This document shows positions 1 through 64,000 of a stretch of 64,000 nt of DNA, in pieces. The notes beneath the pieces are model-generated. The model had not been told where the DNA came from, ran no database searches, and worked only from the letters and a program-made list of their open reading frames with translations. The DNA is taken from NCBI RefSeq assembly GCF_003991225.1, contig NZ_JTFC01000031.1:434001-498000 (forward strand). Reading direction: 5' to 3'. The DNA comes from Candidatus Kurthia intestinigallinarum (lineage in GTDB: Bacteria; Bacillota; Bacilli; Bacillales_A; Planococcaceae). Each line of letters opens with the position of its first letter. Position 1 is the first letter of the stretch. The translations under genes were made by a program, and so were the position numbers.

Positions 1-11
1 TCACCACCTTC
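1..11 (-). promoter_or_regulatory. Ribosome binding site of a gene lying off the left edge
   Basis: Read on the minus strand, the first 11 bases are GAAGGTGGTGA, a near-perfect complement to the 3' end of 16S rRNA. A minus-strand start codon is therefore expected just beyond the left boundary. An in-frame ATG at position 20 could also begin a protein here, but it has no good Shine-Dalgarno sequence of its own. A weak TTGGCA/TAATAA pair lies further upstream. The encoded product cannot be seen. Confidence 0.5.
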
Positions 12-172
12 AATTGTCATTTTTACCCAATAAAATATTACAAAACATATATTCCTTATTTTTATTTATTACTTTTTAAATGATAAGAATGCCAAATTCC
101 TACAAGAATCTACAGTTATCTAGACTAAAAATAAAAATCATTACTTTAGAGCCTTAGTGAAATGTACTGTAC

Positions 173-1075
173 CTACTGCTTGATAACAATTCGATTACCA
201 CTTGGATCCGTTACAATAAATGTATCATCTAAATCTTGGAATGGAATTTGCTGCTTCACATGATTTTTCAATGCTTCATAGGCTTCACTAGATGACAATT
301 TAATATGTACCTCTTTTAAGCCATTATGACGTTCTAATGGTTGTGCTGGATTATCACCAGACCATGTATTCCCAGCGATATGGTGATGATAGCCACCCGC
401 ACCTACGAAAAATACATCATCATATACTTCTTGCTTTTCAAAGCCTAATACATCATGGTAAAAAGCTAGCGTTTCTGCGAGTTGGTTTACGCGTAAATGC
501 ACATGTCCGATAATTGTATCTGCGGGTAGCTTACCATCCGTATCAAAATCTGCAAGCTGCGCTAATTCTTTAAAATCTAGCGGGTTACTGCCCCCTGGAC
601 GCGTAGCCCATTCCTCACGTGGACGGTCTGCGTAAATTTCGATGCCGTTGCCTTCAATATCTGATAAATAAAAAGCTTCGCTATAGCCGTGGTCACTTGC
701 ACTATCCAATTTTGCAATGGGTATGATACGTTCAAAATGTGGGAAACGATTTTCTTGTTCGCGTGGACTATCCACCGTTTCTTTATTGCGTAAAATCTCA
801 AAGAATTTTGTCGCAAACGCAGCTCTTGTTGGTAATAAAAAAGCGGTATGGAATAAGCCTGTTGATAGAGCTGGCTGCAATTTTTCTGCTGTTTTTTGTA
901 ATGTAAAGAAAGCCGGAGCTCCTTTTGCTGCTGAGAAGCTAGCGGTTGTTGCGCTTTTTTTGACTACATATAAACCGACAACTTGCTCATAAAAAGCAGT
1001 TTGTCGCTCTAAGTCTATTACTTTTAATACTACGTTATCAATTTTAAGATTTGAATCGATTTCAAATGTTGTCAT
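173..1075 (-). CDS. VOC-family ring-cleavage dioxygenase (CatE-like, catechol 2,3-dioxygenase type)
   Basis: Predicted cytosolic metal-dependent dioxygenase of the vicinal oxygen chelate fold, resembling Bacillus CatE, which opens catechol rings and protects against catechol and quinone stress. The 300 aa match the two-module family: N-terminal betaalphabetabetabeta module about 10-150, catalytic module about 185-298. Visible signatures are a GHVHLRV strand carrying a metal-ligand His near 190, a His cluster (YHHHIAG) near 230, and a late acidic strand with DPSGNRIVI. The ATG follows GTGAGGGATTAAAT. It is a single gene after the pyr terminator. A short palindrome TAGTTAACAACTA at 1097-1109, between a weak TTGCAT/TAAAAC promoter and the start, could be a MarR-type operator. 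Family assignment is firm; the substrate is inferred. Confidence 0.85.
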   Translation of the reverse strand: MTTFEIDSNLKIDNVVLKVIDLERQTAFYEQVVGLYVVKKSATTASFSAAKGAPAFFTLQKTAEKLQPALSTGLFHTAFLLPTRAAFATKFFEILRNKETVDSPREQENRFPHFERIIPIAKLDSASDHGYSEAFYLSDIEGNGIEIYADRPREEWATRPGGSNPLDFKELAQLADFDTDGKLPADTIIGHVHLRVNQLAETLAFYHDVLGFEKQEVYDDVFFVGAGGYHHHIAGNTWSGDNPAQPLERHNGLKEVHIKLSSSEAYEALKNHVKQQIPFQDLDDTFIVTDPSGNRIVIKQ

Positions 1076-1150
1076 ATTTAATCCCTCACAAATTCCTAGT
1101 TAACAACTAAGTTTTATCATATTTTAACAAGCGATGCAAGTTTCGCACGA

Positions 1151-1187
1151 AAAAGAGGAATCGCAATCATATGCAATTCCTCTTTTC
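1151..1187 (-). terminator. Rho-independent terminator of the pyr operon
   Basis: The inverted repeat AAAAGAGGAAT(T/C)GCA with a 5-base loop is followed on the minus strand by a run of T. It lies 35 bases after the pyrE stop codon and closes the operon. The A-rich left flank makes it usable in both directions. Confidence 0.85.
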
Positions 1188-1221
1188 TATTCAGATAAAT
1201 TTATCTACATATATGTCGCAA

Positions 1222-1854
1222 TTATTTTAAGTTACCTGCTTTTAAGTCTTCGTACCAGCTTAGTAACCCTGGGATATCTGCTTCTTCGATTGCACCTGTT
1301 TCTTTTGCTGCTTCAATTAATGCTTCGAAATTAGACAGGCTATAATATGGCACGCCTGCTTTTTCAAAGTTTTCAAGTGCAGCTGGTAATAAGTATGAGT
1401 ACACAGAGACAACGCCTAGTACATCAGCACCTTCACGATTTAATGCTTCTACTGCATTGATTGAAGAGCCACCTGTTGAAACGATGTCTTCAATCACAAC
1501 TGTTTTAGCACCCGCTTGGAATTTCCCTTCCGTTTGTTTACCACGGCCATGGTCTTTTGGTTTTGAACGAACATATACCATTGCTAAGTCTAAAATCTCC
1601 GCTACCCATGCAGCATGTGGAATGCCTGCTGTCGCTGTGCCTGCTACAAGCTCAGTGCCTGGGAATTTTTCGTTGATTAAGTCTGCTAAGCCTTGTGCGA
1701 TTACTTTACGTACTTTTGGAAATGAAATCGTTAGACGTGTATCGCAGTAAATGGGTGATTTAATACCTGATGCCCATGTGAATAAATCATTTGGACTTAA
1801 CTCTACTGCGCCTACTTCTAACATACCTTTTGCTACATCGTGTTGAATTGCCAT
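1222..1854 (-). CDS. pyrE: Orotate phosphoribosyltransferase
   Basis: Catalyses orotate + PRPP to OMP + pyrophosphate, the fifth step of UMP synthesis. The 210 aa fit the family. The PRPP loop VVIEDIVSTGGSS lies near residues 120-132, and the catalytic-loop segment RSKPKDHGRGKQTEG precedes it. I place the start at MAIQHDVAKG because GGGAGG sits 10 bases upstream. An in-frame ATG 18 bases earlier lies on top of that site and inside the end of pyrF. It is the last gene of the pyr operon, 2 bases after pyrF and just before the terminator. Confidence 0.97.
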   Translation of the reverse strand: MAIQHDVAKGMLEVGAVELSPNDLFTWASGIKSPIYCDTRLTISFPKVRKVIAQGLADLINEKFPGTELVAGTATAGIPHAAWVAEILDLAMVYVRSKPKDHGRGKQTEGKFQAGAKTVVIEDIVSTGGSSINAVEALNREGADVLGVVSVYSYLLPAALENFEKAGVPYYSLSNFEALIEAAKETGAIEEADIPGLLSWYEDLKAGNLK

Positions 1855-1856
1855 CT

Positions 1857-2564
1857 TTAATTGTCCTCCCATAATTGTACCACTGTATGATACGCTTCTA
1901 CTGGATTTTGTGCCTTTGTAATCGCGCGTCCTACAACGATTTGTGTTGAGCCTTCTGCGCGCGCTACTTGCGGTGTTGCAACACGTTTTTGATCATGTGT
2001 CGCCCCCCCTGCTAAGCGAATACCAGGTGTTACTTTCAAGAAGGCTTTACCGCATGCTTCTTCAATCATTTTCGCTTCGAGAACCGAACAGACAACACCA
2101 TCTAATCCCGCATCTTTTGCGAGTTTCGCATAATGGACGACGGATTCAAAAATGGCTCCAGGGATTTTTTGTTCATTGTTCATTTGCTCTTCAGAAGTCG
2201 AAGTTAATTGCGTAACAGCAATTAATGCGGGACGTTCTTTGCCTTCTGGTGTTCCTTCAATCAGTCCTTCTAGCGCTGCTTTCATCATCAGCGAGCCGCC
2301 TGCTGCGTGAACATTTACTAAATCAATATCTAGCTTCGCTAAGCCTTTCATTGCTGATTTCACCGTATTTGGAATATCATGCAGTTTTAAATCTAAGAAA
2401 ATGTCGTGACCTAATGCTTTGATGGCACGAATAATGGATGGACCATTTTGTAAATAAAGTTCCATGCCTACCTTTACAAATAGTGGCTCATCAAATTGGG
2501 ATAAAAAGGTTGTTACATCTTCAGGTGTTGGAAAATCAAGTGCAATAATTGGCTTTGTGTTCAT
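1857..2564 (-). CDS. pyrF: Orotidine 5'-phosphate decarboxylase
   Basis: Decarboxylates OMP to UMP, the final step of de novo pyrimidine synthesis. The 235 aa TIM barrel shows the catalytic Lys/Asp signature [11 protein letters not shown] (about residues 58-68) and the phosphate-binding C-terminal segment VVGRAIT near 210. The ATG lies 2 bases after the pyrD stop, with GAAGGAG of the pyrD 3' end serving as ribosome binding site, so translation is probably coupled. The pyrE binding site is in turn embedded in the pyrF 3' end. Confidence 0.97.
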
Positions 2565-2566
2565 CG

Positions 2567-4241
<1,675 letters not shown>

Positions 4242-4242
<1 letters not shown>

Positions 4243-7200
4243 TAGATGCGCACCTCTACTTGAGCTTTTGGCATTGGCATTGCTGTGAATGTCATTGATT
4301 CGATAACTTTTAAAATTGCATCTGCTGTATCAAGTGAAGTTAAGCAAGCGATACCGTTCTCTACTGCTTCACGACGGATACGGAAACCATCACGTGCTGG
4401 TTGTTGACCTTTTGTAAGCGTGTTGATGATTAGCTGTGCTTCACCTTTTTGGATGACATCAAGTAATGTTGGGCCATTTGAGCCGATTTTATCAACGATT
4501 GTTGTTTGAATTCCTGCTTGTGCTAATGCTTTCGCTGTTCCTGGTGTTGCGAAGATTGAGTAGCCGATTTCTACAAAACGTTTTGCAAGCTCTGTTGCTT
4601 CTGCTTTATCTTTGTCTGCTACAGTCATTAATACTGAACCGTGATCTTCGATTTTTGTACCTGCTGCAACGAAGCCTTTGTAAAGTGCTTTTTCAAGCGT
4701 TGCATCTTTACCCATTACTTCACCAGTTGATTTCATTTCAGGTCCTAATGTTGTATCGACACGACGTAGTTTCGCGAAGCTGAATACTGGTACTTTAACG
4801 AAGACACCTTCTTGAATTGGTGCTAATCCTGTTGGATACCCTTGGTCAACGATTGATGTACCAAGGATGGCTTTTGTTGCTACATTGGCCATTGGGATAT
4901 TTGTAATTTTACTTAAGAATGGTACGGTACGTGATGCACGTGGGTTTACTTCAATTACATACACTTCATCATTTGAGATAACGTATTGGATGTTCATTAA
5001 TCCTTTAATACCAAGACCTAATGCTAGGCGTGTTGTGTAATCCACTAATGTATCAATATGTTTTTGAGATAAGTTTTGTGGTGGGTAAACCGCGATTGAG
5101 TCACCTGAGTGAACCCCTGCACGTTCAATATGTTCCATGATCCCTGGGATACATACATTTGTACCATCACAAATTGCATCTACTTCGATTTCTTTACCAG
5201 TTAAGTAGCGGTCGATTAATACTGGGTGCTCTGGTGATGCTTCAACCGCAGTTTCCATATAGTGTTTGATTTCGTCTGTGCTATAAACAATTTGCATTGC
5301 GCGTCCACCAAGTACATATGAAGGACGTACAAGCACTGGGTAACCGATTGATTCCGCAATTTTCACCGCGTCTTCTGTGTTTGTTGCTGTTTTACCAAGT
5401 GGTTGTGGAATATTTAATTCGTGAAGTGCTTCTTCGAAACGGTCACGAGATTCTGCACGGTCGATTGAGTCTAGTGATGTACCTAGAATTTTTACGCCAC
5501 GTGCTTCTAATTTATCTGCTAAGTTGATGGCTGTTTGACCACCGAATTGGACAACCACACCTTTTGGTTGCTCTAAATCGATAATGTGCATCACGTCTTC
5601 GATTGTTAATGGCTCGAAGTATAATTTATCTGAGATTGAGAAGTCAGTCGATACCGTTTCTGGGTTTGAGTTGATGATGATTGCTTCGTAACCTGCTTCT
5701 TGGATTGCCCATACTGAGTGTACTGTCGCATAGTCAAACTCAACCCCTTGACCGATACGAATTGGACCAGAGCCTAATACGATCACTGATTCACGATCTG
5801 TTTTGATTGACTCATTTTCATCTTCGTATGTGCCATAGAAGTACGGTGTTTCTGATTCGAATTCTGCTGCACAAGTATCAACCATTTTGTACACTGGGAT
5901 GATGCCATTTGCTTTACGGAAGTCGTATACATCACTTTCACTCATGCCCCATAGTTTACCGATTGTTTCATCGGCGAAACCAATTTTCTTCGCATGACGT
6001 AATACTTCAACGTCTTGAACATTGTCTTTTAATGTTGTTTCGTAATCGATGATGTTTTTGAATTTATTTAAGAAGAATAAGTCAATTTTTGACCATTCAT
6101 GGATTTCTTCGATTGTTACGCCGCGACGTAATGCTTCACCTAGGAAGAATAAACGTTCATCGCCCGCTTTTGTGACACGTTTTTTAATCCATTCATCTGA
6201 AAGATCTTCCGCGTGCTTCATTTCAAGATGCTTGTGACCTGTTTCTAATGAACGTACGGCTTTTAGCATCGCTTCTTCAAAGTTACGACCGATAGCCATT
6301 ACTTCACCAGTTGCTTTCATTTGTGTACCAAGGTTACGTTTTGCACCTTCGAATTTATCAAATGGCCAGCGTGGGATTTTTGCAACAATGTAGTCAAGTG
6401 CTGGCTCGAAGCAAGCGTATGTTTTACCTGTTACAGGGTTGATCATTTCATCAAGTGTTAGGCCAACAGCAATTTTTGCTGCAAGCTTCGCGATTGGGTA
6501 ACCCGTTGCTTTTGATGCAAGTGCTGATGAACGTGATACACGTGGGTTTACTTCAATGATGTAGTAGTTGAAGCTGTCTGGGTCAAGTGCTAGCTGTACG
6601 TTACAGCCACCTTCGATGCCTAGTGCACGGATGATTTTTAATGATACGTTACGTAGCATATGGTATTCGCGGTCAGATAATGTTTGTGATGGTGCTACAA
6701 CGATTGAGTCACCTGTGTGAATGCCGACTGGGTCAACGTTCTCCATGTTACAAACAACGATGGCATTGTCTTTTGAGTCACGCATTACTTCGTACTCAAC
6801 CTCTTTGTAGCCAGCGATTGATTTTTCTACTAAACATTGTGTTACTGGAGAGTATTTTAAGCCAGATGCAACGATTTCGTGAAGGTCTTGGTCATTTTCA
6901 CAAATACCACCGCCCGTACCGCCTAGTGTAAAGGCTGGACGTACGATAATTGGATAACCGATTTTTTTTACGAATTCTTCTGCTTCTTCTACTGTGTGTA
7001 CGATTTCTGATTCTGGTGTTGGGACATCTAGTTCGTACATTAAGTTACGGAATAAATCACGGTCCTCTGCTTGGTTAATGGCATCTAATTTTGTACCTAA
7101 GATTTCTACATTTAGCTCATCTAAAATACCTGAGTTATGAAGCTCGATTGCCATATTTAAACCTGTTTGACCACCTAGAGTTGGTAAAATCGCGTCTGGG

Positions 7201-7445
7201 CGTTCTTTACGGATAATACGAGATACGAACTCAAGGCTAATTGGCTCGATGTATACTTTGTCAGCGATTTGTGTATCTGTCATGATTGTTGCTGGGTTTG
7301 AGTTAATAAGAATAACACGGTACCCTTCCTCTTTAAGTGAAAGGCAGGCTTGTGTACCTGCGTAGTCGAATTCTGCGGCTTGACCGATGATGATTGGACC
7401 AGAACCGATTACTAAAATGGATTTGATATCTTGGCGTTTAGGCAT
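4242..7445 (-). CDS. carB: Carbamoyl-phosphate synthase large subunit
   Basis: Makes carbamoyl phosphate from bicarbonate, two ATP and ammonia delivered by CarA. The 1067 aa contain the expected duplicated ATP-grasp halves: both begin with a GSGPIxIGQxxEFDYA motif (near residues 13 and 560), and an MGS-like allosteric domain occupies about 930-1067. The gene overlaps the carA 3' end by 8 bases with GAGAGGAG upstream, so the two subunits are translationally coupled. As the only car pair seen here it lies in the pyr operon, and pyrimidine control is expected. Confidence 0.98.
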
Positions 7446-8541
7446 GTTGTTGTTGCTCCTCTCTAGTATTGTTATTCATTAACTCGATAAATTCGTCGAA
7501 TAGATGGTTCGGATCTTCCGGACCAGGTGATGCTTCTGGGTGATATTGTACCGTGAAGGCTGCTGCTGTTTTGTGGCGTAGTCCTTCACATGTGCTGTCA
7601 TTTAAAGCAACATGTGTTACTTCTAGGTCTGTTGCAGCAAGTGAATCCATATCTACTGCGTAACCATGGTTTTGAGATGTTAATTCTGTACGACCTGTAC
7701 GTAAGTCTTTTACTGGGTGGTTCGCACCGCGGTGACCGAATTTTAATTTAAATGTTTGTGCACCGCTTGCTAATGCGAATAGTTGGTGACCTAAGCAAAT
7801 ACCGAATAGTGGAACTTTTCCGATTAAAGTTTTAATCGTTTCAATTGCTTCTGGTACATCAAGTGGATCCCCAGGTCCGTTTGATAGCATGATGCCATCT
7901 GGGTGGTAAGCTAGCACTTCTTCTGCGGTTGTGTTGTAAGGGACAACGACTACATCACAGTTACGTTTATTTAATTCGCGTAAAATCCCGTGCTTCATAC
8001 CGAAGTCCATTAGGACAACGCGTTTGCCACGTCCTGGAGATGGATATGCGCTTTTTGTTGAAACTTGTTCTACTTGGTTTGTTGGGAAAGTTGTGCCTTG
8101 TAAGCGTGCCACAACTTCTTCTACATTGACGTCTTCATTTGTCGCTGTTAAGTATCCTTTAACAGAACCTTCGTTACGAATAAGGCGTGTTAGTTTACGT
8201 GTGTCGATGCCTTCAATCCCTGGAATGTCTTTCATTTTGAAGTATTCATCCACTGTGCCTTCGTTACGGAAGTTTGATGGTGTTTTTGCTAGTTCATGTA
8301 CGACGAACCCTTTAATTGCTGGTGAAATCGTTTCGAAATCATCACGGTTCATCCCGTAGTTACCAATTAGTGGGTAGGTCATTGTTACGATTTGTCCGCA
8401 GAAAGATGGATCAGATAATGTTTCTTGATATCCTGTCATCCCCGTTGTGAATACGACTTCACCGTCCGAACCTTTGTCACTACCAAATGCTTGCCCTTCA
8501 AATACTTCCCCTGTTTCTAAAATGAGTTTTCTTGTTGTCAT
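7438..8541 (-). CDS. carA: Carbamoyl-phosphate synthase small (glutaminase) subunit
   Basis: Hydrolyses glutamine and channels ammonia to CarB. The N-terminal CPSase small domain spans about 1-150; the class I glutamine amidotransferase domain has the nucleophile motif FGICLGHQL (Cys near 245) and the His/Glu pair in [11 protein letters not shown] near the C-terminus. The chosen start [11 protein letters not shown] has GGGAGGAAGCATA just upstream and forms TAATG with the pyrC stop; the ORF could extend five residues further into pyrC without support. The product has 367 aa. Confidence 0.97.
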
Positions 8542-9818
8542 TATGCTTCCTCCCATACGATCTCACCATTGTAGATTGTTTTTTGTGGCCATCCATACGC
8601 TTTCCAGCCATTGAATGGTGTGTTTTTCCCTTTTGATTCAAAATTCTCAACGTCGACTGCTTGTTCATTATCTAAGTCAATCAGTACGATGTCTGCAGAT
8701 TCGCCGACATTTAATGTACCGTATGGCAATTTGAATAGTTGTGCCGGTTTAACCGTCATCCAATCAATTAGTTGGCGCAGTGTCCATTTTCCTGTTTTCA
8801 CAAATTGTGTATACAGTAATGGGAACGCTGTTTCAAAACCGACAATGCCGAATGGTGCGCCAACCATACCGCAGCATTTTTCATCATGCGTATGTGGTGC
8901 ATGATCCGTTGCGATACAGTCGATTGTGCCATCAAGTAACCCTTCATGTAATGCTTCCCAGTCATCCTTCGCACGTAATGGTGGATTCATTTTCCAGTTT
9001 GCATCATCTGAAGGGATGTCCATTTCCTCTAAAATTAGATGGTGTGGACAAACTTCAGCAGTTACACGAATGCCTGCTTTTTTCGCATCGCGTACGGCGC
9101 GTACCGATTCTTTTGTTGAAACGTGGCAGACATGATAATGTGCACCAGCTGCTTCAGCAAGTAGTACGTCACGTGCGATTTGAACAGATTCACAAATTGA
9201 TGGAATCCCAGGCAAGCCTAGTTCGTGATTACGTTTCCCTTCGTGCATAACACCGTCGTAGATAAGTGAATTATCTTCACAGTGTGCAACGACCGCTACC
9301 CCAAGCTCCGCTGCATCTTTCATTTGCTCGTACATTGTTGAAGCTAATTGTACGCCGACACCGTCATCAGAGAAGGCAACTGCGCCATTGTCTTTTAAAT
9401 CTTTAATGCTTGTACGTGCGTCACCTGATTGGGCGACTGTTAGTGAACCGTACGGTAGCACACGGATTTTAGCGCTTTTCTCGATAAGACGATTAATTAA
9501 TTGTAAGTTTTCAACTGAGTCTGGAACTGGCTTTGTGTTTGGCATTGCGCAAATGGTTGTGAACCCACCTTTTGCAGCAGATGCTGTTCCTGTTTCAATT
9601 GTTTCTTTATGTTCAAAGCCTGGCTCACGAAGGTGAACATGGACGTCAACAAAACCCGGCGAGGCCATGCAGCCTTTACCATCGATTGTTTCGTCTGCTG
9701 CTTGTGATACTTTTGCCGCAACTTCTGCGATGTTACCATCATTGTCGATTAAAATTTCACCTGCTGATAAGTTCCCTGCTGCATCTACTAACTGGATGTT
9801 TGTGATTAATTTTGACAT
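8541..9818 (-). CDS. pyrC: Dihydroorotase (class I)
   Basis: Zinc amidohydrolase that cyclises carbamoyl-aspartate to dihydroorotate. The 425 aa show the metal-binding HVHLREPG motif (His60 and His62), a later HCED metal site, and FSDDGVGV typical of class I enzymes. The C-terminal catalytic Asp lies in [18 protein letters not shown] precedes the ATG, which shares one base with the pyrB stop (TAATG). It is flanked by pyrB and carA in the usual Bacillus order. Confidence 0.97.
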
Positions 9819-10699
9819 TAGTTTCTCCCCTTTAAGATCGTTTCTACGATAGCCATGCGAACGAATACGCCGTTGCGTACTTGCTCGAAGATTCGCGAGC
9901 GGTCACACTCAACGAGATCGGAGTCAATTTCTACTCCGCGATTCACTGGTGCCGGGTGCATGATGATGGCGCCATCTTTCATTTGCTGTTCACGTTCTTT
10001 CGTTAAGCCGAATTGTGCGTGATATCCTTCTGTTGTAAAACCGTCGTATGCGGCATCACGTTCATGTTGAACGCGAAGTAACATGACGACATCACTTGTA
10101 TGTAGTAACTCATCCCAATCGTGACGTGCCTCGCTGTAGTCGCCTTGCCATTCTTTCGGGCAAACAAAGTGAACGTTTGCGCCAAGTCTTTGTAGTGCGG
10201 ATGCGTTTGATTTTGCAACGCGGCTATGGGACACATCCCCCACGATTGTAACATTTAATCCTTCGAATTTGCCGAACTCTTTGAAAATTGTGAATAAATC
10301 GAGTAGACATTGTGACGGATGCTGGCCTGCACCGTCACCTGCATTGATTACGGAGACGTTGATGCCTTCTAGTAATTCCTTGTAGTAGGCATCATCTTTA
10401 TGGCGAATGACTACTGCGTCCATGCCGATCATCTCTAACGTTTTCACTGTGTCATACAGTGTTTCGCCTTTTAATGTACTTGAAAATCCTGCTTCAAAGG
10501 GAATGACTGTAGCGCCAACTTTGCGCTCAGCCGTTTCAAAGCTTGTTTTCGTACGTGTACTTGGTTCAAAAAATAGGTTTGCAACTAAGTAGTCTTGTTC
10601 TAGTTGTGTGGGCTCGCCTGCTTCAAACGCTGCGGCTCTTTTTAAAATCGCATAGATTTCTTCGTTAGATACTTCTTCAATTGACAGTAAATTTTTCAT
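9818..10699 (-). CDS. pyrB: Aspartate carbamoyltransferase catalytic subunit
   Basis: Condenses carbamoyl phosphate with aspartate. The carbamoyl-phosphate motif [12 protein letters not shown] lies near residues 42-53 and [11 protein letters not shown] is in the C-terminal aspartate domain. Two adjacent ATGs follow TTTGGAGGCACT. I use the second ([10 protein letters not shown], 293 aa) because its spacing to GGAGG is 7 bases rather than 4; a further upstream in-frame Met lacks support. There is no pyrI regulatory subunit, as usual in Firmicutes. The gene is the first behind the second PyrR attenuator, so it is regulated separately from pyrP. Confidence 0.96.
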
Positions 10700-10743
10700 C
10701 ATAGTGCCTCCAAATTTATTCTCGCTCACAGTCGAGATTTTAA

Positions 10744-10866
10744 TAAAAAAGCCTCCTTAGTTATTTTAAGGAGGCGGAGGAAGGATATTACAGTAGAGGT
10801 ATGCGAGTACGCCCCTCTTAGCTGTAGTATTGACCCTTCTGTGCCTCTCTGGGCAACCCTTAAAAG
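10744..10866 (-). promoter_or_regulatory. PyrR transcription attenuator between pyrP and pyrB
   Basis: The minus-strand RNA holds a PyrR-binding hairpin at about 10834-10863 with loop CCCAGAGAGGC, close to the consensus AGUCCAGAGAGGCU. It is followed by an antiterminator region and an intrinsic terminator (stem GCCTCCTTA, T-run, 10744-10775). Known logic: UMP-bound PyrR holds the anti-antiterminator and transcription stops; at low UMP the antiterminator forms and pyrB-pyrE are transcribed. Confidence 0.92.
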
Positions 10867-10876
10867 GTAATGCTGT

Positions 10877-12241
10877 TTAATTCTTATTAAGTTGTTGTTC
10901 TTTTTTTTCGTCTGCTAACAGCTCAAGGTCTGGCTGCGCTTTACCCGGTAAGATGATGTTTAGTAGGACACCGACGATTGCCGCTAGTGCCATACCTTCG
11001 ATTGCAAAGTCATATCCTTTAATACCGAATGCGTTTTCCCATAAGAGCTTACCGCCGCCGATACCTAAGATTAGAATAACTGATGCAATCACAAGGTTAC
11101 GACTGTGGTCGAAATCAATCTTGTTTTCGACTAGCATGCGTAGCCCGCTTGATGCGATGATACCGAATAGTAAGATCGATACGCCCCCAAGCACTGGTGT
11201 TGGAATTGTACTTACTAAAGCCATTAGCTTTCCTGAGAAGGACAGTAAGACGGCAAACACTGCTGCACCACCGATTACCCATACGCTGAAGACGCGTGTT
11301 AAAACAAGTACGCCGATATTTTCACCGTACGTTGTTTTTGGTGGACCACCGATTAGAGATGAAATTAGTGTACCGAAGCCATCACCTAGTAATGAACGGT
11401 GAAGCCCTGGACTTTTAATGAAATTGCGGTGTACGACTTTCCCTAAAACAAGTTGGTGTCCAATATGCTCTGAGATTGTCACGATGACGATTGGTACCAT
11501 TGCAAGTAGCAACGTCGACGTTACCTTGAAGTCATAATCTATACCAGGAATTAAGAAGTCTGGTGAAGCAATCCACGCTGCTTCTGTTACTGCAGTGAAG
11601 TTAATAAAACTTGTACCTGCAATTTGGTCTGAAATAAGGGCCGCAATATAGCCGACAATCAAGCCGATTAAGATTGGCATCGTGCTGACAACACCTTTTA
11701 CAAAGTTGTTGACGATAATCGCTGCTGCTAGTGTAATGAGTGCGATAACAAAGTACGATGCATGATATACTTTCGTGCCGTTATCTAGTGTTTCATTCAT
11801 TGCCATGTCAACTGCTGTGCCCGCTAACGCTAAGCCGATAACCATAATAACAGGGGCTACGACGATTGGCGGTAAAATGCGTAAAATCCATTTATAACCT
11901 GTTTTCCAGATTAATAGCGACACAATCCCGTATACGATCCCGACTGCCATTGCGCCAATCATTGCTCCACCAGGGCCACCCGCAGCTTTCGTTGCTACTA
12001 AGATAGGAGCAATAAAGGCAAATGATGAGCCTAAATAGGCTGGCACTTGAAAACGTGTTATTAATAAGAAAAATAATGTTGCGATACCACTCGTTAAAAG
12101 GGCGATAGCTGGTGAGAGCCCTGTCAATGTTGGCACTAAAATCGTTGATCCAAACATTGCGAACATATGTTGTAAACTTAATGTAATTAATTGACTGCCT
12201 TTTGGTTTGTCATTGATATCTAAAACAGTTTGATTTGACAT
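10877..12241 (-). CDS. pyrP: Uracil permease
   Basis: Nucleobase-cation symporter-2 family membrane protein importing uracil. The 454 aa are dominated by about 12-14 hydrophobic segments. Family sequence is visible in QHMFAMFGSTILVPTLTG near the N-terminus, and an ISEHIGHQLVLG segment near the middle carries the substrate-site Glu. The true start is the ATG of MSNQTV, 9 bases after GAAGGAAG; the in-frame TTG three codons earlier overlaps the spacer. It follows pyrR by 28 bases, too short to hold an attenuator. Confidence 0.96.
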   Translation of the reverse strand: MSNQTVLDINDKPKGSQLITLSLQHMFAMFGSTILVPTLTGLSPAIALLTSGIATLFFLLITRFQVPAYLGSSFAFIAPILVATKAAGGPGGAMIGAMAVGIVYGIVSLLIWKTGYKWILRILPPIVVAPVIMVIGLALAGTAVDMAMNETLDNGTKVYHASYFVIALITLAAAIIVNNFVKGVVSTMPILIGLIVGYIAALISDQIAGTSFINFTAVTEAAWIASPDFLIPGIDYDFKVTSTLLLAMVPIVIVTISEHIGHQLVLGKVVHRNFIKSPGLHRSLLGDGFGTLISSLIGGPPKTTYGENIGVLVLTRVFSVWVIGGAAVFAVLLSFSGKLMALVSTIPTPVLGGVSILLFGIIASSGLRMLVENKIDFDHSRNLVIASVILILGIGGGKLLWENAFGIKGYDFAIEGMALAAIVGVLLNIILPGKAQPDLELLADEKKEQQLNKN

Positions 12242-12269
12242 ATCTTTCAACTTCCTTCTTTGCTTCTAC

Positions 12270-12966
<697 letters not shown>

Positions 12967-12998
12967 AAAAGGTGAATATTAAGATTTTCACTGACACA

Positions 12999-13028
12999 AT
13001 TATAGACCTTCATGACTTAAAGTGTCAA
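12999..13028 (-). promoter_or_regulatory. Sigma-A promoter of the pyr operon
   Basis: Minus strand: TTGACA (13023-13028), an 18-base spacer, TATAAT (12999-13004). Both hexamers are perfect consensus. Transcription would begin near 12992, leaving a leader of about 180 bases that holds the attenuator. Confidence 0.9.
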
Positions 13029-13039
13029 CAGCCTATTTG

Positions 13040-13957
13040 TTAATTTTCGTATTCGCTGCCTAAACGAGCTAATAACGCTTCAAAATCAGCAGGTATTGGT
13101 GCAGAGAACTCTAAGTACTCATTTGTGCGTGGGTGCACAAAACCTAAAACGCCCGCATGTAGTGCTTGGCCACCAATATCCATTGTTTTCTTCGGTCCGT
13201 ATTTTGGATCCCCAACAAGTGGATAGCCAATATAGTTCATATGCACACGAATTTGGTGTGTACGGCCTGTTTCAAGACGGCATTCAATTACTGTGTAATC
13301 TACACCAAAGCGGCCTGTTACTTGGAAGTGTGTCACAGCGTGCTTACCGTTATCGACAACGGCTTGTCTTTGACGATTTTTTTGGTCACGACCGATTGGT
13401 GCATCGATTGTTCCTTTGTCATGTGGAATATGACCATGTACAAGTGCTGTGTAGCGACGTGTTACTGTTTTATCAACAAGTTGTTGAACAAGTTTTTCAT
13501 GCGCCATATCATTTTTAGCGACCATTAATAGACCCGATGTATCTTTATCGATACGGTGAACGATACCAGGGCGCATGACACCATTAATGCCTGATAGGTC
13601 GTTACAGTGATGCATTAAACCATTTACTAATGTGCCTGTTGCATGGCCTGGTGCTGGGTGTACAACCATACCTTTTGGTTTGTTAACAACTAAAACATCT
13701 TCATCTTCATAAACGATTTCTAACGCTAAATCTTCTGCGATGATTTCAAGTGGTTCAGCTTCTGGCTCATCCACGCTAATATGGTCATGCTCTTTTACTT
13801 TATATGTTTTTTTTACTTTTTCTCCGTTAACGAGTAAATGTCCCTCTTCAACAAAGTTTTGAATTTGCGTACGAGACCACTTTTCTTGCATTGATGCTAT
13901 TGCTTTATCAATGCGGTTTCCGGCAGTATCTGCTTGTACTATAAAATTTTCAGTCAT
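13040..13957 (-). CDS. RluD-family rRNA/tRNA pseudouridine synthase (YlyB-like)
   Basis: Predicted to isomerise uridines in rRNA. The 305 aa have an N-terminal S4 RNA-binding domain (about 15-75) and the RluA/RluD catalytic domain with HRIDKDTSGLLMVAKN around residue 130, where the Asp is the nucleophile. The ATG is 2 bases after the lspA stop, and AAAGGTGAAG in the lspA end is the likely ribosome binding site. Order lspA-ylyB-pyrR matches B. subtilis. The exact target uridines cannot be told from sequence. Confidence 0.92.
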   Translation of the reverse strand: MTENFIVQADTAGNRIDKAIASMQEKWSRTQIQNFVEEGHLLVNGEKVKKTYKVKEHDHISVDEPEAEPLEIIAEDLALEIVYEDEDVLVVNKPKGMVVHPAPGHATGTLVNGLMHHCNDLSGINGVMRPGIVHRIDKDTSGLLMVAKNDMAHEKLVQQLVDKTVTRRYTALVHGHIPHDKGTIDAPIGRDQKNRQRQAVVDNGKHAVTHFQVTGRFGVDYTVIECRLETGRTHQIRVHMNYIGYPLVGDPKYGPKKTMDIGGQALHAGVLGFVHPRTNEYLEFSAPIPADFEALLARLGSEYEN

Positions 13958-13961
13958 AAAA

Positions 13962-14438
13962 TTATTTCTTCACCTTTCCTTGTTTTCCTTCAAAAAATAA
14001 TACATAAATAATCATTAAAATTACGCCAAATGTCAGCGCCATATCTGCAATATTAAAGATTGGGAAATCGTAGTCGATTACTGGAATCCAAAAGCTTGCA
14101 AAGTCCACTACTTCGCCGCGCGTTAAGCGGTCGATGAAGTTCCCAATTGCGCCGCCTAGAAGCAGCATTAGGCTCGTCGCAAATAGCGGCTTGCCTTTTC
14201 CTTCTTTGTGGAAGTAATAAATGATCGCGATAATCACAACCACCGTAATGATTGTAAATAAACCTATTTTGCCTTGCATCATACCCCATGCTGCGCCTTG
14301 GTTACGATGTGAGTAAAGTGAAAAAATAGGGTCCCAAACAACGATTTCTTGGCCCTCTGTCATGTTTTTCACAATGCCCCATTTCGTCAGCTGGTCAACA
14401 ATAATGACAAAGAGTGCAATTAAATAATATTTAAACAC
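13962..14438 (-). CDS. lspA: Lipoprotein signal peptidase (signal peptidase II)
   Basis: Membrane aspartyl protease that removes signal peptides from prolipoproteins. The 158 aa contain four hydrophobic segments and both catalytic Asp boxes: GNFIDRLTRGEVVDF and FNIADMAL. The start is GTG, with GGAGG 9 bases upstream. It precedes the rluD gene in one transcript and follows the ileS terminator. Confidence 0.97.
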   Translation of the reverse strand: MFKYYLIALFVIIVDQLTKWGIVKNMTEGQEIVVWDPIFSLYSHRNQGAAWGMMQGKIGLFTIITVVVIIAIIYYFHKEGKGKPLFATSLMLLLGGAIGNFIDRLTRGEVVDFASFWIPVIDYDFPIFNIADMALTFGVILMIIYVLFFEGKQGKVKK

Positions 14439-14530
14439 GTGACGTATCCTCCGTTTTCCATGAATCTAACCTATTTTACCACATATTGATACGAGAACAA
14501 ATTGAACGATTAGCGAATTCCATAAGCATA

Positions 14531-14563
14531 AAAAAAGAACCGTACAATGTACGATTCTTTTTT
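14531..14563 (-). terminator. Terminator of ileS
   Basis: Near-perfect hairpin with 15-base arms beginning AAAAAAGAA and a 3-base loop, flanked by A and T runs. It sits 15 bases after the ileS stop on the minus strand. Confidence 0.85.
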
Positions 14564-14577
14564 GTAAAGATAAAAAA

Positions 14578-17358
14578 TTATTTTGCTTCTAAATCAACGT
14601 CTGCAAAGTTTTCTTCCACAACGCTTGCACAGCGTTCGCAAAGGTCTGGATGTTTTTCGTTGTGACCAACTGTTTCATCAATTGTCCAGCAACGTGCACA
14701 TTTTTCGCCTTCAGCTTTAACAACCGCTACGGCTACAGTTTCTGTTTTCACACATTCTTCTGTTGCGTTTGCAAGGTCATCTAACACAAATTCAGATACA
14801 ATCATCATTTGTGCGAAATCGATTGATGCATCAGAAAGAACAGCTTTTGTTGCTGCATCTGCGTAAACGGTTGCTTTTGCTTCTAATGATTTACCGATAA
14901 CTTTTGCTGTACGTGCTTCTTCTAATGATTTTAGAACTACATCACGAACAGCCATGATTTTTGTCCATTTTTCAGTTAATGCAGCGAAGTTTTCTTTTTC
15001 AACAGCATCTGGCATATCTGTTAATTGTACAGATTCCTCTGTTGTCCAAGCCATATAACCAAACATTTCATCCGCTGTGTGAGGAATGATTGGTGCAAGT
15101 AATTTCACTAATGCATTTAATGTATCGTACATAACGGATTGCATTGCACGACGCGCGTGGCTATTTGGTGCTTCTACATAGACAACATCTTTCGCAATGT
15201 CTAAGTAGAATGAGCTTAGTTCTGTTGCGATAAAGTTGTTTACTGCTTTATAAACTGTTGCGAATTCATATGAATCATATGCTACGCGCACTGTTTTGAT
15301 TAATTTTTGAAGTTCCATATACATGTATTGATCTACTTCACGTAAATCTTCGTATGCAACATAGTCTGTTTCTGCATTGAAATCTTCTAAGTTACCATGA
15401 ACGAATTTTAAAGTGTTACGTACTTTACGGTACATTTCAGAAACTTGTTTTAACATATCCATTGAGATACGAACATCTGCAGTATAGTCTACTGAAGCTA
15501 CCCACATACGTAAGATATCTGCACCGTATTGTTGCATGATTTTCGCTGGTGCGATGATGTTACCAAGTGATTTCGACATTTTACGGCCATCGCCATCTAA
15601 TACGAAACCATGTGATAATAAACCTTTGTATGGTGCATAGCCATTAACCGCTACTGATGTGATTAATGATGAGTTGAACCAACCACGGTATTGGTCAGAA
15701 CCTTCTAAGTAAAGGTCTGCAGGGTAGCTCATACCACGTTCAGCTAATACACCTTGGTGAGAAGAACCTGAGTCGAACCATACGTCCATGATGTCGTTTT
15801 CTTTAGAGAATTCGCCATTTGGAGAGCCCGCATGTGTAAATCCTTCAGGAAGTAATTCTTTAGCTGTTTTTTGGAACCAGATATTTGAACCGTGTTCACG
15901 GAATAATTGTTGTACGTGCGCGATTGTTTCTTCTGTAATGATTTCTTCGCCGTTTTCAGCGTAGAATACAGGGATTGGAACACCCCATGCACGTTGACGA
16001 GAGATACACCAGTCACCACGGTCACGAATCATATTGAATAGACGTGTTTCGCCCCATTCAGGTGTGAAGTTCGTGTCGCGGATTGCTTGTAATAATTCTG
16101 GACGGAATGAATCAATTGATGCAAACCATTGTGGTGTTGCGCGGAAGATAACTGGTTTTTTCGTACGCCAATCATGTGGGTATGAGTGTTCGAAGAATGT
16201 TAGGCTTAGTAATGCGCCAAGTTCTTCTAATTTTTCACAGATTGGTTTATTTGCTTTGTCATAAAATTGACCAGCGAATTCGCCAGCAGCTTCTGTTAAT
16301 ACACCACGGTTATCTACAACTGAAAGGATTTCTAAGCCGTAACGTTTCCCAACTTGGTAATCATCCTCACCATGTCCAGGTGCTGTGTGTACGCAGCCGG
16401 TACCAGCTTCAAGTGTTACGTGATCGCCAAGCATCACAAGAGATGTACGATCGAATAATGGGTGTTTTGCTGTGATGTTTTCTAATTCCGCACCGTTGAT
16501 TTCACGGTCGATTTGTACATCTTCCCAGCCGATTTTTTCTGCTACTGAATTTAGTAAATCTTTTGCAACAACGAATTTGCGGTCGTTTACTTTTACTACA
16601 ACATATGTGAATTCAGGATTTACAGAAATACCTAAGTTCGCTGGTAATGTCCAAGGCGTTGTTGTCCAGATAACGATTTCTTCGTCATTATTTAAAACAC
16701 CTTTACCATCTTCTACTTTAAATGCTACGAAGATTGATGGTGATTTGATGTCTTTGTATTCGATTTCTGCTTCTGCTAATGCAGATTCAGAAGATGGAGA
16801 CCAATAAACTGGTTTTAATCCTTTGTAGATATAGCCTTTTTTCGCCATATCGCCGAATACGCCAATTTGACGTGCTTCAAATTCTGGACGTAATGTGATG
16901 TATGGGTTTTCCCAGTCACCGCGTACGCCGATACGTTTGAATTGTTCACGTTGGTTACTAACTTGCTCTAATGCATAATCTTTACAAAGTTCGCGGAATT
17001 CTGCGATCGACATTTTTTTACGGTCATGTCCTTTATTTGTTAATGCTTGTTCAATTGGTAGACCATGTGTATCCCAACCTGGAACATATGGTACATAGTA
17101 GCCTGTCATTGAACGATGGCGGTTAATCATATCTTTTAATACTTTGTTTAATGCGTGACCCATGTGGATATCACCGTTTGCATATGGAGGTCCATCATGT
17201 AACACAAATGGTGTGCGGTCTTTTGTACGTTCAAGCACTTTCGCATTGATATCCATTTCTGCCCATTTCTCTTGCATTTTTGGTTCCATATTTGGTAAGT
17301 TTCCGCGCATTGGGAAATCTGTTTTCGGCATTAATAACGTTTTTTTGTATTCAGCCAT
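14578..17358 (-). CDS. ileS: Isoleucyl-tRNA synthetase
   Basis: Charges tRNA-Ile. The 926 aa class I synthetase has the HIGH-type motif HMGH (residues 65-68) after PPYANGD, a CP1 editing domain, the KMSKS signature near 600, and a C-terminal zinc knuckle with CARC and CERC. I start at [11 protein letters not shown], preceded by GAGGAGGAATTACGA. The 16-codon upward extension overlaps the leader terminator and is rejected. Expression is controlled by the T-box leader. It is the bacterial-type enzyme, not the mupirocin-resistant type, judged from overall resemblance to Bacillus IleS. Confidence 0.97.
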
Positions 17359-17384
17359 TCGTAATTCCTCCTCAAAATTAATCC

Positions 17385-17634
17385 ATAAAAAAACTCCTCG
17401 CCCCAAACAAGGGACGAGGAGAAGTTAACTCGCGGTACCACCCTAATTGCATAGTTAGACCATGCCACTTAAGAACACCTTAACGCGGTGGTAACGAGAC
17501 GGCTTACTAAAGTTCAGCAATCTAGCTCAAGAGTGATCTTCAACCTTATCTGTACCGTTCGAGCTCTCACCATCCTCGAATCGCTATACTGCAGCATAAA
17601 GTTTACTGTCTCTATCAGTGCTTTTCATTCATAT
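17385..17634 (-). promoter_or_regulatory. T-box riboswitch, isoleucine-specific, with terminator
   Basis: The minus-strand leader carries the T-box core AGGGTGGTACCGCG (17431-17444) and an intrinsic terminator (CTCCTCG stem and a seven-T run, 17385-17422). The upstream Stem I region contains an AUC triplet at 17535-17537 in the context GAAGAUCAC, the usual specifier-loop setting, so the sensed tRNA is isoleucine. Uncharged tRNA-Ile pairing with the specifier and T-box bulge would favour the antiterminator and switch on ileS. Confidence 0.93.
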
Positions 17635-17640
17635 GTTGCA

Positions 17641-17669
17641 ATTATAGAAAATTGCGACCAGAACGTCAA
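17641..17669 (-). promoter_or_regulatory. Sigma-A promoter of ileS
   Basis: Minus strand TTGACG (17664-17669), 17-base spacer, TATAAT (17641-17646). The -35 box is only a few bases after the divIVA stop codon, so there is no separate intergenic space and no terminator between divIVA and this promoter. Confidence 0.88.
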
Positions 17670-17673
17670 GCGG

Positions 17674-18195
17674 TTATTCTTCGTCTGGTAATTCAATCGC
17701 TTCGACATTATCGACATCAGGCACTTTAATTTCATATTCCATTAAGTGATCCCAGTCTTCTGACTCGATTAAATCCAGTTGTGCTTCCACAATCATTTTG
17801 AAACGATTACGGAATACTTTTGAATGTTTTTTCAGTTCTTCGATTTCAAGTGCCACTGTACGTGCTTTCGCTAATGCTTCATTAACGATACGGTCTGCGT
17901 TTTTTTCAGCCTCTTTCACGATTAGTTTTGCTTCTTTTTGTGAATTGCGACGGACTTCTTCTGCCGCCTCTTGTGCGACAATAATTGATTTTTGAAGTGT
18001 ATCCTCTAGTGAGCTATAATGGCCTAACTGATCATGCGCTGATGCAAGACGGGCTTCTAGCTCACTTTTTTCTTTTAACACAAGATCCATATCTTTCATT
18101 ACTTGTTCCATAAATTCATTAACCTGGTCCTCGTTGTATCCACGGAATGAGCGGTCAAATTCTTTATTATGTATATCAAGTGGTGATAACGGCAT
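17674..18195 (-). CDS. divIVA: DivIVA cell-division / polar-targeting protein
   Basis: Coiled-coil protein that senses negative membrane curvature at septa and poles and recruits partners. The 173 aa begin with the conserved membrane-binding head (PLDIHNKEFDRSFRGYNEDQVNEF) and continue as a long coiled coil rich in Glu, Lys and Ala to about residue 150. AAGGAG precedes the ATG. A TATAAT at 18235-18240 with a weak -35 suggests its own promoter besides readthrough from ylmH. Placement between ylmH and ileS is as in B. subtilis. Confidence 0.95.
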   Translation of the reverse strand: MPLSPLDIHNKEFDRSFRGYNEDQVNEFMEQVMKDMDLVLKEKSELEARLASAHDQLGHYSSLEDTLQKSIIVAQEAAEEVRRNSQKEAKLIVKEAEKNADRIVNEALAKARTVALEIEELKKHSKVFRNRFKMIVEAQLDLIESEDWDHLMEYEIKVPDVDNVEAIELPDEE

Positions 18196-18284
18196 ACTAT
18201 CTCTCCTTTTATCTGCAAGTTCAACTTATTCATTATTATACCGTTCTTTTGACAGAACTTCATCTGTAAAACGGCAAAACAAAG

Positions 18285-19076
18285 TTATTTCCGTTCCATT
18301 TTACCAATTTTTAGGCGTAGTTTTTCTTTCTTTGTGCGACCTTCTATCGATTCAATAAATAAACGACCGACACCACGAATCGAAATTAAATCTGCCTCAT
18401 GTAATTCAAAGGACGTTTGTTCACGCACTGCATAGTTTACTTTCACTTTGCCAGACTCAATATATAACGCGGCTTTTTGACGTGAAATGGCTGGATAGCT
18501 TGAGGCAATGACTGTATCAAGGCGGAGTGATGAAGCCGTGATTACGGACTCCTGCCATTCTTCTGTTGCAGGAAGTAGTGTTGTTGAGGAATCTACTTCT
18601 TGCACAGTCACCTTGCTTTTCGCGATTGATGTTAAATTGGCACGTACATAGTCTGCTACCTCGCGTGCTACAACAAACTGCACAATGTCCGTCCCCACTC
18701 TTATATCCCCGAATTTTGCGCGTTCTAACCCTAAGCTAAGTAATGCGCCTAGAACATCAGGATGTTTTAGTTGCACAAATTTAGATGGATAGCGTACAGA
18801 AAGCATCGCAAACTGAAACTCATCTGCCACTGGCTCCACATAGCTCGGGTATATTAATGCACGCTGACGCTCTGAATAATCACTAAAGCCACCATGAAAC
18901 GCTACTTGTGTATCGCCATTTGTACCAATAAGAGATTGTACAATCGTTCGCTGACGTGGATCTAAAAAAGGTGTTGTTTTTGGCGCATAAAAATCTTCCA
19001 CTTGACGCTTCCATTCAAGCACTTGCTCAATAAACTCATGCTCATCGGGTCTAAAATGTTGTAGTAGATGATCCAT
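18285..19076 (-). CDS. ylmH: YlmH S4-domain RNA-binding protein
   Basis: S4-domain protein in the division cluster; related YlmH/RqcP-type proteins act in ribosome-associated quality control on stalled large subunits. The 263 aa have a YlmH N-terminal domain and a C-terminal S4 domain (about 185-245) with TVIASSYPAISRQKAALYI. The start MDHLLQHFRPDEHEF is favoured by AAAGGAAG five bases upstream; an in-frame Met eight codons earlier overlaps a hairpin. The role in this organism is inferred from family. Confidence 0.9.
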   Translation of the reverse strand: MDHLLQHFRPDEHEFIEQVLEWKRQVEDFYAPKTTPFLDPRQRTIVQSLIGTNGDTQVAFHGGFSDYSERQRALIYPSYVEPVADEFQFAMLSVRYPSKFVQLKHPDVLGALLSLGLERAKFGDIRVGTDIVQFVVAREVADYVRANLTSIAKSKVTVQEVDSSTTLLPATEEWQESVITASSLRLDTVIASSYPAISRQKAALYIESGKVKVNYAVREQTSFELHEADLISIRGVGRLFIESIEGRTKKEKLRLKIGKMERK

Positions 19077-19091
19077 TTTTTCTTCCTTTCT

Positions 19092-19128
19092 AAAAAACAA
19101 AAACTCCTTACGCCAATGCGCGAGGAGC
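19092..19128 (-). terminator. Candidate attenuator hairpin upstream of ylmH
   Basis: Minus-strand RNA has a CTCCT...AGGAG hairpin with a GCGC/GGCG inner part, followed by TTTTTGTTTTTT, between ylmG and ylmH. The stem is interrupted, so it may be only a partial terminator that lowers ylmH and divIVA relative to sepF. Confidence 0.5.
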
Positions 19129-19160
19129 CTTATTTAGTACATAATGATAGACTGACTAGT

Positions 19161-19412
19161 TTATAAAATATAGCTCAACACACGGTATAAGCCTATTTGA
19201 ATAAAGTTCAATGCTAATAACGCAATGATTGGTGAAATATCAATCATACCAATCGGTGGAATAATCTTACGGAAAATCGATAAATACGGTTCTACGATTT
19301 TTGATAAAATTTCACCAAACTTTGATTCTTGCAACCCTGGAAGCCAGCTCATTAAAATGTAAATAATAATGGCGAATGAATAAACTTGAAATGCTAAAGC
19401 AATAATATCCAT
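19161..19412 (-). CDS. ylmG: YggT-family membrane protein
   Basis: Small integral membrane protein of 83 aa with two hydrophobic segments (about 1-22 and 58-82) joined by the conserved SWLPGLQESKFG and LRKIIPPIG-type stretch. The molecular role of YggT proteins is poorly known; linkage to sepF and division genes is widely conserved, including in cyanobacteria. AAGGAG lies about 13 bases before the ATG, a long spacing. Confidence 0.9.
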   Translation of the reverse strand: MDIIALAFQVYSFAIIIYILMSWLPGLQESKFGEILSKIVEPYLSIFRKIIPPIGMIDISPIIALLALNFIQIGLYRVLSYIL

Positions 19413-19441
19413 GCGTGTACTTTTCTCTCCTTAGTGGTAGC

Positions 19442-20017
19442 CTAGTACTTATCTTCTTCGTAATAGTATTCTGAAATCGCACCATCGATTTCAACATTAT
19501 CTGGCGTACATAAGAAAATATCGATACCAATTTTTTTTATTTCACCGTCTAGTGCGAATACTGTACCACTTAGAAAATCAATAATACGCTTCCCATTTTC
19601 TTTATCAATACGTTGTAAATTAACAACCGCAGATTTTTTATTGCGAATGCAATCCGCAATATTTTGCGCTTCTGAATACATACGAGGCTCAAATAAATTG
19701 ACCTTTGTTGTACGATTCATGCTCACGACATTATTAGCTTTTTTTTCCACAACTTGCATTTGTGCTACTTGTTGAGGTGGTAGATTTGATGCTACTTGCT
19801 GTGTTTTACGTTGTACAGGCTGTTGCACCTTACGTGGTGTTGCCATTTGTTGAGGTACAGGCTGCTGTTTTAGCTGCTGTACTTGTTGTGGACGCTGTTG
19901 CTGCTGTGGTTGTTGCTGTTGTGGTCTTGCTTGTTGTTTCGGCTGTGCTACTTCTTCTTCATCAAATTCATCATCGCGATTATCTAAATAGAAAAAGTCT
20001 TTTAAAAAGTTTTTCAT
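19442..20017 (-). CDS. sepF: SepF cell-division protein with a long glutamine-rich linker
   Basis: Binds membrane through its N-terminal amphipathic helix ([11 protein letters not shown]) and FtsZ through the C-terminal domain, anchoring and aligning the Z-ring. The C-terminal DUF552 core occupies about 100-185 ([29 protein letters not shown]). The 191 aa exceed the typical 150 because residues about 25-90 form a linker made largely of Gln, Pro, Arg and Val. The same composition recurs in the FtsZ linker. AGGAGG precedes the ATG inside the intergenic gap with ylmE. Confidence 0.95.
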
Positions 20018-20032
20018 TGCGGAATCCTCCTA

Positions 20033-20710
20033 TCAGTCGAGTCCAACTAAAGCTGTACCAATACGAACGTATGTAGATCCCTCTTCGACGGCGATTGCAT
20101 AGTCGTGTGACATGCCCATCGACAATTCGGTGCAAGGCGCATGCTCATATTGTTTTGCAGCGAGTGATAATTGAAGCTCTTTTAGTCCTTTAAATGTATT
20201 TCGAATGATTGTGTCGTCTTCTGTATTCGGCGCCATTGTCATTAAACCGACAACGCGAATATGGTCATATGCTTTCAGTTGTTCAATAAAAGGCTCAACT
20301 TCTTGTACCGCTAAGCCATGCTTAGAATCTTCGCCCGATACGTTTACTTGGACGAAGCAATTTACTGTTTTGGTTGCACGTTTATTAATTTCTTCCGCTA
20401 AACTTAATCGATCTAATGAATGGATGAAATCAACAGTATCTAATACTTTACGTACTTTACGTGTCTGTAATGAGCCAATATAATGCCAAACTGCACCATC
20501 TGTAATGGTTTCTTGCTTTTCAAGTAATGGTTCAGGGCGATTTTCACCTAGATGATGAATCCCTGCCGCAAGTGCTTCCTCGGCACGCGCTGTTGTGACT
20601 TGTTTTGTAACCGCAATAATCGTTACTTCTTCAGGATTGCGCCCTACTTTCGCGCAAGCTGCATCGATATTTTGTTGTATACGTTGTAAGTTATCAATAA
20701 TTCGTGTCAT
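20033..20710 (-). CDS. ylmE: YggS-family pyridoxal phosphate homeostasis protein
   Basis: Single-domain alanine-racemase-fold PLP protein that balances PLP and amino or keto acid pools; no catalytic reaction is firmly known. The 225 aa include the PLP lysine motif IIAVTKQV (about 31-38) and the C-terminal phosphate-binding stretch SMGMSHDYAIAVEEGSTYVRIGTALVG. It begins a ylmE-sepF-ylmG-ylmH run after the ftsZ terminator. The ribosome binding site (AAGCTGGGATT) is weak. The ylmC and ylmD genes found beside it in B. subtilis are absent. Confidence 0.94.
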   Translation of the reverse strand: MTRIIDNLQRIQQNIDAACAKVGRNPEEVTIIAVTKQVTTARAEEALAAGIHHLGENRPEPLLEKQETITDGAVWHYIGSLQTRKVRKVLDTVDFIHSLDRLSLAEEINKRATKTVNCFVQVNVSGEDSKHGLAVQEVEPFIEQLKAYDHIRVVGLMTMAPNTEDDTIIRNTFKGLKELQLSLAAKQYEHAPCTELSMGMSHDYAIAVEEGSTYVRIGTALVGLD

Positions 20711-20894
20711 GATTAATCCCAGCTTTTCAAGTTACTTGTTTATCATATTATTTTCATTTTATCAAGCACAGCCATATTAATCAATAAATTCCCATGAACC
20801 ACGAAGATTTAAGCAAAATCTATTCATACTATCGTCTATTCCCGATGGCAATTCATCAAAAACATTAAAATTGTGTAACAAAATTTTAACAGAT

Positions 20895-20936
20895 AAAAAA
20901 GCAGGAATCGCAATAGACACGATTCCTGCTTTTTTT
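20895..20936 (-). terminator. Terminator of ftsAZ
   Basis: Perfect hairpin with arms AAAAAAGCAGGAATCG and a 9-base loop, followed by T-runs. It lies 50 bases after the ftsZ stop. About 200 bases of AT-rich sequence without a convincing gene separate it from ylmE. Confidence 0.93.
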
Positions 20937-20986
20937 ATTAAATCCCTTGAAGGAAATAAGCTAACACTCATTCCACTCAAAACATT

Positions 20987-22180
20987 CTAGCGATTACGAC
21001 GGTTACGATTACGTAAGAATGTTGGGATTTCTAATTCGTCTTGTTGAGACTGTTGTTGTTGTGTTTGTTGAGGCTGTGTTTGTTGCATAGGTTGCTCATA
21101 TTGATGCTGTACAGGTTGTTGCGTTTGTTGTACAGGTTGTTGGTGCGTTTGTTGTGGAGCTGGGCGTGATGGTTGCACTGGACGTTGGCTACCACCTTGA
21201 CCATTTGGATACGCATTATGTGTTTCAGAGAAATCTGTCGCGATAACTGTCACGATGATTTCATCTTTTAAGTTATCATTGATTACGGCACCGAAGATGA
21301 TATTTTCATCGTCGTCTGGTGCAGCAGCACTTGAGATGATGTCCGCTGCTTCTTGGACTTCAAATAAGCTTAGGCTTGAGCCACCAGTGATGTTTAATAA
21401 TACACCTTTCGCTCCGGCAATGGATGTTTCAAGTAATGGACTTGAAATGGCTTTTTTCGCTGCTTCTTCTGCGCGTTTTTCACCCGTTGCAATCCCAATA
21501 CCCATCAGTGCTGAACCTTTGTTAGACATGATTGTTTTCACATCGGCAAAGTCAAGGTTGATTAAACCAGGTACAGCGATTAAATCTGAAATACCTTGGA
21601 CACCTTGGCGTAATACGTTATCCGCTTCACGGAATGCTTCAAGCATTGGTGTATTTTTATCAACGATTTCTAATAGACGGTCGTTTGGAATAACGATTAA
21701 TGTATCTACAGCTTCTTTCATCGTTGCAGTACCCGCTAATGCTTGAGATTGACGTTTACGGCCTTCGAATGAGAATGGGCGTGTAACAACACCTACTGTT
21801 AATGCGCCTAAATCACGAGCAATTTGAGCGATAACAGGGGCTGCCCCAGTACCAGTACCGCCACCCATACCTGCAGTGACGAATACCATATCAGCGCCTT
21901 GTAGTGTTTCTTCTAGTTGTTCTTTGCTTTCTTCAGCAGCTTTTTTACCTACTTCAGGGTTGGCACCTGCGCCTAAACCACGAGTTAGTTTATCCCCGAT
22001 TTGTAATTTAATATCTGCTTGTGATGTTAATAATGCTTGTGCGTCGGTATTAACTGCGATAAATTCTACACCTTGTACCCCATGTTCAATCATTCGGTTT
22101 ACTGCGTTGTTACCGCCGCCACCAACACCAATAACTTTAATTACTGCTAGTGGGTTTTCGTTCTGTTCGAAACCAATCAT
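20987..22180 (-). CDS. ftsZ: Cell-division GTPase FtsZ with glutamine-rich C-terminal linker
   Basis: Tubulin homologue that forms the Z-ring. The 397 aa include [17 protein letters not shown] near the N-terminus, the GTP signature [10 protein letters not shown] near 105, and the C-terminal conserved peptide [17 protein letters not shown] that binds FtsA and SepF. The linker (about 318-378) is strongly enriched in Gln, Pro and Val. The start MIGFEQNE follows AGGAGGAATAGAG; a 9-codon upstream extension contains that site and is rejected. It is co-transcribed with ftsA. Confidence 0.97.
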
Positions 22181-22230
22181 CTCTATTCCTCCTATTTCTT
22201 CAGTCACTATCTATCGTTATGAAACGTTAA

Positions 22231-23562
22231 TTAGTCTAAAATCCCTTTGAAGATTTTCTTTACTTTATCGCTGAATTTTTCTTTTGGTTGATGATTTGTT
22301 TCTTCATAATCATCTCGTGGTGCTGGTTGTTGGTACTCCATTTGCTCTTGTTCATGCGATGGTTGTGCTGTACCTAACATCATATCATTTGAAGGTTGAT
22401 TGAAATCACCTTCGTATTTATTGTAAAACTGATTATCAGCGTGTGCATAACGAATTAAATTCACAGCTGATGTGTATTCAGGGTCACGAACGCCAATATA
22501 TTGAGGTGCTGCAATACGGACACGCGTTTGTAGACAATCACGTGCGAGTTGTGCGATACCTTCTAATTTAGCAACGCCACCTGTTAATACGACACCACCT
22601 GGTAAGCCTGAAAGATTTTGACGATAGAATTCATCTAAAATCAATTCGAACAGCTCTTCAAGACGCATACTAATAATTTCAGAAATATAGCGTTGGCTAA
22701 ATTGTTCTTTTGCATCTGCCCCAATGACAGGCACATCGAAAACTTCATTATCCGATGCTTCATTGAAATAAGCATGACCATATTCTAGTTTGATTTTTTC
22801 AGCTTGCTCCGTCGATGTGCGCAGTACGAGTGATAAATCCTTCGTAATATTTTCGCCACCTACTGGAATAACCGATGCATGTAGTAATTGATCGTCTTTA
22901 AAGACTGCGATTGTCGTTGTTTCGCCACCGATATCAATCAATGTCGTTCCACGATTTCGTTCATCTTTTGTTAACGCAAATGTGCCCGATGCTAACGGTT
23001 GCAAGTAAATTTCTTGGATATCTAAGCCTGCTTTTTCTACACAACGTAAGACATTGTGTAACACCGTTTTAGATGTTGTAATCATCGTTGCATCTACTTC
23101 AAGTCGAATGCCTAGCATGCCGCGAGGATCTTTAATTTCTGATACGCTATCTACTGTGTAATAGCGAGGTACTAAATTAATATGCTCACGATCTGGTGAA
23201 AGAGACATCATCTGAGCAGCGTCTAATACGCGGTTTACATCATCAGACGTAATCTCACGATTTTCATCGTTCTTCACGACAGCTACGACGCCCTTTGTAT
23301 CTTGAAGCATCACATGAGCTGCTGGAATTCCTAAAATGACCTTATGTATAGACATACCGATCATTCGTTCAGCTTGGTCCACTGCACGTTTTATCGATTG
23401 TACTGTCGCATCAATATCCACAATGCTTCCTTTACGAATGCCTGTAGATTTCGCATTTCCTACACCAATAATGTGTACGGCCTCATCACTGACTTCGCCA
23501 ATAATACATTTTACAGATGTAGAACCAATATCTAATGATACATATACTTCTGGTTCACCCAT
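22231..23562 (-). CDS. ftsA: Cell-division protein FtsA
   Basis: Actin-like ATPase that tethers FtsZ to the membrane. The 443 aa begin with the ATP-binding phosphate-1 loop LDIGSTSVK, contain a second nucleotide motif LIDIGGETT and the adenosine motif VVLTGGVAKLEG, and end with the amphipathic helix KFSDKVKKIFKGILD. A polar linker with Gln and Pro (about 380-425) precedes it. TAAGGAGGTG is an excellent ribosome binding site. It lies 50 bases upstream of ftsZ. Confidence 0.97.
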   Translation of the reverse strand: MGEPEVYVSLDIGSTSVKCIIGEVSDEAVHIIGVGNAKSTGIRKGSIVDIDATVQSIKRAVDQAERMIGMSIHKVILGIPAAHVMLQDTKGVVAVVKNDENREITSDDVNRVLDAAQMMSLSPDREHINLVPRYYTVDSVSEIKDPRGMLGIRLEVDATMITTSKTVLHNVLRCVEKAGLDIQEIYLQPLASGTFALTKDERNRGTTLIDIGGETTTIAVFKDDQLLHASVIPVGGENITKDLSLVLRTSTEQAEKIKLEYGHAYFNEASDNEVFDVPVIGADAKEQFSQRYISEIISMRLEELFELILDEFYRQNLSGLPGGVVLTGGVAKLEGIAQLARDCLQTRVRIAAPQYIGVRDPEYTSAVNLIRYAHADNQFYNKYEGDFNQPSNDMMLGTAQPSHEQEQMEYQQPAPRDDYEETNHQPKEKFSDKVKKIFKGILD

Positions 23563-23779
23563 TAAGGCACCTCCTTATAAAATGATTTTTTATTACCTTA
23601 TAGTTTATTGCAAAACTTTTTTATTGTCTAAAGATAGTATGAAAAACAACTTTTTAGTATGAAATTCGCTATACCTTTTCCCTACATTTCTTATATAGAA
23701 ACACTGTATACTCCGTATTATTTCATATTTTTCAAAAGATTACACGCCACAGCAGGAAATATTCACAAATTCATTATTT

Positions 23780-24565
23780 TTAATACTTCTTAAATGAATT
23801 GGCAACCTCCATGTTATAGACGCCTTTTTGAGTGCCACCTTTTTTCGCACGTTGCACCATTGCCGGATAGTACTGGAGCTTATATGCTAAATTTTTAACA
23901 TCGATGTAGACGATATTACCATCCGTCATATAAAGCTTCGCATATTCACCATATTTCTTTTCAGTATTTGGTGAGATTTCCGAAATGGAATGAAGCAACT
24001 CAGCATCTAGTTGACTCAATTGTTTCACCGCATTTTGACGCTTTTCTTCATTGCTGAAACCCGTCATAATCGGCATATCAATTTCAGTAATATCTTTTGG
24101 TGTCGGTAAAATCACTCCATTTTCCAATACATATTCAATACGGTTCGTACTATCACGGACATATGCAACTGGCTTATACTCCGTAATTTTTACATGAATA
24201 TCACTTGGCCACACACGACTGACAACTGCTTTTTTTACTGTTTTTTCTTGTGACAATCGTTTTTCAATAACACGATTTTTATAACCCCAAAGCGAGTCCC
24301 CAGCATGTAAATCACTTTGCTGCTCATAATACTCCGCTGACTTTAACGTTGCGCCTTTCACCGTTACGTTGTCGATATGGCTAATCGGCAATTGTAAGTA
24401 AAGAAGTGCGAGCAGACACACCGCAAGGATACTCATAATGATGGCAAACTTTTTCGTATGCTTGTTCATCTTTTTGGGTGGACGCTTTTTTTTCTTCGGC
24501 TTGTTTGACGAAGTCGTATCATTAGCGGCCTCTTGCAACTTAGAAAATTCGATAATTTTCTCCAT
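23780..24565 (-). CDS. divIB: Cell-division protein DivIB (FtsQ family)
   Basis: Bitopic component of the divisome that works with FtsL and the septal PBP. The 261 aa have a basic Lys-rich cytoplasmic part (about 20-38), one membrane segment (about 39-58), a POTRA domain starting HIDNVTVKGATLKSAEYY, and the FtsQ/DivIB beta domain to the end. It lies 23 bases after murD. A 217-base gap with no obvious terminator separates it from ftsA. Confidence 0.94.
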   Translation of the reverse strand: MEKIIEFSKLQEAANDTTSSNKPKKKKRPPKKMNKHTKKFAIIMSILAVCLLALLYLQLPISHIDNVTVKGATLKSAEYYEQQSDLHAGDSLWGYKNRVIEKRLSQEKTVKKAVVSRVWPSDIHVKITEYKPVAYVRDSTNRIEYVLENGVILPTPKDITEIDMPIMTGFSNEEKRQNAVKQLSQLDAELLHSISEISPNTEKKYGEYAKLYMTDGNIVYIDVKNLAYKLQYYPAMVQRAKKGGTQKGVYNMEVANSFKKY

Positions 24566-24588
24566 GTGCTACTCACTTCTTTCTTCGT

Positions 24589-25944
24589 TTATTGCTGTAA
24601 CGCCTCTACTGCTTTGACGAAGCGCTCGCCACGTACTTCAAAGCGAGAATATTGATCCCAACTTGCACATGCTGGTGATAGTAAAATAACATCACCTTCG
24701 TTTGAAACGGCATATGCTTTTTCTACAGCATCTTCAATCCACTCAGCACGTTCAATTGTTTCAATACCACAAGACTTCGCAAATTCTGCAAAACGTTCCG
24801 CTGTTTCACCTGATACGACAACGGCATGAACATTTGGCATAAATTCACGCAATTCTTCGAATGAATGTCCGCGATCCAAACCACCTGCTAGTAACACAAT
24901 TGGTTGTTTGAAGGCTGACAAGGCACTGCGTGTTGCAAGTGTATTTGTCGCTTTTGAGTCATTGTAAAATTTACGACCATTCCACGTTGTCACAAATTGT
25001 GTACGGTGTTCTACGCCCGCAAATGTCGCTAGAACGTGTTCCATCGCTTGTTGTGGTGTATCAAGTAATTTTGCTGCTGCAATCGCACACATCGCATTTT
25101 CAACATTATGCTTACCTGGTAGCGCAATCATGTCGCGCGCCATTAGCACTTCTCCATTCCAGTAAATATTGTCAGCATCACAGCTAATCCCTTGTTCAAG
25201 GATGCGTGTTGATGAAAATGGAATTTTTTGTGCTTTTGATTTCGCCGCATATGATGATACGATTTCTTGGTCTGCATTATAGATTAAGAAGTCTTGCTCA
25301 TCTTGGTTACGCGTTACATTGAATTTTGCTTTCGCATATTCTTCCATTGTGCCGTGGTAATCGATATGTGCTTCAAATAAATTCGTCCAAATCGCAATAT
25401 GCGGTTTAAATTCATTTGTGCCCATTAGTTGGAATGATGATAATTCCGTGACGATGACATTGTCTTGCTGTGCTTTTTCAGCAACGCCACAAGCGACCGT
25501 ACCGATATTGCCAGCGATTAATGGTTTTTTATTACCTTCGTTCAAAATATTAAATAACAATGTTGTTGTCGTTGTTTTACCATTTGAACCAGTAATCCCA
25601 ATCATTGGTGCTTCACTTACTAGATAAGCTAATTCCACCTCGGTCCATACCGGAATGCCACGTTCAATTGCATCTTTAACGATGATATTTGAATAAGGAA
25701 TCCCTGGGTTTTTGACAACGACTTCGAAGCCCTCATCAAGTAAATCTTCTGGGTGACGACCACAAATCACATGCATACCTTGCTCTAAAAGACGTTTTGC
25801 ATCGTCATTGTCCTCAAATGGTTTTGAGTCATTGACCGTTACAAATGCGCCTAATTTGTGTAATAATTCCGCTGCTGCCACGCCACTTTTTGCTAAGCCT
25901 AATACTAATACTTTTTTATGTTCGAACATTGTTATTTTTTTCAT
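24589..25944 (-). CDS. murD: UDP-N-acetylmuramoyl-L-alanine--D-glutamate ligase
   Basis: Adds D-Glu to UDP-MurNAc-L-Ala in the cytoplasm. The 451 aa show the N-terminal Rossmann motif VLVLGLAKSG, the ATP loop GITGSNGKTTTT (about residue 110) and the C-terminal ligase domain with HRTQFV and YNDSKATN. The start MKKITMFEHKK is preceded by GGAGG at 9 bases, and that site is the 3' end of mraY, so the two are coupled. Extending nine codons upstream would enter mraY without support. Confidence 0.97.
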   Translation of the reverse strand: MKKITMFEHKKVLVLGLAKSGVAAAELLHKLGAFVTVNDSKPFEDNDDAKRLLEQGMHVICGRHPEDLLDEGFEVVVKNPGIPYSNIIVKDAIERGIPVWTEVELAYLVSEAPMIGITGSNGKTTTTTLLFNILNEGNKKPLIAGNIGTVACGVAEKAQQDNVIVTELSSFQLMGTNEFKPHIAIWTNLFEAHIDYHGTMEEYAKAKFNVTRNQDEQDFLIYNADQEIVSSYAAKSKAQKIPFSSTRILEQGISCDADNIYWNGEVLMARDMIALPGKHNVENAMCAIAAAKLLDTPQQAMEHVLATFAGVEHRTQFVTTWNGRKFYNDSKATNTLATRSALSAFKQPIVLLAGGLDRGHSFEELREFMPNVHAVVVSGETAERFAEFAKSCGIETIERAEWIEDAVEKAYAVSNEGDVILLSPACASWDQYSRFEVRGERFVKAVEALQQ

Positions 25945-25945
25945 C

Positions 25946-26920
25946 CTATAAAACCTCCGCAACCACTGCAATCACTGCTACGATTACTCCAACGCCCCAG
26001 AATGTAAGCACAACGCGCCACTCTGACCAGCCAGATAATTCGAAGTGGTGATGAATTGGGGTCATTTTAAATACACGTTTCCCTGTTTTTTTAAATACCG
26101 CTACTTGGATCATAACAGAAGCTGTTTCTACTACGAATACAAGGCCGATAATTAATAATAAAATTTCTTGATGCGTTAAAATTGATAACGTCGCTAAAGC
26201 GCCACCAAGTGCTAATGAGCCTGTATCCCCCATGAAGACTTTCGCTGGGTTTTTGTTGAAGATAAGGAAACCTAATAATGAACCTGCTACCGCAAAGGCG
26301 AAAACAGCTAAATCATACTGTTCTTGTACGAATGCGATAATGGCATACGCTAAGAAAGCAACAGCTCCTGTACCTGATACGAGACCATCTAGACCATCTG
26401 TTAAGTTCACAGCGTTTGAGAAGCCAACTAACCAGAAAATCATGAATAATACATATACCCATCCTAAATGAATTGAGCTATCTGTGAATGGAATGTGTAG
26501 TGCATTTTCAAAACCACCAACATTCGTAATTAAGAAGTACGCTACGATTGAAATGATGATTTGTAAAATTAATTTTTGAATCGACGTTAGTCCTAAATTA
26601 CGTTTGAAAAATACTTTCATTCCGTCATCTAGGAAACCAACGATACCAAAGCCAAGAAGAACGATTAATAATGCAACAGATTCTGCTGAAATTAAGCCCT
26701 TCCCTGCCCCGATAATTAATGTTGTTAAAATAATTGAAATTAAGAAGATGATACCACCCATTGTAGGTGTACCTGCTTTTTTCATGTGAGATTTTGGACC
26801 TTCCTCACGAATGCTTTGACCAAATTTCAAGCGGTGTAATGCAGGGATTAACATCGGTGCAAGAATCGCTGAAATGGCGAATGCGACGATTAACGTCAAG
26901 AAAACTAATGATGCTGACAT
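25946..26920 (-). CDS. mraY: Phospho-N-acetylmuramoyl-pentapeptide transferase
   Basis: Integral membrane enzyme that makes lipid I from UDP-MurNAc-pentapeptide and undecaprenyl phosphate. The 324 aa have about ten membrane segments and the family boxes GTPTMGGI (about 52-59), [12 protein letters not shown] with catalytic Asp residues (about 169-180), and [13 protein letters not shown] near the C-terminus. AAAAGGAGC precedes the ATG. The murE gene that lies just upstream in B. subtilis is not in this cluster. Confidence 0.97.
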
Positions 26921-27070
26921 GTTTTTATTGCTCCTTTTAAACTTTTAAATACGTTATCTATCATAGTAGTTTCACTTTAAAATTAAAAGGTTTTTTCTAG
27001 AAAAGCCCTTTACAAATTCATCACAATTATGACTAAGCGATAACATTGTTCATTTTCAATATGAAACAGG

Positions 27071-27096
27071 AAAAAACCGAGCGTGGGCACGGTTTT
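27071..27096 (-). terminator. Terminator after the class B PBP gene
   Basis: Minus-strand hairpin AAAACCG / CGGTTTT with an inner loop and six T, 35 bases after the stop codon. It separates rsmH-ftsL-pbp from mraY, which then needs its own promoter in 26921-27070. Confidence 0.7.
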
Positions 27097-27129
27097 AAAT
27101 TTCCTGACATATAACTGTCGCCTAAACGA

Positions 27130-29340
27130 CTATTTTTTTGTTTTTTTTGTACTTTTTGCATCCGTTTGCTTTAACGTAAGGGTTAGTTTTGAATCGGCAT
27201 CTAATGTTGTGCCTTCTGGCAGTGACTGTGTTGTCACAAAGCCTTCTCCTTTTATCGTAAACTGATGACCACTAAGTGACTGATAGGTTAATACATCACG
27301 CAGTGACCAGCCTTTAAACGAAGGTAGCTGAATGATATCGCTATCTGTTTTCAAGAACAGACGTGCACCCTCTAATACTATTTCGCCTTTTTCTGGATAT
27401 TGTTGCACAATTTGCGTACCATTCTCACCGAGTATAATTGGTGTTAATTTTTGAGCTGCTAATTCCTGTGTCGCATCTTCAACGCCTAATGCTACATAGT
27501 CGCTCACTTCTACATCCTCTGCACGTTCTACTTCTTCCGGCTCAACATTTAAATATTTTAAACTACGGTCCATGACGGAATTAAATACTTCTGACGTTGG
27601 ATCTGAGCCAACATATTTTTCGCCGAGCTTCGGTTTCTTAACAGCAATGTACATCACTAGTTCTGGATCATCTGCCGGGGCACTACCTAAGAAGGAATAC
27701 AGGAATTGATTTTTCCCCCATGAATAGCCGCCACCCGCTTTAGGAATTTGTGCGGTACCCGTTTTACCGGTTACTGTATAATCTTCACTCGCAAATTTTT
27801 GAGCCGTTCCGTGTTCGGATGTAACGGTTGTTGCTAATGTCTCACGTACTTCTTTAGCCGTTTCTGCTGAAATTGGCTGGCCTTTAACAGTCGGTTCATG
27901 TTGCTCAACCGTTTTACCAGTGTTAGGGTCGACAATTTTTTCAATGACATACGGCTGCATCATTTTGCCATCATTCGCAATGGCTGAATAGGCTTGAATC
28001 ATTTGAATTGGCGTCACCGTTGACCCTTGACCATAGGCCGTTGTGACAACATTGATTGGGTATTGATTTAACAATTTACCCGACACTTCACCAGGTAAAT
28101 CAATTCCCGTCTTCGTACCAAAACCAAATGTTTTCAATGAATCCATAAATTTTTCAGGACCAATTCGTTTTAGTAAGTTCGCCATCCCTACATTTGAAGA
28201 GCGTTGAATCCCTTCTAAATAAGTAATGCGACCCCAACCACGCTGATTACTATCACGAATCGTCGCATCATATACTTTGTATTGACCTGATTGGAATGTG
28301 GCATTTGGCTCCCAGTTACCATTTTCGATTGCTGTTGCAAGTGTAAAAGTTTTCATTGTCGAGCCCGGTTCAATCGTTTGTTCTGTTAAATAGTTCGCCC
28401 AGCTATTTTCTAAGCCTTCACGCGTTTTTAAGTTAAACGTTGGGCGCTGTGACATTGCTAAAATACGACCTGTTTTAGGATCGGCTACAATGGCCATCAT
28501 CGATTCAGGATTGTATTTCTTTTGCACCTCTGACATAGAATCTTCTAAAAAGCTTTGAATCATTTTATCAAGCGTTAGATAAATATTTTGACCGTCTTTG
28601 GCCGGTACGATTGTTTCATCCTTCATCGGTAATAAACGACCCCAGAAGTCACTTTCATATTCAAGTTTTCCGTTCGTACCCGATAATTCATCGTTGTACG
28701 TGCGTTCAATGCCCATCTCTCCACTTACTTTACGTGTAAATAACTGTGTCTCTTTATCACGAACTTCCTCTTCCTTGACAATCCCTACTAAATTGGATGC
28801 GAAAATGCCATTCGGATAAAAGCGAACAAGTTGCGTCTCGAAATTAATGCCTGGTAACTCTTCTGCTTCAATTTTCTTTTTTACACTATTCGGCAGATTG
28901 CGTCCTGCCTTATTAAACTCAACTTGATATCGATCAGCCTTTTGAGCCTTCACGATAATTTCACGAATTTCAGCTGGCGATAAATCAATATATTTTGAAA
29001 GCACGCGTGCTGTCTTATCGACATCTACGACGTGATAATCTTCTTTTAAATCTTTTGAAATCTCGGGCGTAATAATGGCATACATTTTATAGCGTTGTTC
29101 ATCTTCCGCAATAATCGAGCCATTACGGTCCATAATCTTTCCGCGTGTCGCAGATAAATTTTCCTGCTTTGTATGTTTTTTCGCTACCGAGGCGGCCAAA
29201 TCACGGCCTTCCGCTGAACCTGTCGCTTGGATTAAGGCAATCCTTACAAACATCAATAGAAAAAGGAGCCCAAAAATGCCTAGCATTAAAAAGGCTCCCC
29301 ATCGATTTCCGAATACACTTTGTCGTTTACGTTTTGTCAT
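27130..29340 (-). CDS. pbpB: Class B penicillin-binding protein with PASTA domains (PBP1/PBP2B type)
   Basis: Septal peptidoglycan transpeptidase. The 736 aa have one membrane anchor (about 14-36), a PBP dimerisation domain, the transpeptidase with STMK (S327-K330), SSN (381-383) and KTGT (526-529), and two C-terminal PASTA repeats (about 615-675 and 678-730). The ATG overlaps the ftsL stop by four bases (ATGA). The single PBP here, without spoVD, resembles the staphylococcal arrangement. Function is confident; the symbol follows B. subtilis usage. Confidence 0.94.
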   Translation of the reverse strand: MTKRKRQSVFGNRWGAFLMLGIFGLLFLLMFVRIALIQATGSAEGRDLAASVAKKHTKQENLSATRGKIMDRNGSIIAEDEQRYKMYAIITPEISKDLKEDYHVVDVDKTARVLSKYIDLSPAEIREIIVKAQKADRYQVEFNKAGRNLPNSVKKKIEAEELPGINFETQLVRFYPNGIFASNLVGIVKEEEVRDKETQLFTRKVSGEMGIERTYNDELSGTNGKLEYESDFWGRLLPMKDETIVPAKDGQNIYLTLDKMIQSFLEDSMSEVQKKYNPESMMAIVADPKTGRILAMSQRPTFNLKTREGLENSWANYLTEQTIEPGSTMKTFTLATAIENGNWEPNATFQSGQYKVYDATIRDSNQRGWGRITYLEGIQRSSNVGMANLLKRIGPEKFMDSLKTFGFGTKTGIDLPGEVSGKLLNQYPINVVTTAYGQGSTVTPIQMIQAYSAIANDGKMMQPYVIEKIVDPNTGKTVEQHEPTVKGQPISAETAKEVRETLATTVTSEHGTAQKFASEDYTVTGKTGTAQIPKAGGGYSWGKNQFLYSFLGSAPADDPELVMYIAVKKPKLGEKYVGSDPTSEVFNSVMDRSLKYLNVEPEEVERAEDVEVSDYVALGVEDATQELAAQKLTPIILGENGTQIVQQYPEKGEIVLEGARLFLKTDSDIIQLPSFKGWSLRDVLTYQSLSGHQFTIKGEGFVTTQSLPEGTTLDADSKLTLTLKQTDAKSTKKTKK

Positions 29341-29729
29341 TCTCCTGACACTACCTTCACTTTCGAATCAGATGTTAAGCCTAAAGCTTTTGCCTTCTTC
29401 ATAATGCGCTCCGGTGTCGATAAGCTACTTACCTCATTTGATAATTCGCTATTTTCTAATTTAATCGAGTCAATTTTCTTTTCTGTTTGACTCATCTTTA
29501 CAGACGTCGATTGGATTGACGATAGAGTGTTTAAATTCATCACAGCAAAAATAGCAATAATACTCATCATCACTACAAAACTCAACTTTTCTGCTTTTGA
29601 CCATTTGAAAATTGAAATTTTACGACGGGTCTGAGGCTTTTTCTTCGGTTGTGGGGTAGGATTAAAATCTGGTTGTTGTTCAATATACGGTTGTTGTATG
29701 TAATCCTGCTTTGGTTTTGCTAATGCCAT
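29337..29729 (-). CDS. ftsL: Cell-division protein FtsL
   Basis: Bitopic divisome protein partnering DivIB and the septal PBP. The 130 aa have a basic, Pro/Gln-rich cytoplasmic tail (1-48), one membrane segment (about 49-66) and an extracellular leucine-zipper-like coil (about 75-115). GAGAGGAG precedes the ATG in the 15-base gap after rsmH. Sequence identity in this family is low; position and topology carry the call. Confidence 0.9.
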   Translation of the reverse strand: MALAKPKQDYIQQPYIEQQPDFNPTPQPKKKPQTRRKISIFKWSKAEKLSFVVMMSIIAIFAVMNLNTLSSIQSTSVKMSQTEKKIDSIKLENSELSNEVSSLSTPERIMKKAKALGLTSDSKVKVVSGE

Positions 29730-29744
29730 CTAAACGACTCCTCT

Positions 29745-30683
29745 CTAAGCTTTAATACGTTCGATAATACGTAATTTCGCTGAACGTGAGCGATTGTTTT
29801 CTTCTAATTCTTCATCACTTGGTAAAATCGGTTTGCGTGTTACCAATTTAAAGTCTGGTTTTAAATGCTCCGGAATAACCGGTAAACCTGGTGGTAAATC
29901 TGGTAACGATGATTTTTCTTTAAACAATGTTTTACATAAACGGTCCTCTAATGAGTGGAATGTAATCACACTCACGCGGCCCTCAACATCGATTAAATCA
30001 AGTGCTTGTTGTAATGAATCCTCGGCTGCCCCTAGCTCATCATTTACGGCAATACGGATTGCTTGGAATACGCGTTTTGCCGGGTGCCCACCTTTACGGC
30101 GAGCTGCTGCTGGAATACCATCTTTAATTAGTTCAACAAGTTGGCTTGTCGTTTCGATTGGCGCTTTTGCACGCGCTTCCTCAATTTTACGAGCAATTTG
30201 TTTTGAAAATTTTTCTTCGCCATAACGATAGAAAATACGAACAAGATCTGAATACTCCCATTCGTTTACGACGTGGAATGCTGTGAGTGCAGCGGTTTGG
30301 TCCATACGCATATCTAGTGGCGCATCTTGGTGATAACTAAAGCCGCGCTCCGCCACATCAAGTTGTGGTGAAGATACCCCTAAGTCATATAGAATGCCAT
30401 CAACCGTTGTGATACCTAGTGCTGATAATTCCTGCTGAATATAGCGGAAGTTTGAGTGCACAAAAGTCACACGGTCTAAATATGGTGCTAGTCTTTCTTT
30501 TGCATTGTCGATTGCAATTTGGTCTTGGTCAAAACAAATTAACCTACCTTCGTCCGACAGCTGACTTACGAGATATTCACTGTGTCCAGCGCCGCCGAGC
30601 GTACAATCTACATAAATGCCATCAGGACGAATGTTCAAACCATCGACTGTTTCTTTTAATAATACGGTTGTGTGATTGAACAT
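29745..30683 (-). CDS. rsmH: 16S rRNA m4C1402 methyltransferase
   Basis: SAM-dependent methyltransferase modifying the ribosomal P-site. The 312 aa contain the SAM motif [12 protein letters not shown] (about residues 24-35), [11 protein letters not shown] and [25 protein letters not shown] lies upstream of the ATG. It is normally the second gene of the dcw cluster after mraZ; here it is the first, following a 400-base region with no gene. Confidence 0.97.
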
Positions 30684-30711
30684 TTTAAGTCCTCCAAAAT
30701 CAAAATATCTT

Positions 30712-30768
30712 ATTATACGCGTTTACTAACCTAGTACCGCACGTACTGAAAAAGTAAACGCGTATAAT
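30712..30768. repeat. Perfect 16-bp inverted repeat in the rsmH leader
   Basis: Arms ATTATACGCGTTTACT (30712-30727) and its exact complement (30753-30768) flank a 25-base loop that itself contains AGTAC...GTACT (30733-30737 and 30743-30747). In the minus-strand RNA it would form a long hairpin about 28 bases before the rsmH start. There is no T-run, so it is not a simple terminator. Protein operator or RNA control element are both possible. Confidence 0.85.
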
Positions 30769-31049
30769 GAATAAGTGAAACATCGTACAGCAGTATATTC
30801 CCCAATAGCCCTATTTTCAAAAGCTATTTTGAAAAAATATACCGTTAACCCTATAAACTATCCCACTTTATACAGTAAATGTACCACATTCGTCGTTTTT
30901 ACTCTACAAAATCCTGTATAATTGTGCAAAATTCCAAAAAAATAAGCATTTAATCCCTATTAAAAGATTATAATATGATAAATTTCACATTGATACCTTA
31001 AAAAAGTAATTAATATTATGCTTTTATGCCTTTTAGGACGTTAAAAATT

Positions 31050-31081
31050 AAAAAAAGATGCTATCAAAGCATCTTTTTTAG
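31050..31081 (-). terminator. Terminator of bshC
   Basis: Hairpin AAAAAAGATGC / GCATCTTTTTT with a short loop, ending against the bshC stop codon. Confidence 0.9.
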
Positions 31082-31083
31082 TG

Positions 31084-32682
31084 TTATAAATAAACAATTT
31101 GATGACGACCATCAATTGTATACGGTAATGTCAGTAAATCATCTACTAATGTCATACCATAGTCATTTAAATATGGATACGGTGTATACGTACGTTCCTG
31201 GAAGCCTCCAAGTGGTAATAAGTCCCGTTCGATATCTCCAAAGCGACGCATCGCCACATCATGTTTCATTAATACTTCTTGCTCAATCTTACGCATCATA
31301 AAATCAAGCTGTGATTTATGGAAGTTTAAGTTTTTATCAACGAGCGTATTAACATGTAAATCATTCGCAATTAAATGCTCATGCAATGCTGCATATTGTT
31401 TTTCAATTAAACGTTTTGTTGTTTCAAGCGTTTGCTGTGCCTCTTTGTCATATACTTGCGCTTTAAAGCTTTCGCGTAAGTCGTCTACTTTTCCTTCTAA
31501 CGCGTCTTTCACCGTTAACTGTAAATCCTCAAGTAGCGCCTGTGTATGCGATGTCACCATCGTAATATTTAGACGTGGTGTGAATACCGGTACTTTCATG
31601 CCTAATGTCTCAAAGCCCTCTTTCAGCGTTGACCAATAAGCAAGCTCACCAGGCCCCCCGACAAATGATAGTACGGGAAGCACCATATCTTGCATCATTG
31701 GACGTGTCACCACATTATTACTGAAGTGGCCCGCCGCTGCTTGTTGTTTCATTTCATCTACTGTGAAATGAACATTCGCCGCATGATTTAAAAACTTACC
31801 ATCCTTACGCACTAATAAGTAGCGTGCGCCGTCCTCTGTGTAAAATAAGTTTGCCGCATCTTCTGTAGCACCGATTGGCATTGGATAGCCTAGTTCGACT
31901 AAATGCGCTTCACGTGCTGTAACAACTTTGGCAATTTCTTCTGAATGGTCGATTAATCGTTCAAAATAGGGTGCTTCGTATGCGCGTAGCTTTTCATCCG
32001 CCGCATCCAGCATTAATAAGCCATACTCTTTAAATAACCCGTGCATTAAGCGTACAAAGAAGTCTGTAAATGTCGTTGTTTGCTCAACTTCCGCTAACAC
32101 GCTCGCTAATAAATCTTTCGTGTACGCTGTTTCGCCAAAGGATGCAAAAATTTCTTTCACCCATTCCGTTAATGCCACGCGGTCAAGCACTGTATACGAT
32201 GCCTGTTTTTTATGCTTCGTTTTTTCACCAAAATTCACTTTATGTAATGTGCTTGTGAATGTATGGTTAATTTCATCGATATCATGATCTTCCCCAGCAA
32301 TCCAAAAGACTGGTACAACAGGTACACCGAGTTTTTCACGCTGCTCATTAGCTAAGACGATGACCGTAATCGCTTTATGTACAGAATAAAGCGGTCCTGT
32401 TAATAACCCAGCTTGCTGTCCACCAACAACGGCTACCGCATTCTCTTCTAATTCTTTTAAATGTTGCTCATCTTTTGGTGATAAGCCATATGGCGCCATA
32501 AAGTCGCGGATAATGTCGGCTAACTCCTGACGACGCACGGGATGATTTTTTAAATCATTCAGACGTTGTTCAAACGCTTCTTGTGTTTGTTCATAATGGA
32601 AAAAGGCTGCTACATCCCCTTGTTGTTGATAACTATTTAATAAAGGGTTTGTTGCCTTTAACTCAACTTGTTCCAATCTCAT
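31084..32682 (-). CDS. bshC: Bacillithiol biosynthesis cysteine-adding enzyme
   Basis: Adds cysteine to GlcN-malate in the last step of bacillithiol synthesis. The 532 aa full-length protein includes the N-terminal VVGGQQAGLLTGPLYSVHKA (about 86-105), the IAGEDHDIDEI segment and a C-terminal coiled coil. It occupies its usual place just upstream of the dcw cluster (yllA in B. subtilis). The ribosome binding site is GAGGAG about 10 bases before the ATG. It indicates a bacillithiol-using Bacillales host. Confidence 0.94.
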   Translation of the reverse strand: MRLEQVELKATNPLLNSYQQQGDVAAFFHYEQTQEAFEQRLNDLKNHPVRRQELADIIRDFMAPYGLSPKDEQHLKELEENAVAVVGGQQAGLLTGPLYSVHKAITVIVLANEQREKLGVPVVPVFWIAGEDHDIDEINHTFTSTLHKVNFGEKTKHKKQASYTVLDRVALTEWVKEIFASFGETAYTKDLLASVLAEVEQTTTFTDFFVRLMHGLFKEYGLLMLDAADEKLRAYEAPYFERLIDHSEEIAKVVTAREAHLVELGYPMPIGATEDAANLFYTEDGARYLLVRKDGKFLNHAANVHFTVDEMKQQAAAGHFSNNVVTRPMMQDMVLPVLSFVGGPGELAYWSTLKEGFETLGMKVPVFTPRLNITMVTSHTQALLEDLQLTVKDALEGKVDDLRESFKAQVYDKEAQQTLETTKRLIEKQYAALHEHLIANDLHVNTLVDKNLNFHKSQLDFMMRKIEQEVLMKHDVAMRRFGDIERDLLPLGGFQERTYTPYPYLNDYGMTLVDDLLTLPYTIDGRHQIVYL

Positions 32683-32762
32683 AGTCGCTCTTACTCCTCT
32701 TCGAATGTTTCACTCCTAGTAGCAGTATATCATTTCCTACTTTGTGAAATATATAAATGTGC

Positions 32763-33128
32763 TTACGGCATAAACAAATGCATGACCCATAACACAATAT
32801 AGATAAAGCTATATAATAAAAAGACGATGCGCCAAGTGCGCTTTAATACGCCTAAAAATTTCAGTTCTTCTTTCATGCGCCATTCAAGCGTTGTCATAAG
32901 CATTAACAACACAACAGCAACAATCCATGTGAGAACACCTAAATCGACATCAAAATAATTTTTTGCGAGCTGCGGTATGGAAAAAAGCAACACAAATGTT
33001 GTAATATCTGCTGCTGCACCAAATGCGCGATGGCCTTTTTTGATTAGTTTCATAAACAGAAAAACGATTAAAAAGATGCCCCATGGAAATTGGGCGCATA
33101 ATTCAAAAATTGTCGACAATATGCCCAT
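32763..33128 (-). CDS. Small membrane protein, DUF3397-like
   Basis: A 121 aa protein with four hydrophobic segments (about 5-27, 37-54, 62-80 and 97-118) separated by basic loops such as KLIKKGHRAFG and KRTWR. Position beside bshC and overall form match the DUF3397 family of Bacillales; no function is known. I start at MGILSTIFEL, since AAGGGGGGTGG is too close to the ATG three codons earlier. Confidence 0.7.
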   Translation of the reverse strand: MGILSTIFELCAQFPWGIFLIVFLFMKLIKKGHRAFGAAADITTFVLLFSIPQLAKNYFDVDLGVLTWIVAVVLLMLMTTLEWRMKEELKFLGVLKRTWRIVFLLYSFIYIVLWVMHLFMP

Positions 33129-33214
33129 TCCATCCACCCCCCTTTTTTTACCTTATGCAAGTATAATAATGTTTGAAGCTAAAATGCAAATCGAATTCAA
33201 TTTTACAACATAAA

Positions 33215-33257
33215 AAAACGAAGACCTCTCTTGCTAAAACACGAGAAATCTTCGTTT
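33215..33257 (-). terminator. Terminator of the crotonase-family gene
   Basis: Hairpin AAACGAAGA / TCTTCGTTT with an inner CTC/GAG pair, followed on the minus strand by seven T, 12 bases after the stop codon. Confidence 0.8.
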
Positions 33258-33268
33258 AAAACCATGCA

Positions 33269-34039
33269 TTATTTTTTGTTTTTTGATAGAAAACGATCGA
33301 CTGCTGCTAAATGCGGCTCTTGCTCCCAAAGTAGTGAACATGTGGCCACCTCTTGTTGGATGCGTGTATAAAGTCCGGCATTTTTCCACTTACGAATCTC
33401 CATCTCTTTGTACGCCTTATGGACACCTGGCTCCACTTTACGCATATCCTCAATAAATTCTTCAAGAGCATTTCGAGGCTCCCCCTCAAAGACGCGCATT
33501 GCCCAGCCAATATCATATAGTTGCTGTGCAGGATATGTTTTCGCATCTACTAGCATTTTGAGTGCGCGGTCATGACGCAGCCCGCGCTCAAATAAGTACG
33601 TTCCGCCACCCCAACCGGTCGTAATGGCGAGTGTCCCTTGAATAAAGCCACATTTCGCTTCGGCAGCCACGAGACGGAAATCACAAGCTGTAGCAATCTC
33701 ACAGCCGCCCCCTACTGCTGTGCCATTAATTAATGCGATTGTCGGTACAGGAAGTGTTGCCCATTCATATAATAGTTCTGCCATCTTCGACAACATGCTT
33801 GACGCTTGTTCTGCCGTCGTCAGCGTATGAAACTCAGATAAATCCCCACCTGAGCAAAATGCGCGGTCTCCCGTGCCTGTAATGACTAAAAAACGTACTG
33901 TATCATGTGTATGTACATAATCAATTACTTCACGGAAGCCATCCATCACGTCATCATTAATTGCATTACGACGTTCTGGACGGTCAATTGTAAACGTTAA
34001 AACGCCATCTACTTCCTCAAAAAAATACCCCTTTGTCAT
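33269..34039 (-). CDS. Enoyl-CoA hydratase/isomerase-family protein with altered active site
   Basis: Crotonase-fold protein of 256 aa. The oxyanion-hole motif CSGGDLSEF (62-70) and the glycine turn AVGGGCEIATACDFRL are present, so acyl-CoA binding is likely. The first catalytic Glu of hydratases aligns with E114 here, but the second, normally 20 residues later in a PE motif, is Q134. A canonical hydratase reaction is therefore doubtful; isomerase, hydrolase or dehalogenase-type chemistry is possible. ATG with AAAGGGTG upstream. Single-gene unit between terminators. Confidence 0.8.
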   Translation of the reverse strand: MTKGYFFEEVDGVLTFTIDRPERRNAINDDVMDGFREVIDYVHTHDTVRFLVITGTGDRAFCSGGDLSEFHTLTTAEQASSMLSKMAELLYEWATLPVPTIALINGTAVGGGCEIATACDFRLVAAEAKCGFIQGTLAITTGWGGGTYLFERGLRHDRALKMLVDAKTYPAQQLYDIGWAMRVFEGEPRNALEEFIEDMRKVEPGVHKAYKEMEIRKWKNAGLYTRIQQEVATCSLLWEQEPHLAAVDRFLSKNKK

Positions 34040-34136
34040 CTCTATCACCCTTTGTTTATTTTTTCGGAAACATACCTGTATAATAGCAATTTAATAAGAA
34101 AGTTGGCAATAGTGGAAAATTTTTACGTCCTATGAT

Positions 34137-34179
34137 AAAAAAAGAACGTAGTACCGATTAACAGATACTACGCTCTTTT
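34137..34179 (-). terminator. Second of two tandem terminators after rpmF
   Basis: Hairpin AAAGA-CGTAGTA / TACTACG-TCTTT with seven T on the minus strand. It lies about 90 bases beyond the first rpmF terminator and would insulate the crotonase gene. Confidence 0.75.
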
Positions 34180-34215
34180 ATGTGTGTGTGAAACTAGATT
34201 TTTTCCATGAATTAC

Positions 34216-34228
34216 CGGGTCAGACCCG
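34216..34228. repeat. 13-bp palindrome between tandem terminators
   Basis: CGGGTC-A-GACCCG. It is too tight to make an RNA loop, GC-rich in an AT-rich gap, and not part of either terminator. Function unknown. Confidence 0.5.
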
Positions 34229-34232
34229 ATAT

Positions 34233-34272
34233 TAAAAAGGCCGCCAAAGAGCCATGGTCTCTCTAGCGGTCT
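34233..34272 (-). terminator. Terminator of the yceD-rpmF operon
   Basis: Minus-strand stem ACCGC/GCGGC with an inner AGAG/CTCT pair, then five T. It lies about 20 bases after the rpmF stop. Confidence 0.75.
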
Positions 34273-34292
34273 CTCTCAGTTGAAAACTGAAA

Positions 34293-34466
34293 TTATTTGC
34301 TGATAACTTCTTTACCTTTGTATGAACCACAAGCTTTACATACGTGGTGAGCAAGTTTTAGTTCGCCACAGTTAGGGCAAGCTACCATACCCGGTACAGC
34401 TAATTTGATGTGCGTACGACGTTGACGTTTCGCAGTTTTAGAAGTTCTTCTAAATGGTACAGCCAT
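34293..34466 (-). CDS. rpmF: 50S ribosomal protein L32
   Basis: The 57 aa zinc-ribbon ribosomal protein starts [19 protein letters not shown] and carries two CxxC knuckles (CPNC and CKAC). AAGGAGGTG lies eight bases before this ATG; three extra upstream codons are not used. Having all four Cys marks the zinc-containing form. It is co-transcribed with the DUF177 gene upstream, as in most bacteria. Confidence 0.98.
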
Positions 34467-34489
34467 GAATGGCACCTCCTTACAGATTC

Positions 34490-35020
34490 TTATTCATCTG
34501 TTTGATCAAAAAATTTAGCTAAATTAGCTAATCTTGGATCTACTTTTTTTTCGTCATTTTGTTTCTGACGAGTCAAATCTTCTTCCGACATAATCGACCA
34601 ATGATCGTTTTTCGGATTCATAATTTGTGCATCTTCCTTATACACTTGCATTGGAATCTCTAATAAAATTAGTTCTTCCAATACAGGGTCGACATGGATA
34701 ACATCGCCCTCTACAGGGTGAATATTATCTTGTTCATCATGACCAGCCATATCTCCCCAGCGGAAAATTTCCACCATGTCGATGTCGATTGGGTAAATGA
34801 CGTCTTCCCAAGTTCGCGCACAAGGAAGCGTTAGCGTCGTCGTCACGCGAAAATGACAATTCATTTGCTCTGAACCGAAAGTCGCTAAACCTTCGACATG
34901 TACAGGAGCAATTGCGCGAATGTCGCTATTGCGTTCCATTACGCTATCCAGTTGAACATCAGCGTTCACTGGCATCCCGCTTTGGCGATATTTCGATAAT
35001 TGTGGGATTGCCCATTTCAT
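34490..35020 (-). CDS. DUF177 (YceD/YlbN) rRNA-accumulation protein
   Basis: Conserved partner of rpmF; YceD is needed for normal 23S rRNA accumulation in E. coli and plants. The 176 aa from [15 protein letters not shown] contain the family signature [12 protein letters not shown] (Cys near residue 66) and a D/E-rich hinge with [15 protein letters not shown]. The start is fixed by TTGAGGTG upstream; the longer ORF of 236 codons crosses its own promoter and the divergent tmcAL gene. Confidence 0.92.
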
Positions 35021-35050
35021 ATATATTATCACCTCAAGACAACAAAATTG

Positions 35051-35079
35051 ATTATATAATGTGAATAAATAGATGTCAA
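35051..35079 (-). promoter_or_regulatory. Sigma-A promoter of the yceD-rpmF operon
   Basis: Minus strand TTGACA (35074-35079), 17 bases, TATAAT (35051-35056): a full consensus promoter, suited to a ribosomal-protein operon. Its -35 is back to back with that of tmcAL. Confidence 0.9.
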
Positions 35080-35088
35080 GATATTTTC

Positions 35089-35118
35089 TTGTCACTACTC
35101 TCAAAGTCGGCTTATAAT
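35089..35118 (+). promoter_or_regulatory. Sigma-A promoter of tmcAL
   Basis: Plus strand TTGTCA (35089-35094), 18 bases, TATAAT (35113-35118). Only nine bases separate its -35 from that of the divergent yceD promoter, so polymerase binding may be mutually exclusive. Confidence 0.8.
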
Positions 35119-35149
35119 CATTAATAGTTAGTATAAACGGAGTGATTCT

Positions 35150-36328
35150 ATGAATGCAACAGGTATAATTGTTGAATATAACCCTTTTCATAACGGGCAC
35201 CTACATCATATCAAACAATCGCGTAATTTAACAGATGCAGATATCGTAATTGCCGTGATGAGTGGCCACTTTTTACAACGTGGCGAACCAAGCTTTGCAG
35301 ACAAGTGGCTACGAACAGAAATGGCGCTTCAAAATGGCGCAGATATCGTCGTTGAATTGCCCTATGCGTTTGCGACAGCACCAGCAGTCGATTTTGCAAA
35401 AGGTGGCGTGGCACTTTTAGCGGCCTTAAAATGTCGTGCCCTGGCATTTGGTAGCGAACAAGGGCAAATCGAGCCTTTTTTAGCCACTTACGACGCGATA
35501 GAGGGCGACAATGCCACTTTCCAGAAAAATGTACAGCACGCCGTCAAAAGCGGTCTAAGCTATCCTAAAGCCTTAAATTCAGCCTACAGCCAAATGACCA
35601 CAAAAAATAACGGTTCATTTGCCGATTTGACACAGCCAAATAATATTTTAGGCTATCACTATGTCGAACAAATTTTCAAACAAAAAAGTGCCATGCAAGC
35701 CGTGACCATTCCACGTATTGCATCGGGCTATCACGATCATATTTTAGCCGGCACGACGATTCAAAGCGCTACAGGCATTCGAGAAGCTGTTTTTGACGGC
35801 AGCTTACAAGATGTCGAAGCATTTATGCCGGCCAGTAATTTTTCATTATTACAGCAGGCAACGCTTATGAACTGGGATGTTCTTTATCCTACGCTGCGTT
35901 ATATGCTACTGCGTTTAAGTCCTTCTGAAATCGCGGCCCATGCCGAGGTCACAGAGGGCATTGAATATTTATTGCAAAAAGCTGCGCGCACAAGCGACAC
36001 CTTTACGCAGTTTATGACACGTATTAAATCAAAGCGCTACACATGGACGCGCCTACAACGGATGCTCACACATATTTACACCGGCTTTACGAAAGCACAG
36101 CTAATCGAGGCAAGTATGCCACACTACATTCGCCTACTCGGCATGACGGAAAATGGTCAGCGCTATATTTCAGCACATAAAAAAGAATTTACGTTACCAC
36201 TTGTCAGCCGCGTTGCCGCGTTTGATGATCCGATGCTTTCGCAAGATTGTAAGGCAACAGATTTATATTACCTTGCACAACAGCGCGCACCGGGTGAAGA
36301 TTTTAGACGTCCACCCATTCGAATTTAA
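35150..36328 (+). CDS. tmcAL: tRNA(Met) cytidine acetate ligase (YlbM)
   Basis: ATP-dependent enzyme that makes N4-acetylcytidine at the wobble base of elongator tRNA-Met, using acetate. The 392 aa begin with the nucleotidyltransferase core IIVEYNPFHNGHLHHI, whose HNGH is the HIGH-type motif, followed by MSGHFLQRGEPSF and the conserved ELPYAFA. GGAGTGATTCT precedes the ATG. It is divergent from yceD-rpmF and convergent with ylbL, as in B. subtilis. Confidence 0.93.
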   Translation: MNATGIIVEYNPFHNGHLHHIKQSRNLTDADIVIAVMSGHFLQRGEPSFADKWLRTEMALQNGADIVVELPYAFATAPAVDFAKGGVALLAALKCRALAFGSEQGQIEPFLATYDAIEGDNATFQKNVQHAVKSGLSYPKALNSAYSQMTTKNNGSFADLTQPNNILGYHYVEQIFKQKSAMQAVTIPRIASGYHDHILAGTTIQSATGIREAVFDGSLQDVEAFMPASNFSLLQQATLMNWDVLYPTLRYMLLRLSPSEIAAHAEVTEGIEYLLQKAARTSDTFTQFMTRIKSKRYTWTRLQRMLTHIYTGFTKAQLIEASMPHYIRLLGMTENGQRYISAHKKEFTLPLVSRVAAFDDPMLSQDCKATDLYYLAQQRAPGEDFRRPPIRI

Positions 36329-36335
36329 CGATGTT

Positions 36336-36472
36336 AAAGAGGCTTTGATATACGTGTAAAAAACCGCTCCTATGAGCATAAGAAAAACCGGAACCGCGTT
36401 TTAGTGCGGTTCCGGTTTTTCGCTGCGAACGCGGCAAAAAGAAAATGATATGTTTTGTCCGAGTCTCTTTTT
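36336..36472. repeat. Dispersed convergent-gene element, copy 1
   Basis: 137 bp between the tmcAL and ylbL 3' ends, strongly resembling 51739-51886. It has outer inverted ends (AAAGAGGCT... and ...GAGTCTCTTTTT), a conserved ATGAGCATAAG block and a perfect 15-bp hairpin AAAAACCGGAACCGC / complement with a 7-base loop, which should act as a bidirectional terminator. The right end runs up to the ylbL stop codon. Confidence 0.85.
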
Positions 36473-37523
36473 AATTAGCTTCTTTTAAATTTTTTAAATA
36501 GTTAAGTGCATCCGCAGCCGTTTTCACCGGAACAATTTTCATGTCCGTATTAATTTTTTCGGCTTCTGCTTTTGCTTCATCGTAATTTGATTCGATTTTA
36601 AGCTTTGGTGCGACTTTTTTATACACCGAAATATCATCATCTGGTGCAAAGAAAATATCAGCGCCCGCTTTATCTGCCGCAATGACTTTTTTATCGATGC
36701 CACCGATGCGACCAACCGTGCCATCCTCATTCATCGAGCCCGTCCCTGCGATATCATGTCCTTTCGCTAAGTCACCAGGTGTTAATTGATCGATAATTTC
36801 AAGTGTAAACATCAGGCCCGCCGATGGACCCCCAATGCTCTCAGAATCGATTTTTACTTTTGGATTTGTCGTAATGGATTTACTATCTGTAAACGAAATG
36901 CCGACCCCAATGCGACCATCTGCATCCGGAATTTCTTTTAATGTGACATTCTTTTTCATTATTTTACCATCACGCTTAAAAGTTAACTTCACCTGGTCAC
37001 CTTTGTCTTTTTTCGCAATGTAATCCGATAACTCGCCACTTTTCACTAATTTTTTATGGTCGATTTTCATCACTTCATCGCCAACTTCTAAAATGCCATC
37101 TGCGGCACCTTTTTTAACGACCGATGCCACGTAAATGCCATCATAATTCACTTTATAATCTTTTCCTGTTTCTTTAAAAGCAACATACTTCGCATTAAAC
37201 TGGGAATCGCTCATTAAATGGAGCTGACGTTCATTGTATTCCTTATTGGATTCATTATCGCCAAGCACTTCTTTTTCTGTCATGATTTCCTGCGTATCAT
37301 TCAGTTTGGCATACACATATGTAAACGGTGTTGCAACTGCCATCGATACCGTCATCATATTCAATTTACCAGGGCCCGGCTCATCGCCGTTCTCTACTTT
37401 TACATAATCTGATAACTCATAGGCATTTCCCGGCTTCATGATGTAATAATGTAGTGGGTACATAAAGCCAAATGCCAAAATCGCAATGACTACAAGCCAC
37501 GCGAAAAAACGTTTTTTATTCAT
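36471..37523 (-). CDS. ylbL: YlbL-like PDZ / Lon-type serine protease
   Basis: Membrane-anchored protease; in B. subtilis YlbL helps clear the division inhibitor YneA after DNA damage. The 350 aa have an N-terminal membrane segment (about 7-26), a PDZ domain (about 125-205) and a Lon-type proteolytic domain with the catalytic Ser in GGPSAGLMF and Lys in GGIDKKV. AGAGGGGG precedes the ATG. A coaD terminator lies upstream, so it has its own promoter (candidate TTGTAG, 18 bases, TAACAT). Confidence 0.93.
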   Translation of the reverse strand: MNKKRFFAWLVVIAILAFGFMYPLHYYIMKPGNAYELSDYVKVENGDEPGPGKLNMMTVSMAVATPFTYVYAKLNDTQEIMTEKEVLGDNESNKEYNERQLHLMSDSQFNAKYVAFKETGKDYKVNYDGIYVASVVKKGAADGILEVGDEVMKIDHKKLVKSGELSDYIAKKDKGDQVKLTFKRDGKIMKKNVTLKEIPDADGRIGVGISFTDSKSITTNPKVKIDSESIGGPSAGLMFTLEIIDQLTPGDLAKGHDIAGTGSMNEDGTVGRIGGIDKKVIAADKAGADIFFAPDDDISVYKKVAPKLKIESNYDEAKAEAEKINTDMKIVPVKTAADALNYLKNLKEAN

Positions 37524-37600
37524 TTGATGGCCCCCTCTCTGTCGTGTAAGACGTCTAATCTGTCATTATGTTACCGCTTTTTCATACTTTTCTACAACAA

Positions 37601-37631
37601 AAAAGACTACCACGTTCACAGCAGTAGCCTC
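37601..37631 (-). terminator. Terminator of rsmD-coaD
   Basis: Minus-strand hairpin GGCTAC / GTAGTC followed by six T, a few bases after the coaD stop. Confidence 0.75.
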
Positions 37632-37637
37632 ATCGCT

Positions 37638-38691
<1,054 letters not shown>

Positions 38692-38706
38692 AAATTTGAT
38701 CCCTCA

Positions 38707-40137
38707 TTATTTCAGCGCGTCATCGGAAATCGTAATATCAATTCGCTTGTCTGCCTTTTGAATATCTGCTCCAAATAGACGTAGTAGCCAAGTTTCTTCG
38801 ATATAATAATGACCGTTAATTACCTCAAATGGTTGTGAGGCAATGTCGTAGCGCTTGTTGTTATATACATAAAATGCAGACGACATCGGGAAGCGATAAT
38901 GTTGTGATTTATTGCTCACATAATAACCGTTGTTCCCCTTCTTCGCTGTATACCCTAGTGTATCAAATAATGCCTCTGCAGCATATAACACGCGACCATC
39001 TTTTAAAATAACTTGCATATTTTTTTGTTCGACTTTGTTGACATAAATCGTTCGACTATCCTCAAACAACAGTGGTGCAACCTTTTTCGACTGGGCATTC
39101 ATCGTGAAATAACTCGTCGCAGAGTCTAATGTTTGGCCAAGTAGCTTATCAAGCTTCGATGTCGAAATCTTTTCGCCTTCTAAACTTTCTAGACCATTTT
39201 TCCACGTATTTTTCTGCGCATCTGTCATGAAGTCATCTAATGTTGTCACCATTTCCTTCGTCTTTTGGTCCCCGTACTTATCACCCGTTAAAAACGATGC
39301 AACAACTGCCGGTAACCACGATGTGCCGGTAAACGTATAGTTCTGCTTCACTTGATTGACCGCAATTTGCTCAGCTAAGCGCATATCTGTAATGTTTTTC
39401 ACAAATAAAATTCGGTAACCATCTTGTAAATTATTTGTTTGAATAATATCTAAATGATTCGAATTATTCATGGCTGTATTGCTAAGTGCTTTTTGCATCT
39501 TCTCCGTCACGATACCACGACCATAAATCGTCACTTCATCGCTTGTAAAGGCTTTTTTCATCGGTTTTTTTTGCCAGTACAGCTCATAAACGGCACCCTT
39601 TCCGCTAAAATACGAATAATCAATTAATGTCATCTTTTTCGTTGCAATATTGGGTAAACCTGTAAACCATTGACCCCCGATACGCTTCTCATCCGTAATA
39701 TGGACTTGCGTTTGCATCACAATACCACGCTTTAACGTCGCGAAAATATTCGTTAATAACTTTTCAGATGTCATGCCTTTTTTTAGTGGAATCGTATATT
39801 GAATTTGCTGTGTCGCTGATTCTCCTTTTTTAAATTGTGTCATCGTCTTATCAAGACGCTCACAATTCACGGCATCTCCTGCTGCATCTTTCACACATTT
39901 TTTGCCGGTGCTAGCATGTTTAGGCCAGGAAATCGATACAGGCGACTTTGGTAAATTTGTAAAGGTTTGCTTGATGACTAATTTATTTCCTTGGTATGTC
40001 ACATCAATCACCTGGTTATAACGAAAGGACTGTGCGACATCATCGAGCTTATCCGAATAGACGTGATATTGAAACGTCAGCATAATGCCATTTACAAATA
40101 CCAATAATGCAAATAAAATAATGGCTACTTTTTTCAT
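38707..40137 (-). CDS. Unrecognised membrane-anchored extracellular protein with C-terminal stalk-like domain
   Basis: 476 aa; I do not recognise the whole protein. Residues 1-24 form a signal or membrane anchor (KKVAIILFALLVFVNGIMLTF). The exported body has a beta-rich N-terminal part with a pair of Cys about 15 apart near residues 80-95 that could form a disulfide, and a middle region of mixed structure. Residues about 365-476 look like two copper-amine-oxidase-N-type stalk units (VILKDGRVLYAAEALFDTLGY and YIEETWLLRLFG). It sits upstream of rsmD on the same strand and divergent from 40192-40581. A cell-surface or wall-associated role is likely; the ligand is unknown. Confidence 0.7.
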   Translation of the reverse strand: MKKVAIILFALLVFVNGIMLTFQYHVYSDKLDDVAQSFRYNQVIDVTYQGNKLVIKQTFTNLPKSPVSISWPKHASTGKKCVKDAAGDAVNCERLDKTMTQFKKGESATQQIQYTIPLKKGMTSEKLLTNIFATLKRGIVMQTQVHITDEKRIGGQWFTGLPNIATKKMTLIDYSYFSGKGAVYELYWQKKPMKKAFTSDEVTIYGRGIVTEKMQKALSNTAMNNSNHLDIIQTNNLQDGYRILFVKNITDMRLAEQIAVNQVKQNYTFTGTSWLPAVVASFLTGDKYGDQKTKEMVTTLDDFMTDAQKNTWKNGLESLEGEKISTSKLDKLLGQTLDSATSYFTMNAQSKKVAPLLFEDSRTIYVNKVEQKNMQVILKDGRVLYAAEALFDTLGYTAKKGNNGYYVSNKSQHYRFPMSSAFYVYNNKRYDIASQPFEVINGHYYIEETWLLRLFGADIQKADKRIDITISDDALK

Positions 40138-40191
40138 GTGCTAATCCCCCTGCATCATGATAATATTTATAGGAAAGGATGTGTATTTATA

Positions 40192-40581
40192 ATGATCGAA
40201 CGCTTTATTGAATTAGGACAAGGTTATGGCGATCTGTATGAAATGTTAGAAATTATGAAAACAAATCAAGAGCGCATTCACAATACCTTCGTCTTCGTTT
40301 CCGAAAAAGACGGCAAAAAAGTAGCATCATTTGCGGTTGCAATGAAACCAGTTGGTGACAGCAAATTTATGCCAATCTATATTTGTCGCGAAGGAATCCC
40401 TTACAATGCTGAAAAAACATCACAGCGCTATGACCTTTTCAAAGAAGGCATTGAAGCTGCTAATAAAATATTGATCACATTAGAAGTTAAACACTCTTCT
40501 GCCTATGTAGAAACAACACTTTATTATCAATATTTAATCGGGTTGCTACGTCTGTACCATTACATTCCAAACCTAGGTTAA
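40192..40581 (+). CDS. Conserved Bacillales protein, DUF7147-like
   Basis: 129 aa soluble protein starting MIERFIELGQGYGDLYEM, with AAAGGATGTG eight bases upstream; the 18-codon extension to an earlier ATG has no ribosome binding site. Similar Bacillus proteins lie near ylbG and are sometimes wrongly named methylthioribose kinase; I recall the family as DUF7147. No catalytic motif is visible. A candidate promoter TTTACA, 17 bases, TAAAAT lies at 40091-40119. Function unknown. Confidence 0.75.
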   Translation: MIERFIELGQGYGDLYEMLEIMKTNQERIHNTFVFVSEKDGKKVASFAVAMKPVGDSKFMPIYICREGIPYNAEKTSQRYDLFKEGIEAANKILITLEVKHSSAYVETTLYYQYLIGLLRLYHYIPNLG

Positions 40582-40611
40582 TTTTTTGCTACATGCATTC
40601 GTATAGAAAAT

Positions 40612-40642
40612 AAAACCGCGCTTTTGGCGCGGTTTTATTTTT
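40612..40642 (+). terminator. Terminator of the DUF7147-like gene
   Basis: Perfect hairpin AAAACCGCGC / GCGCGGTTTT with a short T-rich loop followed by ATTTTT on the plus strand. A smaller GAC-GCTAGC-GTC hairpin with seven T at about 40729-40749 may be a back-up. Confidence 0.85.
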
Positions 40643-40766
40643 CCCGGTCTAAACTCTTCCAATAAGGATAAAAGAATTATACGCGCAGTTGCATTTTATA
40701 GACTAAAAAGCCTATTTGCATTATTATCGACAGCTAGCCGTCTTTTTTTATCATTTTTATAATAAT

Positions 40767-41039
40767 TTATAAACCAGCTTTATAATCATATTCTTTTGCT
40801 TTATCTGGTTTTGCGTTTTCATACTCTGTTTTTACAAATGGACGGAAAGATGGCACTATTTTTTTAACGAATGGTAAGCGTGTTAATTTATTCGTAACAG
40901 CCTCAATATTGTCCATATCACAATAAAGCACAACATATTTTTGACGACGTGATATGTAATGTACGTGTCCGTAACGTCGTAAAGACTTCGCTTGTTTTAA
41001 ATGATGTACATAAACGATTAGCCCTTGTCTCTCTCTCAC
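40767..41039 (-). CDS. ylbG: YlbG family protein (UPF0298/DUF2129)
   Basis: 90 aa cytosolic protein of unknown function conserved in Bacillales, often next to ylbF or rsmD. It begins [23 protein letters not shown], typical of the family, and ends with the conserved [20 protein letters not shown]. The start codon is GTG, eight bases after GAGGGGA. It is a lone minus-strand gene between two plus-strand genes here. Confidence 0.88.
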
Positions 41040-41104
41040 GAAAATCCCCTCATTTCTAATTCAAAGCATACCATAGCGTGAATTTTCTCCGCAACCTGCG
41101 AAGG

Positions 41105-41134
41105 CTGACAGGAGTCCTATCTTTCGAGTATAAT
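41105..41134 (+). promoter_or_regulatory. Promoter of the glycerophosphodiesterase gene
   Basis: CTGACA (41105-41110), 18 bases, TATAAT (41129-41134), 40 bases before the start codon on the plus strand. Confidence 0.75.
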
Positions 41135-41173
41135 GAACAAAAGTAGTCTGCAAACTTGGAGGAGGATTTATTT

Positions 41174-42079
41174 ATGGGTAAAAAAACAAAAATCGCCGTA
41201 GCAATCGCAGCAGCAGGTGCCGCCGCTTGGGCAAGTACAAAAGCTATCGCCACACCACAACGTCGTGACAGTAAAACAGCACTTGAATATGATCGTCCAA
41301 TTGTATTAGCACATCGCGGGGGCTCTCATTTAGCACCTGAGCAAACGATGGCTGCCTTTAAAAATGCCGCAGCACTTGGCGTAGATGGTTTTGAAATCGA
41401 TATTCGCTTAACGAAAGATGAAGAAATCGTCGTTTTTCACGATGAATATGTAGACCGTACAAGTGAAGGTAGTGGCCGTATTGCAGACATGACACTTGCA
41501 CAACTGCAAGAGCTTAACTTCGGCCATCAATTCGTTGATTTAGAAGGACAATTCGCTTATCGTGACACGCCAGAGCGTATCGTCACATTAAAAGAATTAT
41601 TTACTGCATTCCCATCACTATTTATCAATATCGATATGAAAGATGCACCTGATACATATGAAGGTGGTCTGATGCCGTCAAAACTATGGCGCTTATTAGA
41701 AGAATGTGATGCAAAGGAACGCGTTGTTATTACAAGCTTCCATGATGAACAAATTGACCGCTTCAATTTATATGCACAAAACAGTGTGGCACTTGGCGCT
41801 GGTAAAAACGAAGTGACAAAAGCCTATACAGCATTCACAAGTCAATTCAAGCATCTATACAATCCTAAAGTCGATGTCTTCCAAATCCCACGTAATTTTG
41901 GTAACGTCATCGCGCTTGATACAAAGAGTTTTATTCATTTCTTAGACCAATTAAATATTCCAGCACATTACTGGACAATTAATGATCCACTTGAAATGAA
42001 AGAATTAATTAATCGCGGCGCACGTGGTATCGTGACAGATCGTCCTGATATTGCGATGCAAATTATTAACGAAGCCTAA
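41174..42079 (+). CDS. Glycerophosphodiester phosphodiesterase
   Basis: Hydrolyses glycerophosphodiesters to glycerol-3-phosphate and an alcohol. The 301 aa GDPD barrel has the AHRGG metal/catalytic motif with the paired PEQTMAAF, then DGFEIDIRLTKDEEIVVFHDE holding the second His. The N-terminus (GKKTKIAVAIAAAGAAAWASTKA) is hydrophobic and Ala-rich, so the enzyme is probably exported or membrane-anchored by an uncleaved segment. GGAGGAGG precedes this ATG. Metal and substrate are inferred from family. Confidence 0.9.
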   Translation: MGKKTKIAVAIAAAGAAAWASTKAIATPQRRDSKTALEYDRPIVLAHRGGSHLAPEQTMAAFKNAAALGVDGFEIDIRLTKDEEIVVFHDEYVDRTSEGSGRIADMTLAQLQELNFGHQFVDLEGQFAYRDTPERIVTLKELFTAFPSLFINIDMKDAPDTYEGGLMPSKLWRLLEECDAKERVVITSFHDEQIDRFNLYAQNSVALGAGKNEVTKAYTAFTSQFKHLYNPKVDVFQIPRNFGNVIALDTKSFIHFLDQLNIPAHYWTINDPLEMKELINRGARGIVTDRPDIAMQIINEA

Positions 42080-42101
42080 AACGCATAATTTTCTATTAAT
42101 A

Positions 42102-42142
42102 AAAAGCCTCTTCAAAGACAAAATTCTTTGAAGAGGCTTTTC
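42102..42142. terminator. Bidirectional terminator between convergent genes
   Basis: Hairpin AAAAGCCTCTTCAAAG / exact complement with an 8-base loop, flanked by A and T runs. It serves both the glycerophosphodiesterase gene (+) and the TPR-GGDEF gene (-), whose stop codon lies 3 bases away. Confidence 0.92.
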
Positions 42143-42144
42143 TT

Positions 42145-43500
42145 TTACACAATAGTCATATGTGTTGCGTCTGTTAAATGACTTTTTGCTTGCTCGATTA
42201 AGTTCGTTAGCACGAGCCCATCGCGCTTTTTAAAGCAAATTGCGCTAGCGACAATACGGACAGACATTTGCGTTAAAATTTGCTGCACCTGCGTTACTAA
42301 TTGTTGATTCATTGCGGCATCACCTGATACTACACCACAAAATAAATCTTTTTCATAACGTGCGAATAATCCACCGTGCGCTACAAAAACATCACTCACA
42401 CGTTTCGCTAATGTTTTTAGTACATCATCACCTGCTAAATGACCATGTGCCTCTTTATATCGTTCAAATGCTACAATATTTATATAACAAAATAAATGTT
42501 GCTCGCCTTTTAAATAGCCATAATAGGAGCGCTCAAAATATTTTCGATTATGTATTTTCGTCAACGGATCTATCGACGTACGATAATCTATATGAAGACT
42601 ATTTAAGCGTTCATTTTGAATTAAGTGAGATTTCCATGCATGCTTCTGTGATTTTTCGAGTACGTCAATATACATTGCTTGCGTCATAATAATTTGTTCA
42701 AAATCATCATTTGCCTTATAAATTTTAATTAATTCCTTTAAAATTTCAATACTATTGACCGTAAACGTATGTTGCAAAGAAATATCTCGCGCTTCTAGTA
42801 AGATTGCTAATTGGTCTTCTAGACGCTGTTGTTTTTTACGAACCTTACTTAAAGTAAACATTAAATTTAATTTTGAAATCAGACGCGTTGCGGGTAAAAT
42901 CTCAAAGCCTTGTTGAATAACTTTTTCGCATTCTTCTAAACGATTTTGATGTTCTAAAATCATCGCGTAATTGATTGTCGGTGATATATATTCTGTTACT
43001 GCTGTTGTCACGCCAGTTGAAAATTCTTCTTTCAATAATTGTTGCGTTTCAAGTGCGTACTCTTCTGCTTTTTCAAAATGACCTTGCATAATATTAAAGG
43101 CCGTCAAGTTGTTCAATATTTTACGTAATAACGGCTTGTCATTTTCTTGTCGCACTAAAGGTAATGCTTCGTAAAGAAATGTTCCAGCATACTCTTTATC
43201 CGTTGTCTCATCCCAATAAATGAAAGATAAATTTAGAAAATTAATATAATCTGCTTTTGAGCCATATTCATCTACTAATTTTTTTAATGGGGCAAGCTTT
43301 TCGATGGCAATATCGACATGGCCAAGTTGATAATAGCATTCCGAGATGTGACGCATAATGAGCATGATTTCTTCAAACAGTTGAAGTTCCAAACCGATAT
43401 CAATAACCGGCTCACATAGTTCTAAATATTCAATATATTTAGCCTCAGCCATTAGTGCATCCAATGTTCGGACGAGTTCTTTGAATTCCTCTTTGTCCAT
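42145..43500 (-). CDS. TPR-repeat protein with degenerate GGDEF domain
   Basis: 451 aa, predicted cytosolic. Residues 1-290 are helical repeats of tetratricopeptide type. Residues about 308-451 form a GGDEF-like domain beginning DPLTKIHNRKYFE, but both metal-binding Asp positions are replaced (N341 and V343) and the signature reads RYEKDLF (381-387). Diguanylate cyclase activity is therefore unlikely; a c-di-GMP or GTP-sensing or scaffolding role is possible. The gene has its own promoter and lies inside an otherwise ylb-like block, so it is probably an insertion relative to B. subtilis. Confidence 0.8.
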   Translation of the reverse strand: MDKEEFKELVRTLDALMAEAKYIEYLELCEPVIDIGLELQLFEEIMLIMRHISECYYQLGHVDIAIEKLAPLKKLVDEYGSKADYINFLNLSFIYWDETTDKEYAGTFLYEALPLVRQENDKPLLRKILNNLTAFNIMQGHFEKAEEYALETQQLLKEEFSTGVTTAVTEYISPTINYAMILEHQNRLEECEKVIQQGFEILPATRLISKLNLMFTLSKVRKKQQRLEDQLAILLEARDISLQHTFTVNSIEILKELIKIYKANDDFEQIIMTQAMYIDVLEKSQKHAWKSHLIQNERLNSLHIDYRTSIDPLTKIHNRKYFERSYYGYLKGEQHLFCYINIVAFERYKEAHGHLAGDDVLKTLAKRVSDVFVAHGGLFARYEKDLFCGVVSGDAAMNQQLVTQVQQILTQMSVRIVASAICFKKRDGLVLTNLIEQAKSHLTDATHMTIV

Positions 43501-43534
43501 AATTCTCCACCTAATTTATCCTTATTTCCTATTT

Positions 43535-43563
43535 ATTCTATCAAACTAACCCGGTAGTGGCAA
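43535..43563 (-). promoter_or_regulatory. Promoter of the TPR-GGDEF gene
   Basis: Minus strand TTGCCA (43558-43563), 17 bases, TAGAAT (43535-43540), with AGGTGGAG as the ribosome binding site downstream. Confidence 0.75.
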
Positions 43564-43611
43564 TAAATGCCTTCTTATAAAAAGAAAAAGATTATCGACA
43601 TTTTTCTCATT

Positions 43612-43647
43612 AAAAAAAGAGAAGTTACTCAAATGGTTAACTTCTCC
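43612..43647 (-). terminator. Terminator of ylbF
   Basis: Hairpin GAGAAGTTA / TAACTTCTC with a 10-base loop and seven T on the minus strand, 10 bases after the ylbF stop. Confidence 0.85.
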
Positions 43648-43656
43648 TTCTTTTTA

Positions 43657-44106
43657 TTAAGCACTACATGAACAGCTACCACCGCTGCCACAGCCACCTG
43701 TTGAGCAACCTGATTCTTTTGCGAAAAACGGATTGCTGACTGGTACTTTCACCGATTCCGAAACCGTTTTGGCAATAATCAACGTCACTTCATCCACTAA
43801 ATCTTGATAACTATTTTCGGCAATGCGAAGTGTTCCTATGCGGTCATCCATATCTAATTCACGCTTCATCCGGCGAATATCTTTCATAACTGTTTGATAG
43901 TCTGGATGATATTTGCCAAAGCGTTGCACTTCCTCATACTGCTCTTTCATGTGATTGAATGCGTCAATCTGTGCTACAAGCGCTGCGTCACTATAGACGG
44001 CTTTATGTGCACGCTGTACTTCCTCGTAGGCTTCTGACTGGCGCAACATCGAGCTTAAATCATCGACTTCATCAAGGATCATCGCCCATTCAGATGTCAT
44101 CATCAT
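43657..44106 (-). CDS. ylbF: YlbF/RicF-type RNA-processing complex subunit
   Basis: Family member of the Y-complex (RicA-RicF-RicT) that tunes RNase Y cleavage in B. subtilis and affects competence, biofilm and sporulation. The 149 aa helical DUF964 protein ends in GCSTGGCGSGGSCSCSA; such terminal Cys bind a [4Fe-4S] cluster in the B. subtilis complex. Four Cys lie in 13 residues. The start (MMTSEWAM) lies eight bases after AGGAGG; an ATG two codons earlier is too close. Confidence 0.9.
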   Translation of the reverse strand: MMMTSEWAMILDEVDDLSSMLRQSEAYEEVQRAHKAVYSDAALVAQIDAFNHMKEQYEEVQRFGKYHPDYQTVMKDIRRMKRELDMDDRIGTLRIAENSYQDLVDEVTLIIAKTVSESVKVPVSNPFFAKESGCSTGGCGSGGSCSCSA

Positions 44107-44142
44107 ACGCATTCCCTCCTAGCTTGTTTATCATAGCAAATC

Positions 44143-45210
44143 TTACTCAGAATCGCTCGCAGATTTGCTCGATTCAATAAAAATTTGTACATAATTTTTT
44201 GAATATGTTCCTGTACCAAGTACCGTAAAGGCTTCATCTAGCATTGTCGTACGGTGCTTATCTGAATTCATAAAACTATGAATTGCTTCCGGTGCATCGA
44301 CATAATCCTCTGCTGCATTTTCAGCAGCACCGTCAAATTCGATACCTGCATTTTTTAAATTTTGTTTAAGCCCTACATCCTCTTCGCCATCACCACGTGC
44401 AAAAAGACTACTTTGGCTAGCCGCAAGCGTATTCACCTGCTCATCAAATGTGAGCGTCGGTAACCCATGATGTGTTCTAAAAATATTCGTAAGCTCTGCT
44501 AGTTGCAGCGCATTTTCTTCATTGATTTTTTGTTGTACAAATGATGATGGCGTTTTTGGCTCTAACATATCGCCAACATAGGTCATATCATACGGTTGCA
44601 TTTTCACAAGCGTTTTGCCATCTAAATAGCGGACCGCCTCAAGCTCTCCTTCAATACCATCAAAGAAGAGCTGTGCATAGACACCATCATACATCACGAG
44701 TAGACGCGTATATAAATCGGCTTCACTCAGCATAAATGTGTACGTGCTATCGTCAATTTTCACATGCACCTCAGTATCTGTAATTGTATTACGATATAAA
44801 TCTTCAATCGTTTGACCAACTTCAAATGGGGCCGCATCCACTTGTTCACCCGTTAAAAATACTTGCACAACTTTCCCTTTTTCCACACCAACTAATAAAT
44901 ACTGCTGGTCTTTTTGATTGTACACCCACCATTTAAAGCCATATGCAGAGGGTGCCTTACGGTCGGGCTTACCGTATTTCTCTTCAAACTCACTGACCTT
45001 TTTTCCGACATATGTTGAAAACCCTGTTTTCGGACGAGGCATCACATCATTATTCGTCTGCGGTGCCGTCTGCTCAGGATAGGTTTTATTCGGTGACTTC
45101 AATACTTCATTTTCTTTTACTGGCGTATTCGTATAAAAAAATACGACGAGTAAAATCGCAAATACAAATAAAATTTTATACAATGCTTTCAAATCATTTC
45201 TCTCCATCAT
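44143..45210 (-). CDS. Membrane-anchored CAP-domain protein (YlbC-like)
   Basis: 355 aa. One N-terminal membrane segment (about 10-27), a CAP-associated N-terminal domain (about 55-195; YVGKKVSEFEEKYGKPDR) and a C-terminal CAP/SCP domain (about 225-345) with ENAAEDY and HRTTML. A surface role is likely; the activity of bacterial CAP proteins is mostly unknown. Order relative to ylbF matches B. subtilis ylbC. A TATAAT box at about 15 bases before the start would leave almost no leader, and no Shine-Dalgarno is evident. Confidence 0.88.
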   Translation of the reverse strand: MMERNDLKALYKILFVFAILLVVFFYTNTPVKENEVLKSPNKTYPEQTAPQTNNDVMPRPKTGFSTYVGKKVSEFEEKYGKPDRKAPSAYGFKWWVYNQKDQQYLLVGVEKGKVVQVFLTGEQVDAAPFEVGQTIEDLYRNTITDTEVHVKIDDSTYTFMLSEADLYTRLLVMYDGVYAQLFFDGIEGELEAVRYLDGKTLVKMQPYDMTYVGDMLEPKTPSSFVQQKINEENALQLAELTNIFRTHHGLPTLTFDEQVNTLAASQSSLFARGDGEEDVGLKQNLKNAGIEFDGAAENAAEDYVDAPEAIHSFMNSDKHRTTMLDEAFTVLGTGTYSKNYVQIFIESSKSASDSE

Positions 45211-45240
45211 CTATAGTACTTTTCATTATAGCTCAAGACG

Positions 45241-45278
45241 AAAAAAATCCAAAACGCTTGATACGCTTTGGATTTTTT
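45241..45278 (-). terminator. Terminator of ctaM
   Basis: Hairpin AAATCCAAA / TTTGGATTT with a CG-closed inner loop and a T-run, directly after the ctaM stop codon on the minus strand. Confidence 0.85.
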
Positions 45279-45279
45279 A

Positions 45280-45741
45280 TTATGGATTTAGAATCGCTTT
45301 AAATACAGACGTTGTTACGCCGCCTTCGTAAAATACATAGAGTAATAAGTAAACAATAACCCCTGTAATCGCTGTGAAGAACCAAATGATGCTTGTTACA
45401 GGACCGATTTTACGGTGTTTCTTGTAGTTTTCCTTAAAGCCAAGCCACAATGTGACAAGGCCAAATACCCCACCAGATGTTGCTAAAATGATATGGAATA
45501 CAAGGAATGTTGTATAGTATTTTTTCAATTCATCTGGGCCACCAAACGCTGTATTGCCAATGAAAATTGTACGTGATGCATAAATAATAAAGAATGTTAG
45601 TGCTGCGATAGCACCTGCGATCATTACTTTTTTATGTGCTTCAATTTTACGTTGTTTAATTAAAATCCAACCAATTGCAATCAATACTGCACTTAGCACG
45701 ATAAAGAAAGTACTAATCGTCGGTAAAATAGGTAAATTCAT
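45280..45741 (-). CDS. ctaM: CtaM-type DUF420 membrane protein
   Basis: 153 aa membrane protein with four helices (about 8-27, 38-56, 78-100 and 117-138). DUF420/CtaM is required to mature the heme A oxidase aa3 in Staphylococcus. AAGGAG precedes the ATG. In B. subtilis the ctaA-ctaG heme A and oxidase genes sit in this interval next to pycA; here only ctaM is found, so the oxidase genes must lie elsewhere or be lost. Confidence 0.85.
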   Translation of the reverse strand: MNLPILPTISTFFIVLSAVLIAIGWILIKQRKIEAHKKVMIAGAIAALTFFIIYASRTIFIGNTAFGGPDELKKYYTTFLVFHIILATSGGVFGLVTLWLGFKENYKKHRKIGPVTSIIWFFTAITGVIVYLLLYVFYEGGVTTSVFKAILNP

Positions 45742-45838
45742 GCGTTCGAACTCCTTATCTATTAATAGAACTGTCGATTAATTCTTCCCCATTATAACAA
45801 TACTCCCTAGAAAATGGCATGGATAAATCGTGAACAAA

Positions 45839-45874
45839 AAAACGAGGACAGCCATTTAGGCCTGCCCTCGCTTT
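45839..45874 (-). terminator. Terminator of ftsW-pyc
   Basis: Minus-strand hairpin GCGAGG-CAGGCC... / ...GGCTG-CCTCG followed by seven T, just after the pyc stop. Confidence 0.88.
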
Positions 45875-45882
45875 AGAAACGG

Positions 45883-48800
45883 CTAATCTTCCATTTCAAT
45901 TAGTAAATCACCTGTTGAAATCGCATCGCCTGCTGCTACGTAAATTTCTTTAATCGTACCATCTTTTGGCGCCTGAACCGTCGTTTCCATTTTCATCGCT
46001 TCTGTAATTAGTAAATGCTCCCCGCGTTTTACTGGGCTGCCTTTTGACACAACTACTTTTAGAACAGTCCCTGGCATCGTCGCCCCGATTTGATTGGCAT
46101 CTGTCGGATCTGTTTTACGCTTCGCATCACCTGATACTTCCACCGTTAAATCTTGTACTGTAATTTCACGTGGCTGACCGTTCAGCTCAAAGTACACGAC
46201 ACGCGTACCATTATGCTGTGGCTCACCAATCGCCACTAATTTAATAATTAATGTTTTCCCTTTTTCAATCACAACTTCGATTTCTTCGCCTAGACGCAAA
46301 CCATGTAAAAACGTCGGCGTGTCGAGTACAGAGACATTTTCAAATAAATCAAATGTCGTCATATACTCTTCAAATACTTTCGGATATAACACATGAGCAA
46401 GTGCATCCTGCGTCGTCATCATGCGGTCGTATTTTTTGCTTAATTCATTACGACGTGCCTCGATATCAATATCTTCTAGTAATTCACCTGGGCGTACTGT
46501 AATCGCTTCACGATCTTTTAAGACAACTTTTTGAAGTTCTTTCGGGAAACCACCATATGGCTGACCTAAATAGCCTTGGAAGAACTCAATCACAGAATCA
46601 GGGAAGCTTAATGTTTCCCCGCGCGTAATCACTGTTTGCTCATCCAAATCATTTTGTACCATGAATAGCGCCATATCTCCAACAACTTTTGATGAAGGCG
46701 TTACTTTGATGATGTCACCAAATAGCATGTTGACGCGTGAATACATCGTTTTCACTTCTTCCCAGCGGTCGCCAAGACCTACACCTTTTGCCTGCTGTTG
46801 AAGATTTGAATACTGGCCACCTGGCATCTCATGCACATAAATTTCTGAATGTGGACTATTCATGCCACTTTCGAAATCTTTATAGTATTTACGAATATCT
46901 TCCCAGTAGTATGAAATTTTTTCGACACCATCAATATCCATACGAAGATTACGCTCACTGCCTTTTAATGCGTAGTATAAGCTGTTCGCACTCGGTTGAG
47001 AAGTTAAGCCTGACATCGAGCCGACAGCCGTATCGATAATATCGACACCCGCTTCAATGGCCTTCGCATATAAGTAAATCCCATTGCCACTCGTATCATG
47101 CGTATGCAAGTGAATTGGAAGGTCTGTCGCCTCTTTTAATTCACTTACAAGCGCATAGGCTGCATTCGGTTTTAAAAGACCCGCCATATCTTTAATCGCG
47201 ATAATATTGGCACCAGCATTTTCTAATTCCTTCGCCATTTTCTTGTAGTATGCTAGCGTATATTTTGAACGGCTATCATCTAAAATATCACCTGCATAGC
47301 ATAGCGTTGCCTCTGCGACCTTTCCTGCATCACGCGCCGCATCAATCGCTACTTGCATCCCTGGTAACCAGTTTAGGCTATCGAAAATACGGAACACATC
47401 GATGCCCTCTTTTGCTGCCTCACGAACGAACTCTTTAATGACGCTATCTGGGTAGTTCGTGTAACCGACTGCATTGGCACCGCGTAGAAGCATTTGGAAT
47501 AATGTATTAGGAATCAACTGACGTAGGAAGCGTAGACGCTGCCACGGGTCCTCTTTTAAGAAGCGATACGCCACGTCAAACGTTGCGCCACCCCACATTT
47601 CAAGTGAGAAGAAATCGCCCCCCATAATTTTCGCTGTGGCGTCTGCAATCTCGTACATATCATGTGAACGAACACGCGTCGCAAGTAGTGATTGATGGGC
47701 ATCACGCATTGTTGTATCCGTTAATAGCACATCGTCTTGCTCGGTAATCCATTTCGCTAAACCTTCTGGGCCACGTTCATCTAAAATTTGCTTCGTACCC
47801 GCCGGAATTGACTGATACACTTTTAAATCCGGCTTATGTGGCTTCGGATAAATCGGCTTCGTTTGTGATTCGATACCTGGGAAGCCATTCACCGTTACGT
47901 TACCAATATAGCTCAGTAATTTCGTACCACGGTCACGCGGCACACGGAATTTTAATAGCTCTGGATTGGCATCGATAAAGCTCGTATTAAAGTCACCACT
48001 AATGAAGTCCTTATGACGCACGACATTTTCAAGGAATGGAATATTCGTTTTCACACCACGAATACGGAATTCCTGTAAGTTACGGTCCATTTTTTGAGCC
48101 GATTCCTCAAATGTATTGCCCCACGTACATAACTTCACAAGCAATGAATCATAGTGAGGCGAAATGACTGCACCCTGGAAGCCATTACCGGCATCCAAAC
48201 GTACCCCAAAGCCACCACTTGAACGATAGACACTTAACCGGCCGGTATCAGGCATGAAATCATTTGCCGGGTCTTCCGTCGTAATACGTGATTGAATCGC
48301 AAAGCCATCTAATGGAATATTTTCCTGTAATGGAATATTTGTTATCTCATCATGTAAGGTATGACCTGCTGCGATATTAATTTGTGCGTGCACAATATCA
48401 ATACCAGTCACCATCTCGGTAATTGTATGCTCTACTTGCACACGTGGATTTACTTCAATAAAGTAAAACGCATCGTCTGCTACTAAAAACTCGACCGTAC
48501 CAGCATTAACGTATGCAACATTTTTCATTAATTTTACGGCAGCATCACAAATGCGACCACGTAGCTCTGCTGATAATGCATTTGATGGTGCAATTTCAAC
48601 GACCTTTTGGTGACGACGTTGAATCGAGCAATCACGCTCATAGAGATGTACAAGATTCCCTTGTGTATCCCCTAAAATTTGCACCTCAATATGCTTTGGT
48701 TTATCAACGAATTTTTCAACGTACACTTCATCAGAACCGAACGCAGCTTTTGCTTCTGACTTCGCACGTTCATATGCTGACTGCACTTCCTCTGCATTAT

Positions 48801-49320
48801 GTACTACTCGCATCCCACGGCCGCCGCCACCAAGTGCTGCTTTGATCATCAATGGATAGCCGTGCGTTTCCCCAAACGCCTTCACTTCATCAAGTGAATC
48901 GACTGGCCCGTCCGTTCCTGGAATGACTGGAATATTCGCTAAAATAGCCTGTTCGCGTGCTTTTACCTTATCACCGAACATATCTAAATGCTGTGGCTTA
49001 GGACCAATAAAAATAATGCCCTCTTCCTCACAACGCTTCGCAAATTCCAAATTTTCTGATAAAAAACCGTAGCCAGGGTGAATAGCATCTGCCCCTGACT
49101 CTTTTGCAATACGCAAAATATCTTCTATATCTAAATAAGCATCAATCGGCTTCTTCCCGTCCCCAACGAGATAAGCTTCATCTGCTTTATAGCGGTGATA
49201 AGAACCGCTATCTTCACGTGAATAAATCGCAACAGTGTGTATCTTCATTTCTGTACATGCACGGAACACGCGGATTGCAATCTCTCCGCGGTTCGCTACT
49301 AAAATTTTGTTTATTGACAT
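45883..49320 (-). CDS. pyc: Pyruvate carboxylase
   Basis: Biotin enzyme that carboxylates pyruvate to oxaloacetate, feeding the TCA cycle and aspartate (and so the pyr pathway). The 1145 aa hold a biotin carboxylase domain (1-450, ATP loop KAALGGGGRGMRVV), the carboxyltransferase barrel (about 530-800, DTTMRDAHQSLLATR), the tetramerisation region and a biotinyl domain with EAMKMET (Lys about 1110). I start at MSINKILVANRGEIA behind AGGGGGAA. It lies 13 bases after ftsW, as in B. subtilis. Confidence 0.98.
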   Translation of the reverse strand: MSINKILVANRGEIAIRVFRACTEMKIHTVAIYSREDSGSYHRYKADEAYLVGDGKKPIDAYLDIEDILRIAKESGADAIHPGYGFLSENLEFAKRCEEEGIIFIGPKPQHLDMFGDKVKAREQAILANIPVIPGTDGPVDSLDEVKAFGETHGYPLMIKAALGGGGRGMRVVHNAEEVQSAYERAKSEAKAAFGSDEVYVEKFVDKPKHIEVQILGDTQGNLVHLYERDCSIQRRHQKVVEIAPSNALSAELRGRICDAAVKLMKNVAYVNAGTVEFLVADDAFYFIEVNPRVQVEHTITEMVTGIDIVHAQINIAAGHTLHDEITNIPLQENIPLDGFAIQSRITTEDPANDFMPDTGRLSVYRSSGGFGVRLDAGNGFQGAVISPHYDSLLVKLCTWGNTFEESAQKMDRNLQEFRIRGVKTNIPFLENVVRHKDFISGDFNTSFIDANPELLKFRVPRDRGTKLLSYIGNVTVNGFPGIESQTKPIYPKPHKPDLKVYQSIPAGTKQILDERGPEGLAKWITEQDDVLLTDTTMRDAHQSLLATRVRSHDMYEIADATAKIMGGDFFSLEMWGGATFDVAYRFLKEDPWQRLRFLRQLIPNTLFQMLLRGANAVGYTNYPDSVIKEFVREAAKEGIDVFRIFDSLNWLPGMQVAIDAARDAGKVAEATLCYAGDILDDSRSKYTLAYYKKMAKELENAGANIIAIKDMAGLLKPNAAYALVSELKEATDLPIHLHTHDTSGNGIYLYAKAIEAGVDIIDTAVGSMSGLTSQPSANSLYYALKGSERNLRMDIDGVEKISYYWEDIRKYYKDFESGMNSPHSEIYVHEMPGGQYSNLQQQAKGVGLGDRWEEVKTMYSRVNMLFGDIIKVTPSSKVVGDMALFMVQNDLDEQTVITRGETLSFPDSVIEFFQGYLGQPYGGFPKELQKVVLKDREAITVRPGELLEDIDIEARRNELSKKYDRMMTTQDALAHVLYPKVFEEYMTTFDLFENVSVLDTPTFLHGLRLGEEIEVVIEKGKTLIIKLVAIGEPQHNGTRVVYFELNGQPREITVQDLTVEVSGDAKRKTDPTDANQIGATMPGTVLKVVVSKGSPVKRGEHLLITEAMKMETTVQAPKDGTIKEIYVAAGDAISTGDLLIEMED

Positions 49321-49333
49321 AAACAAATTCCCC

Positions 49334-50509
49334 CTAAGCTTGTCGTTTTAAATGCTTGGATTTTACATTTTTTGAAATATTGGCGACAACACCTAACGCA
49401 ATGGATAACAGTAGAATCGATGTCCCACCATAACTAATGAATGGAATCGGCACCCCTGTTAACGGGATCAGCCCTGCAAGTCCGCCAATATTGACGAATG
49501 TTTGAAGGCCAATCCATGTTGCCACACCTGTGCAAATCATACGAGCCATACTGTCTGAAGAACGAATACCAATGATTAAAATACGTGCGATTAAAAAGAA
49601 TAACCCACCTAGGACAATCATGACGCCAATAATCCCAAGCTCTTCTGCAATAATCGGTACGATGAAATCCGTTTGGGGCTCTGGCAAATACCCGAGCTTT
49701 TGAACGGAATTCCCAAGACCTACACCTTTTAGACCACCTGCACCAATGGCATAATAACCGTTAACGATTTGATAGCCGTAGTTTTGCTCATCCTCAAACG
49801 GATTTAAAAATGCAGAAATACGACCAATACGCTTCCCACTGACAAATAGTTCTGGGAATTTTAATACCATTACGACAAAAATCGCCCCTAGTGCAAATAA
49901 CGGTGCCGCAATGCGGAAAAAAGTCTTTGGTCGAATACCACTCGTTACGACAACAGACAATGCGATACAAAGTACCATCATCCCATTACCAAAATCAGGC
50001 TCGCCTAAAATAAGAATAACTGCGGCCCCTAACGCAAGAAACGGTGGTAAATAGCCTGCGGTGAAGCTATTTAATAATTTCTGTTCTTCTTTGCGTTTTA
50101 AAATTCCGGCAAAGTAAATGATAAAGGCAAGCTTTGCAACTTCCGATGGTTGAACATTCATAAAGCCTAAACTAATCCAACTTTTCGCGCCTGAATTCCC
50201 TGGCGCAACCCCAATAACTTTTACAAGAAGTAAAAGCGCAAATGTAACGAATAAAATAATCGTGTACCACTTCTTCTTCTTATAATGCTGATAAGGAATC
50301 GCCGTCACAACAAAAAATGCTGCAAAGGCAATCAATAGATTAATTAGTTGACGCACAAAATAATAATTTGGTGCTGCATGAAGCTTTTCAACTGCCCAAA
50401 CCATGCTCGCACTATAAATCATAACAAGTCCAAACAAACATAGCAAAGTATATGTAACAAATAATGGATAATCGAAATTTTTAAAGATATTTTTTACCAT
50501 TTTTTTCAT
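49334..50509 (-). CDS. ftsW: SEDS-family glycosyltransferase FtsW
   Basis: Polytopic peptidoglycan polymerase of the divisome. The 391 aa have about ten membrane segments and family boxes such as GFMNVQPSEVAKLAFI, GYLPEPQTDFIVPIIAEELG and GLIPLTGVPIPFISYGGTS. I start at MKKMVKNIFKNFD, nine bases after GCGAGGG; ten further upstream codons lie across the ylaN terminator. Its position beside pyc and ylaN supports FtsW over RodA. Confidence 0.93.
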   Translation of the reverse strand: MKKMVKNIFKNFDYPLFVTYTLLCLFGLVMIYSASMVWAVEKLHAAPNYYFVRQLINLLIAFAAFFVVTAIPYQHYKKKKWYTIILFVTFALLLLVKVIGVAPGNSGAKSWISLGFMNVQPSEVAKLAFIIYFAGILKRKEEQKLLNSFTAGYLPPFLALGAAVILILGEPDFGNGMMVLCIALSVVVTSGIRPKTFFRIAAPLFALGAIFVVMVLKFPELFVSGKRIGRISAFLNPFEDEQNYGYQIVNGYYAIGAGGLKGVGLGNSVQKLGYLPEPQTDFIVPIIAEELGIIGVMIVLGGLFFLIARILIIGIRSSDSMARMICTGVATWIGLQTFVNIGGLAGLIPLTGVPIPFISYGGTSILLLSIALGVVANISKNVKSKHLKRQA

Positions 50510-50539
50510 TTTACCAACCCTCGCTGACCAATTAAGCAA

Positions 50540-50568
50540 AAAAACTCAAACAAAGTGTTTGAGTTTTT
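50540..50568 (-). terminator. Terminator between ylaN and ftsW
   Basis: Hairpin AAAAACTCAAACA / complement with a short loop and seven T, 5 bases after the ylaN stop. Confidence 0.88.
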
Positions 50569-50572
50569 CGTC

Positions 50573-50854
50573 TTATTTCTTCGTGAACGCATCATGTAAC
50601 GCCGATAATTCTTTCTCTAATGAATCAAGAATTTCACGGCCTTTTTCGCGCTCTAAAAGACCCAATTTAACAGCAAAATCGATTTCTCGAGATAAGCCGA
50701 ACATTTGAGTATCTAAAACTTCCTCGTACAATGGACACTGTGGCATTGTTAAGTTTTCCATTTGTACTCGAATAAGTTGTGCAATTTTATCCGCATCGGC
50801 AATTAGGAGTTCTAATGCCTTCTCCTGATACGAACTTTGAGATTTTGTATCCAT
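50573..50854 (-). CDS. ylaN: YlaN (UPF0358) iron-homeostasis protein
   Basis: 93 aa helical protein beginning [32 protein letters not shown], close to the family, which is needed for growth in low iron and has been linked to Fur in Bacillus and Staphylococcus. The ribosome binding site is TAATGGGGG. Order ylaN-ftsW-pyc is conserved. Confidence 0.93.
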
Positions 50855-51030
50855 GAGGACGCCCCCATTACCTGATATTTCTTATCGTTCTATCATATAG
50901 ATTTTAGCTTTTACAATGGAAAAATGCAAGCATCTACTAGCAAATTTACGATTCAATCAAAATCTTTCCTCAACAATTAGAAAAAAGGTTATACTGTTAG
51001 GTGGAACGTTATGTCAAGGAGGCAACAACA

Positions 51031-51522
51031 ATGGACACTATTATCCAAGTTACAGGGAACGTCAATTTTGCGATTACACTCGATGCCAGCACATGGATTT
51101 TCGACGACCGTAAACTTGATTTAAACACATACTTTACAGCAGAACACATCGAGATTGATCCTGATGAAAAATATGTGAAAGAAGCGAGCAAATTCTGGTC
51201 TCGCGAAATCATGGAAGGCGCCGTATTCCCTCCAACACTTCAAACAGAAAAAAAATATACGCATAAAGATATGCGCACAGGGACTTTTGCGATGCCCGTA
51301 AGCTTATTCTTAAACAATGCAGAGCCAAAAGCAGCAGCTTCTCAAGTCGCTTTTATCGATGCACAAGGTACTGAATACGTTTATTCATTAGATGAAGCGA
51401 ATACATTGCTATTCAAATTTAGCCAAGATGGTAGCATGCTTGAAAATGGTCCTGTATACATCTTAGACGCCGATGGTAAAAACGAGCCAATTCAAGGAAT
51501 CGTTCGCATCGACGTACGTTAG
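51031..51522 (+). CDS. YlaL-like conserved protein
   Basis: 163 aa soluble protein, start MDTIIQVTGNVNFAITL behind AAGGAGGCAACAAC. It is mostly beta-rich, with ITLDASTWIFDDRKLDL near the N-terminus and PIQGIVRIDVR at the end. Its place, opposite strand to ylaN and followed by ylaI, is that of ylaL in B. subtilis. No function can be assigned. It is probably co-transcribed with 51534-51737 (11-base gap). Confidence 0.82.
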   Translation: MDTIIQVTGNVNFAITLDASTWIFDDRKLDLNTYFTAEHIEIDPDEKYVKEASKFWSREIMEGAVFPPTLQTEKKYTHKDMRTGTFAMPVSLFLNNAEPKAAASQVAFIDAQGTEYVYSLDEANTLLFKFSQDGSMLENGPVYILDADGKNEPIQGIVRIDVR

Positions 51523-51533
51523 GAGGAAGTTGC

Positions 51534-51737
51534 ATGCGCGTCCAATGCGTTATTTGTGATGAAATCCATGAAATTCCGGACTTTTCACCGGAAGCAAAAA
51601 AGTTACGCAATCGTCCAATTCATACCTATATGTGTGATGAGTGCTACGAGCGCGTAACGGAAAAAACATTAGAACGCCTTGAAACAGGTAATTTCGAATT
51701 CCGCCGGGGCAATCATAGCGTCGAAGAGGAGTTTTAA
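51534..51737 (+). CDS. YlaI-like zinc-ribbon protein (DUF2197)
   Basis: 67 aa with CVICDE near the N-terminus and CDEC about 28 residues later, a likely zinc ribbon, and a basic to acidic C-terminus. AGGAGG precedes the ATG. Matches B. subtilis ylaI in size and position beside typA. Role unknown, perhaps nucleic-acid or protein binding. Confidence 0.88.
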   Translation: MRVQCVICDEIHEIPDFSPEAKKLRNRPIHTYMCDECYERVTEKTLERLETGNFEFRRGNHSVEEEF

Positions 51738-51738
51738 T

Positions 51739-51886
51739 GCATAAAGAGGCTGTGACATACGTGTAACAACACCCTCTTATATGAGCATAAGAAAAACCGG
51801 AATCGCGCGGTGGCGCGGTTCCGGTTTTTCGTTGCGAACGCTAAAAAAGGACAATAAAGTGTTTTGTCCCAGCCTCGTTTTTATGC
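51739..51886. repeat. Dispersed convergent-gene element, copy 2
   Basis: 148 bp immediately after the ylaI stop, convergent with typA. Ends are inverted: GCATAAAGAGGCTGTGACA at the left and the complement of GCATAAAAACGAGGCTGGGACA spread over the right end. It shares with copy 1 the ATACGTGTAA and ATGAGCATAAG blocks, TGCGAACG and TTTTGTCC. The hairpin core AAAAACCGGAATCGCGC / GCGCGGTTCCGGTTTTT differs from copy 1 mainly in the loop-proximal pairs but still pairs. Confidence 0.85.
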
Positions 51887-51890
51887 AACA

Positions 51891-51922
51891 AAAAAGGATC
51901 TAGCAATTGCTAGATCCTTTTT
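51891..51922 (-). terminator. Terminator of typA
   Basis: 32-base perfect palindrome, arms AAAAAGGATCTAGCAA, between the dispersed element and the typA stop. Confidence 0.9.
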
Positions 51923-51933
51923 AATGCGACAAA

Positions 51934-53778
51934 TTATTTATCTGACGCGCGGTGTTTTTTAGAAACTTTTTCACGTTCGTTTTTGTTTAAGATTTGTTTA
52001 CGTAAACGAATAGATTCAGGAGTTACTTCTAAGTACTCATCTTCATCTAAGAATTCTAACGCTTCTTCAAGAGTTAGGATTTTTGGCGCTTTGATAACGT
52101 TTGTTTGGTCTTTGTTAGAAGAACGAACATTCGTTTTAGCTTTCATTTTCGTAATGTTTACAGTGATATCATTGTCACGAGTATTTTGACCAACAATCAT
52201 ACCTTCGTAAATTTCAGCACCTGGTTCTAAGAATAGAGTACCACGGTCTTCAATTTGCATCATACCGTAAGTAGTAGCTTTACCAGTTTCCATAGAAACT
52301 AAAGCACCGTTACGACGGCCACCTACACGGCCAGCTACTGCTGGTTGGTAAGAGTCGAATGTGTGGTTGATGATACCGAAACCTTTAGTTAGAGACATGA
52401 ATTCAGTTGTATAACCGATTAATCCACGAGCAGGTACCATGAAGATTAAGCGAACTTGACCAGTACCATCGTTGATCATATCAACCATTTCACCTTTACG
52501 TTCGTTTAATGATTCGATGATTGAACCTAGTGAATCTTCAGGAACGTCGATTTGAACGCGTTCTACTGGTTCACATTTTTTACCGTCGATTTCGCGGATG
52601 ATAACTTTTGGTTTAGAAACTTGTAGTTCGTAACCTTCACGACGCATGTTTTCAACTAAGATTGAAAGGTGAAGTTCACCACGACCAGATACAGTCCATG
52701 CATCTGGAGAATCAGTTGGTTCTACACGTAAAGATACGTCCGTTTGTAATTGCGCTGTTAAACGTTCTTCAATTTTACGAGAAGTAACCCATTTACCTTC
52801 GCGACCTGCGAATGGAGAGTTATTTACTAAGAATGTCATTTGAAGAGTTGGTTCGTCAATACGCATTGGTGGTAGTGGATCGATGTGGTCTTGTGGACAC
52901 ACAGTTTCACCAACGTTGATTTCTTCCATACCTGAAACGGCGATTAAATCACCAGATACAGCTTCTTGGATTTCTTCACGTTTTAAACCGAAGAAACCGA
53001 AGATTTTTGTTACACGGAAGTTTTTGATTGTGCCATCTAATTTAGAAAGAGCTACCGATTGACCAACAGAGATTTTACCGCGGAATACACGGCCAATACC
53101 GATACGGCCTAAGAAGTCATTATAATCAAGTAATGCTACTTGGAATTGTAATGGTTCGTCGCGAGTATCTTCTGGTGCTGGAATGTGTTCGATAATTTTT
53201 TCGAATAAGCATTTCATGTTTTCTTCTTGGTTCGCTGGGTTTGGATCAAGAGATGCAGTACCGTTTACGCCTGAAGCGTATACTACTGGGAAGTCTAATT
53301 GATCTTCGTCTGCGCCAAGTTCGATTAATAAGTCTAACACTTCATCAACTACTTCTTCTGGGCGAGCTGAATCTTTATCGACTTTGTTTACTACTACGAT
53401 TGGTGTTAAGCCTTGTTCTAAAGCTTTTTTCAGTACGAAACGAGTTTGAGGCATACAACCTTCATATGCATCGACAACTAGTAATACGCCATCAACCATT
53501 TTTAAGATACGTTCTACTTCACCACCGAAATCGGCGTGTCCAGGTGTATCAAGGATGTTGATTTTTGTATCGCCATAGTGTACAGCAGTATTTTTAGCTA
53601 AGATTGTAATACCACGTTCACGTTCGATATCATTAGAGTCCATTGCGCGTTCTTCAACATGTTCGTTTGAACGGAATGTACCTGATTGTTTTAATAATTG
53701 GTCGACTAAAGTTGTTTTACCATGGTCGACGTGGGCAATAATTGCAATGTTTCTTAAATCTTCACGTAAGTTAGTCAT
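51934..53778 (-). CDS. typA: Ribosome-associated GTPase TypA/BipA
   Basis: Translational GTPase that aids ribosome assembly and stress adaptation. The 614 aa show G1 AHVDHGKTT (15-23), effector RERGIT, G3 [11 protein letters not shown] and G4 NKVD, then EF-G-like domains and the TypA-specific C-terminus. GTGGAGTGGAAC precedes the ATG. It has its own promoter and terminator. Confidence 0.97.
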
Positions 53779-53821
53779 TGTTCCACTCCACTTTTTTTTA
53801 TTTCGAGTCCATAACTGTGTT

Positions 53822-53850
53822 ATTATAGCACAACTCGTTCTATTTGGCGA
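53822..53850 (-). promoter_or_regulatory. Promoter of typA
   Basis: Minus strand TCGCCA (53845-53850), 17 bases, TATAAT (53822-53827). The -10 is strong and the -35 is moderate. Confidence 0.65.
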
Positions 53851-53963
53851 TTTTTTATGGCTCGTATCAATTTTTTTTGTAGATTATAATTCGAAAACCT
53901 TGCGAAAAAACGTATTTCGTTCCACAATAAAGGAAGAATCCACAATTGGAGGTTTCACTAATA

Positions 53964-54149
53964 ATGAATAAAGCAAAATTAGTTATGATGGTCCTAGCAC
54001 TTGCAGGTGTTCTTTCTATGTGCTCAATTGGCGTCGCAGTTGCCGAGAAAAGCGTTTTCGGCACTATCCTAGGCATCGTGCTTGTAGTCGCAGTGTTCGG
54101 ATATGCATTTAGCTTAAAACGCAAATTCCGTGAACGCGGTCTACTATAA
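53964..54149 (+). CDS. YlaF-like small membrane protein (DUF5325)
   Basis: 61 aa with two hydrophobic segments (about 4-22 and 28-47) and a basic C-terminus (KRKFRERG). TTGGAGG precedes this ATG. Size and position divergent from typA match B. subtilis ylaF. Function unknown. Confidence 0.85.
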
Positions 54150-54161
54150 TCTTTTAAAAAG

Positions 54162-54190
54162 ATGCACATTCAAGCGAATGTGCATTTTTT
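54162..54190 (+). terminator. Terminator of the YlaF-like gene
   Basis: Perfect hairpin ATGCACATTC / GAATGTGCAT with a 4-base loop and seven T on the plus strand. Confidence 0.9.
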
Positions 54191-54291
54191 TAATACATTA
54201 TAGGTCGCCAACATTTTTCACAAGTTTTATAGTAGCACTGACAAGCCTTTTTATACAATAGAGTTGCTCAATTTTTTACAAAAAAATATAA

Positions 54292-54331
54292 AAGACAGCG
54301 CTGGTAATAATTACCAAACACGCTGTCTTTC
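54292..54331 (-). terminator. Terminator of suhB
   Basis: Hairpin AAAGACAGCG / CGCTGTCTTT with an inner GGTAAT-ATTACC pair, abutting the suhB stop; a loose T-rich tail follows on the minus strand. Confidence 0.8.
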
Positions 54332-54333
54332 CT

Positions 54334-55128
54334 TTATTTTAGCGTAATGTAATCGCCTACAAGTTCTTTATGAATGCTTGGATTTGCAACAATAAATGTA
54401 TCCTGATTTAAAAGGTTTACGGCATTCAAATCGAGTGTTGATGAAACGGCACCGACCTCCTGCGCAATAATAATGCCCGCTGCAATGTCCCAAGGTGATA
54501 AGCGAAAAGATAGATAGGCATCCATTCTCCCTGTTGCCACTGCAACGATTTCAAGCGTTGCTGAGCCAAGGGAACGCGTGCCACGTAATGTATGAATTAG
54601 CTTAATAATTCCTTCATGCTCAACGCGTGGATTTGGTGTCGCCCATACAGCATTAATACCAACAATGGCTTCATTTAATGGCAAGGCTTCAAGGGGGCTT
54701 AGACGCTGCCCGTTCATGTATGCACCTTGTCCTTTTAGTGCAAAATAAAGCTCATCCGCTACAACATCATATATGTATCCTGCCTGTCCGACACCATCGA
54801 CATAAATCGCAATCGAAATCGCAAAGTTACGACGTTGACGTACAAAATTCATCGTGCCATCAATCGGGTCAACCATCCAGACAACCCCTTCAAGCGATGA
54901 AATCTCTTCCTCTGCCATCCCTTCTTCACCTAAAATACGGAAAGATTCATCATACGCATGAATTTTTTTAACGATAAATGCTTCTGTTTCTTTATCAATA
55001 TTCGTTACTAAATCATTGGCATCTGATTTCGTTTCGATGTACATCGTTTCAAAAAACGACTTACGAATTCGTTCCCCTGCCTCTTTAATGATTGTTAACG
55101 TATAGTCGTGCAAGGCCTGTCTATCCAT
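54334..55128 (-). CDS. suhB: Inositol monophosphatase family protein (SuhB/YktC)
   Basis: Mg-dependent phosphatase acting on inositol phosphates or related sugar phosphates. The 264 aa contain the metal site GEEG (about 70), the signature WMVDPIDGTMNFV (about 84-96) and the C-terminal metal Asp in SPWDIAAGIIIAQEVGA. I start at MDRQALHDYT with GAAGGGGTGG upstream. Neighbours yktB and yktA match B. subtilis. The physiological substrate is not certain. Confidence 0.92.
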   Translation of the reverse strand: MDRQALHDYTLTIIKEAGERIRKSFFETMYIETKSDANDLVTNIDKETEAFIVKKIHAYDESFRILGEEGMAEEEISSLEGVVWMVDPIDGTMNFVRQRRNFAISIAIYVDGVGQAGYIYDVVADELYFALKGQGAYMNGQRLSPLEALPLNEAIVGINAVWATPNPRVEHEGIIKLIHTLRGTRSLGSATLEIVAVATGRMDAYLSFRLSPWDIAAGIIIAQEVGAVSSTLDLNAVNLLNQDTFIVANPSIHKELVGDYITLK

Positions 55129-55164
55129 CAACGCCACCCCTTCTCACTTTTTTCTTAGTATAAC

Positions 55165-55202
55165 AAAAAAACACCCGCTACTCACTTCGTTAGCTAGGTG
55201 TC
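55165..55202 (-). terminator. Terminator upstream of suhB
   Basis: Hairpin ACACC-GCTAAC / GTAGC-GGTGT with seven T on the minus strand, after the 65-aa gene. Confidence 0.8.
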
Positions 55203-55227
55203 TTATAGGTCAATTTTCAGACGAGTT

Positions 55228-55425
55228 CTAAGCCAGCGCATGCAGGGCCTCCAATTCTGAGTGGATTTCACTCAAGCGTGCCTTACTAGCCGCTATTTTT
55301 TGCTCGTCGTGGTCATTCATCGCATCAAATAACGTCGCTAATTCATAGTCTAACTCGAGCTTTAAGCCATTCACATATTTACGTTCATAATCCGTTTTAC
55401 GTACAATATTCATAACTTGTTTCAT
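55228..55425 (-). CDS. Small hypothetical protein at the ykzI position
   Basis: 65 aa, highly charged and helical (KTDYERKYVNGLKLELDYELATLFDAM...), probably a short coiled coil. AAGGAG lies nine bases before the ATG of MKQVMNIV. It lies between yktB and suhB, where B. subtilis has ykzI; similarity to it is positional rather than proven. Confidence 0.75.
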   Translation of the reverse strand: MKQVMNIVRKTDYERKYVNGLKLELDYELATLFDAMNDHDEQKIAASKARLSEIHSELEALHALA

Positions 55426-55568
55426 CTTGATCATCTCCTTATTAATAGGCGGTCATCAAGAACTTTTTTAAGTTTTGCATGTTCTAAACGTTGCTAAGCT
55501 CTTGTACAAGAAATTTTCCCACATTTACTCTAAAATAAACATATAATTATTTTTGAAGGAGTTTTTTT

Positions 55569-56198
55569 ATGACAACTGTTCAATGGACAACAAAAGATTT
55601 TGACGTTTTTACAATCGATGGTTTAGAACCTCGAATGGAAGCATTAATCGAGCAAGTTCGCCCAAAATTTAATGAGCTTGGTGAGGAATTCTCACATTAT
55701 TTCACCGTCGAGCTTGGCGAAGAATTTTTTGCGCATGTCGCAAAGCACGCACGTCGTACAGTCAACCCACCGCATGATAGCTGGGTGGCATTTGCGCCAA
55801 ATAAACGCGGCTATAAAGCGATGCCTCATTTCCAAATTGGTTTATTTGAAAGCCATCTATTCATCAACTTAGCTGTGATTTACGAGGCACCACAAAAAGA
55901 TGCTATGGCTGCACGTCTTTTAGCGAAGCCAGAACTTTTTGATGCATTACCAGAGAATTTCTACGTTGCCGGTGATCATATGTCTCCTGTGACGCAAAAT
56001 ATTAGTGAAGCCATCGCAAATGGCGATGTAGAAAAATTATTAACACGTCTACAAAATGTGAAAAAAGGTGAATTCATCGTTGGGCGCACATTATCACGTG
56101 AGGAAACCGTCGCATTATTACCAAAAGCATTTCATCAAGTCGTAGAAGATACATTCAATGCTCTACTACCAATTTATAAAACCATGTTAAATCGTTAA
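55569..56198 (+). CDS. yktB: DUF1054 (UPF0637, YktB) protein
   Basis: 209 aa cytosolic protein of unknown function. Family stretches include FDVFTIDGLEPRMEALIEQVRPKF, HARRTVNPPHDSWVAFAPNKRGYKAMPHFQIGL and VGRTLSREE. GAAGGAG precedes the ATG. Single-gene plus-strand unit ending at a strong terminator. Confidence 0.92.
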   Translation: MTTVQWTTKDFDVFTIDGLEPRMEALIEQVRPKFNELGEEFSHYFTVELGEEFFAHVAKHARRTVNPPHDSWVAFAPNKRGYKAMPHFQIGLFESHLFINLAVIYEAPQKDAMAARLLAKPELFDALPENFYVAGDHMSPVTQNISEAIANGDVEKLLTRLQNVKKGEFIVGRTLSREETVALLPKAFHQVVEDTFNALLPIYKTMLNR

Positions 56199-56206
56199 TA
56201 AATTAT

Positions 56207-56249
56207 AAGCCGTAACACATTCTATTTTTCAATGTGTCACGGCTTTTTC
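56207..56249 (+). terminator. Terminator of yktB
   Basis: Hairpin AGCCGTAACACATT / AATGTGTCACGGCT (one mismatch) followed by TTTTTC on the plus strand, 9 bases after the stop. Confidence 0.88.
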
Positions 56250-56264
56250 ATTTTTAAAAATACG

Positions 56265-56755
56265 TCATTCGCCCAAGAAGCGTCTTTTAGATACGACATA
56301 TTTTTGAATATGTGTCATCTGTAAGACAGAAGCCTTAGTCAGTTATTAATTATGTATGCCCAAGTTCATTTTTCAAAAATGATTACTAAAACATGAACTG
56401 ATTTTTATAAAATTTTAGTAAGCCTTATGTTCAAAAACGAACAAAAAATGCCCTTTAGCGATTCATTTTGAACGATTTGACGCTACACTGCTTTTTTTAT
56501 CTTTCTCGCTGCCAGCTTCTTATTTCAAGCCGGAAAAATGATGAATCGGGTGAAAAATCGACCTCTAACGGTTAGTTTTCACCCGCTTTTTTAGAATTGC
56601 TATGCAAAAGTATCGTATTTTTTTAAGATTTCTTTGCTAACTATTTGTCACGACGTTCTATTGAGCGCAAAAAAATGAAATTCAGTCAGCCTATTCACTT
56701 AGTGTTGTCGCTTAATGAAAAATATGTCGTATCCAAAACACGCTTTCTGGCATGA
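56265..56755. mobile_element. Candidate MITE-like element or insertion-sequence remnant with about 40-bp terminal inverted repeats
   Basis: The left end (56265-56305) and the reverse complement of the right end (56718-56755) share TCAT, GCC, AGAA, GCGT, TTTT and the uninterrupted core GATACGACATATTTTT, with small gaps. The roughly 410 bases inside have no convincing ORF but contain nested inverted repeats (AGTTCAT/ATGAACT, TTACTAAAA/TTTTAGTAA) and a plus-strand terminator. No target-site duplication is evident. It fills most of the 629-base gap between yktB and yktA. No transposase is seen, so it would be a non-autonomous or decayed element. Confidence 0.6.
56547..56592 (+). terminator. Orphan terminator inside the MITE-like element
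   Basis: Perfect 10-bp stem CGGGTGAAAA / TTTTCACCCG with an inner CTAAC-GTTAG pair and CTTTTTT on the plus strand. No plus-strand gene precedes it after the yktB terminator, so it may end a small RNA or be an element relic. Confidence 0.8.
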
Positions 56756-56774
56756 TTAGCGATTTCTGATAACA

Positions 56775-56823
56775 TAAAAAAATTCGACGTCGCATCAAAA
56801 AATGATGGGCGTCGAATTTTTTT
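56775..56823 (-). terminator. Terminator of yktA
   Basis: Hairpin AAAAATTCGACG / CGTCGAATTTTT with an inner CATC/GATG pair, beside the yktA stop; usable in both directions. Confidence 0.88.
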
Positions 56824-56827
56824 GTCG

Positions 56828-57121
56828 TTATTTACGTTTATTTCCTTTTGGTTCGCCTTTAATAATCGCTTTTGCTGGTGCCTCTTTTGCTTTTTTCACA
56901 ATTGTATAAGCGGTATAGCCACTATCTTTTTCAAATTCGCGACAATATGTTTTTTCTTCAGACATTGCCGGTACAATTTCTTTGAAGCGACGATACGTTG
57001 CAAGAACGACCTCGCGCTTTACGCCCGTTTCGTATGCTTTTTCAATTGCTTGGAAAAAAGCGATGACGTCGACGATTTCTTGTGATGACCATTCGAGTGA
57101 AAATGGATATGAATATTCCAT
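56828..57121 (-). CDS. yktA: UPF0223 (YktA) protein
   Basis: 97 aa. The family N-terminus [34 protein letters not shown] is clear; a basic C-terminal tail ([10 protein letters not shown]) follows. AAAGGTAGGG precedes this ATG; 28 earlier codons run into the end of lrgB. Function unknown. Confidence 0.92.
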
Positions 57122-57164
57122 AAAGTTCCCTACCTTTTTTAACGTTGTACCGCTATTGTACACG

Positions 57165-57842
57165 TTAAAATAGCAACCAAGCAACAAACGGACAAAGAAC
57201 CGCACCTAAAATGGCACTCAGCGTCATCGATACCGAGCCAATCGAGAGCGTTTGCTCACCGTATTCTGTCAGCTTACTCACACCAATGCCGTGCGAGGCA
57301 CTCCCCATCGATACACCGCGACTAACAGGTGTATCAATGTTAAACAGTCGGTAACAAAGTGGGCCACAAATCGCGCCTACAATGCCGGCCACAATAACGA
57401 AAAATACCGTAAACTGTGGAATGCCACCAATCATCGCACTAATTTGTAGTGCCACTGGTGATGTAATGGATTTTGGTAAATAGCTAAGCATTACCGCATC
57501 TTCTAATTTCATAATCCACGCCATGAGTAGCACTGTCAGCATCCCAGCTAGCATTGCAACGCCTACACAACTTAAAATGATTTTTCGATTTTTCATAATC
57601 GTATCCCACTGTGTATATAGTGGATAAGCCATCGCGACAACAGCTGGCCCGAGCAGCCAATTAATAAACTTGCCGCCTTCCATATACGTATCATACGGAA
57701 TATGTGCCAGTGCGAGCAAAACAATTAATACAATCGTCGATGTTAAAATCGGAAATAAAAATGAAATACCTGAACGCTTGTAGAGCCACGTCATCAACAT
57801 AAAAATCCCAACTGTCAGTGCAATAAAACTAATCGCGACCAT
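57165..57842 (-). CDS. lrgB: LrgB/CidB-family membrane protein
   Basis: 225 aa with about seven membrane segments and the family sequence [15 protein letters not shown] and [11 protein letters not shown]. LrgAB-type pairs were described as antiholin-like proteins, and in B. subtilis (PftAB) and Streptococcus as pyruvate transporters. GGAGGGGA lies upstream of the chosen ATG (MVAISFIAL), which overlaps the lrgA 3' end by 14 bases. Confidence 0.9.
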
Positions 57843-58194
57843 GTGCATTCCCCTCCATTTTCCGTGCAAGCTTACCGGTTAATACGAGCGTAATAAGCGT
57901 ACTAATGGTCACAATCACAATGAGAATGACACCGTAGCCAGATAACAGCTCTGGATAATTCATAATACCAACTGTTACCGGGATAAAGAGTAATGTCAAA
58001 ATCGGCAGTAAAAAGCCCGCGCCCTCTTTGACAAATTTGGCGGGCATAATGCCACTTAGTAAGCATCCTAACAATAAAAGTAAGCCAATGATGCTCCCAG
58101 GTAACGGGATATGTAGCCACTCGACGAGTACCGTACCAATCCAACAAAATGCATACAGTACAAAAATTTGAATGATGATTTTTAAATATTTCAT
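57829..58194 (-). CDS. lrgA: LrgA/CidA-family membrane protein
   Basis: 121 aa with four membrane segments and the holin-like core IPLPGSIIGLLLLLGCL. It partners LrgB. AAGGTGGTGGG precedes the ATG of MKYLKIIIQIF; the 15-codon extension has no ribosome binding site. First gene of the pair, behind its own promoter. No lytSR two-component genes are visible in the window, so control is unknown. Confidence 0.9.
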   Translation of the reverse strand: MKYLKIIIQIFVLYAFCWIGTVLVEWLHIPLPGSIIGLLLLLGCLLSGIMPAKFVKEGAGFLLPILTLLFIPVTVGIMNYPELLSGYGVILIVIVTISTLITLVLTGKLARKMEGNAHGRD

Positions 58195-58218
58195 TTTCCC
58201 ACCACCTTTTCCAACAAT

Positions 58219-58246
58219 TGTATAATCAAACGATTGCACTCGTCAA
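58219..58246 (-). promoter_or_regulatory. Promoter of lrgAB
   Basis: Minus strand TTGACG (58241-58246), 16 bases, TATACA (58219-58224), about 25 bases before the lrgA start. Confidence 0.65.
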
Positions 58247-58276
58247 AGGAAAATGAATAACATCTCATTTCAACGT

Positions 58277-58312
58277 AAAAAAAGAGGCTAGGATTTCCCT
58301 AACCTCTTTTTT
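58277..58312 (-). terminator. Terminator of the RND pump gene
   Basis: Hairpin AAAAAAGAGG-TAGG / CCTA-CCTCTTTTTT, five bases after the stop codon. Confidence 0.88.
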
Positions 58313-58317
58313 AGAAA

Positions 58318-61300
58318 TTAAATATCTTTGTTTTCGTGTGCACGATCTTTTTTCAGTAATTTAGATAGCAGTTCGTAAACAAGTGGTACGACGATTAATG
58401 TTAAGACCGTCGAACTAATTAAACCACCGATTACCGTAATCCCCATCCCTTTTGAAATAAGACCAGCGCCCTCGCCACCAATTGCTAGTGGCACTAATGC
58501 AGCAATCGTTGCAATGGCTGTCATCAGAATCGGACGTAGACGTGTCGCACCCGCTTCAAGAATCGCTTCTCGTAGTGATAAACCGTCATGTTCCATATGG
58601 ATAATACGGTCGACCAGCACGATGGCGTTCGTGACAACGATACCGACGAGCATCAGTACCCCGATTAATGAAGATACACTGATTGTTTCACCAGCAATCC
58701 ATAATGCGACAAGCGCACCGATTACAGTGAATGGTAATGAGAATAAAATCGAGAATGGTGCAAGACCTTCACCAAATGTTACAACAAGTACGAAGTAAAC
58801 AATCGCAATGGCTGCCGCAATCGCAAGACCAAGTTGAGAGAATGTGCTTGCGATGTCTTCTGTCACACCACCAGCATCAATTGTCACACCGTTTGGTACA
58901 TCGATTTTATCGATTTCTTTTTGTACAACTGAACCAACGCCAGAAATATCTTTATCCGTTACAGTAGCTGTTACTGTCGCATAATATTTACCGCCGCTAC
59001 GTGTGATTTCTGTTTGCGTTTTGTCTTTTTTAACATCGACTACTTCGCTTAGTTTCACTTTTTCGCCAGTTGGTGTTGTAATTTTTTCAGCTAATACTTT
59101 TTCAAATGTATCAGGACTTGTTGCCGCTGTTTTCAACTGAACATCGATTGTTTTACCGTCTTCTTTAATCGTTGTTAGCGTTGTTGCCTGCACATTTGGG
59201 TTAATCGCCATTGCGATTTGGCCGGTAGTTAAACCAAGCTCATTGGCGCGTTTTTGATCTACGACTAATGTTTTTTCATCATACTCTTCAGATAATGACG
59301 ATTTCACATCTTTTAAATCGTTATTTTTTTTCATCACTGCTTCCATGTCTTTAATGACTGGGCGCATGTCCTCGATTGTATTACCGTGGACAGAGTATGA
59401 TAATTCGCTATTTGATGAGCCCGTGAAGTTTTGCTCTTTCCATTCACCTGGTACATCAACTGCTTGGATTTTCTTCACTAATGCCGTTTTCTTATCCGCA
59501 AAGTTTTCTGTATCTGAATCGTAAATGATGTATACTAAACCACCATTACCACCGCCACCCATCATTGGGTTTGAGCCACCGATTGATGTTTGGATTGTGT
59601 CAACATCTGGTGCATCCTTAATGATTTTTTCAGCTTTATCAATGTCTTTAATGACTTGGTCACGTGTTTGACCAGGCTCTGGTGTATACGTCACATAGGC
59701 CATTTTTTGCTCATCATCTGGTAAGAAGCTAAAGCCAACAAGTGGTGCTAAGAATAAGCTACCTACTAGTAAAAGAATCGCGCCAATTGATGTTACCCAT
59801 TTATGATCTAAAATCCATTTTAATGCGCGTTTGTAGCCACGTGCCATTTTGCCATGCTCTTCTTTTTTATGCGCACGTTCAGCAGGCTCTTTATATAGTT
59901 CCTTTTTGAATAGTGAATGCGCAAGTACGGGAACGACGGTAATCGCTACAAGTAATGATGCGAATAACGCAAAGCCCATTGTAAGAGCGAATGGTAAGAA
60001 TAATTCGCCGACCATGCCGCCTACTAAACCGATTGGTAGGAATACAGCTACCGTTACAATTGTTGACGCTAGGATTGGGCGGAACATTTCAAGTGTTGCC
60101 GAACGGATTAATGCACGACCACTTAATTTTTCGTCTTTTGAATACAGACGACGATAAATATTTTCGACGACGACAATCGAGTCATCAATAACCCGACCGA
60201 TTGCAACGGTCATTGCACCAAGCGTCATCATATTTAGCGTAATATCTAGCTCTTTTAAGAAGATAACTGCAATTAATAATGACAGTGGAATCGAGATAAT
60301 CGAAATAATTGTTGAACGGATGTTACGCAGGAATAGCATAATAATAACTACGGCTGCTAATGCCCCAAATAACGCTTTTTCAAGCATTGTGTTCACTGAT
60401 TTTTCGATTGGGTCCCCTTGGTCTAAGGTAACGTCGATTTTGACATCTGGATTTTCTTTTTCAAATGCTTTTGCTGCGTCTTTCACTTCTTGCACAACAT
60501 CAACTGTGTTGGCATCTTGTGCTTTTACGACTTGAACAGCAATCGCATCTTTCCCGTTTGTACGTGAAACCGACTCTACTTCACCGACTAATTCCATTTT
60601 CGCAATGTCTTTTAGTTTTACAGTAGATGGTTTTGCTGCCTCAGCTTGAGCCGCTGCAGCTGCTGCCGCTTGTACTTCCGCACCAGCCGCTTGTTGCGCT
60701 TGACCTTGAGAAGCCGCTTGTGCTGCGCTAGCTTGTGTAGAAGCTGCGCTTTGCTGTACAGGGATTTCTAAGTTTTTCAATTTCTTTAATGTTGTCATTT
60801 TACCGTCGACAACAACTGATTGCTCTGAATCTTTAAATTCAAACATACCTAGCGGTGCTGTTGTATCCATCGCTTGGATAAATTGCTTCACAGAATCCTC
60901 TGTTAAGCCATTCGCCGCTAATTTTTTGTCATCAAACTCAAGCTCTACTTTCTTCACTTGTTGGCCTGATAATGACACCGAAGAAACGCCATCTAATTGT
61001 TCCATTTTTGGCTGTAAATAATCTTCTGCTGTTTTTGTTAATTCGGTAATATCTTGATCTGTTGAAGACACACTAAGTGCCACAACGGGGAATGCATTTA
61101 ATGATAAACGGTCAATCGTTGGACTTTCCGCTGTCTCAGGCAGTTCGACCTTTTCTAATGCTTCCTTGATGTTTTGGCGCGCCTCTTTCATATCCGTACT
61201 GTAGTCGAATTCTACTTGGATATTCGACATATTTGAATAAGAAGTAGACTGAACTGTTTTCACGCCCTCTAAGTTTGCTACAGCTTTTTCATAGGGGGTC

Positions 61301-61494
61301 GATATATCTTCCTCCACTTGTTCTGGAGTAGCACCCGGATAAACTGTCGCTACCGAAATAATCGGTACCGAAATATCCGGAATCGATTCACTCTTCATAT
61401 TTAGACCTGAATAAACGCCTGCACATGCTAGAATAATCGTCATGAGCCATACTGCTAGCTTATTTTTCAGGACAAATTTGACAAAGCCATTCAA
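58318..61494 (-). CDS. RND-family efflux transporter (SwrC/AcrB-like) with Ala/Gln-rich insertion
   Basis: 1058 aa proton-driven exporter resembling SwrC, the Bacillus surfactin-resistance pump. It has one N-terminal membrane helix (about 13-31), two large extracellular porter regions and two blocks of membrane helices. The proton-relay Asp residues are present in the GRVIDDSIVVVENIYR-type segment. Residues about 247-289 are a low-complexity run of Ala and Gln inside the first porter region, not expected in the family. The start codon is TTG with AGGCGGTG seven bases upstream. The gene is divergent from the TetR gene and shares its operators; no membrane-fusion partner is adjacent. Confidence 0.92.
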   Translation of the reverse strand: MNGFVKFVLKNKLAVWLMTIILACAGVYSGLNMKSESIPDISVPIISVATVYPGATPEQVEEDISTPYEKAVANLEGVKTVQSTSYSNMSNIQVEFDYSTDMKEARQNIKEALEKVELPETAESPTIDRLSLNAFPVVALSVSSTDQDITELTKTAEDYLQPKMEQLDGVSSVSLSGQQVKKVELEFDDKKLAANGLTEDSVKQFIQAMDTTAPLGMFEFKDSEQSVVVDGKMTTLKKLKNLEIPVQQSAASTQASAAQAASQGQAQQAAGAEVQAAAAAAAQAEAAKPSTVKLKDIAKMELVGEVESVSRTNGKDAIAVQVVKAQDANTVDVVQEVKDAAKAFEKENPDVKIDVTLDQGDPIEKSVNTMLEKALFGALAAVVIIMLFLRNIRSTIISIISIPLSLLIAVIFLKELDITLNMMTLGAMTVAIGRVIDDSIVVVENIYRRLYSKDEKLSGRALIRSATLEMFRPILASTIVTVAVFLPIGLVGGMVGELFLPFALTMGFALFASLLVAITVVPVLAHSLFKKELYKEPAERAHKKEEHGKMARGYKRALKWILDHKWVTSIGAILLLVGSLFLAPLVGFSFLPDDEQKMAYVTYTPEPGQTRDQVIKDIDKAEKIIKDAPDVDTIQTSIGGSNPMMGGGGNGGLVYIIYDSDTENFADKKTALVKKIQAVDVPGEWKEQNFTGSSNSELSYSVHGNTIEDMRPVIKDMEAVMKKNNDLKDVKSSLSEEYDEKTLVVDQKRANELGLTTGQIAMAINPNVQATTLTTIKEDGKTIDVQLKTAATSPDTFEKVLAEKITTPTGEKVKLSEVVDVKKDKTQTEITRSGGKYYATVTATVTDKDISGVGSVVQKEIDKIDVPNGVTIDAGGVTEDIASTFSQLGLAIAAAIAIVYFVLVVTFGEGLAPFSILFSLPFTVIGALVALWIAGETISVSSLIGVLMLVGIVVTNAIVLVDRIIHMEHDGLSLREAILEAGATRLRPILMTAIATIAALVPLAIGGEGAGLISKGMGITVIGGLISSTVLTLIVVPLVYELLSKLLKKDRAHENKDI

Positions 61495-61520
61495 AGTAAA
61501 ACACCGCCTCTTTCACATAA

Positions 61521-61549
61521 TTGACTAAGCGGTCATCATTCATTATAAT
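61521..61549 (+). promoter_or_regulatory. Promoter of the tetR-type gene
   Basis: Plus strand TTGACT (61521-61526), 17 bases, TATAAT (61544-61549). Operator site A overlaps the spacer and -35, and site B begins right after the -10, so the regulator probably represses itself. Confidence 0.82.
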
Positions 61550-61594
61550 AATGACCAGCTAGTCATTACTTTAATAGTAATGACCGTATAGTCA
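61522..61594. promoter_or_regulatory. Three-site palindromic operator array
   Basis: Three copies of the 14-bp palindrome TGACC-NNN-TAGTCA: site A on the minus strand at 61522-61535 (centre GCT), site B at 61552-61565 (AGC), site C at 61581-61594 (GTA). Starts are 30 and 29 bases apart, close to three helical turns. The sites cover the tetR promoter, the start region and the spacer of the pump promoter. Confidence 0.85.
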
Positions 61595-61602
61595 AAAGTC
61601 AA
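61574..61602 (-). promoter_or_regulatory. Promoter of the RND pump gene
   Basis: Minus strand TTGACT (61597-61602), 17 bases, TACTAT (61574-61579). Operator site C fits exactly in the spacer. Confidence 0.7.
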
Positions 61603-61626
61603 TTTTAAAGGGAGGTTGCTACGACC

Positions 61627-62463
61627 ATGTCGAAAAAAGAGCTGATTATCCAAAAATCAAAAGAATTATTCTCGACAAAAGGGATCGAACAAACTTCCAT
61701 CGAAGATATTACAAAAGCTTGTAAAATATCAAAAGGTGCCTTTTATTTGTCATTCAAATCAAAGGATGCATTGATGCTTGCGATTGTCGATAGTATTATT
61801 CGTGAGGTCATTGTTCATATCCAACAATTAAATGATGAAGAGATCTCTTCGCATGAACGGCTTGAGCGATACTGTGCTTATAATTTTTCAATATTAGAAC
61901 AGCATGCTCCACTTGTTATTATGTATTTACAAAATCAACCTATTTCAAACGATGATTTATTGGCCCATATTTCGCAGTTTGGGCTACAGATTGAAAAATA
62001 TGTTTTAATTTTTTTAGAGGATGCCTATCCGTTCGTACCGAAAGAAAAAGTATATGATTTAGCAATTTATTTAAACGGACTCATTAAAGGCTTCGGTGAA
62101 TTTTTCTTTAATAAGCAAATTCCGTATCAATTTGCTGACGTGGCGTCGCATATTATGCACTGTCTAGATGCTCTAGCACAGGCAGAACTAGCCGTTTTTG
62201 TGAACGCGGAATTATATGAAAGTAATCGTAAATCCCCCTTCCACTTTAAGCCTGAGGAAATGACGATCATCGAATTAGAAGAAATTGAGCGGTGTCTTGT
62301 CTTATATGATGACCACCCATTTTATAAGGAGACCTTACTTGTATTAAAAGAGGAATTACAGCGCGACGAGCCGCGTAAAGCTCTGTTAGCAGGCATGACG
62401 AATAATTTAATGCAGGAAAAAGAATTACAATGGCTCGCTACCTTACTTAAGCAAACACTTTAA
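61627..62463 (+). CDS. TetR-family transcriptional regulator of the RND pump
   Basis: 278 aa, longer than the usual 190-210. The N-terminal helix-turn-helix (about 8-55) reads KSKELFSTKGIEQTSIEDITKACKISKGAFYLSFKSKDAL. The rest is a helical ligand-binding and dimerisation domain with an added C-terminal part (about 200-278) of unknown role. GGGAGG precedes the ATG. Divergent arrangement and the operator array make it the likely repressor of the pump and of itself. Inducer unknown. Confidence 0.92.
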   Translation: MSKKELIIQKSKELFSTKGIEQTSIEDITKACKISKGAFYLSFKSKDALMLAIVDSIIREVIVHIQQLNDEEISSHERLERYCAYNFSILEQHAPLVIMYLQNQPISNDDLLAHISQFGLQIEKYVLIFLEDAYPFVPKEKVYDLAIYLNGLIKGFGEFFFNKQIPYQFADVASHIMHCLDALAQAELAVFVNAELYESNRKSPFHFKPEEMTIIELEEIERCLVLYDDHPFYKETLLVLKEELQRDEPRKALLAGMTNNLMQEKELQWLATLLKQTL

Positions 62464-62503
62464 AAAAAGAGAAATCGCGCAATTGCACGATTTCTCTTTT
62501 TTA
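62464..62503. terminator. Bidirectional terminator between convergent genes
   Basis: Hairpin AAAAAAGAGAAATCG / CGATTTCTCTTTTTT with a 9-base loop, between the TetR stop and the stop of the small membrane protein. Confidence 0.92.
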
Positions 62504-62504
62504 G

Positions 62505-62669
62505 TTAACTGCGTACTTTTTTAAACACTGTGTACCCAAAACCAACAGCAACAATTAGTAACCAGACTAATAGAATACCTGTGTTTTGGAATTTAGCTGT
62601 TAAAAACGTTACGACAAATGTTACCACTGCAATGATGATAAACATAAGCCATAGTTTGCCTGTATTCAC
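62505..62669 (-). CDS. Small two-helix membrane protein (54 aa)
   Basis: Short gene with a GTG start and an ideal AGGAGG site six bases upstream. The predicted protein begins MNTGKLWLMFIIIAVVTFV, has two hydrophobic segments (about 6-23 and 31-47) and ends basic (FKKVRS). It lies 11 bases after the SDR stop on the same strand and before a strong terminator, so it is probably the second gene of an SDR operon. No family recognised. Confidence 0.75.
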   Translation of the reverse strand: MNTGKLWLMFIIIAVVTFVVTFLTAKFQNTGILLVWLLIVAVGFGYTVFKKVRS

Positions 62670-62680
62670 AAAATCTCCTC

Positions 62681-63460
62681 CTATAATGAAGGTGCCTTCC
62701 CACCATCAATATTGACGGCGGTACCTGACACGTATGAGGCCGCATCTGAAACGAGGAAGGTAATGACATTTGCTGCCTCTTCCGTTTTTCCAATACGCCC
62801 TAAAGGAATGTCTTCGCCCATTTTAGCAGAAAATTCGTCCCACGTTAACGATGGATGCGATTGTTTCCAAATTTGTTCGATTTGTGCGCTACGAATGAGC
62901 CCAATGCACACCGTATTGACACGAATGTTATATTTTCCTAAGTCCTTGCTCGCTGCATTGACAAGCGCTTGTCCTGCAGCACGACTCATCGACGTTGGAA
63001 GAGAGTTTGCACCTGGGGTTTTGCCGGCGATAGCGGTGACATTCACAATCGCTCCGCCACGTGTTTTCATATGCGGCAAGGCCATACGCATCGTATAAAT
63101 GGCAGCGAATACTTTTAGTGCGACATCTTGCTCCCAAAGCTCCTCTGACACATCATCAAAAGCCTTTGCAGCCGCGGTACCTGCATTATTAATCAAAATA
63201 TCGAGCTGTCCAAAATGCGTTACCGTTTCTGCGACAAAGCGCGCACAATCTGCCTTATTTGTCATATCTGCAACAACGGTAAACACCTCTTGACCTGTTT
63301 CATTGAAAAGATAGCGTTTCGCTTTTTCAAGACCTGCTGCATCGCGCGCACAAATGGCCACGCGTACACCTTCTTGTGATAACTGTAGTGCGGTTTGAAG
63401 TCCAATGCCTTTACTGCCACCTGTAATCATGGCGACCTTACCAGCTAAACCTAGTTGCAT
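62681..63460 (-). CDS. SDR-fold protein lacking the catalytic Ser-Tyr-Lys triad
   Basis: 259 aa short-chain dehydrogenase fold. The dinucleotide motif TGGSKGIG (13-20), ADM (64-66), NNAG (91-94) and the C-terminal VNIDGG are intact. The catalytic residues are not: the Ser position is A143, Tyr is T156 and Lys is R160, at exactly the expected spacing (13 and 4). PTSxSRAA variants occur in some SDR subfamilies, so this may be a conserved variant rather than decay. AAGGAGGAG precedes the ATG. A binding or unusual reductase role is possible. Confidence 0.88.
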   Translation of the reverse strand: MQLGLAGKVAMITGGSKGIGLQTALQLSQEGVRVAICARDAAGLEKAKRYLFNETGQEVFTVVADMTNKADCARFVAETVTHFGQLDILINNAGTAAAKAFDDVSEELWEQDVALKVFAAIYTMRMALPHMKTRGGAIVNVTAIAGKTPGANSLPTSMSRAAGQALVNAASKDLGKYNIRVNTVCIGLIRSAQIEQIWKQSHPSLTWDEFSAKMGEDIPLGRIGKTEEAANVITFLVSDAASYVSGTAVNIDGGKAPSL

Positions 63461-63544
63461 AACAGTCTCCTCCTTCGTTTCCTATTATTATAGCAAATGA
63501 ACATGGAGAAGTTGTGAAGGAACCTTGTAGGAACTACGACGAAA

Positions 63545-64000
63545 TCATGCGGACGGCTGAACAAATGCCCATAATTTTTCAGCAACTTCCTGTGCATAGT
63601 CCTCTGCACGAACCGTACTGCCTATATCCCAGTCTGCATACGCACCATACATACCCCAGCTCAGCACAATGGCATCGAGCTTTTGCCCATGCAGTAAATT
63701 GGCAAAAATACGCTCTAGTTGGCCCTTCACTTTTTCCTCAATCATTTGTGTAAACGTATTATACCCTCGTCTACAGTGTGTATTCATCGATTCATGAATC
63801 TCTACAATTGATAAAAACATGCGCTTCATTAAATCCTTACTCAGCTGCTCCTGGCATGTAAAATACGTTTTCATGACGGCACCTGTTTGTTCCGTTAATA
63901 CACTATCTAATAGCTCATACTTATCAACAAAATGCGCATAAAACGTCGCGCGATTAATCGTCGCAAGCTCTGTGATGTCCTTCACCGAGATTTGGTCAAA
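63545..64000 (-). CDS. TetR-family regulator, 5' end cut by window edge
   Basis: The reading frame is open through the right boundary, so the start lies outside. The visible 152 codons begin in the recognition part of the helix-turn-helix (ISVKDITELATINRATFYAHFVDKYELL), then a helical C-terminal domain of the TetR_C type (TMIEEKVKGQLERIFANLLHG). It lies upstream of the SDR gene in the same direction and may regulate it. A gap of about 85 bases separates the two. Confidence 0.88.
   Translation of the reverse strand, partial: FDQISVKDITELATINRATFYAHFVDKYELLDSVLTEQTGAVMKTYFTCQEQLSKDLMKRMFLSIVEIHESMNTHCRRGYNTFTQMIEEKVKGQLERIFANLLHGQKLDAIVLSWGMYGAYADWDIGSTVRAEDYAQEVAEKLWAFVQPSA

Follow-up and report, generated by a model that had tools for sequence, protein, structure and literature searches.

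A dispersed Kurthia repeat bounded by inverted Xer-like sites that match the site beside a plasmid-type tyrosine recombinase

MITEs and internally deleted insertion sequences are short and gene-free, with long inverted repeats and many copies. Integron attC sites consist of an inverted pair of core sites with unmatched spacers, and a single site lies beside the recombinase gene. REP/RAYT systems comprise hundreds of dispersed palindromic repeats whose enzyme, a Y1 transposase, is encoded elsewhere. In Acinetobacter, as the module descriptions in two papers have it, each dif (pdif) module has a 28-bp Xer site (11+6+11) at either end, the two in inverse orientation, sites are shared between plasmid and chromosome, and spacer identity decides which partners recombine (PMC12907356, PMC13141974). 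We analyzed a window of 64,000 nucleotides (the whole stretch presented above) from Candidatus Kurthia intestinigallinarum, in which the gap between yktB and yktA holds an element with such sites at both ends. Our searches of open-licence papers turned up none on this element family or on the combined plasmid–chromosome arrangement described here.

The element between yktB and yktA

The element lies between a yktB-like gene (DUF1054; 55569..56198, + strand) and a yktA-like gene (UPF0223; 56828..57121, − strand), both gene names being those of the initial annotation, which had proposed an element of about 490 bp with inverted ends. The inverted ends are real: the left end GCGTcTTTTaGATACGACATATTTTT (56280-56305) and the reverse complement of the right end GCGTgTTTTgGATACGACATATTTTT (56718-56743) are identical at 24 of 26 positions and share the perfect 16-mer GATACGACATATTTTT, whereas in 500 Markov-1 simulations of the region no perfect inverted repeat with its halves 300 bp or more apart exceeded 13 bases (mean of the longest, 7.7). 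Similarity of the ends had been put at about 40 bases; in the family alignment it continues imperfectly over about 60 bp, out to CAGAAATCGCTCATGAGC..., and the element is therefore a little longer than first stated, at about 56257-56770. With 514 bp, this copy is divergent and shorter than most family members (586-590 bp in 43 of 56 copies). Its edges were set by near-identical copies of Kurthia huakuii and are accurate to several bases.

A left outer inverted repeat (56257..56290, + strand; 3' end GCGTcTTTTaG) is followed by the left 28-bp core site, ATACGACATAT-TTTTGA-ATATGTGTCAT (11+6+11; 56291..56318, + strand), which has the layout of the site upstream of plasmid-type recombinases. The right core site, ATACGACATAT-TTTTCA-TTAAGCGACAA (56705..56732, − strand), is inverted and is followed by the right outer inverted repeat (56733..56770, − strand). 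The interior (56319..56704) includes a hairpin, AATCGGGTGAAAA/TTTTCACCCGCTT, followed by a T run (56544..56588, + strand), which is terminator-like by eye and absent from the consensus scan. Scans of the element gave one terminator match (0.6 in shuffles) and one promoter match (2.9 in shuffles). Two further hairpins lie outside the element: one directly 3' of yktB (56207..56246, + strand), probably the yktB terminator, which has a counterpart at the equivalent position in K. huakuii, and a perfect 14-bp hairpin in the gap before yktA (56776..56823), probably also a terminator.

The interior had been described as lacking a gene, and this holds for the copy, whose ORFs reach at most 36 aa. ORFs of at least 70 aa occur in 22 of 59 full-length copies, compared with 26% in Markov simulations, and one minus-strand frame is open in about 10 copies and interrupted in the remainder. 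With such frames intact in some copies but disrupted in most, the family is unlikely to have a conserved gene. An Rfam scan of the element gave nothing at the gathering score and only weak matches at relaxed thresholds. Elsewhere in the window, a T-box leader (17407-17627) and a PyrR binding site (12833-12976) matched Rfam at gathering scores on the minus strand.

A family in two Kurthia species

We compared eight Kurthia drafts, including the window's own genome (G000) and K. huakuii LAM0618 (G003), and found that the family was limited to these two species. Searching the window's genome with the DNA of the element returned 94 matches (E up to 1), almost all at element ends; the end pattern (up to 2 mismatches) occurred 30 times forward and 30 times in reverse, all in inverted pairs 443-539 bp apart. 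K. huakuii had 61 matches to the end pattern, one of which (C8:387580) looks like chance, and the other six Kurthia genomes had 0 or 1. A profile built from the copies found 30 full-length elements in the window's genome; in K. huakuii it found 29, together with two single ends and a remnant of a left end (L184). Among 84,980 species genomes, where records close to the window's genome may be absent, the end pattern marked 42 stretches: 33 in K. huakuii and nine isolated single matches elsewhere, which we took as chance.

The initial annotation had read the element as a MITE or an internally deleted insertion sequence. The dispersed family, its long inverted ends and the lack of a conserved gene agree with that reading. 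Of the two conditions named for rejecting it, the lack of any further copy proved false, and an occupied yktB-yktA site in relatives was seen for K. huakuii alone. An ordinary transposase origin is not supported, as the ends match the site beside a plasmid-type tyrosine recombinase. The autonomous, transposase-bearing relative that such elements call for was not found in the draft assembly, since all 60 matches pair at 443-539 bp and none surrounds a longer element; in all eight Kurthia drafts, no pair of these ends enclosed a longer, gene-carrying element. Beside such an end, the only gene seen was that of a tyrosine recombinase, on two contigs that have one end each.

We matched the flanking sequence, up to 2.5 kb per side, of 30 loci in the window's genome with that of 32 loci in K. 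huakuii. At 21 of the 30 sites, both flanks matched a K. huakuii site (occupied by a full element in 20 cases and by the remnant in one); four of the remaining sites matched on one flank, and five had no partner or a paralogue only. The yktB-yktA site is occupied at the equivalent place in K. huakuii, the only relative of which this is true: the gap lacks a copy in six of the seven other Kurthia genomes, being a short spacer with one terminator in G004 and a spacer of about 90-250 bp in four others. In G005, the spacer (L080:824-1500) is occupied by another insert, whose inverted ends are 28 bp long and 86% complementary; by eye it resembles an old, decayed insertion sequence.

The tree and alignment covered 56 of the 59 full-length Kurthia copies (L174, L186 and L044 were left out; L044 is identical to L043 over the part compared, and L043 represents both in the parsimony counts). 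Copies clustered mostly by species and not by site (4 label changes vs. a shuffled mean of 18.8; 0 of 500 shuffles as low). Among 19 copy pairs at shared sites, the counterpart was the best cross-species match in four, the window's copy included. Mean identity was 0.564 for shared-site pairs and 0.534 for the remaining pairs across species; copies of one genome averaged 0.518 in G000 and 0.628 in G003. This grouping despite shared sites suggests that copies exchange sequence, or undergo replacement, within genomes. Long residence at shared sites shows little recent movement. The K. huakuii copy L037 has 98% identity over 627 bp to two copies with different flanks. At L144/L192 (copies L025/L035), where 4.9 kb of the flanks match, the element stands in the opposite orientation; this is the only inversion supported by both flanks, L158/L199 being supported on one 494-bp flank. 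Further orientation flips at L007 and L021 were rejected as MAFFT mis-orientation.

By our own ORF calling, 13 of the 30 elements in the window's genome lie between convergent, 13 between tandem and four between divergent genes; in K. huakuii the contexts are 9 convergent, 20 tandem, 2 divergent and one unclear of 32. No clear target duplication was seen by eye around L037, L043 and L044, and no clean empty site was obtained among the genomes compared. CRISPR-like arrays (repeat GTCTCACTCTTTATTGAGTGAGTGGATTGAAAT, period of about 67 bp) adjoin two of three near-identical K. huakuii elements; the repeat finder was positive on L182 and gave no result on L181, and L187 was judged by its similarity to L182. 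The repeat common to the flanks of L182 and L187 was accordingly set aside as CRISPR-like. Another dispersed repeat (about 90-170 bp, 82-96% identical), unrelated to the element, occurs in flanks of the window's genome (L139, L148, L149, L150, L155, L156 and L162).

Core sites, the Xer-like recombinase and spacing on chromosomes

Both element ends carry an 11+6+11 Xer-type site in inverse orientation, which is the dif-module layout. Of 56 Kurthia elements, 35 could be scored for their left and right 6-bp spacers, and the two differ in every one of these; among the matches listed for G025, a genome from another genus, they differ in 42 of 43 pairs. The two spacers of a G025 pair agree at 2.93 of 6 positions, fewer than the 3.41 of shuffles, where the lowest of 2,000 values was 3.0. 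Differing spacers should hinder self-inversion and other recombination within an element. Over the 56 Kurthia copies, parsimony steps per column were 2.3-7.2 in the site arms, 6.8-12.0 in the spacers, about 13-14 in the outer repeats and 14.3 in the interior, and 36 alignment columns were unchanged in all copies. Conserved interior boxes include AATAAATGACA, which is similar to the inner arm, and many family members have mid-element half-sites, TGTCGCATTTT...GAATAAATGACA; neither is recognizable in the window's copy. The arms within one element were no more alike than shuffled arms (arm1, p = 0.26; arm2, p = 0.994).

The two single ends of K. huakuii lie on short contigs of 11.8 and 21.1 kb, directly upstream of a gene for a 282-aa tyrosine recombinase. 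Genes for a primase-like replication protein and for an amidase on both contigs make these probable plasmids. The recombinase has a PF00589 domain (2.6e-25), and its R, K, HxxR, H and Y, which we take to have the usual catalytic roles, align with those of XerD and 4a8e (archaeal Xer). It scored under the cut-offs of all curated NCBIfam models considered: XerC (118.2 bits), XerD (129.3 bits), archaeal XerA (141.2 bits) and the integron integrase TIGR02249 (63.4 bits; cut-off 265). The adjacent site is ATACAACATAT-ATTTAA-ATATGCGACAC (11+6+11) in K. huakuii and ATACGACATAT-ATTTAA-ATATGCGCCAG in G004. We found a 28-bp site upstream of every host-family recombinase relative inspected, that is, on the two K. 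huakuii contigs and in G004, G030, G025, G151, G234 and G126; the site-bearing sequences in G030, G025, G151 and G234 are contigs, perhaps plasmids. A Psychrobacillus plasmid also has the 28-bp site upstream, and the G126 sequence is identical to it, so the two are not independent. A Vagococcus plasmid has a close variant of the site, and four Lactobacillaceae plasmids a weaker one. The plasmid-type site of K. huakuii also shares the outer repeat of the element. The outer motif CATTTGTCAGAAT that adjoins the G030 recombinase was exact at one of 10 chromosomal sites read in that genome, with close variants at others.

In six annotated plasmids, a DUF2922 gene precedes the recombinase gene, in most cases separated from it by a YvrJ-family gene, and SSB, amidase or replication genes come after it (SSB in five of six); in K. 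huakuii an amidase ORF, not SSB, comes next. The gene order DUF2922-YvrJ-recombinase recurs in Psychrobacillus, Vagococcus and Lactobacillaceae (L226-L231) and resembles that of the K. huakuii contigs (L197/L198). A close homologue of the recombinase was not found in the assembly of the window's genome; the two homologues present share 26-29% identity with it and are presumably XerC and XerD. In this species, then, the draft may lack the enzyme, or the enzyme may have been lost, or host recombinases may have taken its place. The plasmid replication protein has relatives, at 44-51% identity, in three places of the same genome. In both species, a relative of this protein lies between two inverted elements about 41 kb apart (G000:C24:48837-50219; G003:C13:40739-42097).

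We scanned the site pattern (up to 1 mismatch) in 261 family genomes: 42 had any match and 10 had at least six, whereas reversed-pattern controls gave at most two per strand per genome. Genomes with at least 17 sites came from five genera (G000, 58; G003, 61; G025, 79; G030, 31; G127, 52; G233, 29; G243, 17). At 20 loci in G025, G030, G127, G233 and G160, picked from the listed matches and not at random, every locus was an inverted pair, some partners being at 2-3 mismatches, with mostly 0-1 or about 21 bases between cores. In G127, a stretch of about 144 bp around a pair recurs in 23 more places at 81-90% identity; the element part has no alignment in 18 relatives, whereas the flanking gene aligns in 18 of 18. 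Many G127 copies reach beyond this length with ragged edges, in a comparison from which one of the 24 copies (L334), of uncertain orientation, was left out.

Sites and recombinase co-occur in part. Recombinase relatives (E up to 1e-40) were found in seven of the 261 genomes, four of which also belong to the 10 with at least six sites (p = 3.7e-5, for a cut of six chosen after the counts were seen). Leaving out G234, whose six sites include its own recombinase-adjacent one, the overlap is three genomes (p = 9e-4). At the same threshold, G000, G127, G233, G243, G058 and G160 have at least six sites without a recombinase homologue, and G004 has the recombinase gene (a match with one internal TAG) without chromosomal pairs.

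In three genomes the pairs are spaced more evenly than expected by chance. The G025 genome has two contigs, of which the 3.74-Mb one, with dnaA at its start and a skew change near 1.9 Mb, carries at least 44 pairs at a spacing CV of 0.43 (0.97 expected; 0 of 20,000 simulations as even). These pairs come from listed 2-mismatch matches, with some degenerate pairs missing (n = 44 for spacing, n = 43 for the spacer test). Within-contig spacing was also even in the window's genome (CV 0.54, p = 0.014, 12 distances) and in K. huakuii (CV 0.50, p = 0.003, 16 distances), and weakly even on contig 1 of G127 (p = 0.096). The smallest nearest-neighbor distance was 17 kb among the 44 listed G025 pairs and 37 kb within contigs of the window's genome. 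Orientation showed no bias against local GC skew in Kurthia (14 of 30 agree in G000 and 13 of 29 in G003). A hand tally under a post hoc rule, which we do not use as evidence, put 28 of 42 G025 pairs in agreement with their replication arm.

Explanations and known systems

The explanation we favor, and to which we give about an even chance, is that the element is non-autonomous and dif-module-like, bounded by inverted 28-bp Xer-like sites and served in trans by a plasmid-encoded recombinase. We infer that this enzyme binds the sites, recombines them and has spread them. Acting in trans, it would place copies at new chromosomal positions, exchange them and occasionally invert them, for example through plasmid–chromosome cointegrates resolved at another pair of sites; movement could use the cointegrate-and-resolution route that the cited accounts discuss for single dif modules. 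The unlike 6-bp spacers would restrain self-inversion. This explanation is supported because the window's genome has 30 inverted pairs with no unpaired match and no longer element, because the core lies directly upstream of the recombinase across several genomes, with the outer repeat shared in K. huakuii and the outer motif recurring in G030, because site-rich genomes and recombinase relatives overlap in part, because the catalytic positions align with XerD, because the element at L144/L192 is inverted relative to its flanks, and because copies group by species rather than by site. It is opposed by the want of a close recombinase homologue in the window's genome and in five further site-rich genomes and by the presence of the gene without chromosomal pairs in G004; by spacers that differ within elements, hindering recombination; by ragged edges in G127, with no target duplication and no clean empty site; and by long residence at shared sites.

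Even spacing and arm conservation at long-held sites are unexplained if the element is simply mobile. They are what chromosomal docking or organizing stations would display, at which a bound protein (the plasmid recombinase or a host factor) keeps evenly spaced paired sites that tether the plasmid, offer it safe integration points or organize the chromosome, strand exchange being secondary. The evenness in G025, G000 and G003 (weakly on G127 contig 1), the slow change of the core arms relative to the interior and the 21 sites occupied in both Kurthia species argue for such stations. Yet their distribution is patchy, unlike that of a core cell function (at least 17 sites in one of 32 genomes of genus g7 and one of 19 of g13), Kurthia has no orientation rule, and insertion immunity or deletion of close pairs could also yield even spacing; we therefore consider such stations, and the uses just named, possible and rather unlikely. 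We propose equally tentatively, as one joint proposal, that in the host family a plasmid Xer-like recombinase seeds the host chromosome with paired site copies of unlike spacers every ~80-120 kb and that the seeded stations, held by selection, let the plasmid dock or recombine almost anywhere, the regular spacing being functional design.

The other alternatives appear weaker. An attC-like mode, in which the inverted pair folds as a single strand with its unlike 6-nt spacers unpaired and is recombined with the double-stranded site of the plasmid, would suit the short pairs of other genera, two of three of which folded as strong DNA hairpins (z = −3.84 and −6.51; the third −1.89), the dissimilar G025 spacers, the single site beside the recombinase and the SSB gene that follows it in most annotated plasmids. 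But Kurthia cores are mostly about 490 bp apart, the window's ends folded singly at z = −2.57 and 0.14, arms within an element match no better than shuffled ones, K. huakuii lacks SSB at that place, and the recombinase scores far below the integron-integrase cut-off, which makes this mode improbable. We are similarly doubtful of an ordinary MITE family of a DDE insertion sequence: the long inverted repeats, the many copies, a recent copy with different flanks and the restriction to two of eight Kurthia species all fit it, but the eight drafts hold no longer element with these ends, the ends match tyrosine-recombinase sites across genera, and conserved site arms, differing spacers and even spacing speak against it. 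So a plain MITE and a deleted insertion sequence both fit poorly, because 21 of 30 sites are common to both species and the site arms have changed far less than the rest of the element. A multicopy non-coding RNA gene, its ends forming a closing stem, could account for the uniform length of most copies and the conserved interior boxes; with no Rfam match at gathering scores, and with cores that persist in other genera even though the interiors there shrink to a few to some tens of nucleotides, it is very improbable.

These results connect an otherwise anonymous repeat of the chromosome with a family of plasmid recombinases, in an arrangement common to several genera, and one recombination system may serve both plasmid and chromosome. 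Active sites would allow a plasmid to rearrange the chromosome, or to integrate into it, at dozens of evenly placed positions; sites that are mainly bound may instead let the plasmid be carried along by the chromosome.

As dif modules are described in the cited accounts, the Kurthia element is like them in being bounded by inverted 11+6+11 sites common to plasmid and chromosome. It differs in that the elements have no conserved gene and are solitary, evenly dispersed and present in tens per genome rather than clustered; arrays of alternating modules sharing sites were not seen, neighbors being at least 17 kb apart. The likely enzyme also differs, as a single plasmid-borne Xer-like recombinase and not the host XerC/XerD. 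Unlike MITEs, the family is evenly spaced, its end sites are strongly constrained and match a tyrosine-recombinase core, and no parent insertion sequence was found. The inverted pair with unmatched spacers and the single site beside a recombinase recall attC, whereas gene cassettes or arrays were not seen, the recombinase falls under the integron-integrase cut-off and the Kurthia pair is far apart. Like REP/RAYT, the family is dispersed, palindromic and apparently served by an enzyme encoded elsewhere, which here would be a tyrosine site-specific recombinase, with even spacing and tens of copies. The parts are thus of known kinds (Xer sites, inverted modules and dispersed repeats), and none of the open-licence papers that our searches turned up describes their combination.

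Follow-up and report, generated by a model that had tools for sequence, protein, structure and literature searches.

The window analysed here, the whole stretch of 64,000 nucleotides from Candidatus Kurthia intestinigallinarum, carries a gene for an RND efflux pump and a gene for a TetR-family regulator that point away from each other, and the intergenic DNA between their start codons measures 132 bp (61495-61626). Three 14-bp dyads are found in this gap, together with a predicted promoter for each of the two genes:

58318-61494, minus strand: RND efflux pump gene with a TTG start, AcrB/HAE1-type and SwrC-like
61627-62463, plus strand: tetR gene for a 278-aa TetR-family regulator, a putative repressor
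61521-61549, plus strand: predicted tetR promoter, TTGACT-17-TATAAT, 11 of 12 consensus positions in the consensus scan (-35 TTGACT 61521-61526; -10 TATAAT 61544-61549)
61574-61602, minus strand: predicted pump promoter, TTGACT-17-TACTAT, 9 of 12 consensus positions in the consensus scan (-35 TTGACT 61602-61597; -10 TACTAT 61579-61574)
61522-61535: predicted operator 1, TGACTAAGCGGTCA (minus-strand reading TGACCGCTTAGTCA), overlapping the tetR -35 hexamer and spacer
61552-61565: predicted operator 2, TGACCAGCTAGTCA, plus-strand match, directly 3' of the tetR -10
61581-61594: predicted operator 3, TGACCGTATAGTCA, plus-strand match, within the 17-bp pump promoter spacer

The pump matches Pfam ACR_tran over its whole length (residues 4-1043; E = 2.1e-208, 694.9 bits) and is the sole protein above the ACR_tran cut-off in the genome. 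An Ala/Gln-rich low-complexity stretch (QQSAASTQASAAQAASQGQAQQAAGAEVQAAAAAAAQAEAAKPS) occupies residues ~245-290, and matches to solved or curated RND pumps break there. Directly downstream of the pump lies a gene pair of the LrgA-LrgB type (57165-58239, minus strand) with its own promoter-like site at 58246-58217. The 278-aa protein possesses a TetR_N domain according to Pfam (E = 4.6e-14; 52.4 bits against a curated cut-off of 24), and its AlphaFold model (pLDDT 85) is all-helical and of TetR type, with a longer C-terminal part. The best PDB matches of this model are TetR-family regulators (best E = 4.6e-05), and over some 180-200 columns their target-normalised TM values reach 0.78. Among the orthologues of the protein the recognition helix, ISKGAFYLSFKSK, hardly varies. 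The closest named relative is Kurthia huakuii, the only named genome reached by the TetR protein scan, whose TetR protein is 84% identical.

The three dyads and the two promoters

All three dyads are present without mismatch where the sequence-only reading had placed them, with start-to-start spacings of 30 bp and then 29 bp, and the consensus scan finds both promoters at the positions proposed there. The sites had also been called identical, which holds in so far as all of them match TGACCNNNTAGTCA, while their inner bases differ. The consensus is better written in its symmetric form, TGACYNNNNRGTCA, which all three sites match. Across the whole 3.93-Mb genome there are three exact copies of TGACCNNNTAGTCA, all in the gap between pump and tetR, and TGACYNNNNRGTCA occurs at these three places only; the reversed control pattern has 6 occurrences. 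Chance matches average 0.09 in the shuffled window, and three or more were obtained in 0 of 100 shuffles.

Start points placed about 7 bases past each -10 would fall near 61556 for tetR and near 61567 for the pump, and with these positions the two promoters appear to face each other. Operator 2 would then lie over the tetR start point and adjoin that of the pump. Operator 1 had been assigned to the spacer between the tetR -35 and -10; it does overlap this spacer, but it overlaps the -35 hexamer itself as well. The layout of the tetR promoter is the same in most relatives.

It was further suggested that the motif would provide a clear consensus for finding a regulon, an expectation that the genome does not bear out. 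A second exact locus with TGACYNNNNRGTCA is absent from the 3.93 Mb, and the one-mismatch search for further regulon members yields 160 sites, fewer than the 244 of the reversed control. The regulator is therefore most likely local, and its regulon appears to consist of this locus alone.

Conservation with the gene pair and loss with tetR

A divergent RND gene is present at all 30 of the relatives' loci fetched by TetR similarity, among which K. huakuii is included twice. The sequence-only reading had staked its claim on conservation of the motif in relatives that keep the gene pair, and the motif proves to be conserved: TGAC-N6-GTCA is found in 44 of 44 intergenic regions, which were picked by protein alone and include the window's own. 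It ranks first among all spaced 4+4 dyads, while no dyad is seen in more than 6 of the 44 when the intergenic regions are shuffled. The strict form TGACYNNNNRGTCA occurs in 43 of these regions. The perfect invariance of TGAC and GTCA in the site count matrices is circular, since the sites were selected by those letters, and the unbiased figure is the dyad count of 44 in 44.

A composite pattern places GTCAA (the pump -35) 2-3 bases past the operator. One copy each is found in 42 of 101 genomes, every time just upstream of the tetR orthologue (threshold E below 1e-20); the pattern is thus present in 42 of the 45 genomes with an orthologue and in none of the 56 without. The dyad is absent from all 20 stretches examined upstream of other TetR genes in the same genomes. 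Three genomes have the orthologue and lack the composite (G004, G017 and G035). One of them, G004, an assembly with 8% contamination, keeps the gene pair; its sole site is a variant, TGACATAATTGTCA, which lies at the tetR -35, and its pump operator is degenerate.

The dyad also stands beside the same pump type in some more distant Bacilli. Four loci of the genus g4 (L111, L112, L115 and L116) have a distant TetR gene beside this type of pump with two TGACYNNNNRGTCA sites 112 bp apart, so that the operator persists although TetR protein identity has fallen to ~28%. In another family of the class, a distant TetR-type gene has four TGACYNNNNRGTCA sites within ~290 bp (L083, G096:C2:424000-425150), and no pump was detected in the fetched stretch. 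Some class-level composite matches (L035, L036 and L058-L064) do not adjoin this pump within the stretch fetched, and were discounted as chance matches or sites of other regulators.

Two genomes have the pump and no tetR orthologue. In a member of the same genus (G005), the pump is 84% identical and the next gene beyond the intergenic region, a dehydrogenase, is 88% identical; the 3-kb upstream stretch has no TGAC-N6-GTCA. The pump promoter remains, with its -35 GTCAA and a TATAGT -10, while the alignment shows AGACCATTTGAATG in place of operator 3 and no more than CGACT--TTAGTCA left of site 2. In the other genome (G034) the pump is 55-58% identical, with no operator within 2 kb. Such joint loss of operators and tetR fits the TetR protein as the one that binds the sites. 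The proposal that the dyads are operators for the adjacent TetR protein over both promoters is supported, the motif being kept with the gene pair and eroded where tetR is lost.

The dyads might instead be by-products of opposed TTGAC -35 hexamers rather than operators, considering that the tetR -35 hexamer makes up one half of site 1 and that the pump -35 is the GTCAA next to site 3. We give this explanation next to no chance, because sites 2 and 3 fall outside both assigned -35 elements, and because G005 has lost the dyad and yet kept the pump -35.

A predicted local switch and its known counterparts

Very probably the three dyads serve as operators for the 278-aa TetR protein encoded next to them, a protein that we infer to bind them and to repress the pump gene and tetR locally until it is released by a ligand. 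By binding TGACYNNNNRGTCA, dimers of the TetR-family protein would block RNA polymerase at two promoters that overlap and face each other: site 3 would fill the pump promoter spacer, site 1 would cover part of the tetR -35, and site 2 would sit over or beside both starts. Pump and regulator would both be held down until a substrate of the pump, probably amphipathic, binds the regulator.

A divergent tetR gene usually controls its neighbour when less than 200 bp separates the two (PMC3511530). The gap of 132 bp falls within this distance, and the relatives examined share the arrangement; moreover, the palindromic predicted operator overlaps both promoters and is conserved with the gene pair, as for a divergent module. 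Such a module of TetR regulator and efflux pump is the ordinary wiring for gene pairs of this sort and of an already known kind. In Tn10, tetR and tetA likewise form a divergent pair of regulator and efflux gene with palindromic operators over both promoters (PMC3511530), but the operator sequence is other than TGACYNNNNRGTCA, there are two sites where one to three are found here, and the pump is an MFS tetracycline pump instead of an RND pump.

In Bacillus subtilis, the adjacent genes of the YerO-SwrC (YerP) system encode a TetR-type protein and an RND pump linked to surfactin self-resistance; the connection of yerP with surfactin self-resistance was reportedly made by Tsuge in 2001. The window pair presumably corresponds to YerO-SwrC, with the SwrC assignment made by gene organisation. 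A literature search found no published operator for YerO, and likewise no published account of the operator described here, in a search that covered few subscription papers. What is new is thus only the consensus and its evolutionary series. As a well-supported predicted operator consensus, TGACYNNNNRGTCA can be attached to a widespread and little-studied regulator of Gram-positive RND pumps.

FarR-FarE of Staphylococcus aureus resembles the present pair in having a TetR regulator divergent to a Gram-positive RND pump and several operator sites in the intergenic DNA, a likeness of arrangement; FarR differs in being required for induction (PMC12671165). As FarR is not a simple repressor, repression as the direction of control is not certain here. 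The TetR protein could bind the sites and yet act on the pump as an activator or in a dual role, in the manner of FarR, which forms four shifted complexes with the intergenic DNA and is needed for inducible farE expression (PMC12671165). We regard such a role as highly improbable, however: operator 3, between the -35 and -10 of the pump, and site 2, at the start points, occupy blocking positions, and the pump promoter hexamers remain where the regulator is lost. Repression until ligand release is the reading that we prefer.

Operator number, spacing and the middle site

The number of operators ranges from one to three among the relatives, with spacings from 29 to 90 bp. Many have a single site in the pump spacer, others have two sites, commonly 30-31 bp apart and sometimes wider. 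The position of operator 3 is the one kept across the family, and a site homologous to operator 1 is present in the two-operator relatives. Of the loci examined, those of the window species and K. huakuii alone have three strict sites evenly spaced at ~30 bp, and these two species group together with an SH-aLRT support of 100%.

The sequence-only reading had put all three sites on one DNA face. At 10.5 bp per turn, however, 29, 30 and 59 bp correspond to 2.76, 2.86 and 5.62 helical turns, and the outer two sites (59 bp) are ~137 degrees apart on the helix, so that the three do not share a face. This bears on the possibility, put forward in the sequence-only reading, that the sites form one cooperative array on a single face, as might be argued from the spacings of 30 and 29 bp here and from the recurrence of 30-31 bp in two-site relatives. 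We consider such an array rather unlikely. The distances of 29 and 30 bp are off integral turns, and that of 59 bp is off by ~137 degrees. Many relatives make do with a single site and spacings elsewhere reach 90 bp, so that the varying number and spacing leave cooperativity unsupported. The spacing instead tracks promoter geometry. In the common two-site layout the -10 elements of tetR and pump overlap, and a spacing of 30-31 bp therefore follows from the promoter spacers; the ~30-bp spacing in the window is explained in the same way by 17-bp spacers and abutting -10 elements. A comparable distance, about 30 bp from centre to centre, separates the two tet operators of Tn10.

A 21-nt repeat in the window, ATAATAATGACC... 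and ATAGTAATGACC..., is 81% identical between the operator 2 and operator 3 units, 29 bp apart. In view of this repeat, the middle site most plausibly arose when a -10/operator unit was duplicated in tandem, an event that would have taken place within the genus. Cooperativity is thus not needed to explain either the spacing or the middle site. It is a long shot that, in the species pair, duplication of the operator unit pulled apart two -10 elements that once overlapped, leaving face-to-face promoters with three operators, and that this gives a steeper or memory-like pump switch by mutual exclusion of polymerases together with three-site repression. The relatives provide a natural series, with one, two or three operators and with regulator and operator lost together, that could be used for testing operator number against pump induction.
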